NCBI RefSeq assembly: GCF_025602895.1
Contig: NW_026516302.1
Span: 107,679-171,678 of the forward strand
Direction: 5' to 3'
From: Polychytrium aggregatum
Lineage: Eukaryota; Chytridiomycota; Chytridiomycetes; Polychytriales
Length of the DNA: 64,000 bases
Below the pieces are notes generated by a model. The model was not told where the DNA came from and searched no databases. It was given only the letters and a program-made list of their open reading frames with translations. Positions 1-64,000 of this stretch are shown here, piece by piece. Position 1 is the stretch's first letter. Each line of letters opens with the position of its first letter. Position numbers and translations under genes: made by a program.

Positions 1-275
1 ACACCCAATCAACACCCAGTCAACACCAACGAACAACACCACCGAACACCACCAACACCCAATCAACACCCAATCAACACTCTCGCCCACGTGCTCTTCT
101 CGCGCGTTCTGGCAGCAGCCGCAGCACCCCCGTGACGCGCCCGCCCCGCGTGACCCGCCATTGTTGGCCGCCGCCGCAGTCACGCCCCGTCAGCGTTGAC
201 GGCGGCTGACGGTCTGTTGCTCCCCCAGCCCGCCTCCGCCTCCGCCCCGCTCTGCTCTGCTCCTCGCCCTCGGGG

Positions 276-283
276 TATAAAAG
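276..283 (+). promoter_or_regulatory. TATA-box-like TATAAAAG
   Basis: A perfect TATAAAAG follows a CGGGG run. It is the only such match seen near the left edge. No convincing coding sequence starts within the expected distance, so it may drive a non-coding transcript or be chance. Confidence 0.25.
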
Positions 284-670
284 ATGCCCCGGCGGCCGGC
301 CTCCCTTCGTCTCCATCGCACCCGCCTTCTCCAAGGCGTGGCTCATCCTCCTGTTTCCTTCCAATCCTGCTGCCTCCGGTGCCGCTCCAGGCTCGCTCGC
401 TCCTGTCCTTGGATGCGTAACGCTGCTATCGTTCCTCCCCCCGCCCTCGCCTCGGCCCATGCACCGCATTTACCCTCCCGTTTCTCATCGATGTCGCAGA
501 GCCTTTCCTCTCGCATCACCGTGTGGCCCGTCTGTCTTCAACAGCCTCCCTGTTCCGGCCAGTTCTGTCCAGGCCTTCCCTCGATGATGTTATTCCATGC
601 CGGTGCTATGCTCCGTGCCCATGTGTGGTTGTTCAGTTTCCACCCTGCCTCGTCCGACTCATTCCATTCG

Positions 671-2337
671 GAGGCCCGTGCTCCTCCGTGAGAGAGGGGG
701 GCGTCCCTGTCGTTCTAATCTCCCTGCGTCAAGCTGCCTCGCCCCTACGCTGTATCTACCCAGCGCGAGAACGCAACCTGCCTCCGAGCAAGTTCCCTTG
801 ACCATCCAGTGCCGAACAACACCGTCATTCTCCCCCTTCCTCCTGAGGATACCCGGCGTCATCCGCCTTGGCTTCGCTCCCTTCCGCCTCCATACCGACG
901 GCTGCGATCCTGGCAAGTGCATTCTCCCCTGCCTCCAGCCGCTCGTGTCCGGCAAGTCTCCATGCCGTCGTTCGCGCCGCCTGCGCCTGTCTCCGGGATG
1001 CCTCCGTGCTCCCGTCTAGTAAATCCTTGAGAACGTCCGTGAGAATCTCCCACACACGCCCAGGAGGAACAACCGCCACGAACCCATCTGTCGCAGCTCC
1101 CCTGCTGTGGACGCTTCGTGTACGTCTGTCGCCTGCCGCCTCTGGTCCTGCATCCTTGCAGCAATCACTGGATTCTGGCCCTGGCCCCCCTCCTTGTGCT
1201 GACCCCTGAACTCCGCCAATGCGGCTCGTCTTCAACTTGCGCCATGCTTCCGGCTTCGTCAGCCCTCGTCCCCGAGGCCCGTGAACCTCGCTCAACGCAC
1301 GCGTCACCCACCTCCATTTGCGCCACTCGGTTCGTGTTGAACAGTGCCAACCGCTTCGTGCGTCGCCCAACTCGTCACTGCAGCTGTGAGAACGCCGTCG
1401 CTCGTCCATCACCACGCCGCATCCCCGTCTCCAGTACAGCCCGCATCTCTCCAGTCGCCTCTCTGAAGGCCTCAAGCCATCTTCAAGCCAGCTTACCCCA
1501 GCCATCTCAATCTCAATCTCAATCTCAACCTCAACACCGCATATCCAGCAGAAACAGCTCAACGCATTTGCCACACATGGATCCCAATCCAGTTCCAGCG
1601 AAAGCGGTTCGTTCCCAACAGAGGCTCGTGTTCCTCTGCCCCGATGGATGCACTCGTTCGGCTGCGAGGCTCGTGTTCCTCGCTCGGTTCAGAGGCCCGT
1701 GTCCTCTTGCTCGGTCGTGAGGCTCGTGTTCCTCACCGGAGGCCCGTGTTCCTCCCGTCAATGCGCTTGTGGCCGAGGCTCGTGTTCCTCGCGTCGTCAA
1801 CTCACCTCGCCGGTTGTTTTCGTCTGAGGCCCGTGTTCCTCGCTCGATGGTGGCATCCGAGGCCCGTGTTCCTCGTGCAAGGTGTATCGATGAGGCTCGT
1901 GTTCCTCATGCAAGGATGGATGTGTCGATGAGGCTCGTGTTCCTCGTGGAAGTCTGTTCGCCCATGTCCCCGTTTCTGGAGGCCCGTGTTCCTCCGTGCA
2001 AGTACCACCAGTCCCCCCCGGTTGGCTCGCTGAGGTTGTCAAAGTTAGTGGGGTTTCAAGATCGCAAGGGGTGTTGCCCTGTGTCCCATGGCCCAGTTCG
2101 GTTCGGTTCGGTTCAGTTCGGTTTCCCTGGTTTCGGCTCGGTTCCCTGGTTCGGATTGGCTTGACTCGGTTCAGTTGGTTCCGGTTTCGGGATTGGTTCG
2201 GCTCGCGGCTATTCGGTTTCGGTTTCAGTTTCGGTTCGGCTCCGTTGTTCCGGTTGAGGTCCCTTCGTCCGGCATCTTCTCTGGCTCAAAATATCAAGTT
2301 GGCCATGCATCCCGCTGCTCCGAGGCCCGTGTCCTCG
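671..2337 (+). repeat. Dispersed 16-bp GAGGCYCGTGTTCCTC element, about 14 copies
   Basis: Copies begin at about 671, 1274, 1621, 1666, 1692, 1719, 1739, 1774, 1825, 1859, 1892, 1930, 1979 and 2322, all in the same orientation with irregular spacing and unrelated sequence between them. The core alternates between CTCGTG and CCCGTG; the outer GAGG and CCTC are inverted repeats able to form a 4-bp stem. Copies at 671, 1274, 1692 and 2322 are diverged inside. Spacing is not a multiple of three, so they are not a protein repeat. Confidence 0.8.
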
Positions 2338-2500
2338 ATGTCAACTTTGGCTCCCCCTCTTCTACCCTGGCTCTGCAATCAATGTATCTCTCCAAGCGTA
2401 GTCCGCCCTGTTATGGCAACTGTTCGATGTTCGATGGATGTAGCATTTGATGATTGTATGAAGCGAGAGCGCAAGTCTGTGCATCAGGGATCAAGATATT

Positions 2501-2580
2501 CATCAAGGCACTCAGCAAAGAACATCAAGGCACTCAGCAAAGAACATCAAGGCACTCAGCAAAGAACATCAAGACACTCA
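2501..2580 (+). repeat. 22-bp tandem repeat, about 3.5 copies
   Basis: Units start at 2501, 2523, 2545 and 2567 and begin CATCAAGGCACTCAGC; the first three are identical and the last is partial and altered. It lies in the gene-free region. Confidence 0.85.
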
Positions 2581-4296
2581 AGCTCCCCATCCCCTACCCT
2601 TCTATGGCTGCGGCTCCTCCTCTTGGCGTCGGCCGCAGCCCGTCTTCAGCTGCTAAGTATCGCCGATTTCCCTTGCCGTTTCGTGGCTGCCACTCGAGTT
2701 ATCCGACCAGCGTCGGTAACGTCTCCACGCCTCCGTGGTTTGCAGGGGTTTATCCCCGCAGGCTACTGCCCTCCCATCGGTAAGTCTTGAGTTTTGCTGC
2801 GTCTGATCGGAAGCAATGGCTTCTCTCATTGGGAACAGCCTTGCTAAGCCGCGTCCGTCCTTCCGCTGCTCATCGCACTGGGACATCTGCGCTCGACCGG
2901 TGGAGCATCCATCCTGATGAAGGGTGCGCGAAGAAACCGCTGCTACCTTGCTCAGTCGTGGATATGACGGATGGATCTCGCGGATCGGTGGATGGAATGG
3001 AATGAATGCATGAATGCACGAAGGGATGGAGCTACCGCCAAGGTCTCCCGCGATCAAGCGTCGCCCCTCCTGCCTCGTCAACGTGTGGCCGTGAACCCAC
3101 GACGAAGAGTAGCCCAACACGGTGTGCCCCTCCTGCCAGCCCCTTCCCCTGTGGTGCCCAAGCTGTCTGTCGACAACCCGCAAGTCCTGGAAGAGAAGAA
3201 CGAATACGGTTTCCTCGGTTCTGTGCTTCGGTTTAGCAGTCCGCAACTCTTCCGGCAAGGGCTTGTCCATCCGCGGCCGGTCGTCCGTGGGGCAAGGTGA
3301 TCTGCGGATCTCCCGTTGTCCACTCCGCAAACCAGTCGGAACGGAATGGGAACCGGCTCGGTGGCTCCCTGAAAGCGGTAATCCTCTTCGATACTTTTCT
3401 ACACAACCCAGGGGCTTAGATGTTCGTCTCTCTCTTTCGCGGATGGCTCCGGTCAAGCTGAAGAGCGAACCCTACCCAATGTTGGCCCGATTCTCCCCCA
3501 TCAACGCTCGAGCAAGACGTTTCGGACTCGCTCTGTTGCCGGCAAAGAACACAGCAGCGCTGTCGATGGGAGGAGAGGAGGGAGAGGGACGAGCCCGGTT
3601 CTGTCTGTTGTTCGCTAGTTGCATCGTTTGCCTGTCATGGTTTGCGGGGTTGTGGTTTGGATCGACGGCAATGGCAACAATGACCCCCGGAGAACGGCTT
3701 TTCGACAACGGACAGGACTCGGTGGTGGCAGCGGGCGGCTGCTGGTTGGGTCTGGATGGTGCGGTTGTTGCGTCATGTACTCTTCGGCAGCGCTCAATAC
3801 ATATACTCTTTGGCACCTCAATGTTTCATATCGATGTACGATCCCGGCACCGATGTTCCTGGGCTCTTGAGGGCGCTGCTTGGGCGTTTTCAGCCATTCG
3901 CAGCCATTCACAGTCGTTTACATGGCCAAGCGCTGTCGGCTGCGAGGGGGTGGCTGATCGGGCTCGTCAGCCACCAGGAGCCAATGCAGCACACCTGTGT
4001 CGGGGATCTCGATGCCATGTGGGGGGAGATAAAGTCAGTGGTTGTATCAACTATTTCCGCGGTCAACTCATATGCTCGTTACATCCATTCGTTCATCCGT
4101 TCGTTCATCCGTTCGTTCATCCGTTCACTCATTCATCCGCGGCCTTTGTCGGCCCACTCCCGTCCCCGCCGCCTCGGCGCGGTCTCGTCTCGCCCTCGCG
4201 GCCGTGTTCTCGGCTGGCTCGCGGCGTTATCGCTTTGGTCTTCGCTCGGTCGCCTTGCCCTGTCCTTTCGTCTGTTGCTGCCCTTGGCCCATCTCG

Positions 4297-4340
4297 ATGA
4301 AGAGAGATCCGTCGCCCTCCAAGCAAGACTCTGCCAGCAA
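4297..4340 (+). other. Possible alternative first exon of TRR1
   Basis: ATG at 4297 opens 44 nt ending at a consensus donor GTACGT (4341). Joined to 4949 it runs in frame into the TRR1 start and adds MKRDPSPSKQDSASKLFK. The intron would be 608 bp with branch-like GCTAAC about 20 nt before the acceptor. The extension is hydrophilic and not an obvious targeting peptide. Confidence 0.4.
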
Positions 4341-4700
4341 GTACGTCCTGCTGCCCAGCACCCCCCCCCGACCGACTGCCGTTTCTCCTTCGCTCCTTCC
4401 CCCACTCCCCCCCCCATTTCAAATTCGCCCCTTTCGTCCCCGATGGCTCCTCCGTGATCCACCCAGCAACCCGATTGGCCTCGTGTCTGCACTCGTCGCC
4501 TGCCCTCTTTCCCCTCGTTTTGTTTGTCAGCGCCTGGGGGCTTATCCGCCACTCTCCGTTTTTTCCCCTCCCCGGCTTCGCCTCCATCGATCTGTCGTGC
4601 TCTGTCTCTCATCTTATCCACGATCCCTGCCCTTCCCACCTCACCCGATCGCTGTATGTCTCCGTTGCTGCCGAGATCATCGGCCATGTCGCCGTCCTGA

Positions 4701-6999
<2,299 letters not shown>

Positions 7000-8249
7000 A
7001 TGTATAGTACGCCTCTCCCTCCCTCTCAATCCATTTCGAGAGCATAACATACCGGTGGTCGGATAGACAGAATTCAGACCGAGTGGGCGGACGAAAGAAT
7101 GAGAGGTGGAGGGAGGAGGAAGGAAGGGGCCGATGTGCCCAGGATTTGAAAGGGAACGATGCTCAACACATCCCATCACTGGAATCGTGCGGTACCGTTG
7201 ATCATACTGCCTCGAATGTCTGCATGTGCTTGCTTGGGTGTCTGAGCTGTGTGGGAATGAACTTGTTCGGTTCTCAGTGAAATGAAGTGAGTCAGTTGCA
7301 TATATGACTGGCGTTGCCGCAAGTGGTGTGCGGTTTCTGGGGTTCCTCGGGTGAATGGAGTGGATGGGATGGGTTGGGCAGGAGGAACGGGTGAATGGAG
7401 GGAGTGAGATTGACAGGACGGGAGCAGGCCGCGGATCATTTGCCGCCCACTCCACCAAGCTGCCAATCACGATGGCACGGCAAATTTTCTCCTTTCTTTG
7501 GTTGAACCTTTCATTTCGCAATTATCTTTCGCGAAGCAACAAAAAAAAAAAAACGGGTCGAGCAAGCAAAAGCAAAAGATAGATAGAGAGTGTGTGTGCG
7601 TATGTCGTATGTGCGTGTGGGAGATACGGGTGATGGTCATGGTCGTGGTCCATGAGGTCTATAGCGAATGCGGGAGTAACAGTCCATCTGCCTTGCTGCA
7701 AATATGCCTTGCTGCATCTGACTCGGCGCCAGACAGTCCCTTCTGCATCTGTTTCTACTGGATCCGAGCGATGGAGGAAGTGGCGTGAAGCAAAGGAGGG
7801 GGGGAGACACATCTACGCTACAAGCACACAGCACAGACACTGGAAAGTGATGAAGGAGGAGGAGAGGGTGTTGGTGTTGCTGTTGGTGTTGGTGTGAGTG
7901 AAATGCAAGTGTGGCATCAGAGCATCCACTTTCGGATTCGCATCACAAGGACATCTATGCTGGATGAAGCGGGGACTCGCATTGTCACGGATCTGAGCAA
8001 ATCCGAACGAGCCTGCTTCTGGTGGTGCCGGCGATACGATACGATACGATACGATACCAAAGGCAATGTGCAGAGCGTTAGCATCGACTGTGGGTGGCCG
8101 AAAGCCGATTGCTCAGTTCCAGCTTTGCATCGCTTTCGGTGGATGGGTGCCATTTCGTTCCATCGATGGCTGGGCCCCTCCAAGAGCCCACCAGAGAACT
8201 TGTCGTCGCTATGAATATATGTGTATGTATGTATGTATATTACCTACGC
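7000..8249. other. Intergenic between convergent TRR1 and the minus-strand gene
   Basis: No coding exon recognised. It includes an A12 tract (about 7,541), a GTGTGTGCGTATG run (about 7,590-7,615), a GTTGGTGTTGCT-type run (7,870-7,900) and a (GATAC)n tract (about 8,036-8,056). The ends of both flanking transcripts should lie here. Confidence 0.5.
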
Positions 8250-9434
8250 TTAACGCTGACCCCGTATCTTGGAGCGGGACGAGCGCACAGACTTTGTCGC
8301 TGCGATGCTTCCTGCTTGCGACGACGAGGGTGATCGCGATGATCCTGTCGAGGAAGGCGATGCCGACCGAGCAGTGGTACTTCTCGAGGGCGAGCCTCCA
8401 GCTCCTGCGCTAGCGCCGCCGCTGCTGCTGCCGACACTGCCATTGCTGCCGACGCTGATGCCGACGGGGCGGCTGTAGGGTGTCTTGCGGGGCGACAGCG
8501 ATGCAGACGATCGAAGGCGGATGCTATTTCCGTTGGCCAGAGAGGCCAGGTCGTCCGACAGATTCCTCCGGTCGCCCAGCTGGGCATAGTAGATCGACGC
8601 TGGCACCGACTCTTCGTCGCTGGAGCGGTACCGACGCGGCAAGTTCCAGCGGGAGATGCCAATGTACTGGTAGTAGCATGTTGTCGAGACAAGCGGATCA
8701 GCAGCAGCAGCAGCAGCATTGGTGCCGGGAGCGCGAAGGAGAGCCATCGGACAGGTCAGAGCCCGAGCATCGGCCGAGCCGGCTGGCAGACTCGACGATG
8801 AGCCATCCGAGTATGAGTCGCATGGGCTGGCGATATCGCCCGGCAGACTGGTCCTCTCGGCCTGGGCAGGAGCGTCACAGGGCGACGACTTGCTGGCGAC
8901 GGCGAGGAGCTCCGCGAGGCCATCGGCGCCATGTAAATCCGTCGGGGTTTCATCGGCCCTTGGCAGAGCGAGCAGCGACTCTGCGGCATCCAACGACTCT
9001 GGCTGCGAGCTCAGGGCGGCCAGCGGGGGCAGTTGCCGCTGAGGCTCGCAGGCCAAGGCCGTGGGCGTAGCGACAGGTTCTGGATCCGAGAGGGCCATGG
9101 AAAGATCCGAGGTTGCGCTGGCCGATTCTGACAGCGAGCTTGGGGCCGATGGGGCAGCAGCAGCAGCAGCAGCAGCAGTAGCAGCAGCAGTCGCTGTTGC
9201 CGAGGGAGCCTTGCATCGCAGCGATGCCGGGAGAGCCAGGTCGTAGGCGTACGGGCTGCCAAACTCGAGCTTGACGAGTACCCCGGGCTGCGAGTACGCC
9301 TCGCGGGCAGAGATGGATCTCATGGGAGTCGACTTTTTTCGCTTCGAGGGCGCCAGCCCACACGGCCCGTCGTACTCGGTGCGGTACTGCATCGAAGCCT
9401 GGGCGAGACAGGGAAACTCGAAGGACTGGATCAT
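8250..9434 (-). CDS. Unrecognised Ser/Ala-rich protein, 394 aa
   Basis: Single exon on the minus strand from ATG at 9434 to TAA at 8252-8250. The N-terminal 75 residues are of ordinary composition and include a patch with PGVLVKLEFGSPYAYDLALP. The middle is low complexity with a poly-Ala stretch encoded by GCA/GCT repeats (about 9,150-9,210) and long Ser/Pro runs. A second compact patch near residue 270 reads CYYQYIGISRWNLPRRY, and the tail is rich in Ser and Arg. No signal peptide or membrane helix is obvious and no known domain is recognised. The retained frame across 1.2 kb and the two patches of ordinary composition support a real gene; an upstream exon cannot be excluded. Confidence 0.6.
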   Translation of the reverse strand: MIQSFEFPCLAQASMQYRTEYDGPCGLAPSKRKKSTPMRSISAREAYSQPGVLVKLEFGSPYAYDLALPASLRCKAPSATATAAATAAAAAAAAPSAPSSLSESASATSDLSMALSDPEPVATPTALACEPQRQLPPLAALSSQPESLDAAESLLALPRADETPTDLHGADGLAELLAVASKSSPCDAPAQAERTSLPGDIASPCDSYSDGSSSSLPAGSADARALTCPMALLRAPGTNAAAAAADPLVSTTCYYQYIGISRWNLPRRYRSSDEESVPASIYYAQLGDRRNLSDDLASLANGNSIRLRSSASLSPRKTPYSRPVGISVGSNGSVGSSSGGASAGAGGSPSRSTTARSASPSSTGSSRSPSSSQAGSIAATKSVRSSRSKIRGQR

Positions 9435-11224
9435 GGGTGTGCCCGAGCTTGGCAGCGGCGATGGAGGGAGAGGAGAGGAAGGGAAGACGGAGAGGCTGGT
9501 TGCGGGAAGAAAACGGCGTGGGTTCCGCAGAGTTGGGCAGGGAATGGCGTCCAAGTCCACAACGAATCTGGAGAACAAGGGGGAAGGACCACGGCTATAC
9601 AAGATACCACAGCGGAGGCGGGAAATGGCTGGCACACAGCAGGAGGGGGCGACTGGTGCGAGAAGACCGAGGCCAAGGGAAACGGACTGGGTCGGGACGG
9701 TGGTGGTAGAAAGAGCGGGAGCGGGAAGCCGATGGGCGGATGAGTTTCCAGGCCGATGGAAGAACCAACCAGTCCACGGGGGGGGGAATCAATGAGCACG
9801 GAACAGAGCCCAAGTTCAGCGGCAGGTGCGAGGGCGGCGTGTTTGGCCCTTGGCGAACAGGGAGAGAGGAGGGATGCTGACGAAGGACTGGCGAGGAACT
9901 AGCGAAGGGCTGTGCGATAGGACGACGCAGACACGAGGGCAGACCCGAGGGCAGACCGAGATGACGAAAGTAAAGAAGCGATGCGAGAGCCGACCGCAGG
10001 AGCGCAGGACCGGCCTTGGCCGAGGAAGCGGCACTGGATCAGGGGTGTGCAAAATGGCGCCTTGGGACGAGCCGCACGATTGGGCGACGAGAAGACAAGC
10101 ACGGCGTGCAAGCAGGCGAGCGCTGGACCAGCGGCGGTGTGCGGACGACCGAACGATAGATCAACGAGGGTATGCGAGCGGCCGGACGAACAACGGCGAT
10201 GGAGCGGTGGATGGACATCGACGACCGGGCCAGCAGGACCAGGGTGGGCGGACGGATGCAGGTGCCCGGACGCAACAGCGCGGGCGGAGGGGTCCTTGGG
10301 CCCGAGGGCGATGGCCGAGCAGAGCCGCATCGACGGGTGGTGGCAGAGGTGTTATCAGCAACAGGAGTGTTATCAACAACGGAAGTGTTATCAACAACGG
10401 AAGTGTTATCAGTGCTGAGCAGGATGTGGAAGAGTGCCATTGCTGTGTATATTTGGCATTTGATACAATCTATATTTCCTTATAGCAAGTGCAGCGGGAA
10501 ACGGGTCGGCGTCGCCCGTGTTCCTTCGCACAGCAGCCGCTGCCTGTTGCTGGTTTGGTGGGGGTGGGACCTTGTCATGAGATACAATATGCATCCGACC
10601 ATCTGGACACCCCACAGTCTGTCGGCTTCAGGATGGCCTGGTCGAACAAATCGCTCGCCAAGTGTGTCTATGGCCTGGAGAATCTCTGATGAATGGATGT
10701 GTATTCCCACCCAGAGAAAGACTACTGCCCGGAATAAGCGAGGTACCCCTTTGGTCCTGGACAGACTGTATATCGCCATCGGTGCCTGTCCGTATTGACG
10801 AACCTGCACACCGAACATGGGCATTCCGCTTGACATGGCTGGACAACCTGAAATGCTTGAAATGCATTGAATGCATGGAATGCTGTCGCCGCGGTTCCTG
10901 CCAGCAACAGCCTTGGCTGACGAGATATGCTGCCCGCTACAATCTGCTACAATCTGCTGCGATCTGCTACGATTTGCTGCAAGCCTACAGCGCCCACCTG
11001 GGCTCGGCCTTGCGGGCTGCAGTCGATGCGGCACCGTGCTTTCGACCCAGAGCCACACGTCCTGTGCCCAGATTTCCGTGAGGATGCTGGATCGAGTGTG
11101 TCTGCCGGCTCGAATGGCGAGTCTGCGTTCGAATGCGCCCTCGCTCTTGTGTGTTGATCTTCTCGCTTCCTCGGGCTCTGTCGCTGTCCTCTCCTCTCCG
11201 CTCCACTCCTCCAAAGCGCTCGCC
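9435..11224. other. Divergent intergenic region
   Basis: Sequence from 9,435 to about 10,330 is purine-rich on the plus strand, that is pyrimidine-rich upstream of the minus-strand gene. A TTATC array lies at 10,350-10,412. No gene is recognised; the right end is the promoter side of the SRP9 gene and contains repeated CTGCTACAATCTGC-like words (about 10,925-10,980). Confidence 0.5.
10350..10412 (+). repeat. 18-bp tandem array carrying four TTATC (GATA) sites
   Basis: TTATC occurs at 10352, 10370, 10388 and 10406, exactly 18 bp apart, with GTGTTATCAACAACGGAA as the unit in the inner copies. Each unit presents GATAA on the minus strand. Four phased GATA sites could be a regulatory element or a plain minisatellite. 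Confidence 0.7.
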
Positions 11225-12827
11225 ATGGTCTTCATCGAGAACTGGGACGATTTCCAAAAGGCCGTCGTCGACCTCTACCAGGTTGCCCCGGACAGGGTAT
11301 GGCTGCCCCTCCGCTTGCTGTCGCTCCCTCGGCTGCTCTTGTGATGGCCTGGCCCCGGCTTTCGACTACAACGGCCCAGATCAGGCGGGATGCCTGTGGA
11401 TTCTGCGATTGCTCCTTGCAGCCTTTCGAGATCGTGGTGGCCGTCGTGGCCATCGGGACCTCTTGGCTGTCTCCTTCTCCATGGAACCGCTCTCCCGAGG
11501 CCTGTTTTCTATCCCGCGATGGGCTGCATGAATGCACCAGAGTTCGCCTGGGCTGGTCTGGCATGCCCTTCTTCTGAACCCACCAAACCTTCCCTCTCTC
11601 TTGGCTCCGTTCAGACCAGATATCTGGCGAAATACCGGCATTGCGAGGGCAAGCTCGAACTCAAGGTCACCGATGGCCCTGTCGTAAATATCGCTCGTTG
11701 CTGCGTCTTGAGTCGCCCGTGTCCATGAACGCCGCGAGTTTGGGCTTCCCCCTCCTCCCAGAGCGCTCTCGACTGCTTACCTCTCTTGCCAAGATGCAGT
11801 CCTCACCGCCATATTCTCATCGTCATGCCTTTTCTTTCAATCGAACGCCGACTATCCAAAATACGGATCCGCTTCTTGCGGCCGATCGGTGGCCCGGTGA
11901 CCCTATGGAACGGTGAATGAATATCCGTCGGCGATGCTGATGGGCTCGGGACCACGATCAAATACTGCGTCAACGGACCTGTCCTGCCAAACCCCGGGGT
12001 GCTCGAACATGTCGTGCTCCGATATAACCTGCTCGAATATGGTCCGCTCGGATATATCATGCCGAAACGCCTCTGCCGTTGACGATGCAACGCTCTTAAC
12101 CATGGAATCGTATCTGATCGCTGTCACTTGCTTTGGATCCTTCGACAAACCCGCTCGCAAATGGGGGGGGGAATGAATTCGATTCCACCAACGCCAAATA
12201 TCCTCAATGTCGATGGGCCCTGACTACCCCTTGTTCTCCATCGCGCAATCGCCCACTTTGCCATAAGTGTCTGAAATACAAGACGGATCGGTCCCAAGAT
12301 CTGAAGAAGTTCGAGCGGCTGAACCGCATCCTGATGTCCAAGATGCAACAGCGAAAGGAAGTTGATGCGATGCAGGTGGACGGTACGTGAAATCGACCGA
12401 GAGGGACACTGGACGGACCTGAACTGGACCGAGTTTCGCTGAGTTGGGCTGGCGGCGGATCTGCTGTCGATCTCGCCGGCCTAATTTATTTGCCAGTTCG
12501 TCGGGGCAGTGTCCTGTGTGAATGTCAGCCTCGATCGATGCGACACTTGGTTGCACCGTCTAGCACAACTGCTCATGCAGTCACGATGCTCTGATAATCG
12601 CTAACACATCTTTGATGGGCTGGGGGTGAATCGGGTCGCAAATCGGCAAAGCAGACAGCATCATTCCAGCGGAACAAGCGGCACCAATGGCACCAGTGGC
12701 GACAACGGCCTCCCTCCCAGCACCATCCGCTCCGGCCCCATCAAAGCCTCAGGCGTCGACCTCCGCCAAGCAGACACCGACAGGATCGGCTGGCGGACGG
12801 AAAGGCAAAAAAAAGAGCCACCGATAA
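11225..12827 (+). CDS. Signal recognition particle 9 kDa subunit (SRP9/Srp21-like), 4 exons
   Basis: Subunit of the Alu-binding end of SRP, which slows elongation while a ribosome is brought to the ER. Exons 11225-11296, 11615-11683, 12268-12382 and 12655-12827 join in phase and give 142 residues. Exon 1 gives the SRP9 opening with NWDDFQKAVVDLY; exons 2 and 3 give the core with KYRHCEGKLELKVTDGPV and CLKYKTDRSQDLKKFERLN. Metazoan SRP9 is about 86 residues; the extra 60 here are Ala/Pro/Ser-rich and end in a basic tail GGRKGKKKSHR, as in the fungal Srp21 form. A stop (12388-12390) lies just behind the exon 3 donor GTACGTGA, so unspliced reading would give a shorter protein. Exon 3 is preceded by an AAG rather than CAG acceptor; exon 4 could begin three bases earlier. 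Confidence 0.88.
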
Positions 12828-13882
12828 GCCTGCGTGCTGTGACATATTGCACAATGGCGGTGACACCACCACCACCACGACCATCACCGTCACCGTCGCA
12901 ACTACCACTTTCTTTCCCCCCTTCGGCCCGTCGGTGGTATTTCCTGTCGCCTGCAACGCCAGCAGCCACCATCGACATCTGTGCGTGCTATTGGGTCAAC
13001 CTGGAGATGAATACAGACAAATGCATGCCATGCATTTGGAACCTATCCGGAGCTGAGGCGCGATGCGCTCTTGTAGAGAGAGTCGCTGAGAAGAGGAGGT
13101 GGTCGCTATCGGTGGTGACTTTGATCAGCCATGTGCAACAGAGCTTGACCTTTGCTTGATGCGCCCCAAGAAACACACCCACCAAGCTCACACGGATCGC
13201 ATCGTGGCCATTGTCGATCTGTTGTGGTTCTATAGATTCTCGTGTGCAGGTTCAATTCACAGGAAGGAAACAACATCAGGTTCTCGGATGGCGGACGATG
13301 CAGTGCCATTTACACAAGGGAGGGGGTGGGAGGAGAGAACAATAGAGGGAACGATGGAGAGAAGAAAAGCAGGATAGTGACCAACAGGCCAAAAAAGGGT
13401 GCAGAAAATGAAACAGCAGAGGATCGTGATGGTCGTGACTCATATTGGGGGGACGGGAATGACAGTCTGGCAAAGCCGGCCTGCATACACAGAGCGGAAG
13501 AGACGAGTGGCTGTTGCCAGCACCACCAGAGACTGAAGCGAATTAGCAACAACGGGGTCCAATCGGGCCAGCATATCAAGCAGCGAGAGGGAATATGAAG
13601 AAAGTCGACAGGCTCCTTGTGTGGGTGTGGGAGCGGGTGTGTGTGAGTGTGAGTGTGCGTGCGGGTGGTGTGCATAAGTACTCGGATCGAGGAGCTGCAA
13701 AGTATCACGTCGTCTCTCGCAGCGACTTTTGTGTCATGGAGATCAGGATTACGCGGGAACAGATCCTCGTTCGTTTCTGGAGGGCGGGTGGCGATATCCT
13801 TGTGTGTGACAGAGCCACAGACTTGAAAGAGATTGCGATACACCACTCATCATAGAGGAGAGAGGGGCTGAATGGTGAGCGC
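12828..13882. other. Intergenic between convergent genes
   Basis: No coding exon recognised. It includes an ACCACCACCACC-type trinucleotide run (about 12,865-12,885) and a GTGTGAGTGTGAGTGTGCGTGCG run (about 13,635-13,665). Confidence 0.45.
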
Positions 13883-15668
13883 TTAGGTCAGCACGACATC
13901 GGTTTCGAGCTTGACATCGCAGACCTTGCCCTTGCAGTACAAAAAGCGGCTGTATCCTTGTCCGATCGTCTTCCGGATAAACAGCGACACCCCGATGCAG
14001 CACCACTGCCAGATCGACAGCACCGACAGCAGGATAGCAGTTGCCAGGACCGGGAAGTAGTGCATGTTCAGGGTGTGGGCGGGGGTGCCGTCAAAGAGCG
14101 GTGCGATGATGCCCAGAGCGCTGACCACGCACAGGAACGTGGCCAGACATAGAAGCATGTGGATCGTCAGCAGCAGGCGGGACTCGATCCGGAGGATCAC
14201 AAAGCCCAGGATGACCGTAGCCACCGCGACAGGAATCGAGACGATCAGCCGGAAGAGAGCAAAGGTTGAGGAGGTGATGGCCAGGAGGGGAGAGGCCTTG
14301 GTCAGCACAAAGATGTACTGGATCATGGTCGTGACCAGGAAGGTGCTGTTGAACTCGACCAGCATGTGGTGGACTTGGTACATGGTGAAGGTTCGCTTGG
14401 TGCGATAGAGGGGCCCGATTTCGCTGTTGAGGATTGGTTGGTAGAGTTGTGGTAAGAGAATGCACAGCAGGACGGCAACGTGGGACGGATCCCAGCAAGA
14501 GTCGATCACCACCGCAGACGCAGGATGTTGGCGTACCGATAGATCTCGAATGTCCGAGCAAATGCCAGGGGCACGGCAAATCCGACCAGCGACACAACGC
14601 TGAGGCAGCGAAGGATGATGAACAGAATCTGCACGAGAAAGGTCCCGGAACGAGAGGGTCAGCATCGTTAGTGAAGACTTGATGAGGAGGGCTTGGGCTC
14701 GGATTCAAGGTCCTCTCTCTTGACTGTAGCCGAATGTGCAAGTCAAGGATTTACCTCCAGGAACGATGCGCCGTATGTGCTGATGCAGGTCAGGGTTTGC
14801 CCTGGGCTCGTGCCGGTTCGGATCGCTATGGTGAGCTCGACGATGATGTCGAATATGCCATAGACGGCCATCGAGTACATCTTGACGACGTTCTTGTTGA
14901 GAATGGCGCACCACACCATGTAGCAGCCGTAGTGGACCCACAGCCATGTGATGATTTGGAATCTGTGGGCGGTGGCAGATGGACGGTGCAGCAGGACCGG
15001 ATTGGAGCAAGATCGAGATCGAGATAGATCGAGATAGATCGGAGAGCGAGGCAAGAAATCAAAGATCCCGATCAGAACGTGAGGCGCAGATGATGTGCTT
15101 GAGTTGTGGAGTGCCGTCGGATCACCGGCTGAGGGTCGGGAGAGTGAGCGGGCCAGCGATCGCTCGTGAGGGTCGTCCAGAGCAAACTTACACGATGACG
15201 GCCTGGATGTTGTTGATATTGAAGTCGAGGGTGGCTTGCGTGAGGCCAAAGGGGAGATTGCAAAAGCCGCCGTTGTAGATGGCAATGTAGATGGCCAGGC
15301 TAGTGAGCCGAATGAAGCTCATGGCGGCGGTGAAGCCGTTGTAGAACAGCAGCGACAGCCTCGACCACTTGTGCTGTTTGTTTTTCAAGGGCGCATGGAG
15401 ACGGTCAGCAAGAGTGGCAGGGAGCTGGTTGGGTGAACGGGAGGGGGCTCGGGGATATGTGAGGGGAGACAACGGGCTGATACAGGGGGGGCTGGCCCCG
15501 ACCCGGTCCCATCAGCGGGCCGGACTGATGCTGGAAAGAGCGTTGGTGGGATGGGCAAAGCCAGACAATGTCGACAGAAGAAGCCAGGCAGACACTTGCC
15601 TCGGGGACATCGGCGGGCCAGTAGCGGTTCACCAGATAGGCCCACAGCTTGCTCGCTTTGGAGGGCAT
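13883..15668 (-). CDS. Multi-pass membrane protein of unknown function, 5 exons
   Basis: Minus-strand exons 15668-15600, 15373-15192, 14962-14755, 14628-14537 and 14423-13883 join in phase to 363 residues. The product is mostly hydrophobic, with about seven or eight likely membrane spans: one in exon 2, two in exon 3 separated by a short loop, one in exon 4 and four in exon 5. The N-terminus includes LWAYLVNRYWPADVPE and the C-terminus is a short hydrophilic tail. The number of spans allows a receptor or transporter, but I recognise no family motif. The first intron uses a GC donor (AG|GCAAGT), supported because only that site keeps frame with exon 2. The start at 15668 is the first clear ATG; an upstream extension in the same frame remains possible. 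Confidence 0.7.
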
Positions 15669-16987
15669 GGACAGCGATGGGATCTTGGCGAGGAAAGGGA
15701 GCTGGCGAGACGGAGGAGCAGGAAAGACAGAGGAGCAGGAAAGACGGAGGGGAGGGGGCGCAAGCAACGACAGCCAAGAGCACAGAGGAGCCAGCGAAGG
15801 ACTGGACCAGGACAGCGTTTATGGTGCCTGATGGCGCAGATTTTGGGTTTTTGAAGGCTGATCGAGACGGGGCAGAGCGACAACCCAGGACGGGAACCGG
15901 ATGAGGCCGACAAGGCTATCTGGCGACCGAGGCAGCGAGGGGAGCGTTTTTGCAGCCAGGTCTGTGTCGGCGGAAGAACGGAAAGGCACGAAAGCGGGGC
16001 AACAAAGGATGCAAGAAGGCAAAGACGGGCCGGAGAAAGGCGCGAGGAGCGAGACCTGTGGTGGTGGTGGTGGGGGAGGGCGGATGGACGGATATTGAGG
16101 GCGAAGGAGAAAGATGGGGCGAGTGGGTCTGGTGTCGATGGGGTGCGAGCGCCGGGGCAGACACGCCGACGGTTGTATGAACAAATTGAACGAAACGAGC
16201 GAGATGAACAAATTGAACGAAATGAACGAAACGAGCGAAATGAACGACAGTCGTTTGTGTTGGCCAGCAACGCCGGCTGGATTGCATCGACCTGCCTCAC
16301 CAGCAGTGCAGTTGGACTGTGCTGGCATTCAACTGGCAGAGACGCACTCGGCAACCGCAACCACGCGGCAGCCGGTGCCACCAGCGGCCACTGGTGCGAA
16401 CGAGCGCAAGCATGCATCCGCAAAGGCGACGACCGAGCAGCCCCCCGCACGGGCCAGCCCGACAACAGCACCCAACAGCACGCAGGCGCAGGGAGCGCCG
16501 CCGGTGCCAAAGAAGGGCCGCGGCAGCCCTGGCGAGGACGGCTCCGGCTGGCTGGTTCAGACTCGCTGGTTCAGACTCGCTGTTCAGACTCGCTGTTCAG
16601 ACTCGCTGTTCAGACTTGCTGGTTCAGGTCGGCGGTACTGTCCAATGTCGGTTCTGCCCAAGTGGTCCCAGCCGCACGGGATCTGGCGCGCCTGTGACCG
16701 CGTGCTTGTGTTGTGCTGTGTTGCGGTGCAGTCTCGCGCTGTGTTGTGCGGTTGTGTACTGAGAGCCGGCGTGCTGGCGCGCCGTGCGACGTGCATTGTC
16801 ACACAATTCCAATCCAGCCAATCCAGCCAACCAAGCCAACCAAGCCAACCAAGCCAATCCAGCCAGTCAAGCCAACCAAGCCAGCAACTTTTTTTTTTGT
16901 GCAGCAATCCTCGATCGTTTTGCTCGCTGCTGTCTTTTGTCTCCATCGACGAGCCGCTCCTTGGATCTCCCCGTCCATATCTGCACC
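15669..16987. other. Divergent intergenic region with short tandem repeats
   Basis: Plus strand is purine-rich to about 16,100 (pyrimidine-rich leader side of the minus-strand membrane gene). Repeats: AACGAAATGAACG-type (16,190-16,245), TTCAGACTCGCTG-type (16,556-16,625) and CCAACCAAGCCAA-type (16,805-16,885). A T10 tract lies at about 16,889-16,898, roughly 90 bp before the zuotin ATG. Confidence 0.55.
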
Positions 16988-19916
16988 ATGACCCTGTCGT
17001 TCCTCCTCCCCCCTCCCCCTGCCGACTGGGACAAAGAGCGCGAGTTCAAGGTCCTCAAGAAGCTCACCAAGTGCTCCGACAAGACCGTCGAGCCCGTCGG
17101 CCATGAGTTCCTGGCCTCAGCCCGCCGCTTCCGCACCCAGCGCACCATCGAGGAGGATGAAGAGCTCCAGGCCGCCCTGCTCGGCGCCGAGGGCGACGAT
17201 CTCAACATGGACGATGATGAGCCCGAGACCCCGGCCCTGCTCCGCAGCAACCCCTCGGAGTGGAAGGTGACGAATTGCAGCCGTCTTGTCTCCCGCATCC
17301 CAGCACACAATGCGTCTGCATCCTCTGTCAATCTCTGTCAATCTCCGGTCTAATCGAGGCTGGCTTGTCTTCCACCATCGGGTCCATGTCCGCTCCTGCA
17401 GAAACAAGATCACTATGCCGTCCTTGGTCTCTCCAAGCGTCGCTACCTTGCCAGCGAAGAGGACATCAAGCGTGCCTGTAAGCCCTCGCCTGTCGCTCCA
17501 ACCGATCTCATTCAGCCGCATCCCACAGTTGCACCCCGAGCGAGCCAGACACTGATCACCTCACTCCCGCCTAACTTCCAGACCGCCGCAAGGTCCTGAA
17601 GCACCACCCTGACAAGAAGGCTGCCGGTGGAAACACCATGGATGACTCGTTCTTCAAGTGCATCCAGAAGGGTGAGTAGTCTGCTCACCACACAGCAACA
17701 CAACAATCCACGATCGCTGTGGTGGCCCCTGCCGCTGTGTCATTGTGTCATTGTGTCATTAGCAGTGACACCTGAGGCCTCTGTGTCTGTGACTCGTCCG
17801 GTGCTCGGGTCAGGCCATTCGCAAACGTTTCGACTGTTCCTTTCCGCATGTCTCGACGATCGACTGACCGCACTCTAATCGACACTCTGCAGCTTGGGAA
17901 GTCATCTCGGATCCCTCCCGCCGCCGCATCTGGGACTCGTGCGACCCTCAGTTCGACGACCGCCTCCCCAACCCCAGCCAGAAGGGCGATTTCTTCTCCA
18001 TCTACGGCCCTGTCTTTGAGCGCGAGTCCAGGTTGGTGGCATTGCCCATTTCGCTGGCTCCAAGCTTGATGCAATGCCCTGCTGCCCCGCGGATGCTGAC
18101 CGCTCGTTCATCGTTTGTTCATTGCTGCTGGTGCATAGATTCTCCAAGATCCTCCCCGTTCCCACCGTTGGTGATGCTGACTCGACCCGCGAGGAGGTCG
18201 AGGCATTCTATGACTTCTGGTACCGCTTCGAGTCCTGGCGTTCGTTTGAAATGATGGACGAGGAGGACACCGATGGCATCGAAAAGTAAGTATCTGGGCG
18301 CTCTCCGATAATCATGCTGCCTGGCGAACGCTGTGGATGCTGCGACCAAGGCCTGGTCGATCCGTCTGTGCCTATCGTGCATCGATTGACCGATCCGCGC
18401 GCTCATCGCTGTCTCCCGCCAACCTTCTCCAGCCGCGAAGAGAGACGCTATCTCGACAAGAAGAACAAGGCCGCCCGCACCAAGCGAAAGAAGGAGGACA
18501 ACGCCCGCGTCATCCGCTTGGTCGAGCAGGCTTTCAAGCTCGATCCCCGTATCCAGCAGTTCAAGGACGCCGAGAAGGCTGCCAAGGACGCCAAGAAGCG
18601 AGAGAAGGAGGCCGTCCAGAAGGCCGCCGAAGAGGAGGCTCGTCGCCAGGTCGAGGAGGCCCAGCGTGAGAAGGAGCGCCAGGAGACCGAGGAGAAGGAG
18701 CGTGCCGCCCAGGAAAAGAAGGAGCGCGAGGCCAAGAAGAACGCCATCCGCAAGCAGAAGAAGGATCTCAAGCGCTTCATGCGCGACAACGGCAACCTGC
18801 TGCCCGACTCGGCCACTCCCCAGGAGATCGAGGAGCAGCTCGCCAAGCTCGACGCCATCGTCGAGGGCTACGAGGCTGACGAAATCGAGTACTTCCGCAC
18901 CCGCCTGGAGGATGCCGTTTCCCAGGGACTGGATGCCCTGAACGAGATCTTTGGTGCCGAGGTAGGGCCTGATCTCGCGCGAGTGCTGCCGACTCTGGAT
19001 CTGATCGCTGCCGACACTAGACCTGATCGCTGCCGATTGGCCTCCTTTGTGACGATCTTTGCTGATCTTTTGTCCCTCCCCCCCCCCGCATTTTGATTCG
19101 CTCGCCACAGTTCGAGGCCGCCAAGAACCTCGAGGCCACTCGTGCTGCTCGTGCTGAGGAGCTGGCCAAGCACATCGCCACTAGACAGGTTGCCCCCAAG
19201 GCCGAAACCCCCAAGCCCGCCCCGGCCCCTGCTGCCCGTCCTGCTTGGAGCCCCAAGGAGATCAACGCTCTGATCAAGGCCGTCAAGAACACCCCATCCG
19301 GCACCCAGCAAAAGTGGGAGAAGATTGCCGACTACGTCAACACCCACGGCGGCGCCAACGCCAACCGCTCGGCTGCCGAGTGCATCGAGAAGAGCAAGGA
19401 GGTCTCCTCGGGTGCCGCCGACCGCCTGGCGCTCCAGTCCCAGGGCGGCAAGAAGAACGATGCTGTGATTACCGAGCAGCCTTCTGTCAAGGATACCCCT
19501 GCGACCCCGACCACCCCCGCGTCGACCTTTGTGGTCCCTGAGGGTGGTGACTGGACCACTGACCAGCAGACTGCCCTCGAGGCCGCCATGCGAAAGTTCC
19601 CGGCCATGACCTTCCGCGAGAACCCCAAGGAGCGTTGGGAGAAAATTGCCGGCGAGATCTCTGGCAAGAGCGCCAAGGATGTCCAGAAGCGTGTCAAGGT
19701 AAGGCCGATGCAGCGTTGGCGTGGTCCTGGATTGCGTGTGGATGGGTGTTTCCCTCACCGCGAGACTCATGGCGTGTCGGCGAACTCGGAGGCACTCGGA
19801 TGGCGTATTATTGGAGGTGGTACCTTGTCTCAGCCCCACTGACGAGCTTGTGCCTGCTGCATCAACAGGAACTTGCCGACCTCGTCCAGAAGAAGAAGAA
19901 GAAGGGCGGAAAGTAA
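16988..19916 (+). CDS. ZUO1: Zuotin / DNAJC2-type ribosome-associated J-protein, 8 exons
   Basis: Partner of an atypical Hsp70 in the ribosome-associated complex, which stimulates Hsp70 on nascent chains at the tunnel exit. Exons 16988-17266, 17402-17477, 17582-17671, 17893-18031, 18139-18285, 18433-18961, 19111-19698 and 19869-19916 join in phase to 631 residues. The J domain begins DHYAVLGL near residue 97, with the catalytic HPD at 127-129. The zuotin homology region includes FSKILPVPTVGD and a WYRFESWRSFE stretch, followed by a long charged helix rich in Lys/Glu (ribosome binding). Two SANT/Myb-like modules, WSPKEINALIKAVKN and WTTDQQTALEAAMRKFP, lie near the C-terminus, which ends in KKKKKGGK. 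SANT domains are present in animal MPP11 and many fungi but missing from S. cerevisiae Zuo1. Confidence 0.95.
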
Positions 19917-20400
19917 GCGCCACGCAGCACACAAGAATGGCGAGCCGTGAGCGGCCATGCAGCAAGCAGCACCTCCGAGTGATTGCTCAGCCTGTACCCA
20001 CAGCGGCCTGTTGCGGCCCTTGAATACATACATATATCTTTACTTTTGGGCTGCTGGGCCACAGCGAGCCGAGCCATCTATGCTCGCACTGGATTGTCGC
20101 GGTGCGGTTGTCGAGACGGTGTGGTTGTCGATGCGATCCAGAACCAGCACATTCCGTCGGTGAAGCCATCCACTGGCCGCCCTGCGCGCCACCCCCGGTC
20201 CGCTCGCCCTGGCCACACAACCCATCGCAGCCTCCGCAAGCATCCGCGCCGGACTTGACTTCATTGCCGCCGGGGCTTGAAGCCAGCCAAACTCGCTCGA
20301 CTCTCCTGCCGGCTGCATCTCTCCATTGCCCGCATCGGCCGCATCGCCGTCCATCCTGCTGCACGGCCGCAACGGCTCTCTTTCCCGATCCTCTGCAGCC
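19917..20400. other. Intergenic, no gene seen
   Basis: Contains the 3' flank of the zuotin gene and the promoter side of the hydrolase gene; no distinctive element beyond general CG-rich composition. Confidence 0.4.
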
Positions 20401-23400
20401 ATGACTCCCGTCTCCATCGTCTCGCTGCTGTGCGTCCTGTTGGCCATCCAGGTCGGGAAGCCCGCTGTGCCAGCTCGCCGCTCGGAGATGGAGGACAATC
20501 GTCGATCTCTGAAGCACATGCTCTGACCATGCGGCTTCGCTCTGGTGCATATCCGGCTCGTTTAGGTGCACGCCAAGACGCAGATGCCCTTGGTTCTCGA
20601 TGACCCTCAGGACAACTCTCCTCAAATGCCCGAAATCTGGGAGGTAACGACCCGCTCCCTGGCTCGTTGCATCGGGCCTGGGCCGCTCTCCCGCCGCCAC
20701 CATCGCCAGCACCACCATCATCGCCATCATGGCTGCCGCTGTAAGGGGCGACACATGCAGATCCTCATGCAGCGACTCGGTCTGACTGGTGCTCCATACT
20801 GTGCAGGTCCTTGGCCCTTTCCCAGTTGGCCCGCGAGAACTCGGTGCCGATCCTCTCAGCGCCTATGGTGAGACCCGCCAAGCATCCAAGTTTGTGCTCA
20901 TAGCATCTGGAAGCGATGGGACCGGCGAGCCTGACACCTTTCTCTTCTCCCACCCTTGCTCTGCCCTTGCCTTGCCCCTCGGCTCAGGCGGCTTTGAGAA
21001 GCTACCATACTCGACAACCCAAGGCTATCCGTCCGAACTGGCGACAGGTGGCTACGTTTACTGGCGGCAGGTCGTTTCGCATGGCGACACTGTTGGCCCA
21101 GTTCTCTACAACAACGTTCGCTGGGACTTTAACGAGGGCCCATTCGGTAAGGCCAACCTCTCCCGTCCCTCCGCAGAATCCGTGAACGAACGACGCCCGG
21201 CCACGCAATCGGAAGGCGACATTGGCAGACGCGGCGCAATCGTTGCCAGAGGAGATGGCCGTCTCTGCCGCTGCTGATGCTGCTGATGCTGCTGCTTTCG
21301 CATCGTTGTTGGTTGCGTCCGCGGTTGCTCGCTTGGCTGGCATATCACTGACGGCAACGTCGGCCAGGATGGACATCGCTGCATCACAGCACGTACTTCC
21401 GCAGCACCCTGCATGTCCCCAAATCGGGCATCTATCTCGTCCAGTTTGCGAACGTCATTTCGTTCAAGATCGACGAACATGCGTACGTCGGCAACGTCTA
21501 TGGCTACGACCACTCGTCCGAAAACGCCATCTATCTGGAAGAGGGCAATCACAAGCTCTACATCTGTGCCATCATGGACGTGCGAATCAATGGAGGGTAA
21601 GCGTGGGAGGATGGAAGCAGCACCATGTGTCCGGCGACATTACGCCGATCGCTCGAGACTGATCATCGAACCACGTCGTCATTCTCCAATATGCCGCCTC
21701 TAGCCATATACCGCCCCGGGTTGTGTTCACCGGCAGCTTCATTCCTGCCGAGACCGTAGCGGAGGCATACCAACACAGCGTTGTCGCCATCCTCGGAGAC
21801 TCGATTGCTCCCGAGGTGATGAACGGCCAGCTGATTACCCCGTATGCGTCCGTGACGATCCTCAACGCCAACGTTTCGTACCACGGCGGCAACATGAACT
21901 TTGGCTGGGTGCAAATCGCCGATGTCGTCGTGACCGACCCGACGCTCCCGCCCGACCAGACTCGAGCGATCCAGGCTCGGATTCCGCTGCTGTATTCGCT
22001 GCGTCTTGCTCCTGGCCAGGTGCTACCGATCCCGATCGAGCTCAGCGTCAAGGACGACACCGTTCCGCTGCCAAAGAAGCTCGCAGTGACGATCAAAATG
22101 ATGTGCATGGACGACTGGGAGTCCTTTGATGTCAGCGCGGGAGAGCTGGACCTCGTCACGCGAGAGTGGGGCACGCAGGCCTACAAGATCACTTTCATGG
22201 ACTTTGACGACTCTGTCCACTATGGTAGGATCATTGCTGGACGAGGGTTTGCTGGCTCCTCTGCAGGGCGAGGGACTGCATTGTTTCAATGGGATGGTAT
22301 CTTTGCCGCCGCATCCTTCTGAGATCTCCTTCCTCCGATTATCGCATCATTCCCACACAGCGATGGTCAGGCCGCCAGCAAGATCGTGCGTGAGCGATGC
22401 CACGCAAAAGTGTCCCGTCCTCCTGGCTTTGCACGGGTAAGCTCGTTGTGCATACTTGTGCTCCTCCCCTTCTTGAGCAGCCTGAGCTGAAACATGTTCG
22501 TCTCAACACCAGGGCCGGTGTCGAGGCCAGTGCCCAGTTTTGGACCAACGCCTATCGACAGCAGAAATACGCATGGGTATGTGCCGAAGCAGGCGATGGT
22601 GGGAGAGGCTCTGGCTGGTGGCGTGCTGCATGCCGCACATGCCGCTGTCTGCTTTGATGGGCAGACTTTTGGTCGTGAAGTAAAGGCGCTTGGGTTTATC
22701 ATGCACCAGCCGCCACCGGTCCTGTTCTAACTGCGACGATCTCGTTTTTCCGACGGATCTGCCTCTAGACCGTTTTCCCAACTGGAAGAACGCCCTGGTA
22801 GGCACCCGCGGGCTGACTGATGCCTGTTCTCGCTTTGATGCGCGGTGGAATAACGACCATGTCGTCTTGAGCACCAAATCAGCGATGTGCTCTGGCCGTG
22901 CCATTCACAGCCGACACCACGCTCGAGGGGCGTTGTGCTTTCGTCCCTGTCTGTGGCTGCGGATATGATCAAGAGCCGAAAGGAGCGGCAATAGTAGCCG
23001 TTGCCTCTCGCTGCCACTCGACTGAAACGGCTCTGTGCATGTCTAGGGGATTCGATTGGCACGGACCATCGCACCTGAACGTCGAGGCAGCCCTCTGGGC
23101 CTTGCGCGAGCTGCCCGGGGTTCCAGTCGACGAGCGCGCTGCCGTCGCTGTCGACATTGAAAAAATCGCTTATTCCGGTGAGCAACCTTGCTGTAGTGTG
23201 TGGCTCGACTCTGCGCACGACTTGGAGGGGTCGTCATCTTTGTGCTCGTCCTCACGCTCGCGGCTTCTGCTGCTGCCTCGGCTCCAGGTCACAGCAACGG
23301 CGGCCAAGGAGCCTGGTGGATGATCAGCCACTATCCCGACAAGGCTCTTGCTGGTGAGTAACCAAAGTTGGCGGATGTGCATCCGGGAATCGTCGCGAAG

Positions 23401-25673
23401 AGCTGCCCCGTGGGCCACGCCCAAGTCCAACCCCGTCTCTCTCTCTCTCTACGCGACAGGTCTGCCGGCTTCCGGATACATGAAAATACAGATGTACACG
23501 CCTTACTACATGCGAATCGGATGGGCCTACTCTGATCCGCAAATACGCGCCGTGAGTACTTGCTGGCATATCCCGGGTCGCAAACGTGGCTGGGCTGGCT
23601 TGAGTCTGGGACTGGATGTTAGTGCGGTAGCGTCACTGTGCGTGATTACAACACCCCGCTGTGCGACTGGCAGTTGAACCTTCGGTTCGCTATTTGACCC
23701 CCCCCCAACGACAGGTCCTGGAGTCGTCGATCGCTGAGAATGATATCGATCTATATGCTGCCAACATGGTACGGTGCTCATGTGTCGCTTGTGATGCGGG
23801 GAGGAGTGTTGTTCAGCCATCGATTACCGGCCATGAAACACCAAGGGAGGAGCACAATGGCGGCAATTTCGGCAATGGGTGCTCCGCAAAGGTGCTCGCC
23901 ATCGCTCAACGCCCCCGACTTGGCGTCGCCCGTCGCAGGCTGGCATCCCGATCCATGCCCGCACAGGTGCCGAAGACGACAATGTTCCGCCACTGCACAC
24001 CCGTCGCATCGTCCGCATGGTCAACGAATGGAATCAAATGCCCAACTCGATCGAGTGAGTCTCCTGCGCAACCCCCCTTCGCATCTGCCGCTTGTTGATG
24101 CATTCTCTGCGGCGCTTCTGAAGCAAGCTCGATTGCGATGGCACTGCCTCCATCACAATCGATGGCGTTTTGCCGAGCTGACTCGCTTCTGTGACCGCCC
24201 CCCTTTGTTTGGCGGCAGGTTTTCAGAAATTCCTGGTCAGGGCCATTGGTTCGATGGTGTCGTTGACGATGACGAGACCCAGCAGTTCCTGGATCGCCAT
24301 ATCGACCTTGACATCAATCCTGGCCTTCCCCTGCCCCGCCTTCCGGACGCCTTCACCATCCAGACTCTCAACCCTGCCAGCACTGGGTCCAAGGGAGGCA
24401 TCAGGATCCTCCAGCTCGAGGTCCCGTTCAGGTAGGCTGGTGCAGTGGGAATCCGCTTCAAGACTTACAGCGAGCTGCTCGGAGACGGGGGTTGGTAGAG
24501 TTCACCATCTCATCAGCCCGGTTCTGTTTCAAACTTTGGATCAGATTGGGCATTATTCGAGTCCATCGCCACGGAACGCAGTGGATCTTCAACACCACCA
24601 ACGTGCGCCGGTTCATGTTTGTGGAGGACATCCGAGACGAGCAGCTCCAGAGCTGGTCGATTGACGGCACCGACTTTGCTCACCCGCCTCAGTTTGGCCG
24701 CTCGTATCTTCGCACCGAGGGATCGGAAACGTGGGTCCTGTCGGAGGATTTGATCTGGCTCAGCGTGGAGCGACATCCCAGCACATACGGACCCATTCAC
24801 CAAATCCTCAACCATCCGTTCCGAATCGTGATACCGTCCAACCCGCCGCCCGAAGAGGCCGACATATTTCGCAAAGCCGCCCAGCATCTGGCGGCCTCGT
24901 GGTACTTGTTTGGCCGGGGCACGACCCAGATTGTCCGCGACACCGAAGTTCTGGACGGTCTTGCAGCTCGATTCAACCTGATTGTTCTTGGCGGACCCTC
25001 GGTCAATCTCTATGCCAAGCGGCGCGAAGATGAGATCAAGCAAAGCAACCTGGGTATGCGGTGGGAGTGCTGTGTCGAGGGGAGTACTTGTGGCGTGAGT
25101 TGGCTTGGCCCTGCGCACACTGTCAATGCTGTACACTGACCCCTTGCTGGCCCTCAGTGCACTTTTTGCCATCGGGAGGATTCCAGATTGCAAACAAAAA
25201 GTACGAGCTCCCTGGGACAGGTAGGGATCGCGTTCATGGGCGATGCTCTGTTGCAGGTGTCGCTGAGGGGGGGCACCCTTGTCGGGCCGCGAACTTGGAT
25301 ATGGCTTTGAGCCGTGCCAAGCGACACAGCCTCCCTCGACCGTCAGGCTCACGATTGCGGTCTGCTCTTGCACTCCCAAGGCATCTTGTTCCTCGCACCA
25401 AGCCCCACTCGCGCCCGGATGGGTGTCTTCATTGCCGGCACCGACGAGATTGGGTTCCATCGTGCGCTGTGGTCGCTGCCATTCCGAACGGGGCTCACTG
25501 TCCCGGACTACCTCGTCGTGGGCGACGAGTACGGCGACCCGTCGACGGGCTGGACGGCCGGCAGCGGCAATGCCTACGGCGGAGCTGGCACCAAGGGCAC
25601 CGGCGGTGTCTTTGCAGCGGGGTACTGGAACAACATGTGGGAGTATGATCCTCGATGTGGATACCTCAAGTAG
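20401..25673 (+). CDS. Secreted alpha/beta-hydrolase (S9 prolyl-oligopeptidase/esterase-like), 18 exons
   Basis: Exons 20401-20451, 20566-20643, 20807-20867, 20988-21146, 21368-21596, 21704-22224, 22361-22436, 22513-22576, 22769-22797, 23047-23177, 23288-23353, 23460-23551, 23715-23768, 23939-24054, 24219-24431, 24545-25053, 25158-25220 and 25330-25673 join in phase to 951 residues. The N-terminus is a signal peptide ending near VHA (residue 20). About 350 residues of beta-rich sequence follow. The hydrolase core contains CPVLLALHGAG, the nucleophile elbow GHSNGGQG (Ser469), an acid motif GAEDDNVPP (Asp551) and GQGHWFD (His585), a complete triad in the usual order. Some 370 further residues have no recognised domain. 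Substrate cannot be told: peptidase, esterase and polyester depolymerase folds share this core. The first donor (GTCGGG) is weak, so the signal-peptide exon is the least certain part. Confidence 0.82.
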
Positions 25674-28070
25674 CACACACACACACACGCCCAGCCAGAG
25701 CATGGCCGGCCTGCACGCGCGCCACAGACAAGCCACGCGCTGATCATGGAAGCACGTGAGCACGCAATACATTCCTTTGGCTCCTCGCACACCTCTCGCC
25801 GATTGCACACCTCTTGCCGATTGCACGCCTGCAGAAAGATCAGCGATGCTGTCGACCGGAGGGCAGGCAAGCGAGCAGCAACCCGAATCCGTGCGCGAAG
25901 AACAGCACCCCCCGTCTTGCACAAGCAAAGGTATGCACAAAATACTGTCGCTCCCGTGGTGCATGTCGTCTGGAGCACCGGGACAACTGATGAAAACCAT
26001 ATGGATAATGTGTAATGTCATATCATTCGTGATGATGTACCATATGTCTGCCTTCCTTCTGAAGTCCTTGCTCAGACGACACACACGTCCTTCGACATGT
26101 GCGGTCGCTGCGAGCTGCGACGTGTCGCCAACCACTGCCATTGGTGCTGACGGCTTCTCCTTCCCCCATCCTGTTCCTGTCTCAGGTCTGGCTGCGTCAA
26201 CGATCGGAGGTCTGGATACTGATGGATCAGCAAAGGAAGCACATTCGCTCTGCCAGGTACGAAGCGCGGTGGATGGTCCGGTCCGACTTGGGCTGTGATG
26301 GCGGAGGACGGATCAATGATGCGCTGCGACCGTCCGACAATAAACACATTTTACCGCCAGTATTGGACACGTCCCGTTCGATGCGATGGGTGGATGGATG
26401 GGTGGATGGGTGGATAGATGGATGGATGGATGGATGGATGGATGGATGGATGGATAGATGGATAGATGGGTGGATGGAGATGTCCAAGGCCTGCAGGCTC
26501 GCATCCACGACTCGGGGTTCAAGTTCCACCAGCCCTGATCCAACCGTCCGCAAGGGACTGCACTGCTTGCCGAGTTCGTGCGGCTGTCTTGGATTCGATA
26601 TTATGAATCTGCGTAGAGTTTCGTACATGACTGCTACAGGCGATACCAAGGCGAGACAGCGTGTTGGAAAAACGGCGGGACACGCCATTTCCTTGGGATA
26701 ATCATCGTATGGTTATGATATCATTTCACATCATGTCATACTCGGCCAAGAGCGATTAAGCCATCACCACCTCCACGGAGTCCGCTGCCGCCGTCTCATG
26801 TCGATGGCATTGTCCGGATGCCCTGTTTCAGGGCCATCCTAAGGTCCCCTGGGCCTCTGGCTGGTGGGCGGGGTTGGAAAACTCGATCATGACCCAGGGT
26901 CCGCGATTTGGCACCCAGGAAATGCGCTGCTGCTGCTGCTGCCTCGGGGGATTTCGGAGCCGACGCTCATTTGGTGCTCCAGCCGTCGCATGGCCGTCGC
27001 ATGGCCGCCGGTCCGCCTGCTGGGACCACCCCCCCCCTTTTCCCGCCCAGCAAGAGGATCCTGTCCGGCCATGCCCGCGCGCACCAGTCTGGCAACTGAC
27101 CCAACGGGAATTGTGCCATGCAGGCAGGCGGCGTTTGGTCCTCGTGGCGGATCGTCAGCCTTGATGCGCATGTGGGCGGGTGTGGGCAAATCTGATCTCG
27201 TGGAGCGGCCTGACCCCAACGCAGCATCCGCCAAGAGGAGGTGGAGGAATGAGTCGCCATCACACGATCGGATGGCCTGTTGGGGAACCACCCTGGCGGA
27301 CAGGCTCAGCCGAACCATGGAGAGTCAGTCCCGCTGGGCGTCGTGGTCCTGCTGCACCAATCGAGCGGCTTGAGCAAAGGCCACACCGGAGAGGCCGTGC
27401 GAGTGTCCGTCCAACCGCCGGCTTTGGGTGGGCAATGGCAAGCCGAGCAGGGCTTGGGGTATCCCGCAGCGGCGCAACCAAGCGCCTCGCGCAACATCGT
27501 CCGAGAGCGATTCCCAAGTGTTCGAAGGGGGAGCAGAGCAGCGAGGGTGTCGGCATCTGCGCAATCAGCCTCGGCCGGCCTCTTATCTCCGCAAGGGGAT
27601 CGATCGGCCTTGTGTCGGGGGGTGTCTCCCTCCTCCCTTTGGTCGGTCGTCCAGGTCGGATTCTCGTCGTCGGCAGCTCCCCTTATCGATTCCATCGCCG
27701 GACAAACATTGCCGATCGATATCCCTTGGGTTCAGCGGTCAATCTCTCGTCGCGCGTATCAGCCGGTCGCTGGCGTTCTTGCATCATCGTTACTGTGTCG
27801 GCCATCGCCGCAATCCCTTCGTGGTCAGTGTTGTCACGATCATCGATCGGGCCTTGAGCTTGCAAATCGGCCGCTGTGTTGTCCCCGAGCCGTGAGTTCC
27901 TTTGTCGATCGTCTTTGGCGCTCTTATCTGGCCAGACATTGCTTCCGTCTGTGACTCTTGCCGCTTTGCCACTTGGTCATTGTTCGCTGTCGCCTGTTAT
28001 GCTGCCACGGCCCTCATCGGCTGGGCATTATTTTACCACAGGTTGCTGTCCTTGACAAAGTACTTCACGG
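25674..28070. other. Intergenic region, no gene recognised
   Basis: Begins with an (AC)n tract (25,674-25,690) and a duplicated CACACCTCTYGCCGATTG (about 25,788-25,825), then the GGAT-type microsatellite at 26,388-26,480. Open frames between 26,860 and 28,000 lack splice logic or known motifs. The last few hundred bases may contain upstream exons of the half-finger GATA gene. Confidence 0.45.
26388..26480 (+). repeat. (GGAT)n microsatellite
   Basis: Nearly uninterrupted GGATGGAT/GGGTGGAT/TAGATGGA units over about 90 bp. Confidence 0.9.
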
Positions 28071-28792
28071 ATGAAACAAGCATCGTCTGCAAACCCACCA
28101 GCGGCGGCATCCGTATCGACGCTTGTGTCCTCCAGTATCGCAGTCATGGCCGACAGCAACAGTTCCGGCAGTGACGCGCGCAACTCAGACGGCATGACCG
28201 TCGATCCCTCAGCTTATCCTGTCCTTGGTCATGCCTCAAGCTCCGGCGACAGCTGCCAAAACAGCGTTATGAGTCTCTTGGAAAATCCGGCGTTTGTGCT
28301 CTTCGCAAGCGTCGCGGCCGCCTTGCCTGATGCCCCGCATGCGTCAGCCAATCGGGAGTCTTGGATTCGAGCTTCCAGCGGCCCTTCGTGCCTCGTCCAT
28401 GTGCCAACAAGAGGCTCTGGCAGTGCGGATGGTGAGCATCGTGTCCTTGGATGGAACGGAGTCCAGGCTTGATAGGTGCCGCATGCCATTCGGCAGGTGT
28501 TGGTTGAAAAGGGCTGGGAGTGAAGATGACTTGCCGATTCGAAGGCCACGCGTGGTCGACGGGGGATGGATTGATGCGGGATTGGTGCAAAATCAGGCAA
28601 GGCCGACCTCCGCGCAGTGCTGATGTGCTTCATCCGCAGATCCTCAAGTTGAGTCGAATAGCAGAGAGAGCCAGCGATCCACGCCCAAGCAAGGCAGATC
28701 AAAGGCCAAGCCACTCTGTACCAACTGCGGAACCGATACGACGCCGCTGTGGAGACGAGGCCGACAGAACGAGCTGATGTGCAATGCGTGTG
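28071..28792 (+). CDS. GATA-type zinc finger gene, N-terminal half of finger only (partial model)
   Basis: Exon 1 (28071-28431) opens with ATG and encodes a Ser/Ala-rich segment. Its donor GTGAGC joins in phase to exon 2 (28640-28792), which encodes a short Ser/Gln/Lys-rich stretch and then [17 protein letters not shown] with both Cys pairs (C147/C150 and C168/C171, 17-residue loop). Exon 2 ends inside the finger, just after CNAC, at a good donor GTGAGT. The expected following exon with the basic, DNA-contacting half (usually L-Y-x-K-x-H and an Arg/Lys cluster) was not found in the 2.4 kb before the next GATA gene. The gene may be truncated, decayed or have an exon I failed to recognise. The paralogue downstream is split at a different position in the finger. 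Confidence 0.55.
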
Positions 28793-31179
28793 GTGAGTTG
28801 CAGCCTCTTCCGAGTTGATTGGGCGTGTCGGCTGTGGCGAATGTGTCGATCGAGCTGTGGCGAATGTCGACCGAGCTGTGCAGCGCACCTCAAAGGACCG
28901 TCAAGCCTGGGCAGACGGGACAGGATGATCGAGGATGATCGAGGCCAGGACGGGCGGACGCAGGCGGCTGGCACGACGACAACCAAAGGAACAAGAGCCC
29001 GAGGCACAACGGGGCTGGCAAGGGTGTCAAGCCCAGACAAGGACAGGCGGCTGGCAATCATGTGGAAATGAAACATCGATCGGAGGACTGGCTGGCGACG
29101 CACCAGCCCATTCCCCCACGACTGGGACCAGAGGATGCAGCGAGGAGATCGAGCCAGGCGCGCAGATGCAGCGAATGACAAAGCGAACGACCAAGCGGCA
29201 GGACGAAAGCGGCAGGACGAAAGCGGCGACCGCGCGGACACACCCGAGCTGCTGGGCCTGGACCGGCTCGCGACGGGCGACGACTCCCACAGGCCCATGG
29301 CAAGACACAGCAGCCACGCATCGCGGCTGGGGCCTGACACGCCGCAGGACAAGCGACATGGAGCGCCATCGGGAAGACATGAAGCGCAATCGCCAAAGAC
29401 ACGGGGACGGCGACGATTGGCAGGGCAGTGTGGGGGCAATGTCTCGACATCTTGTTGGCGACGGAGGTGGAAAAGTGGTTGCGAGAACGGGCCGCGGCGA
29501 TCGACAAGCCCGATGGGGGTGGGCGCTCTATTCCTGGATGTGCGATAGCGAGAACAGCAGCGACAGAGGCGAGCAAGGCCGCGCCGTGGGATAGAAGGAG
29601 GCTGGCTGGTGACACAAGGCCGATTGGCAACGGGCCGGAACTGGATTGCGACAAGCGCGACGGATGCAGACGACAGCTGGTTCAAGCAGCAATCGAGCCA
29701 GCAATCGAGCAAGCATCGAGCAAGCAATCGAGCAAGCAGAAGCAGAAGCAGAAGCAAAAGCAAAAGCAAAAGCAACGACGAGCGCGGCACCAGATGGGGT
29801 TGGTGCGCGTGAACGAGAGGGCGCTGTGCCAAGATCGGGTGGGCCGCCTGTGTCCCACAAGTGTGGGCGCACCGGCAACGGGCGCGTGCCTTGCTCCCCG
29901 CCAGAACTTTTGGCAACGGCGGAGCTGTGGAAGACAATGGCAACAACAACACCAGCAACAGCAACAACAACAACAGCAAGAAAGTGGCAAGGAGGAGGTG
30001 TCACGCCCAAGGAGTGGGGCTGCAAACACAAACAAACAGACCCACCAACCAGCCACGAGCACGTCGGCGGTGAGCGGGTCTGGAGCAGCGCAATGCAATG
30101 CAACGCAATGCAGCGCAAAAACGGAGGCAGTAGCGACAAGGCGTTAGAAATGAGCTGCAGAGTTGACAACGCAGCGATGCTTGCGGATTGTTGTCTGCTG
30201 ATGGCGATAACCGGGAAGGCTGGGGCATCAACAGCACCTCGAACAACAACAGTGGCAACAGCACAACAACAACAAACAACAGCACCCGCAAAGGCAAGCC
30301 CGAGACAGCGCTGTGGCTGCGCGGACAGGCGGCTCGCAGCTGACCAGGGCGGAAACCACACAGTGGGCTGGGAGGCTCGCGCACATACAGCACATGAGGC
30401 GAGGGGGGGCGAGCCAATGAGCGCGCCCTTGCACGGGAACAAGGAGTGGGCTGGTCGAATGACCAGCGATTCATGGAGCCGCAGCGGAGCGCAAAGGCCG
30501 GGCACAAGGACGATGGGCAAGAGGGAAAAGGCGGACACAGAGGAGGCGAGACGGGATCGAGACGAAATCGAGACGAGATCGAGATGGAAATCAACGCACA
30601 CAGACGCAGTGGAAATCGACTCACACACACACACACAGCGCAGACACACAGTCACACGCTCGGTCGCACACGGCTCCACGCCCGCCCCGTCCGCACCAGC
30701 CATCCGCGGGGGCCTCGGCGTGACTCCGCGCGTCCGACCAACCAGCGGCCGCCGCCGGGCGGGGGGGCGTGCGCGATGACACTCGCCGCGGCTCCGATGG
30801 CAGCATTGGCGGCTGGCGGCCCCCGTTGGTCCGCCGGCTCGGCCGGGCGCCCTTATTGTGGGGCTTTGTCGCCCCTGCCGTCCCGTTTTTTTCGCCTTCG
30901 CTGCGACTTATCAGATAAAACGGCCATGCCTGGGCCTGCTTATCTCCTCCCCTCTCTCCCGTGCGCTTCCGCTTCTCTGGCTCCCGTCTGATCGGCTTTC
31001 CTTTCCCTCCCGTTGGCCCCCGTTCCCGTCCCATCCCGCATCCGCTGCCTGCCTGGCATCCACCCCGCACCGACCTGCCTGTTATAACCCTGGCCGTGCA
31101 TCCCTCCCCCCCCATCAACTCGGCCTGTCCTCTCCTCCTTGGCTCTGTCTGCTCCTGAATCGCTCGCTCCTGGTCCAAA
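28793..31179. other. Region between the two GATA genes
   Basis: Purine- and CAA/CAG-rich on the plus strand, with AAGCAGAAGCAGAAGC-type repeats (about 29,735-29,775) and ACAACAACAACA-type runs (29,940-29,985, 30,240-30,290). From about 30,660 it switches to a pyrimidine-rich leader. Long frames here are Gln/Thr/Arg-rich and unlikely to be genes. The GATA palindrome at 30,908 lies in the leader. Confidence 0.5.
30908..30945. promoter_or_regulatory. GATA palindrome TTATCAGATAA plus a second TTATC
   Basis: TTATCAGATAA at 30,908-30,918 places two GATA sites back to back and contains ATCAGATAA, which fits the ATCWGATAA motif known for fungal iron-responsive GATA repressors. CTTATCT follows at 30,939-30,945. 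Both lie about 240-270 bp before the ATG of a GATA factor, suggesting control by itself or a related GATA protein. Confidence 0.5.
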
Positions 31180-32449
31180 ATGGTCTATCCCGAAGGTCTC
31201 TATGTCAAAGCAAAGTCGGTCGATCGGCCCTCGTGGCTCACAACCACCCAAAAATCTCCACACTCGGGCTTCTGCCCTCCGTCGCATCCGCACTCGCGGG
31301 TCGCTCTCATGAACATCCTCGCCAGCCCCAATGGCCTTGCCAAGGAATTCCCGAATCCCATCCACAGCAACCCCGGTGCTGAGACGGCTACCGTCCATCC
31401 CATGGCCGTGCCGGTCTCGCTCCAGAAGGACCAAGTCTGTGTCAACTGCGGCACCACCCAGACGCCGCTCTGGCGGCGAGACGACCAGGTACATGAGCCA
31501 CCCCAATGAGTTTGATAATGCGGCCTTCCCACACTTGCTCTACAAACACACTCGGCCCAATATCGAGCATGCTTGCTTCCTTTTCTATTTGGCGGGCTTG
31601 GGCAGCGCAGTCTCCTTCTGGGCTTCATGAGAACCATATCTTCCCATGAAACGACGACCATCGAGCCAAGATCCCCTTCCCCCCCTTCTTGCTCATATTC
31701 ACATACCAGTCTCTAACCCGGGCCTGTTCTCGCTCTTCCAGGGAAAACCCACTTGCAATGCCTGCGGCCTGTACTTTAAACTGCACAACACCCACCGTCC
31801 CATCAGCATGCACTCCTCCGTCATCCGGAGACGCAAGCGCATCTCCAACAAAGCTGTCCCCGGCACCGACGCACCGCAACTCGCCCCTGCCAACTCCTCC
31901 AGCACCACCAAGGCTCCCCGCTCGACTCTGTCCGAGCCGGCTGTGCCAGTTATGGTCTCGCCACCCAACCTGCCTGCGGCCTCGGCTGCCCCCAAAGCCC
32001 ACCACCAACATGCTCATCCGCACCCGCATTCGCATTCGCATTCGCACTCACACCCGCACCAGCTCCCGCCTATTGCCGACATCATCAAGCAACCCCTGCT
32101 GCAGCACAACAGCCGCCCGCATCAGCTGCTCAATCCCCCTCCGTTCGGTCTCCAGTCCTTTGAACCCGTCACCCTTCCGCCGCTCTTCACCTCCTCGCGG
32201 ATTCTGCCCTCCCCTCCGATCGACGACCGGCTTGTGCCCCTGGTGGACTTGCCCGTTCCTGTCCTGCCATCAAATAGTACCGCCGCCGCAGCAGCAGCTC
32301 CTGGGGCCGCTTCCCACGATCTCGTCCGCCATCCGGCCCGGTCGCCTGGCTCTCCCAGCTCGCCATCGTCGCTCGGCGACGCTCCGCCTGACTTCAGCGC
32401 CGACTCGGAGGCTGCGGCGGCTCTGCTCGCCCTATGCAATGCCATTTAA
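31180..32449 (+). CDS. GATA zinc finger transcription factor, 2 exons
   Basis: Exons 31180-31488 and 31742-32449 join in phase to 338 residues. One complete fungal type IVa finger: CVNCGTTQTPLWRRDDQ ends exon 1 (C87, C90), and exon 2 continues with CNACGLYFKLHNTHRP (C108, C111) and the basic VIRRRKR. The intron falls inside the finger loop after residue 103. A His-rich stretch made of H-S/H-P repeats follows (about 31,995-32,060), then a Pro/Ser/Ala-rich tail probably serving in activation or repression. The N-terminus carries no other domain. It resembles the iron, nitrogen and light GATA regulators of fungi but has a single finger and no Cys-rich cluster, so the class cannot be fixed. Nuclear by function. 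Confidence 0.9.
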
Positions 32450-35192
32450 TGGACGGACGGCGTTTCGTGCTCGAGCCAATTTTTGTCTTTGTACCTGGGG
32501 CCTTTCCGATCTCCCAACCAACCAGTAATGTGACCATCCCTCGTCCCCGCTCTCTCTCTCCTGTTTTGCTGCTCGCCTGCTGTCCAACTATTTATTTGGC
32601 CTTATCCCCCCCCCTCTCCCACGACACGGGATTACTCTGTCCGTTTCAATCTGTATATATACAACCCGTTTTGCTCTCGTTCCCCGCCTCCTGTCTTCGA
32701 GCTTCGGGCTCTCTTTCACTCTTGCCATCGTGAATATGCGTAGGGGCACGGTGATGATGTCTGGCGCCAATACACAGCTCCTTTGAAACAGCCCTCCATG
32801 GTCGTCCGCCCTCGTCCGTCGCCGTCGTTCACGATGGGTCAGCCCAGCCCGGCCGTATCGCCCCGCGTGCGCTTGCTCCTCCTCCGCTATCGGTATCAGC
32901 TGTGGCGCCGATGGGCCGCCAACCACCGAGGCACACCGATGGCCGTCGCGCGAGGCAATGGCGCAATGCCGTCCCATCGCGGGTCCCATCTGCGCTGGGC
33001 TGTTGCAGAGCGCACGCCCCCCAACCGGTGTCCCATTCGCCTCCTCCTGCTCGTCCTCCTGCTCGTCCTCCTGCTCGTCCCCCATCCCCCCCCCTCGCAC
33101 CCATCCCGCATACTCCACCGAGAATCCGAGACGGGAGCCGCGGACCGGCCCATCACCGCAAGGCCAGCGGGGACATGCGTGGCCTTGTTGCTGGATGCGG
33201 GAAATCGGCCGCTGCTGCCCACCCGGCACGCGCCCAGGCAGTGTCACCGCCATCGCCATCGGATTGGCTCCACGCCAGGCTTCACGTGTGCACGGCCGCG
33301 CTTCCCGCATTCCCGCTTTTGTCCGCTCGGCTGGCCGTGGCGCCGTGATATGGCGCCGTTCTGCCGGCCTGTGGCGCGGCGGCGACGGGAAGGCAGTGCA
33401 GCGCACACTCGATCCGGCTGCGCTGGCTGGATCCACAACACACACTCGATCCGGCTGTGCTGGCTGGATCCATTGCACTCGAGCCGCACTCGAGCCGGAC
33501 GCGTCCGCCGTCCCGCCTTGTGTTGCCATGTCCATGTCCAGCCGCGGCCTGGGGAATCATGGCTCCAGCACTTTCCTCCGGACACTGTGCGGAGATGGTC
33601 GCCCGTGCGGGCACTGCCTCCCGCGGCCCAAAACGGCCCAAAACGGCCCCAAAACGGCCCCAAAGTGGCCCAAACCAGCCCTGGCTGCTTTCGGCGAGCC
33701 AAACATATCCTCTTGCTCCCATCTGGACCTGTCCTCGGTATCAGCCCTCTCAGTCACTCAGTACCACCTTCGTCCGGCCACTTGGTTCTCTCCCACCTCA
33801 GCTTCATCGCTCTGCAAGCCCCGCTGGTCTGCCAGTCTTGTCCGCTCCCCTCGGCCAAGCACATCAGGCATCTTCCTCGGACGGCGGCACATCCACAGCC
33901 ATCTCCCCCCCCATCACCATCACAGTACTGGCGGCCATCGCCGATAGCAGCTGACCGGGCATCGACATCCCTTGGCCAGCCATCGACAACAGCTTGTTCC
34001 CACCCCCGACGCTCTTCGACACTAATCGGTTGGCGGCCGCACCGTCTGCCCCAAAGATCGCGACGAGGACCCGCCAAAGCTTCCCTCAGCGAGCTTCCCT
34101 CCGGCCGACAGCCCTTCTTCGTCTCCTCGCTCGCATCCCGTCCTCTCTGTCGCACGTTCGACGTTCGGATCACCGCCAGTCCCGGCCTGCTCTCTCTTGT
34201 CGCTGTTCAACGACGGTCCTAGCTGGATCTTGTTGCTCCGTCCCTTTGGATTTCATCTTCACAACCAAGGCCGAGGGCTCCGCTGTCGACTCTTTGCCAA
34301 GGCCCGAGATCAAGTCCGGCGGACCTCCCATCTCCATCTCTCCCTCCCTCCATTATCATCTGCATCTCTAACTCTGTCCTGCAATCCCATTCCCATTTCC
34401 ATTCCCATTCCTATTTCCATTTTTCTATCTCTATCGCTCGCTTGCTCTCGTCCCTGCGCCGCGATCCTGAGCAGCAACCTTCCATAAATCTCACTCTCCG
34501 TGGCCACCACCCCGATCTCAGTTTCGCCTGCTTAAACTCAGAGATTCGATAGCCTGGTGTACAAGAATGCGTGATCAGCAGGCACGGAGTAAGCATCCCA
34601 TCACTCGTCGCTCCACGCGCTGATATTCCCGATACCCATGAGCCGATCTCCACGGCCTGTCCGGGGACGCAGTTTCCCCAACACCATTTCTGCCTGCTCT
34701 TGGTCCACCAGCTTGGTTGTTTGGTAGCTTGCTTGCTGTTCTTGGGCCGATCTATCGCCGGGTTACTCACCAATTGATCCCTACTCTGTCCAAATACCAC
34801 CGTTCTTCCCTTGCACACCAACGGAACCACACATACACTCATACACCTCTTCAACACGATCGCTGACCGTCGCTGCTCACAACCGATCACAAACCCCTCT
34901 GGATACCCACAACGCCCTCGCTCCTTCACCAGCACTGCCCCGCCTCCATCCACCGGGGCAATACTTGAATGGTGCTCTTTCCTGGTTCGCCACCCGGCAC
35001 CGACAAACCAACCACCGACAGCAGTCGTTTCTGGCCACTCCTCCAGCGACTCCCCCAGCCGGCTTTCCAGCTACCCTCCCACGCACATACCCCGCCACCT
35101 CCGACTCGAACGGCAATGCCACAATACCTGCCATCCACAGCAGATCTCCCGGACACTACCAGATCCATATCCCTGTCGTGGCCGACGCTCGC
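32450..35192. other. Intergenic region and CT-rich leader, no gene recognised
   Basis: A long open frame (32,783-34,222) has the composition of chance GC-rich DNA and overlaps tandem repeats, so I do not call it. Repeats: CCTCCTGCTCGT (about 33,043-33,083), two 30-bp copies carrying CTCGATCCGGCTG (33,405-33,472) and CGGCCCCAAAA-type units (33,625-33,675). From about 33,700 the plus strand is pyrimidine-rich and likely forms the leader of the VASt gene, including a CCATTTCCATTCC-type run (34,385-34,425). Confidence 0.5.
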
Positions 35193-38062
35193 ATGACCCA
35201 GTCGCCCCGGAGCTCGACCTCTGCATTGCCCATCGGCACCCCTCCCGTCTCGCCCATTTTCAGTCCGAATATTGTCGAAATCTCGCATCCCGTTCCCTTC
35301 TGCTATCCCCCGGCCCAGAGTCTGGTTCAGACGGGGTCGTCGCCCGTGCTTCGGAACGACAGCGAGTCCAATCCTACAGACACCGCCAACGCTCGGCTAA
35401 ATTCAGCCTCCATCCCTCCCACCACGATTACCATCGGGACCATCCCCATCTCAAGGGTGCATTCCGCCATCGTCTCGCCATACGCACCTCCACAAAACTT
35501 TTCAAACCTCACACACTCGTCCAACCCCACCGGGCATTCCGCCCATCCAGAGGCAGCAGATAAGGTCCAGCCCGATGTTTCTTCCAGCACCGGCACCACG
35601 CTTGCATCCAATTCCTCGTCACAGCACCGTCTCTCGGACGAAGCCTCCATCAAGGCGCGCGACGGAATGGACGACACACACAGAGCCCCTCTTGAAGCTT
35701 CCGCCGAGCCCCACATCGAAGCCAACGACGGAGCCACCATCAGAACAAACGAAGGCGTCGCCACCACATCCTCAAGCATCCATTCTGGCGACTCACAAGA
35801 GTATCTGTCGAATCAGGGCCAAATGGCTGCCATTTCCAGGGCGTTTGCGTCTCAAACGCCCCAACACACTGCCGCGCTTCTAACTCAAGTTTCGCAAAGC
35901 ATCACTACTCCACCCCACGGCGTCCCAGCCACCTTAGAGGTCGAGTCCGAAGCGGCAACCGAGACGTCGTCTCTGCTGCGGGGCGCTCTCTCCACCGCTC
36001 CATCCGACAGACACGTTCCCACACACACATGCAGCTGCCAGCACCTCGACGATACCGCCTGCGTCGACCGAGTCTTCAACATGACCATCGAGTCGCTCTA
36101 TGACGCCATTTTCTGCCAGGGCGGCTCGAGTGTCGTCCACAAGGCCATCACCATGAACAGCGGCACCGACATTGTCTTTGGGAACTGGGAGTCCATCAGC
36201 AGCAGCGGCTCAAATCCATCCTCCATCAACCTCAGTCGTCGAGTACAGTACAAGTATGATGGTCACATCGCCATGCGTAAGTATTCTTGGCTCGTGGCTG
36301 CTACTTGCTCATTGTATCGGGCTTTCGTTGAATCATTTGGTAGGATGATAGGGGCCCCATAAGTGCTGCAGTGCCGACAGTCTTGCGGGGTCAAGTCCCA
36401 CTTTCTTCTTTGGTCCGGCTACTCACCAAAATTAATGTTGCCAGCGCTAATTGGCCCCATCAAAACGGCCTACATCGAGGACCAGACCATCATCGATGCC
36501 AACCCGTGGTATGCATGGTGTCTCCGTCGCATCGCCTGTCTGGAGCCCTTTGGCCACAACCAACTACAGACCGCTGCTGTGCACGCCGTCCTCATCAACA
36601 CCGCTGCTGACTCTCTCCGCACATATGCAATCTCTCGATGCTCCTTTGGTCTCCCAGGGTGCGCACTGTTGAGTGCACCAACAAATGTCCCCACGCTCCT
36701 TATGGCCACTCAAACTGTGTGGTGTCTCGCTACTGCATTACCCATGAAGATGGCGGTACGGCTCGCCTGAAGGTCCATGCAAGAGTCGAGTTTACACGAA
36801 GCTTGTTGCTTGCAGGTACTACCACTGACTCCACCCCATCAGCTGCTGATCTGTCAAACGGACTTTCGGACACCTATTCGTGCCGCTCTTTTCATCTGTC
36901 TGCACCGATGGCGGACAGTAACCGATGGATATCTGCCCATCCGTTCATCTGTCCATCTGTCCATCCGTTCATCCTTTCATCCGTTCACCCGTACTTCTAT
37001 CTCAACAAACCTACGCACGATGTCTTGTGATTTACACAGACCTTATTCGGCGCGAGTCGATCGACCACTTCCAAAAGTACATTGCAAATCTGTGCACTCT
37101 CCTTGACGGCCTTGCAAGTACCTACGGAGCCGACATTCCATCGCGCGTTTTCATGGTATGCTGTCGGCTGTCTCGCTGAGTAATAGTTGTGCTCTCGATC
37201 CGACCACTCATGCTTTCGTTCCTCACAGATTCCCCCGAGCGCACAGCAACGCACACCTTCGCTCCGTCGGCCCTTGAGTATGGCCATGCGGCGGCGGACT
37301 ACTCTAGGCCAAACACCGCCCTCGCGGATGTCAACGTACTTCCAGCCCGGCAGCGTTATGGCCGATGCTGCGAGCAGTGGCTCTATGGCAAGGCCGCCGC
37401 GACGACCACCGCCGTCTCCGCCGGCTTCCGACTCAATTGCCCAGCCCAATCCACATCCCGCCGCCCTCGGAGTCAATCCCACCGCCACGACCACTCCGAC
37501 CATCGTGCGCTACGACGTCTTCCTGGTTCCAGGCCAGTGGCCCACGACTCAGAGTCGCAATCAGCTGTTTCACCACTACGCCCGCATCGGCTTCCAGAGA
37601 ATCAACGGCCGCTTCGAGCTGCTTCTCTACTTGATGCACATCTTGATGGTTGGCATCGCCGTCTCCGGAGTAACCGAGCTCGAGCTCCTGGGGATGCTCT
37701 ATTCGCTTGGAGTACAGATTGGGGACATCGTTGTTCGAGGCACCACGAGGAGCACATCCTCTCCGTCCGCTCCTCCGTCCTCCTCTGTGCCTCCAGTCGT
37801 TATTCCCAACCCCATGATCGTCGACGGACAGCCCCCAATCGTCATCAGCATCGAGGATGTATTTCGGAGACTCCTTCCGGAGATCTACCGCACTCGCTCT
37901 GCGGCAATCCAGCAGGAGTTCATCCCCTCTCCCCAAAGCTTTGTTGCCCCCAGCAACGCAGAACCAACAGCCCCTCCCAGCAGAGGCTTCGATGGCAATG
38001 CCATCATGCTGATTGTTGCCGTGCTGGTCTTTGTCTTGATCAAAAGAGCGACTACTCGATAG
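35193..38062 (+). CDS. VASt-domain membrane protein (Lam/GRAMD1-related), 5 exons
   Basis: Exons 35193-36276, 36445-36508, 36658-36815, 37040-37155 and 37229-38062 join in phase to 751 residues. The first 280 residues are Ser/Thr/Pro-rich and probably disordered. A VASt domain, the StAR-like sterol-carrying fold of membrane-contact-site proteins, runs from about 290 to 470: VFNMTIESLYDAIF, then IVFGNWE, IGPIKTAYIEDQTI, and CPHAPYGHSNCVVSRY near the end. A hydrophobic helix lies near 605-635 and a second at the extreme C-terminus (IMLIVAVLVFVLI), so the protein should be anchored in a membrane, likely the ER. Yeast Lam proteins have a GRAM domain before VASt; none is visible here. The reading frame is open upstream of 35193 without an ATG, so an additional 5' exon is possible. 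Confidence 0.8.
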
Positions 38063-38843
38063 TCCCAGCCTCATTGCTCAGAGCCTGCCTCTGCAGCTGT
38101 CCCCAAGACTCATCCAGCCGTGTTCCGCAACGGAGCCTGGACATTCTTCGTCTCCTGATCTGTCCGGTCTCAAATCCACAAATTTACTTGTTACCTGCCC
38201 TCTGCTTTCTCCTCCTCCCCCCCTTCCACAAATGCACGGTGTCTCGTTCGTCCGCATCCATACGCCTGTGCGGGTGTGTTTCTGATGTCACCGACTCCAC
38301 TCTCTTTCGAGTCTCGCTTGCTCCATTTCCGTTTGATTACTTTTCCTATACATACATATTGCCATCCCACTCCTCAGAACAAGTATCTGTGATCCCGGCG
38401 TTGGCCACCATCAATACATGCATTCGTCGCACTTGCTTCTTCGCGACACCAAGCCTGTCACCTGGCTCGTTTTGCAATCTGAATCCATGCAGCATTCGCA
38501 TTGCTGCGCCAGCTGTTTCTTGATCGCTGTCGAGCGGCTACACGGCCCAATTCATGTTCGACACTTCCACCAGCTGCATACTCTCCACATGCCGCCAGGT
38601 TCGCCGCTGCATCCGCTCCGTTTCCCACAGAGGCCGGCAATGACTTGGCGCGAATGAATTTCATTTGGTGCAGTCACGTGCACCGGCCGTTTCCTGACCG
38701 CCGCTCGCCGCCCTCGAATCGACAAGCACACCAGGCCCGTCAACAGATCCGTTTCTTGCCCCGGTCTTGTCTCATCTGCTCCCGCCCTCCCCCCCCTTTC
38801 CCCGCTGGGCCTGCCGCTCCACCTCATCCGAGAGCACTGGGCC
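38063..38843. other. Intergenic, no gene seen
   Basis: 3' flank of the VASt gene and a CT-rich stretch (about 38,690-38,840) leading into the possible exon at 38,844. Confidence 0.4.
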
Positions 38844-39105
38844 ATGTCGTACCACAACCATGGCGGTGGATACTCCTCAGGGACGAGTGCCAACGCCATC
38901 CCCGTCGTCCCTCGGCGCCGCAATTTCGCTCAGAGCCAGTCCGACGACGGACCAGCCCCGTCTCCAAGCGATCACCACCACCCGTCCTACGGCGACAGCC
39001 AGCGCTCCGACAGTCCTGTGAGGAGCTATCACAGCCAGAGCACGCACGATCGGCCAGAGCCGCATGCTGATTCTACTTCGAGTAGAGGACACGATCAAGA
39101 TGAAG
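38844..39105 (+). other. Possible orphan first exon (MSYHNHGGGYSS...)
   Basis: ATG at 38844 opens an 87-codon frame rich in Ser, His, Asp and Pro that stops at a consensus donor (GAAG|GTACGG). Composition resembles a disordered protein N-terminus. No phase-compatible acceptor links it to the BBP start at 39743: the only AG that fits leads to a stop. It may belong to a small separate gene or an untracked transcript. Confidence 0.3.
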
Positions 39106-39742
39106 GTACGGATCGTATCGATCCCGAGAGATCTGGGCGAAAGCTGCAGGGAGGGAGGGACGGATGGAGAGAGGGAGGGACGGATGGAGAGAGGGAGGGA
39201 CGGATGGAGGGAGGGAGGAGGTGGGCCGATAGATAGCGGGCATGTTCGTCGGCTGTCTGGGCGGCTGGGTTGCCTGGGCTCTGCCACGGTAGATGGCTAT
39301 CGGGAGCAGAGAAAATGATCTCGTTTCTCGCCCTTTTGATCTCCCCCCATTGCATTCGGCGCTCCTTGTGTTTCTCTGGGGTTCACTTTCCTCTTTTATG
39401 CTATTGCTCTTTTGATCGGCTTTCTCATCGATCGACCGATCGAGCGGCCCTTCCATATCGCAACGCTATGATCTTCCCGATCAAGAGAGAGTGCCTCTCA
39501 GAGTTGCTTCGCAGCTCTGTTCTGTGAATCAAATCCTTCCTTGTGCTCATGTTCTCGGCCAACCCCTTTCGTGTGTCGTCGGGTTCTTTCGGATCGGGCG
39601 CTGTTCTAATCTCCCGATCGTATAACCTCGTATGTGCACAATCCCCTCCGCCTAACCGCTTGGGCACGACCTCATGCGCACGGAACGGAACTGACCTGAC
39701 CTGACCTGAACGGAATCGGCGCCCACTTTCCTCAACACAACG
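39106..39742. other. Intergenic before BBP with a GGGA-type repeat
   Basis: Holds three copies of a GAGGGAGGGACGGATGGAGA-type unit (39,148-39,215) and CTGACCTGACCTGAC (about 39,690-39,712). No gene recognised. Confidence 0.5.
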
Positions 39743-42314
39743 ATGGACGCTCTTGATCCGCAAAAAACACGTCCCGGCGGAACCATGCTCGTTCCTCGTC
39801 AACCCGGGCATTCGATAGACCCAGAACGCGAAGGGCGCCCCAGAAAACGAAAGTCTCGCTGGGGCAACGAAGAAGCAAAGGTCAACATCCCTGGGCTGAC
39901 GACCGTCATTCCCTCCAATCTCACTGGCACGCAACTCGAGTCCTATCTGATCAACCTTCGACTGGAGGAAATCGGTCGAAAGCTTCGAAGCGGCGACTAC
40001 ATTCCGTCGGACCGTGAACGGTACGTGTCTTTGATGCAGGCATATGTGAAAGGGTAGCTTGAGACGCATGCGTGTGCGTGCCCGTGTGCATGGGGTGATC
40101 TTGGGATAGTGTGTGGATATCACGGATGGCCTTCGATCGGTGGTATCGCGCCGATTGCTCCTCGCTCGCACCCTCTATCTGACGCACGTCCGATTACCTT
40201 TGAGCAGATCCAAGTCTCCGGAGCCCATCTACGGCGCCGACGGCAAGCGTATCAACACACGAGAATATCGATATCGCAAGAAGCTGGAAGATGAGCGCCA
40301 TCGCCTTGTGGAGGAAGGGCTGAAAAAGATCCCCGACTTCAAACCCCCCGCCGACTACCGTCGCCCAACCAAGCTCATGGACAAGCTCTACATTCCCGCG
40401 AAAGAATATCCCGAAATCAACTTTATCGGACTTTTAATTGGTAGGTTTGCATCTGGGTGACGTTTACGACATACGGGCTGCTCATCGCGCCTGAGCCGGT
40501 GGATCCATGTCCGGTTTGATAGGTGCGTGTGCTCATGTCTATGGACGACCCGATCTCCATCGTTGGACAGGTCCGCGCGGAAATACTCTCAAGAAGATGG
40601 AGGCGGATTCCGGGGCCAAGATCAGCATCCGCGGCAAGGGCTCCGTCAAGGAAGGCAAATCTCGCGCCGATGGAGGGCCGGCTCCAGGCGAGGAGGAGGA
40701 TCTGCACTGTCTCATTAGTGCCGATGCTGAGTCCAAGATCAAGAAGGCCATGGAGCTGATTGAAGAAATCATCCAAACGGTAAGTTCCGACACTGCCGCT
40801 GTGTCGTTATATCGTCGTGTCGGACACACGCCCGAGAGACCTGAGCTTTGCTATTGTTACTCCATCGTGCGAGCGAGCTCCCCACAAGCGCCCAACCCAT
40901 CGCGCCCGTTTGATTCATTGTGTGCGTCTCACCTCTCTGCTAATCCGAGCGCCATCGCTCATTATTGTTCATTATCTACCCCCTCTGCCCACAGGCCGCC
41001 AGCGTTCCTGAAGGACAAAACGAACTAAAGCGGCTGCAGCTTCGTGAGCTGGCATCGCTCAACGGCACGCTCCGCGATGACGAAAACCAAATCTGTGCCA
41101 ATTGCGGCGGAACAGGTGTGTGTCTGCGCAGCGCTTTGCCAGCGCGTCCCATCAAGCCATTCGGATCGCAAATGCCACTCTCCCGCTTGAGTCGATTCGT
41201 CTTGGCATCGGCTTGGTTGGACGGGTGGCATCGATCGGCTCATTACTGACTGGGTGATAACACAAATGCCTTCCAGGACATCGCCGATTCGAGTGTCCCG
41301 AACAAAGAAACTTCACCAACAACCTTGTCTGTCGTATCTGTGGTGGTGTCGGACACACTGCTCGCGACTGCATGCAACGTAACAACCCCGATGCCCTTCG
41401 TGAGGCCGACCAGCGTGACAAGAAGCTGGACGATGAATATGCCAACCTCATGGCTGAGCTTGGCGAAGCCGTACCGTCCTCTGGCGGCGGCGGCGCCGCC
41501 AGTATCAGCAGTGGTGGTGTTGGCGGTGGCATGATCGGCTCTGGACACCGAGACGGCGGCGAACCTGGATCCGGACGCAGCGTAAGTCACTTCCTTGATG
41601 TCCACAGAGCGACGGTGTATCGGGTCTGGCTAGCACCGACTGATCTGCCGTGCATCTGCTTGACGCTGAAATGCGCTGCGCTGACACTGACTGTTTGCTC
41701 TCGCGCTTTGCCAGGGCCACTACGGACCAAGTGGCGGGCGAGGCAGTCGTCCTCCTTGGGGCTCTGCTGGCCCTGCCCCTCCCCCTGCTCCGTCGGGAGG
41801 ACCGCCTCCATGGGCGAGACAGGGCCGTGATCGCGATCGCGATCGAGATCGAGATCGTGACCGCGACCGCGATTTCGACCGAGGTGGTCCTGCACCCTGG
41901 CACCGCGATCGCGATCGAGACAGGGGGCCGCGGGGTCCCCCTGGTCCTCCCCCTGGCCCTCCTGACTCCCCAGGCAGGTCGCCGCCCCCGCCGGGCGCCT
42001 CTGTGTCTGCCGGTATGCCGCCGGGCCCTCCCGGAGGCTCATATCCTGGCTCGGCTCCGCCACCGCCTCCCCCTGGCGGCGACTATGGACAGAGCTATCC
42101 ACCCTATCCCAGCGATGTCCCTGGCGCTGGTGCGAATCCCTGGGCGCCCCCTCCTCCGCCTCCGTTCCATTCATCCAACGGCTACCCCCAGCCTCCCCCT
42201 CCTCCGCCTTCGTACATGTACGGATATCCGCCCCAGCCTCCCCCTCCTCCTGCGTGGGCACCGCCGCCACCACCGCCGCCCGCTGATGTCCCTCCTCCTC
42301 CTCCTCCAGAGTGA
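39743..42314 (+). CDS. MSL5: Branchpoint-binding protein BBP/SF1 (Msl5-type), 6 exons
   Basis: Recognises the intron branchpoint during early spliceosome assembly in the nucleus. Exons 39743-40020, 40208-40440, 40571-40779, 40995-41115, 41277-41581 and 41715-42314 join in phase to 581 residues. The N-terminus has the RKRKSRW motif typical of SF1, which in SF1 contacts U2AF. The family signature [19 protein letters not shown] precedes the KH domain with [14 protein letters not shown] (GPRG at 171-174) and [11 protein letters not shown], followed by QUA2. Two CCHC zinc knuckles follow: C274/C277/H282/C287 and C299/C302/H307/C312. The C-terminal exon encodes an Arg-Asp repeat (about 41,828-41,912) and a long proline-rich tail with poly-Pro runs, as in animal SF1. 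Confidence 0.95.
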
Positions 42315-42848
42315 GGCTGGATTGACGATGACTGGGCGGTGGTGCGCGGAATCGGCGTTGCACCTGTGGATGAAGCGAGTTGATTGGGCCAAGCATATGG
42401 CAATACAGCACACTTCAAAGAGAAAAATGGTCTCCCAAGCGCATATTGTTGGCTCTTGCGCGTGTCATCGACAGACGACTGAGCCGGTTCGCATGGGTTG
42501 CTCTGGGTGCTTGTTTGTGGCAGACGAGGATTGGGATGCTGTTGGTGCCGAGCCATGGCGAGAACGCATGCTCTTCTCGTCGAGAAGGCGCTCTCGCTCT
42601 CGCCCCGACCCACTCTCGCGAACGAGGCGAGAAGAGCACACGCGTTCTCGCCTGAATGCCGTCCATCCTCTCGTCATCGATCTGCCCGCTTGTTGCTTGT
42701 CCTGCTCGTTTTGCCAACCGACCCATCTGCAATCGACGTTCTGCGGCCGCAAACAGACGACTTCCATTCGCCGGGCATCGAAACTCCTCCACACCGCAAC
42801 CTCAACCGCTGCCGCCGGATTTCATTGTGGAATAGATCCTCCATAGCC
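42315..42848. other. Short intergenic region between BBP and PRS
   Basis: No coding exon recognised; likely 3' end of BBP and promoter of the pyrophosphokinase gene. It contains an imperfect inverted repeat of GCGAGAACGCATGCTCTTCTCG type around 42,557-42,650. Confidence 0.4.
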
Positions 42849-45003
42849 ATGCGCAAGGTTCGTTTGATGGTGCTCTTGGCTGTGTTGGATTTTTGGATTT
42901 GATGTCAAAGCCACAGCCTATTGCGCCGGTTATTGCGCCGCAGGGCTCGGTCGCTGGGCGGGTCTTCGGAATGCCGCACTCGGCCGTTGGCAAGGCGGTG
43001 TCTTCGTCGTGGAGGGTGGGAGTATCGGCTCGCTTGGCTGCTCCCTGGGCCTCGCTCTGCTATGCGTTGCTGGATGCCCTCCTCTGCCTGAAGTCTCGTT
43101 GGAGGTGCTGCTCGCACATTCATCGATGTGCCGCTCAATACCGATCATCTGAAAGCTTTGTGTCTTTATTATTGGTTTTGTTGTTGCTGAACGCCACCAC
43201 GCCTTTCGCCATGCTTCTCCATCGAATACCAGGTCCAAATCTTTTCGGGCACTTCCCACCCCGAGCTCTCGAACCAGATCGTCCAGAAGCTCGGGCATTC
43301 TGTTTCCCTCGTTCATCTCAAGCACAGCGCCAATAAGGAAATCACGGTCGAGCTCGGAGTCTCGGTCCGTGACGAGGATGTGTTCATCATCCAATCGGGC
43401 AGCGATTCCATGAACGATCATCTCATGGAGCTCTTGATGATGGTCAATGCCTGCAAGGCGGCCTCGGCCAAGCGCATCACAGCGGTGTGAGTGCTCGCGA
43501 GAAATGTGTGCCTCGGACAGTGGCACGGACTGAGCCACGCTGTGAAAAGCGGAGGTCTTGTATAGCAGAGCAAAACCGAGCGGAGGATGCAAAGAGGAGA
43601 GGAGCTGGTGAAATTTGGGACCGAACCGAGACTGCGAGTGCTGATTTTGGGTGCAGAGAATGAGCGGCGCCGTCACTGAGCCCACAATCCTGCGATGCAG
43701 AATCCCGTACTATCCGTACAACAAGCAGTCCAAGAAGAAGGGTCGAGGAACCATCTCGGCAAAATGTGAGTTCCCGGAGACAAATGGCAAACGACTGCCC
43801 GTGATCCCGACACATACCCGGTATCAAGCGGCATCGTGGCTGACAACCACCTCTGCTTGCCTGCCTCCTCCATGCGGGCTCACCGTCCTTGTGTCTCGGC
43901 ACGTCGGCCCGGCGCTGAACAGTGGTGGCCAATATGCTGGCCGTGGCCGGCGTCCAGCACATCATCACGGTCGATCTGCATTCGTCGCAGATGCAGGGGT
44001 TCTTCAGCATGCCCGTGGACAATCTCGTGGCGGAGCCGTCGATTGCAAAGTACATTCACGAAAAAATCCCCAACTACGAGACCGGCGTCATCATCTCCAA
44101 GAATGCGGGTGCCGCCAAGAGGTATGCAAGACGCCCTCCGAACTCTGCCTGCGACTGAGACTGCGGTGCAAGTGGACCGGGATGAGCCGCTCAGTGTCTG
44201 ACTGCGATGTGATCTGGCCGCAGAGTGACTTCCCTGGCCGACCGTCTGAACATGGACTTTGGCCTGATCCACCGAGAGAAATACCATATCAACGAGCAAA
44301 AGGCGGCCGATTCCGAGAAGGGCGGCTCGAAGGGCTTCACAAGGCTGACCCTCGTGGGAGACGTCCGTGATAAGATATGCTTCTTGGTGGTAGGCAGCAC
44401 GTCCCCTCCGGATTCCAGTGGCCAGCGACTTGATTCAAGGCCCGCATGCACACACGCTTCGCTACACTCGTGCTCTGGTCGCGACTTTGTGCTTGGTGAG
44501 CTAAGCATTTCATCGATTGCGTTGTGGAAATCGCTCATCGGGCGCACAGGACGATATCATCGACAGTCCCAAATCGTATCTCGACGCGGCCCAACACCTC
44601 AAAACGGTGTGCGGTGCGACCACCGTCTACATCATTGCCACCCACGCGATGCTTTCGGGCAACTCGCTACAGGAGATCGAGGAGTGTCCGCACGTTCACC
44701 AGGTAGGTTCTGCCCCGACACAGGGCAGGAATGGCCACCGGATGGCCCAAGTGTATCTTGACGATGGTGTGCGAGTATGTTTTGTGTGTGTGAGAGTGGA
44801 TGGGCGTTTGGCGGCATGAGAACTCACAGCCGGACGACCCGTCTCTGCAGATCATCGCGACCAACACCTACCCTATTTCGGAAGAGAAGCGTAAGATTGC
44901 CACCAAGCTCCAGGTGATCGACATCAGCTCCGTACTTTCCGAGGCAATTCGAAGAACTCACAACGGAGAGTCGATCTCGTACCTTTTCCACAACCTGATT
45001 TGA
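42849..45003 (+). CDS. PRS1: Ribose-phosphate pyrophosphokinase, Prs1-type, 7 exons
   Basis: Makes PRPP from ribose-5-phosphate and ATP for purine, pyrimidine, histidine and tryptophan synthesis. Coding exons 42849-42857, 43233-43486, 43701-43765, 43923-44121, 44224-44389, 44550-44702 and 44851-45003 join in phase to 332 residues. Exon 1 codes only for MRK, matching the opening of yeast Prs1, and exon 2 continues [12 protein letters not shown]. The subunit-interface and ATP region shows [30 protein letters not shown] and [19 protein letters not shown]. The PRPP-binding loop, normally D-x-x-D-T-x-G-T, reads [14 protein letters not shown] at 232-245. Yeast Prs1 has a similarly altered loop and works in a heteromer, so this subunit may need a catalytic partner encoded elsewhere. 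Confidence 0.92.
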
Positions 45004-45379
45004 ACAGATGCCGACCTGTCGTCGATCTGGTGATTGTCTGGTGTGTGTCTAATGCTGATCTTGTGTTTGTCTGGTGTTGCTCACCGGTTCCGTGAATGTA
45101 GCCGTAGCCTGCTGTGTTGGGGCTTTGTTCGTTCGTTCGTTCGCCGTGCTTGCAGATACCGCTATTGGCCGAGGAGTTCCACCGTGGGATGGCGAATCCG
45201 AGCATGCCGCATATATTCCTGGCTGATTCACGGAAGTGCCGGATACAGTCAATCCAGAAAATAACGGGACAGTCACTTTCTGGCTTCAGCGGCCTGCAGC
45301 CTGCCGATCCGTAGGCTCCAGTGAGCAAGCCGTGCGATTGTTTCCCGTCCTGGTTGGCAATCGTTTTGTTTTTGTTGGT
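45004..45379. other. Intergenic 3' of PRS
   Basis: A CTGGTGTGTGTC-type run and GTTCGTTCGTTCG (about 45,127-45,142). Nothing else recognised; the right edge adjoins the Fanzor-like relic. Confidence 0.4.
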
Positions 45380-45780
45380 TTGGGAAGCACAGTCTTGAAT
45401 ACACTCGGTCGATCTCCTGTGGCGATGTGGGAGTGTGGTGCATCCACTCGATCATCTGGACAGCTCCATGGTTTCTCGATATCAAGATGCTCGGCCTTCT
45501 CGAGCCGCTTAGCTTCCAGCACTCTGAGCACACCTGGGATGTGTTGAACTCGTTTACCGAGTACACAGGATACCTTCCTCTGGAGAATGGACTCGAGTAG
45601 ACAGCGGACCATTGGACCAGTCTGGAACGGATCCTGTTCAATAAGGGTGCGAATGACTGGACATGCCTGCTCAACGAAAGTGGATCTGCGACCTGCTTGT
45701 GGGTCGCTGCACTGGTCTCGGAGTACCAGCGATGGATGATGCTCTTGGACACACTGAAGATGGCGCCCTTGCGCAAGCTG
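45380..45780 (-). pseudogene. Fanzor/TnpB-like nuclease relic, C-terminal part
   Basis: On the minus strand, 45,557-45,519 encodes VNEFNTSQVCSEC, preceded by RGRYPVYS. This is the conserved acidic-residue/TSxxCxxC signature at the RuvC-zinc ribbon junction of Fanzor and TnpB proteins, eukaryotic and bacterial relatives used as RNA-guided nucleases in mobile elements. Upstream residues to about 45,776 remain open. Directly after the first Cys pair the homologous reading seems to continue in another frame (KRLEKAEHLDIEKPWSCPDD), implying an indel. There is no complete RuvC core, start or second intact Cys pair, so this is a dead fragment at best. Assignment rests on the motif and its spacing. 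Confidence 0.45.
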
Positions 45781-47880
45781 TGGAGCAGTATAATATCATC
45801 TCATCGCATCAAGCAATCTGGCCATATATCCATGACCCCCACCGGCTGGTGCCGAGCTGTGTGCTGAGCAAGGACGGTCGAGATTGTTGGGTATCATCAG
45901 CAGAGTGGCCCGGAGCATGACCGCGACACACAGCTGACTGGGCCGACGGACGAACAAGAGGATTGCATGGCCAGCCAAGGCCAAGAGCGGGTACGAATGG
46001 CACACCGTGGCATCGAGAGTTGCTACATTCGGTGGAAGCAAGGCGCGGGCGCCCCATTAGCTGGGCTGAGCCGGGGTGAGTTGAGCTGTCGGCCTGTTTG
46101 GGACACGAGGTGCCTCAAATGGGCCTTGCTCCTTGGAAGGAGATTGCCCTGGTGATTCGGGGCTGTGTGGAGCCGGGTGTGTTTGCGTGTGCCGGACATG
46201 GCGCAAAGCATGGCAACAGAGGCCACCGCGAGGAGGCATGCTGGACCTGAAGCGCACGGCCGACGCCGTCTGTTCTTTGGCTGGACGGCTGCAGATGCCC
46301 TTGGCAGTGCTGTGGATGCATTTGGCGGTCCTGGAGATGCATTTGGGCAGGGGTGCTTGCGGTTTTGCCGCGCCGATGGGGTGGCCCCAGGTTTCTCGGG
46401 CCGGTGTGCACGGCTCACGTGCAACGGGCCCCGCGTGCTCAGGCGCCCTTGTGTGGACATACAGAGCGGTACAGTGTCGCCAAAGTAGCTGGCTGGGCTG
46501 GCGGGCCGGGGCCGCGAAGGTTTTAGCGGCAGGCGGACCTGCTGGCAGTGGGCTTGTCGCCGACGGGCTGTGCTATCGCGAGGGAGAGAAGCAAGGTTGC
46601 GGCGACGAGGATTGGCGGAGGACATCGGCGATGATGTTGGCGAGGGCCATGTCCTCGACGACGACAGGCAGGATGCCCGAGGATGCCCGAGTATGACCGA
46701 GGATGGCCGAGGGTGGCCGAGGATGCCCAAGCATGGCCGAGAATAGCTGCCTCCGGGACGGTGCGCATCCGATGCATCGGTCGATCGGCAGGCCGGAGCC
46801 TCGCGGAGAGGAGGGATGGACCGGGGGACGCGGCTGGCGCCGCGGCTGTATGCTCTCCCCGTGCGACGAAACCTTATCCGCGGCCTGTGGCTGTGCACCG
46901 ACTCCTTGGTCGTCGCCCACGGCCTTTGCGGGACGAAGACGTGCTGGGCTTGCTGGGGAACGGCGATCATGCCGGCGCTTGCATTAGCCGTTGTTGCGAC
47001 GGGGTGTCTGTCTCTCGCTCCATCCACCACTCCATCTAACCACCACTCCATCTAACCACCACTCCATCTAACCACCACTCCGTCTAACCACCACTTTAAC
47101 CACCACTTTAACAGCCCACCAACTCCACCAACTCCATTTAACTACCTCCTCCTTGCCGCTCTCGCTGCCACTTCACCACTCTCGCAACCGCTCTCGCAAC
47201 CGCCGTTCCCGGCCAGCCAGAGCACCCACCCCCCCCTTGAGGCCTTGTCGGCTGTCGCCCCTCCCCGGCTCGCCTTTCTTGCACTTGTGCGCCGGCCTCG
47301 TCTGTTTTGTCCCGTTTCCTGTCCGCTGTCCCTGTCGGCTGCCCGTCCAGGCCCTGCTTCCTTGATCGGCCATCCCGTTTAAATATTGGCCCCCCACGCT
47401 CCCGCTTCCTCGCCCCAGTCGCCCCGTCTCCCAGCCTGCTTCCTGCGGATCTTTCTCCCTGATCCTGGAAGCCAATCGCCGAACCCTCACTTTCTCGAAA
47501 ACAAAACCTTGCCTCCCTCAACCTCCCGTTTCCACCGCCCTTCCCTCTTGCCAGCGGCCCTGCCTGGCTCCTCTCATCTGACGACTGCTTTTCTGCGTCG
47601 AACGGATCTGCTTCCTGTCGTCGCCTCTGTCCCTCGTTAAAGGCAATCCGGTCAGGTCATTCTCGCCCTCCAACCTCTATCCCGGACTCACCTTTGACTC
47701 CTGCTCGCCACCAACTCAAAACCAGACGACTCTCGACCCTCGCTCATATCTATCCATCGTCTCGCTCACCATCAAACTCTATTCTCTCGCCAATCGTCTG
47801 GACTCTCTGCTCGCAGTGTCGTGATCTGCTGGTCGTCTGTCTGTTCATCACCTCTCCCCTCCGATAACTCCAAAAATTAT
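45781..47880. other. Intergenic region and long ATG-free leader
   Basis: No gene recognised. A GATGCCCGAGGATG-type tandem repeat at about 46,665-46,740 and a CTAACCACCACTCCAT repeat at about 47,022-47,100. From 46,972 to 47,996 the plus strand contains no ATG at all and is CT-rich, consistent with a long leader of the WOPR gene. Confidence 0.55.
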
Positions 47881-50643
47881 CCCCAAAGCAGAGCCATCCT
47901 TGGGCGTCTTGGCCCCTCCCGGAGATAACCTTCGGCGGCCCTCCTTTGGCCTCACTCCAGCGGCGTCCCCAAAGCCGTCGAAAGGAGAGTCCTTTTATGG
48001 CTTTGTCGACACTTCCGATGACGCCGTTTTGCTGGTCGAGGCTGTCCACCGCAACATGATTCCCCGGCTTCAAGCAAGACTTACAGCCGAGCAGCGGGCG
48101 GCCACTCGATCGGGCTCGGTGTACATATTCGACGAGGAGGAGGCCGGGATCAAGCGATGGACCGTAGGGCCTTTTTTCATTCCTCTTTGTAACGACAACT
48201 GGAGAACGGAGTAGCAGCCGCATACGCCTGCAAACCTGCCCACCAGCACACCGGAATATGACGGTGTGCCAGTGTCGCTTGCTTGCTTGCTGCCAACACC
48301 TCCGCTCTGCGCACTCACTCATCCATGCTCGTTTCGCTTCCATCTCGCCCTGTGTAGGACCAATACAACTGGAGTCCGAGCCGAATTCATCACTCTACCT
48401 TCCTCATATACCGCGAGCTCGAAAAGATACCTGGCGGAGAGCTCGCCATGCAGGATGAGGTCAAGGAGGAATCGACTGCTCTGGCCAACAACCCCAGCAT
48501 TAGCAGTTCCTCAACGCCCAACACTGCCTATGCCGAGTCCGATTCGAGGCTCGCACAGCCTGCGTTTACCGCTCAGCTCAAAAACAACATGCAGCTCAAG
48601 CCCAATGGACTCGTCAAAAAGACATTCTCCATCAAGGTGTACGGCCGACAGTTCCACCTTGTCTCATACTACTACGTCGATGATGTCCAGAGTAACCTGC
48701 TGCAAGCACCCTCGCAGTTCCCCGAGCTAGCCACCATCACCCCGACCGATGAGATCAAGGACCAGCTTGGCAAAATCACCCTCGGTCGATCCACAAGCGA
48801 TTCAAAGGCGAAAAAGAGTGCCAAGAGGCAAAGCCCGATGCCCGGCATGGTCGAAGGCGCCGCGATTCCGTTCCCTCTTGGATCCTTCGACGGAAATCCT
48901 GGAGATATGCTCATGCACCAGTCCTTCATCGGCAGTCCTTCCAAAGCCACACCCATTCTGCAGATCACCACCTCCCACCATGATTCGGATACCTCGGGCT
49001 CGCTGCTCATATCCTTTGGCCCCTCTGGCGGATCGCTGAGCCCCGGATGCTCCACCACAGACGGCAGTGATGATGTTTTCTCGTACGACCACCATACCAA
49101 CAGCCTCAACCGTCGTCATCGTCGGGGCTCCTCGAGGTCAATGTCAAAGTATAGATCGGTGTCGCCTTACCAGTCGCCGTCGTCGCCAACTCCGTCGTTC
49201 ACCCCAAGCCTTTCGCCTGTATCGCCTCATTCGTTTGTCCCCAGCCCCAGTCTTTCCTCGGACCCCAGCTCGATCCTGATGGACGGCTCCGAGCTCGGCG
49301 AGGCTTTTGGCACATATATCGGTATCGATGGTATACCGAAATCAAAGGCCTATGCCGACGGCACTGTCATGAACCTAATCAACGGCGGCCTGGCTCCGCC
49401 CGTGCCTCGCTCTCAGTTCGTCGGCATTCCTTCGGCCGGGAACATCACTCGCACTCACACACTCCCGGACTACCGGCACTTTGGCTTGCGAGAATCGACC
49501 TCACCTTCCGGCACCGTTGGCTCACCCTTTGACGACCCGGTCGCGGCCGCTGGTGTGCGTCGGGTTGCAACGGTGCCCCCGACTTTGTCTCTGGACACCA
49601 GCGGCCAGCGCCCGCCTCCTTTCACAAGCCCTTCGTTTGCCGGCCCGTATGGCCATCTTAGTCAACCTTTGATGTCAGGGGCGCCGACTGACTTTGGCCT
49701 GATGGATGCTCGCTTCGCACGGTCGACGGGCTCCTCGTCCTCCTTTCCGACCACCTCTTCCCAACGACCTTCCCCCCAGACCTCAATTAGCGAGAGTCTA
49801 ACCCCTGCCAGCGGTAGTCACCACCCGTCGCCTTCGCCCCAGTTTCATCGCTCTGTCTCTCAGTCGTCCCACCCGGACCCTCAGGCGCTTGGCCATATGC
49901 TGCAGCTCTCCCAACCGATGCCGTTTGATCCTACTGGAGTACGAGCGCCCCCCATGGCGTCGTCCGGATCATTTTCTCAGCTCTACAGTGCTGCCCTACC
50001 TCACACAAGCTCCAACTCAAGTAGCCTATTGATGAGCACCTCGTCACAGGCGGCCTACAACCCCTCGTTTGCGCATGCTGGAATGCCTCAAAACACCATG
50101 TTCCTGGGCATCGATGCGATGACGGCGCAACATGGGCACGTCCTTGGCTATCCCATGTCCGGCGGCGAAATAGGAGGGCAGTTCCTGGATGTCCATAACT
50201 GGGGCGGCGGACACATTCCGGCTGCCACAGACTCGGGCCAGTCACTCAACTTTATGAACCTCGCCGAGCCCCATCGCGGCGCCCCGGGTCAGTACCCGCT
50301 CGTGTCTTCGAGTGCCATCGGTGATCCGCTTCATGACCAAGCCTTTGCCTTTGGGGCTCGAGCTTTGGCCAATCCATCGCTACGCCAACCGCCACATCCG
50401 TCCCAGCCCCATACCGTCGATGTGGCTGCCGCCGCTCCACAGGCAAAGTCCGCAAACTTTATATATAGCCCAGCACCTCCCGCAGAGATGTCTCTGCATA
50501 ACCCGGCGATGATGACACGGACCCCGAGTCCTCCAAAGCTCCTCACCGATCCAGCTGGACAGCTACGGGCAGCGCCAGAGCTGATGCTACCCAAGACCGC
50601 TCCGCAAAGCCTCGGTATCGCCCCCGAGTCACAATTTCTATAG
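47825..50643 (+). CDS. WOPR-domain transcription factor (Gti1/Pac2 family), 2 exons, start unresolved
   Basis: Fungal regulators of this family (Wor1, Ryp1, Sge1, Gti1) bind DNA through two conserved blocks. Exon 1 is open from 47825 to 48163 and encodes ESFYGFVDTSDDAVLLVEAV, RSGSVYIFDEEEAGIKRW. Exon 2 (48358-50643) continues phase 0 with TDQYNWSPSRIH and LIYRELEKI, then after about 60 residues the second block with GLVKKTFSIKVYGRQFHLVS and YYYVDDV. The remaining 600 or so residues are Ser/Pro/Gln/His-rich and probably a regulatory tail. No ATG lies in frame before the middle of the domain (HRNMIPRL at about 48,056), so translation must begin at a non-AUG codon (TTG 47900 and CTG 47837 are in frame) or in an undetected upstream exon. 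From TTG 47900 the product is 849 residues. Confidence 0.88.
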
Positions 50644-51657
50644 CTCCTGAATAGACGAAGACTGCATTTGCTTCGCCTTGTCCCGGCACCTCATCCTCGT
50701 CAACACCATATGATTATTTCTATCCTTCCATCTCTCCATCGTTTCATATCTCTACCGTGCCTTTCGATCCTCTCCTTCCTTCCCCCCCTTTTTTTTGGAC
50801 CATCCGTCTGGCTTGGCCTTTAGGATGAATGAGAATACAAGTGTGTTCGGTCAAGTGCAGACAAAGTGCGGGCGGGATTGTGACTGCTGGGCATGTTCGG
50901 AATGCGTTCGACCTCAAAGACACTCAACTGCAAAAAACACCCTATCCGTCCTTCACGGTATCCATCGACTGGCATACCGATATCACCGTCTCAAACGATA
51001 GGCGAGGCAGCGTGCAGATAAACCAGTGGGGACACACACTCTCTCGAACAAAACGCGTCGTGGTCGAATCAGATCATTCTGGGTATCCGTGGCATCTCAT
51101 CGGCCAGCACTGACTGATTTCATTCAACCAGGCGATCGATCAATCTCATTCAATCCACGCAATCTACACAATCCACATGTCATCTGTGTGGTGGAGTGTC
51201 CCATCCCCACACGAGTCCGCTGTATTTTCGGGTGGCTTGGCTTTCGTGACCCACACGGCCGTGGCTGTATTCGCGATACAAAGCCAAAGTGAACCATCGG
51301 ACTCAAACATAGAAGATGCCTTATAGAAGGTGCTGTTGGCCGTCTTCCTGGCTGCCACAGGGCTCCGACTCATGGTCATGGCCGGGCCGCCCAAGATCCG
51401 ATCTGTGACACGGCACGTGACCATTGCGCAGGATGTATCCTCCCTGGCAGAATCGACGTGGCTTTGCCAAGCCGGGCTTGGGTCGTGTCGGCTTCCTCCT
51501 CCATCTCCCGCCGTGTCCGTCGACTGCCCCTCCACCCCGACAAGCATGTCCAAGGCGTCTGCGGAGAGGTAGTTGCCGCCCCCGTGCCCAGCTGAGAGGT
51601 CTTGCGTGTTGCCCCCAGTAGCTCAAAGAGCCGGTTGCTAGCTCACGGTCCACTTCG
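50644..51657. other. Intergenic between WOPR gene and IP3 receptor
   Basis: Short frames on both strands (for example 50,829-51,113 + and 51,164-51,553 -) lack recognisable motifs. A T9 tract lies near 50,790. Upstream exons or promoter of the IP3 receptor are likely to lie at the right end. Confidence 0.4.
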
Positions 51658-54600
51658 ATGTGGCACAGCCTCCCCCCGGTCCTCAGCCTCAGCCCCCGGC
51701 TCCAGCCCTGTCTGCTTTTGGGAGTTTGGTCTGCATGTTTCTTTGCGACGACCCTTCTCTTAGCGAGGTGGAGTTTGCATCAATTAACGCTCGTATCCTT
51801 GGGACGGGGCCGTTGCGCATTTTTGTCCCGACTTGCTCCAAAACTTCCATACCAGAACCCTCCGCATCGGCGATGAGATTGTGCTCGACTCCCCAAAGTT
51901 TGGCCAGCTCTTTGGGGAGGGCCCTATTCAAGAGCGATGTTTTGTCCGCCCCAACTTTGAACCGCGCTCTGCCTCATCGGGCGATCTCTTGAAATCTGTG
52001 TTTCGAGTCGAGCCCCACTGGGCCTCCTCGAATATGAAGGTGGGTTACTGCTGTCTGCGCCATCGCCGCGACAGTTTCTCCTTGGTGGCCACCCATCTCT
52101 GCCTCCATCTCCGATCTGGTGGCTCGAATATTCCATTTTTTTTGCACCAGAACACTCGCCGCAGTGTGGCTGGTCAGACCTGACCGCGAGTTTCGTTGAC
52201 ATATTTTACTTATACCTTTCCAACCGCTTCACGTGCATATGCCGCAACGATCCCACATAGAACTTCCGCAGTGCAGTCGAGCAACACGTTGATCCCGAAC
52301 TTCTCAACATTGACATCCTCGACATATCTCTACCCGAAGTCGACCACGACAGTCTGGAGAATCTCCGCGCCCTGGCAAAGGCAGAGGCACACATGAATCT
52401 CTCTGACTACGAGCGGCTTCGATCCAAGCCAGGTGAGGGCTCCGCTGAGAGTGAACGCCTGGGCCGCTGTTCGTTCGAAAATGATAGACTTCGCGTGCAT
52501 GCGAGTCCCGAACCGACAAGCTGCCGTCCTCATCTGGATCGACCTCGCGACTTGCCGCCGATCATCTCCGACACTGCCTTATACCGATATGGCTTTTAAT
52601 CTGAACATCTCTGGTCTTTGTCGGCGTGTCCATCGGCGTGTCCATCGGCGTGTCCATCGGCGTGTCATCAACATGGGCCGTGTTTGCCTGCCTTAGTGAC
52701 CTACGGGACAATCGTCCAGTTGCGTAATCTGCACACCAACAAGCTTCTCAAAGCCAACTCCACCGAAACCTGTCTGAATGACTCCACGGGCATGCGCGTC
52801 GAGCTCACGCGGTGTCCTCAGCGCGGCTGCGGCTTCAGAATCATGCCCAAGCTGCGGCTTCGTAACGAAGGCGATCCCGTTCGACTTAATGACACGGTGA
52901 TCTTTCAGTCTGTCAAATCGGAAATCTATCTCCATGTGGCTCAGCATCGCCCCGACCCCTCTATCGGCTCTGTGCCCGACCATCTCTTCAGCCAATTGGT
53001 TCATGAGGCATGTCTGTCGTCCAACCCACATGGCTGGACCCTCTCAGTGTTCAATTCGAGCCAGCCATCCTCAGCTGCAGGCGATCGCTCCGGCAGTCGA
53101 GCCATCAAGTTTGGAAACACGATTCAGCTCTATCACCGCGAAACAGAAGGATATCTTGTCACTTCCTCGGCTACAGCCGTTAGACGCACCGACGCCGCTG
53201 TTTCGCTCATGGGCTTCAAATATGATCCCTTGAACCCACAGGACTCGTCGTCATCCCTGACTTTTTGGCAAATCGAAGCCCAGGACTCATACACAGGCGG
53301 AAGCGTCGGATGGGGACGGTCTGTTCGCATTCGCAACTGTGTGCTCAACCGGTACCTCCGTATTAGCGAAATCGTTTCCTCCAAGTCCAAGCACACATAT
53401 CGACACACGGTCGACTTTACGACGGACGTGCACGTCTCTCCCACCGGGGATGATACACTCTTCAAGATTTTTCAAGTCAATGCCGACGAGCGACAGCTCG
53501 CCGTTGGATCACACGTGCGGATTCAACACGTCCGTACAGGCACCTGGCTGCATATAGTGCGAAACCCGGATGTACCCGAGAGCGAGCAATACGAAGCGTC
53601 GATCAACGGCCGACTATCCTCGCGCGGCTGTCCTCGCTATGTACTGGCAGTCACCAGCGACATATCTTTGGAGGACTACTTCCTGCTCTCCGTCGTAGAC
53701 CCATCGCTTATTCAAAAGTTCAACTTTAGCCAGTCCGCTGTTTCAACTCTCGCGCTCTTCACGACCAATCTAGCCATCCGACCAAGACGCGACGATAAGC
53801 AGCCTCGATTCAGAGCCTCGGAAGCAGCTTTTACCCAGATTATTGCCGTTTTGGTGAGTATCGCCCTTGCACCCTTTCATTCTCGCTTCCCTCTTCGTCC
53901 CGTTGTGCGTCGGCTTTTGATGGGTGCTGCGCTATTCTTTGACAGGCGATTCTGATGCTACATATGATGGAGATATTGCCAGCATTGTTCGTGTCGGCTC
54001 TGGGGCTGCAATCGTGATCGCCATGGGTGTATTCGCAGCTCGGGGCCAATATGGACAGCGCGGGGTACTGACTGCCGATACGTTCGCCCCATTGCCCCCC
54101 CCAACAGACGGCCCTTATCTTCTCTTGTACCAATTCGAACGATGTCAATCCTTTGTCGCGACAAGGCCAGCCCCAGCTTGGTAACTGATAGATGCAACGT
54201 TATCGATGCTCACATGGCGGTGCTAGCGAATTGCTTGATTTCATTTGTGGAATGGGCCGATCTAGATTGATGACTGCTGCCCGAGCCAGACAAGCCTCAT
54301 TATCAGTAGTGGTCCTTTGTGGTCTCGCAATAACCGATCATCTGCTGAATACCTCCCAACATTGCTCTCCTGTGATCTTCTGAATGGACCGCACAGTCCA
54401 ACAAACCCTTCTCCGCGAAACTGGAATCATCGACATCGTACTTCATCTGCTCAAGGTTCCTTTCACTGGAAAAGCCCGCTTGGAAGCCAGGCAGCTCCTC
54501 AAGCCCCTGATCGTCGATTCGCTTTGTATCATCGAGACTGAGTTTGCTGATATTGATCAAGCAAGGGATGAGCTCGACAACAACCTGGACATCGACGACG

Positions 54601-57600
54601 TTCGCGAAGGCCACGAATACCAGCTCTCCATGGTCATGCAATACTCGTGCCGCCTTCTCCAGCAGTTCTTACTGGGATCGGATCACGAGAACCAGTCGTA
54701 TGTCTCCCGAGAGTTCCACACTCTCGCTGGTCACGTCGACCTGAAGATTGGCGCTGCCGAGACGCTGATGCAACTGATTTCGGGCAATCATTTGATTGTC
54801 CAGAGCATCTCCAACAACGAGATCGAGGGATTCTTGGAGCTTCTGCGTCGCGATAAAGAACCAAGCTACATCGCCTTCCTGATTGCCCTCTGTCAATGTG
54901 ACGGATATGCCATTCCCAAGCATCAAAACTACATTGCCGAAGAGCTGGTTCGTAAAAGCTTGGAGATTGAGGATGGCTCCATCATCCCGATCCGCATCAG
55001 CTCCAGCAACGAGCTCGAAGCTCGTGTGAACCGGGCTGGCTGTAGTGTCTGGGTTGCACAAAGCTCGCTGTTTCAGCATGGACAACGCACGCCGCCGAGT
55101 GGCGAGCGGGTTGTTCCAGGAGCCCGTGCATCGTTACATTTTCAGGACAATGCCGCCTATTTCGAGGCCCTCATGCAGCTCTATGAGGCGCTCTGTTTCG
55201 GCCACAACCGCCTCTGTGCTGAGTTGTTGTCGAGTGGTCTCGGACTCATCACCGAGGACATTTGTGTTGCTGGGATGCTCGATGAGGGTCTGCCACTGAG
55301 CATCCGTAGCCGCTATTGTTCACTTCTGCGAGGTGAGTCTGCACACTTTGATTGTTGACGAGCAGTGATATGCACCCTTGGTGTGTGAGAACCGTGGGAA
55401 GGGTCTACTGCTCAGACATGAGTGGTGCCACAGACCTGTGCGATGGTCGACTCTCCGCAGCGGTTGGCGAATGGACTATGAGCAGATATGGTAATAATCG
55501 CCGCTCATGCCTCCATGTTTGTGTGTTTATCCGGCCTTCAGTGATATTTTTGGATCGCTTCCCGGTTTCTCCTATGCAGTCTGACTACGTTTTCCCACTC
55601 GAGACGATCGAAAATCCACCAACCCTCAAGTATGTCCTGGACGATGCCGATCTTGGTGAAGACGAGCCTTTGATTTCGGATGAGTCCCTCTGTCGGGTGA
55701 CTGAATGGGCAGAGGTGTATCTGCCTCGGAATACGGTTCAGTACTTTGAAAATAAGCACGAAAACGAGTTCCTGCTGTCTGTGCTGAAGCTCATCAAGTT
55801 CCTTGTCAAGTACGGCTTTTATAAAGAGCCTGAATTGATCCTGACCTTCGTATCCACCCTGATAAGCATCCTCGACGGAAATTTGGACTCCAGGTAGGGC
55901 ACACGCGTTCCGACGCCACGCAGATAATTGATGCTCTTGCTACCGATCTCACCGAGCGTGCCCTTCACGTTCAGCAAAGCAGCGAACGTGAGTCGGCAGC
56001 AGTGATGTGATTCGGCTCACAGCACCGCAGGGCCACAGCATCACAGTATCATAGCGGACTGTGGGAATCTCTGGTCTGCTTACATCTCATACTGTCGTGA
56101 ACGGGGGGGGGCTTGTCCAACGTAGAAACCCAAAACATTACGAAGAGCTCCAGTCCAAAGATAAGGCGTCTGATGCATGGTGGAGCAAGTCTCGGTTCCA
56201 GAACAACGACCAGTCGGCGATTGTGATCCAGTGCAAGATAGAGATCATCCAAATTATTGAAATCATCATGGGACTTCGCATTGAGATGAGAGTCTACTGG
56301 TATTGCCATTACTGGCACAGATATATCAGGTTCGCAGATGCTATGCAATTCAAGTGTGGACGCTGGACGTAGCCGCCCCTGTCCAAAGGCTCGCTGTATC
56401 TGTCGGAGCTGGATCGAATGGGATAGCCGGCGGCGATTTTTGTGGCTTAGGGTTTCGCTCTAACATGACTCTGCATCATAACATCACGGACTGTCTCGCC
56501 TATAGTAACCCGGAAGCCACCAAGGGCTCGTCGCTCCATACCTTGGGCTTTGCCTCCGCGAAGGACCTTTTTTCGTCGGTGTATCACGAGACAGAGTATT
56601 TCAAACTTGCGATCCGCCTCACTCCGATACTACTGGATTTGCTGCGATACGACCGTCCGGCGTTGCGAAAAGTCGCTATTCGCCTCCTTCATCGCTTGCA
56701 TTCTTCGACAGAAGAATTGATCGCGATTCTGAAGCGGTCGCTTCTCTTGAACAACGAGGAGTACATCAATACCTACGACTGGATCAAGGAAAAGATGGGG
56801 ATCTTCATCAACGCTGAAACCAGCACCTCGAATGACCGGCGGCTCATGGGCGATCTTGATGAGGAGATTGCGCCCGAAATCGCACAGACGCTGCGGGATT
56901 TTGCCCAACTCGCCATCTATGGGGCCAAAACGACAGGATCGAGCGATGACGATACTGTCGTTCCAGCTCCCGTTGCCTCGGTTTATCTCGAGTTTGCTCC
57001 CGACAGAATCAACCAATGGTCGATGAAGAATTTGAATCTGTTCGACATTGTGATCCGTCTTCTCCAGAAGCGTGTGGATCACGCGAGCCGTCGCCGTGGC
57101 CAAGCACACAACTCTGGCCTTGAGACCCCGAGCCTTTCGACATCACAGTCCCAGGCGGCTGGCTTGTCCTCGATTCTTCAGCTATCCAATGCTAACGATG
57201 CCGACAACGACAACGATAACGAAAACGATAACGACAACAGCCGTTCGATCGAAGATGCCGTCCTGGTAGCATGTTTCGAATTCCTCCGCAACTACGCCAA
57301 TCAACACAAGGAGCACCAGGATGCAGTGTTTTCCAACCTGGACCTTCTTCTCGAGGCGACGCATCCGTTGCGGTGCTGCTGCAGCCTCGCAGCCATCAGC
57401 ACTTGTATTCGCTATCTCGGGGAGCTTTTCAGTCAATCTTTTTCCGCGTGCTTACGGATTACGGAGCGCCAATACCGGCGCATTCTCGAGCTGAGCGGAG
57501 GAAAGCGAGCAGCGTACATGGAGCTGCTGCGTCGGACTGTCAAGTCTGAAAAGAAGATCATCAAGCGGAATCAAAGCATTGTCATGCGGCTCTTGCTTGA

Positions 57601-60600
57601 ACAGGGCGAGTTGTACGTGCCCGTCGGCGAGGTGGTCCGTTTCTTCCAGAGCGGTGCCGACTTTATTCGCTCGAGGCGCGGAATGGAGATACCGCTTTCG
57701 GATCGAAGCATTTCTGTGGACTATGTTGTTGAGTTGATCGACACACTGGCCATCTGTTGCGAAGACAAAAACCAGATTATGCAGACGGTAAGCGGAGCAA
57801 CATCGCTTGTTCTGGCAGCGTGAACTCGATTGCGCTGGCGTGCTGGTCCCTGCTTGCCCTTTGTTATATGGCTCGGCATACAGCTCACGATATACTCTCA
57901 TTTCACTCACCGACAACCCAATCAACCTGGTGGCTCAAGATGGCGAACAGTCTCTTGAGTACGGAGAACGTGCTTATGATGCTCAGCTCGCCCATATCAC
58001 CCCTAGCTTTGAAGCGAGTCTTGCTCCGTCTCCTGGCCTCAGTTCACACCTGGGATATCGTCCGACAGTCATCGTTCCAAAACAACGATAAGATCCAGCT
58101 GCATCCGCTGATATGGCGGCTGATCAAGGAGTCCATGCACCATCTCGAGACGATATCGTTCCAGGGCGACTCTGTGTTGGATGAAGAGGCCGTCAAATAC
58201 TATTTCGACGGAGTGCTTGTCTTTTTGCAGCAGCTCTTCTCCAAGATGCCCTCTACGGACAGCTTTGATGAAGAGGCGCAGGCTATCAGTAATCAATATG
58301 TTGATCTGCTTTCTCAGTGGCTCCAAAGACAGGCAGACAACCCCCGTGTTTCCTCCGCAATCCAGCGACGCGTCGAGCGTTGTATCTCGACAATGCTGGG
58401 CTCTGGCTTCCGTGGCCACCTGAGACACTCCGAGCAGCACACTGTCTCTACCACGAAGCGGCTGTCCAAGACGCAGACTTTTGCCGAGAATGTCGACTCC
58501 CCACTACTCACTTGGGATCTTGTCCACGAACGAACTCTTGGTGGTGACGTTGCTGGGATGAACCAAGCATTTCAAAAATGTATCAATCTCCTCGAGGAAG
58601 ACGAGGATGTAATTCAGATAATGGAGTCCGAGCGCAGCAACCTTGGTAGGATACGCGGGACTGTTTCTGACCAACGCTTCAAACATAGCGTCGAGCGTGT
58701 TCTGTTACTGCAATCCTTCGCGGCAGTGTCGGATCAATTTTGGCAGACCTTGACCGCAGCTAACTTGTGCTTTGTTGTCCCAGCAAAACTGTTTCATCTC
58801 GACGGCCAAATCGATCAAAAAACAAAGTCGCTCAGGATCACGACAGTCAAGTCCCTGATCCAGCACTTGGTCCAAATGAGCGATGTCTACAATGACAGTG
58901 CCGATGGAAGCCGATCCCTTGCTCAATCCAGCGAGGCGAGCGACGTTTGTGCTCAGCAGACAGCATCAGAAACAGCGATCGCCGGCGATCATCGGGATGT
59001 TTATTATGATATCAAGACACTCGCCATATTAGAATCGTCGATTCAAAGGCACATACAGAAGTTAGAGACATGCAACCGAGCTGACGATCCCGAGAAGTGG
59101 TCCCATCTCGAAAAGCGCAAGGTCTCGTATCAGAACGAGCTCAATCGAATCGGATGCACCCTGATGGCGGAGCGATTGTTGACATCGACAGATGAAGGTA
59201 TATTAGCGGCGGCACTCCAGCTCATGATCGCGATCCTCGACGGAGGAAATGCAGAGGCGCAGCGGACACTGCAAACCTACTGGCAAGGGACAAGGTCTGT
59301 TTGATTGCCGAGAGCTGCGTTGGATGGGTACAGCATTGGGATCCGTTTTTGCTTCGCCCGGGCGTGCACTCGACAGCGATCAGATACCTCAGCCACAGAC
59401 AACTCACGTCGATGTGATCACTCTGCGTTGGACGCTGTCGACTTTGCACTGGAAAGGGAGGAACGCTTTTTCTACTGCATCCACAATCGCATCCAGGGAT
59501 CCATCAATCTGCTCAAGGAAACAAAAGACTTGATGCAGTATGTCAATCGCAAGGAGAGCCGCCACGCGTCCACTGTTGATCTCGGCGGCTATCCCCAGAA
59601 TCTTTCTTTGCAAGACTCCATGAGCTCCCTGGCTCAGATCCAGAGCGATGTTTTCGCCGGTACTTCGAAAGACAGCGACGGCCACAGAGACTGGGCAATC
59701 ACCCGGTCTGTGATGAGGCTGCTGCAGTTGCTTGTTGAAGGACACAACTTGCCGTTGCAGGACTATGTCCGAATTCAGCCAGACAACATCAAGACCTTTG
59801 ATCTCGTGAAAGACACCGTGGAGTACTTGCACGCCGTTGTGCCTGTGGCGAGCAAAGTCAATGTTGACGTCATCGTCCAGGTGCTGAACACCATCATCGA
59901 TTTGGCTCAGGTATGGAGATGTCCAGAGGGCACTTTGTCCAAGACACGGAACGCTGTCGTGGGAGGCCCGTCAATATGTGAATTGCTGGATAGTTGCCAC
60001 TCCCTTTGGATCATATGCTCACATCCCTCTATGTAAAGGGCTGCACGGCCAACCAGGTCAATATCTTCAACGCCAAGATTATCCAGCCCATCAACATCAT
60101 ACTTGCGGAGACGTTTGAAACCCTGCCTCGCAAGACCGTGTCAGATATGAAGGCCAAGGCCACTCTCTCACTACTGTCGCTATTGGAAGACGATCAAGAT
60201 CCCAAAATACAGTATATCTTCAAGGAGATGAGTACCACTCTCGATATCAAGACGCTCTTGCGCATTCTGTAAGTAATTCTGCTGCAAGGCCGCCGAATGG
60301 GTGGGTGTGATCCTACTCTGATAGTACCCAATGCAATCATCAATGAAGTTGCGATGGCCTGGATCGTGCTTGACACAGCATTTAGTATCAGTGTCACCCG
60401 AGCTTCAATTGTCTGACTCGGTCTTGGCGTTGCTATACAGGAACTCGATTTACAAGTTGGGCGTCGCCGATGTTATCGAGGCTCGGCGCAAGAGACGGCC
60501 CAATAGGCAACTGATTGACTACGTTTCGTGCGCCCAAGGATCTCCTCGACTTTTTCTCCGTCGACGAGGAGACGGAATCCGCAGAAGATGTTGCGGAGCG

Positions 60601-63600
60601 AGCGCTGTTGATGGACTGTGGCTTCTTGTGCGCGATGCTGCTTGTGACGTTGGAGCCACATCTATCGCGCGAAAAGGTTGGTCCCTCGCACTGCCTGGCT
60701 GTAAAGACCGGGTGCTTCGAAAATGTGTATGGATTTTCAGGCACGAGTCAGCATCTTGACGCAGCTATTCCCTCGGCTACAGGCTGAAGCATGCAACGGA
60801 TCTGCCCCATTCCTGTGGTTCCGGAAGCACACAGGGCGGATTGAAATCATCCGTGATCATCACGAAAGCGGCCAGAAGCGTCTATATACAGTAAGTTGTC
60901 GTCTATGCTATTGAATTCGCCAGTGGTGAATGTTGAACCCGCTCCTGCCTCGTCCTCCAGGTTCTCTTCCCCATTCCAGAAATATGCAAGTATCTTCAGT
61001 CGGAAGCAAAGTCGCGGTTTCTTGGGAGAAGGAGCGGTAAGACCAGCTTGTTGCGTACATTCCGGCAGTGGCCTGGCTTTTGGTGGACGAGCTAGTAATA
61101 TCTACACGGAATATCTGCCCCTCCAGCGTGTCCCCACAAGAAAAACTCGAGGCCTTCTGCAATAGCTCGTCTGATTTGATATACGAGATCCGATTCCACG
61201 CCAAGGTGGCAGGTACGTTGGGTGTTTCAGAGGCCGTTGGCAGAAGCCAGCCCCTGGCCATGGCTTCCGCCGCACACCTTGCTGGCGAATATTCACTCTG
61301 CTCTGTTGATGAACACACTAGCCAATCGATTCCTCCGGCGATTGGCTGAAAATCGAGATATATGGTGGAGGAGTATGTACACCATCACCCTCGCCTTGAA
61401 CCTGGCCAATCTATGGTGCATCATCGAGAGCCCCAAAGACAGTCTCCGAACCGAATCCGTGTGCTCGCTTCGGTTTGAATTCATTCGGCTGATTCTGGGA
61501 CTGCTACAGTTTTTACTATGGGTAAGTATGACGATGATGCCCAAGACCGAGGGGTCGCATCGATGCCGCAACGGGCATGATCTGTTGGAGGGCCTTGCTA
61601 GTAGTTATTACCCAAAAATCACGGCGATTCTAGAGTCAATGCTGATCTGGATATGCCCATTCCAGAGCGTGTCCGTCGTTGAGTATTCGTGGACACAATA
61701 TCCGATGGACTCAAACCGCCACAGGATGGAGCTGCAGCTTGACGAGATGCGAAGGGCTCGGGCCCTTCGCCTGAAGAGTGACTGGTCGGATTCAGAAGCG
61801 CTGAACGATACCGCGCCGATCTCCGCGGACCAGGTAAAGTTCGCCATCTCGATGACTATCTATCTCCAAGGCATGCCGTTCTTTGGCTCAGTCGCAGTTT
61901 ATTACGAGGTTTGTCGGCATCAACATGGTGTCTTGGCACTGACGAACGCCAAATGGCGCACACATTTCTGCATCGTCAACAGACCCCGCAGCCCTCCGAC
62001 TGGGGTCGAGACTGCTCTTTCGTTCCTGAAGTGGCCGCGGTCTCAGTATCACACCATCATGCTACTGTTTTCGTTCTTGGGTCTCTTCCAGCCAGCATTT
62101 TCTGCATTCATTTGCTGGATTTTGTCTACAGAGATGCTGAACTCCAAGAGGTCATCAAGTCCATCACCGTCAACGGAACATCGCTCTCACGCACAGCTCT
62201 GCTGGGTGTGATTGTGATCTACATATATTCGGTCGTGGCATTTGTTTTCTTTGGCCAAGTGTTCAAGATTGAAGAAAGCAAGCACTGCGATTCGGTGCTC
62301 TTTTGCTTTGCGACATTTTAAACTACGGGTGAGCGATTGAATCGTGGAGCTCGCTGTGCCGCACGTCAGCATGTTGTGGTTGAATGGATTGCTTCGGCAA
62401 GATGGATACGTACCCAGGATGCTTGAGATACATGTGATTCAATTGATTGGTGGATGCGAGTGTCCCACTCGCATATTGCCGCTGGGTATTCATCCATACT
62501 TTCTCTTCGGCACCCCGAAATTTTCTTTGCCATCGTTTGCTGTGCATCCCTCATCACAATTCGAGCAGCATCCGATCAGGCGGTGGCATCGGTGAACTCA
62601 TGGCTGTCCCTGATCTGGCAACTGAGTCCTACTCGGCACGCGTTGCCCTCGAGCTGAGCTTCTTCCTTGTCGTGGTTGTGTTCCTCTTGAATGCGATTTT
62701 TGGGTAAGCTGAGCGGGAGTGCGTCGATTATGCCGCAACGCCGTCTGCCTGGCGATGCAATCATCCAAATCGATTGCATGAGCCTCAATTAACTTGATGC
62801 TCATTCCTTGATACCTTCAGTATCATTTTTGATACTTTTGGCCAACTTCGAGAAGAGCACAAAGCGATCGCCGATGATTTGAAGTCGTGCTGCTTCATAT
62901 GCTCTATCGAGGCCCCTCGCTTCCAGCGCCACGGCAAGGGCTTCGAGCATCACGTTCAGCATGAGCACAATATCTGGTGAGTTGGATTCTGCACGGCGCT
63001 GAGATTCAGTATCGTGTAGCTAAGGAGGAGCCGCGGGGATCTGATGCAAGAGCGCGGCTATCGAGGCCATTTTGCTGGCAGTTCGTGCGATCGCCTCGCT
63101 ACTTCCTCTTGCATAGGAGAGGAAGCTCTCTAACACGATCTACCATGACTGTTTGCTCGTTGATATTACAGGAACTATCTTTTCTTCCTGGTTCATTTGG
63201 AAAATAAGGACGTGTCCGAGTACACCTCACACGAATCATATTTCTCTGAAAAATTCGCCCAGCACGACCTCTCGATTTTCCCGATAAACCGAGCCATCTC
63301 ACTAAACGAAGACCAGTCTGTCGCAGCTGAGGCCCGCCTGAAATACGTGGAAGACTCCTTGGATAAGATCATCACTGAGCATCGGCTCAGTCTCCAGAAT
63401 CGGTCAACCGAGTCGCGCGAAGCTGCACCAAAGAGCACGCCGTTCTCAAATGTAGCTCGCACGCTGATAGTATCACAAGCCATTTCCAAATTCAAACGGG
63501 GCCGATTGAGAGGCTCGAATTCAAGTAGCCGATCCGACGACATTGCCATCGTTCCGGATCTTATTGTGCCCGCACTTTCTGTGCCAGGTGTCGCCGTCCC

Positions 63601-63631
63601 GGTCACAAATCCGACTCGAGCCTCCAGTTAG
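51658..63631 (+). CDS. Inositol 1,4,5-trisphosphate receptor (intracellular Ca2+ channel), about 20 exons
   Basis: IP3-gated Ca2+ release channel of ER/vacuolar membranes. Well-supported exons: 51856-52039 (LRIGDEIVLDSP), 52261-52432, 52697-53853 (VTYGTIVQLRNLH, trefoil/MIR core), about 54390-55332 and 55542-55893 (RIH domain), about 56100-56285, about 56520-57787, about 57870-59293, about 59440-59910, 60040-60268 (RIH-associated), 60441-60676, 60741-60890, 60961-61036, 61069-61212, 61322-61521, 61666-61908, about 62040-62328 (channel), 62569-62703, 62821-62976 and 63172-63631. The pore exon carries NGTSLSRTALLGVIVIYIYS; the selectivity filter reads IRSGGGIGE, against GGGVGD in animals. The tail has CFIC and HHVQHEHNIW, the conserved zinc-binding linker, then YLFFLVHLENKD. 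ATG 51658 joins in phase to 51856 but the N-terminal exon is uncertain, as are some internal joins. Apparent one-base frame breaks occur near 60,510, 62,110 and 62,317. Confidence 0.88.
52620..52668 (+). repeat. 12-bp tandem repeat in an IP3 receptor intron
   Basis: Four copies of CGGCGTGTCCAT just before the acceptor of the exon at 52,697. Confidence 0.85.
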
Positions 63632-64000
63632 CCTCCTCCGCCATAAGCAAGGTCCTGCGCCGACCCTGCTCTGTTCTGTGCACATGCGCCCTTCCCAGAC
63701 ACAAATACAGAGTTTGTGTCCAATCATTTTTCCGTTGTCCTCATGTAACCGGGGTTAGTGGTTTTCTCAAATTCTCGTCCCCTTTGGCGACGACGAGAGT
63801 AGTGGCCTCTATTGAGTTCAGCGACGGGCGAATTGTAATGATCAGGCATAATTCGGATAGACGTGTTTATCAGTTAACGACATGATCACGATGGACTGGT
63901 TAACTTTTGCAACGCTCAACCAAACGGAGCCCCGTGCACGATGGATGGGGTTTCCCACCACTTTGTGGATGGGACATGCATGCCCCATCGTTCCCAATGG
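63632..64000. other. 3' flank of the IP3 receptor gene
   Basis: Less GC-rich than most of the window. No gene recognised; palindrome-like CATCGTTCCCAATGG/CCCATCG words near the edge. Confidence 0.4.

Follow-up and report, generated by a model that had tools for sequence, protein, structure and literature searches.

A probable dead copy of a composite Tc1/mariner-Fanzor transposon in Polychytrium aggregatum, from a family whose junctions fit Fanzor homing without proving it

The window, a stretch of 64,000 nucleotides of the Polychytrium aggregatum genome (C3:107679-171678), very probably holds, as regards both identity and anatomy, a dead copy, shortened by an internal deletion, of a composite Tc1/mariner-Fanzor transposon family. 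On its own, this copy is an ordinary relic. With its several hundred ends, its scarred junctions and its sharply defined target motif, the family allows a homing hypothesis to be tested directly: the motif predicts the target-adjacent motif (TAM), and the scars predict the position of the break and the side on which repair starts. Why transposons carry TnpB or Fanzor is well studied in bacteria and open in eukaryotes, according to the literature searched. The TTA bias and the left-only scars described below fit, without proving, the cutting of empty sites by Fanzor followed by repair from a copy of the element. We suggest tentatively, giving it rather less than an even chance, that copying is driven by the nuclease, Fanzor being the homing nuclease of a mariner-type transposon in a eukaryotic nuclear genome.

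The transposon family and its Fanzor proteins

Searched across 64.7 Mb in 418 contigs, the exact 23-mer of the left end has 311 matches and the right-end pattern 248, with 0 for the reversed-pattern control in either case. Independent insertions are fewer than these counts, because many of the places are second haplotypes; both haplotypes are seemingly present in the assembly for many loci (e.g. C3 and C246). The family ends read TACAGGCAATCCAATAAAAAACGGGACA on the left and ...GTCCCGTTTTTTTCTGAATAAAGTGTA on the right, with TA on both sides, and the window copy has the right end only. Terminal inverted repeats flanked by TA are those expected of Tc1/mariner elements, and the left and right repeats differ in sequence. 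At locus L042, the left end, the transposase, a Fanzor frame of 851 aa and the right end follow each other on one strand over about 3.7 kb from TA to TA, an order repeated at L043, and L131-L134 contain frames of 884, 920, 892 and 918 aa with complete zinc ribbons. The transposase frame of L015 encodes a DDE_3 protein (PF13358, E 1.8e-22), as a Tc1/mariner element should, and the window copy retains the N-terminus only. Matches to the L042 transposase are 95-100% identical (40 scored of 810 candidates), and the transposase-bearing group has therefore spread recently. Short copies with ends and little coding sequence also occur in the genome; the window copy belongs among them, except that no left end can be recognised in it. 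Very short elements of about 250-370 bases with both family ends were also seen at C1:868250-868545, C3:8164-8460, C35:834770-835036, C68:491140-491385 and C79:592368-592734.

Scored against PF07282 (cut-off 26.3 bits), L042, L131, L132 and L134 pass with 36.5, 38.6, 38.5 and 39.3 bits, respectively; L040, which is also without the second CxxC, stays below the cut-off with 18.9 bits, like the window copy with 18.2. The Fanzor/TnpB motif of Bao and Jurka, D-X(125,275)-[TS][TS]XX-C4-X(5,50)-RD (as given in the available part of PMC3627910), is complete and invariant in five aligned relatives, and in L131 consists of D611, T809 and S810 (197 residues between), C813, C816, C839 and C842, then, after 5 residues, R848 and D849. 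The five aligned relatives also contain IGIDPGVGS and either ISTDGVGC or ITTDGVGC, corresponding to the DPG in RuvC-I and the TDG in WED listed as Fanzor1 features (PMC10711439, available part), regions that the window copy does not have. A phmmer search of the PDB with L042 returned nothing at E 0.01; a profile of the five proteins found as its best PDB entry, weakly (E 0.077), the S. punctatus Fanzor SpuFz1 (8gkh), in an alignment that takes in the TDG region and the tail behind the zinc ribbon. In the genome, 150 of 150 scored candidates (of 663) exceed the PF07282 cut-off. The top PF07282 scores (E 8e-18 to 2e-16) belong to L022, L023, L026 and L027, with 477-aa frames, and to L021, L024, L025, L028 and L029, a shorter group that is possibly a more TnpB-like (Fanzor2-like) family.

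Target-site bias and junction scars

In the transposase-bearing group, the base before the left TA is T in 57 of 59 distinct flanks and A in the other 2, against an expectation for T of 13.9% from the TA contexts in the window (p 1.7e-46). The mirror test on the right side gave A after TA in 13 of 67 distinct flanks (p 0.21). With the bias for T thus confined to the left side, the target is not palindromic and reads TTA in the direction of the left end. For the left flanks, the sample consists of the 40 candidates scored out of 810, plus the first 100 places out of 311; for the right flanks, of 40 rows out of 41, plus the first 100 places out of 248. Merging of near-identical flanks took the left from 76 to 61, the right from 84 to 68 and the pairs from 57 to 51; two left ends whose TA is not where expected and one right end finishing in TG do not enter the base counts. 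The TTA rule is not universal and looks looser in the short or B-type copies: of the 11 distinct ones whose left TA is clear, 7 have T before it, 3 have C and 1 has A. TTA is thus the TAM predicted, from insertion sites, for the Fanzor of this family; reported Fanzor TAMs can end in the target duplication of the transposon (SpuFz1, CATA; PMC10432273, available part). That the T could be the element's own base was considered and set aside: among the scarred copies, L175, L056, L067, L140 and L173 have T-TA within the target stretch. The target stretch reads C-TA in L089, the one scarred copy (C2) that uses CTA.

For the 51 distinct left/right pairs, scars were measured as the length over which the left junction repeats the bases that follow the right TA. 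In five pairs, one of them ambiguous (L173/L174, L089/L129, L175/L176, L056/L189 and L067/L108), the left junction continues for 5-9 target bases past the TA, as against 1 of 2550 mismatched control pairs with 5 or more. Counted by side, scars are present at 5 of 61 distinct left ends and 0 of 68 distinct right ends (Fisher p 0.022, or 0.047 without L173; the numbers are small), and deviations among the 68 right ends are single substitutions only. The right flank of L056 was predicted before its retrieval, and the retrieved sequence matched the prediction. In each of the five, the target bases pass into the left terminal repeat through 2-6 bases common to both (lengths from the printed junctions). 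Of the 8 distinct B-type pairs whose ends are clear, one, L140, has a similar scar, of 4 bases. L173 is set apart because its right flank resembles the terminal repeat of a neighbouring element, and recombination between repeats could explain its scar; the element of L173 and L174 (C24:470054-473757) directly adjoins an apparent terminal repeat of a B-type element. Left uncounted as ambiguous were L155 (one substitution), L185 (4 matching bases, CGGG being a known end variant) and L142 (one base). The pre-insertion sequences are deduced from the right flank, because three joined-flank searches of the genome found no unoccupied allele; these searches confirmed the duplicated stretches, 10, 8 and 9 bases long, and the insertion at the C8 site is found in a second contig as well. 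Larger scars, with target-derived bases far upstream, were sought in 17 right-end copies including that of the window, where the longest prefix matches are of 8 bases with no preceding TA and give them no support. The 57 pairs were hand-picked from the lists, five very short elements and some others being left out, and, at either end of an element, this sampling would miss damage exceeding about 8 bases.

Homing could produce such junctions as follows. The transposase would move the element in a living family, and a guide RNA made from the right end and its flank would direct Fanzor to unoccupied sites, which it would cut some bases downstream of 5'-TTA. Repair from an element-bearing copy would then restore or spread the element: the right arm of the break would copy the element from the occupied site, giving precise right ends, and the left arm, still carrying a few target bases beyond the TA, would usually be trimmed and sometimes be joined by microhomology to the left terminal repeat. 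Precise right ends and occasional extra target bases on the left are predicted by a guide taken from the right flank. Internally deleted copies like that of the window would be abortive products of homing. Read in this manner, which we regard as plausible and somewhat short of probable, the one-sided TTA and the left-only scars may be a fossil record of Fanzor homing. Among the papers listed by a literature search on Fanzor with homing, target site duplication or microhomology, none has a title about Fanzor homing in eukaryotes. The main rival, to which we give only slightly less than an even chance, ascribes TTA and left scars to the transposase alone: the enzyme would prefer its targets asymmetrically and would now and then insert by one end only, the right end being joined by the transposase and the left end by microhomology repair of the host. 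With terminal repeats of different sequence, the two ends could indeed behave differently. The target preferences of Tc1/mariner elements are generally known as palindromic, however, and the bias found here is strictly one-sided; moreover, the scars occur only on the side where a break downstream of the TA would leave them.

The 3' region and the remnant in the window

Alignment of 37 distinct right ends shows the highest mean identity, 95%, in the first 28 columns, where GATTGCCAACCAGGACGGGAAACAATC lies; the middle averages 80% and the last part 89%. The RNAalifold consensus fold pairs the GATTGCCAACCAGGACGGGAAACAATC block with the right terminal repeat. This predicted pairing recalls Fanzor1 guide scaffolds, reported to include terminal repeats and target duplication (PMC10711439, available part). 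The fold z-scores are weak (-1.73 for the window copy, -1.29 for L042), and in covariation the candidate RNA does not stand out from shuffles, 97 of 500 of which reach the observed value; since the pair statistics do not go beyond shuffles, a paired scaffold is a suggestion only. A guide RNA just beyond the 3' end, as foreseen by the initial annotation, is plausible in position, and the conserved 3' region may be its scaffold. Rfam had no match in the window at the gathering score. We think it improbable that the window copy still sources, as a solo guide-RNA element, a guide for Fanzor made elsewhere, in trans. The 3' block is the best conserved part of right ends of which most are without a full Fanzor frame nearby, and short copies with both ends exist; against this, the covariation result stands, the left end of this copy is missing and the conserved block could serve the transposase instead.

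The remnant (Table 1) is flanked by two genes, one for a phosphoribosyl synthetase (PF14572, E 1.9e-11) and one of WOPR type (PF09729 Gti1_Pac2, E 4.8e-17), and ends in a right terminal repeat with TA, in agreement with the initial annotation of a past mobile element between PRS and WOPR genes. As to the kind of organism, PF09729 points no further than to a fungus. The locus is duplicated nearly identically on C246 (100% over the protein, 99.8% over 3.3 kb), probably the other haplotype. Elsewhere in the window, a GAGGATGCCC-like unit occurs in seven copies at 10-base steps (46660-46757), and CCACTCCATCTAA-like units are repeated, as seen by eye, upstream of the WOPR-type gene (47029-47090). 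DNA comparison divides the fragment into the start of a transposase and, over 45244-45571, another repeat, up to 90% identical in the first loci examined, that at other loci forms the terminal part of a Fanzor-type gene. The transposase part has about 80% DNA identity to five loci of the same genome (L008, L011, L013, L015 and L016), and by tblastn 62% protein identity to the transposase of L015 (E 5e-32). The earlier extent of the relic, 45380..45780, thus stands for its Fanzor part and not for its upstream half, and the element continues below 45380 as far as 45244. It is very unlikely that a single truncated Fanzor gene spans 45380-45780: the motif, the frameshift and the continuation are Fanzor, and the Fanzor proteins of L131, L133 and L134 align weakly over 45785-45483 (about 30% identity, tblastn), but for the upstream half this is ruled out by the transposase match. 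As the junction reads, the N-terminal portion of Fanzor is lost through an internal deletion that fused the transposase and Fanzor genes, and neither protein can be made from the frames of this copy. Upstream of 45784 no left terminal repeat was found (best local score 24, against 35 as the maximum of 200 shuffles).

Table 1. Features of the probable Tc1/mariner-Fanzor remnant (positions in the window)
Feature	Position	Strand	Remarks
Entire recognisable remnant, probable composite Tc1/mariner-Fanzor transposon	45244..45784	-	left end missing
Transposase gene, N-terminal part, Tc1/mariner (DDE_3)	45569..45784	-	DNA match, tblastn; PF13358 in the L015 frame
Internal deletion junction	45569..45571	-	3-base overlap (ATC) between the transposase match and the Fanzor match
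Fanzor C-terminal motif VYSVNEFNTSQVCSEC, first CxxC of zinc ribbon	45519..45566	-	frame -2
Fanzor C-terminus, continuation	45364..45516	-	frame -1; second CxxC and RD..NAARN deleted; tail GDRPSVFKTVLPK retained
Conserved 3' region, candidate omega-RNA scaffold	45244..45362	-	GATTGCCAACCAGGACGGGAAACAATC block could pair with right terminal repeat
Right terminal inverted repeat	45244..45271	-	terminal TA at 45244-45245; end common to 20 other aligned copies
Flank, would-be guide if an RNA were made	45214..45243	-	position relative to right end; principle from available part of PMC10432273

On the minus strand, the stop-to-stop frame 45273-45800 contains the peptide ...RYPVYSVNEFNTSQVCSECWKLSG...; VNEFNTSQVCSEC, together with the out-of-frame stretch behind it, is the C-terminus of a Fanzor1-type protein. 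Frame -2 (45566-45519) contains SVNEFNTSQVCSEC and frame -1 (45516-45364) the continuation EAKRLEKAEHLDIEKP...GDRPSVFKTVLPKPTKTK (also given as EAKRLEKAEHLDIEKP...IATGDRPSVFKTVLPKPTKTK), and the description of the relic as frameshifted and as lacking its N-terminal part was correct on both counts. Relatives such as L131 have a second CxxC and an RD-NAARN stretch that are missing here, as they are also at the end of the 873- and 825-aa frames of L032 and L040, respectively. The Fanzor/TnpB motif (PMC3627910, available part) is reduced to TSQVC..C, without the catalytic D part, the second CxxC and the RD. Taken alone, the peptide stays below the threshold of PF07282 (E 0.0029, 18.2 bits against 26.3), matches argH in NCBIfam only at chance level (E 0.078) and finds nothing in the PDB at E 10. 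The motif is kept almost letter for letter in relatives of the same genome (SVNEFNTSQVCSHC), DNA similarity extends through it (45423-45571, 84% to L040), and tblastn gives E 7e-13 to L131 for the frame -1 part (45364-45516) and, with the open stretch behind, E 3e-24 to L132 over 45516-45301. The motif is therefore more than chance, being near-identical in relatives and spanned by DNA similarity, while the complete relatives scanned pass PF07282. A chance motif with no homology, which the sub-threshold profile match and the empty PDB search would allow, is extremely unlikely given DNA- and protein-level matches to many relatives.

A relic of a Fanzor-like RNA-guided nuclease, as initially annotated, is thus borne out. 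Of the checks proposed with it, the profile comparison succeeded for the complete-ribbon relatives scanned and fell short for the window peptide, and the search of the same genome for intact copies and terminal repeats yielded long open-frame relatives and both element ends. The reading was to be dropped if the motif had neither profile support nor a full-length relative in the genome; because both exist, it stands. No relative was found by tblastn in viral contigs, and a weak Salyut match (PF19227, E 0.011), in the out-of-frame 3' part, was taken as chance.

Comparison with known systems

Going by the parts of the cited papers available to us, Fanzor1 proteins have been described in the Tc/mariner elements PGv-1, PUl-1 and PUl-4 (Bao and Jurka 2013, PMC3627910), and the present family resembles these in its Fanzor1-type protein with or without a mariner-type transposase, its terminal inverted repeats and its TA duplications (PMC3627910). 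PGv-1 and three relatives are single-copy (PMC3627910), whereas several hundred ends are found here in one genome. We noticed, in the available part of PMC3627910, no mention of scars at left junctions or of a third target base on one side only. TA duplications are also shared with SPu-1/SpuFz1 of Spizellomyces punctatus (PMC3627910; PMC10432273; PMC11423790), and the TAM of SpuFz1, 5'-CATA (PMC10432273), ends in TA, as does the TTA predicted here from insertion sites. SPu-1 is a single-ORF element of about 2.1 kb encoding 633 aa (PMC3627910; PMC10432273; PMC11423790, available parts); in contrast, the frames here are of 851-920 aa, and in the A group the transposase lies in the same 3.7-kb element. 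The TDG, the TSxxC and the tail wNRD...RPevFsr.vP align between the family and SpuFz1, in an overall match that is weak (E 0.077).

Meers et al. in 2023 reportedly described TnpB-driven retention and gene drive of bacterial insertion sequences. In the available part of PMC11870625, such a drive is shown in bacteria, with IS200/605 or IS607 elements, whereas the present case is a genomic pattern only, in a eukaryote. The logic would be shared: in either system the guide would come from the right flank and the TAM lie by the left end, and a cut empty site would be repaired from an occupied copy (PMC11870625).
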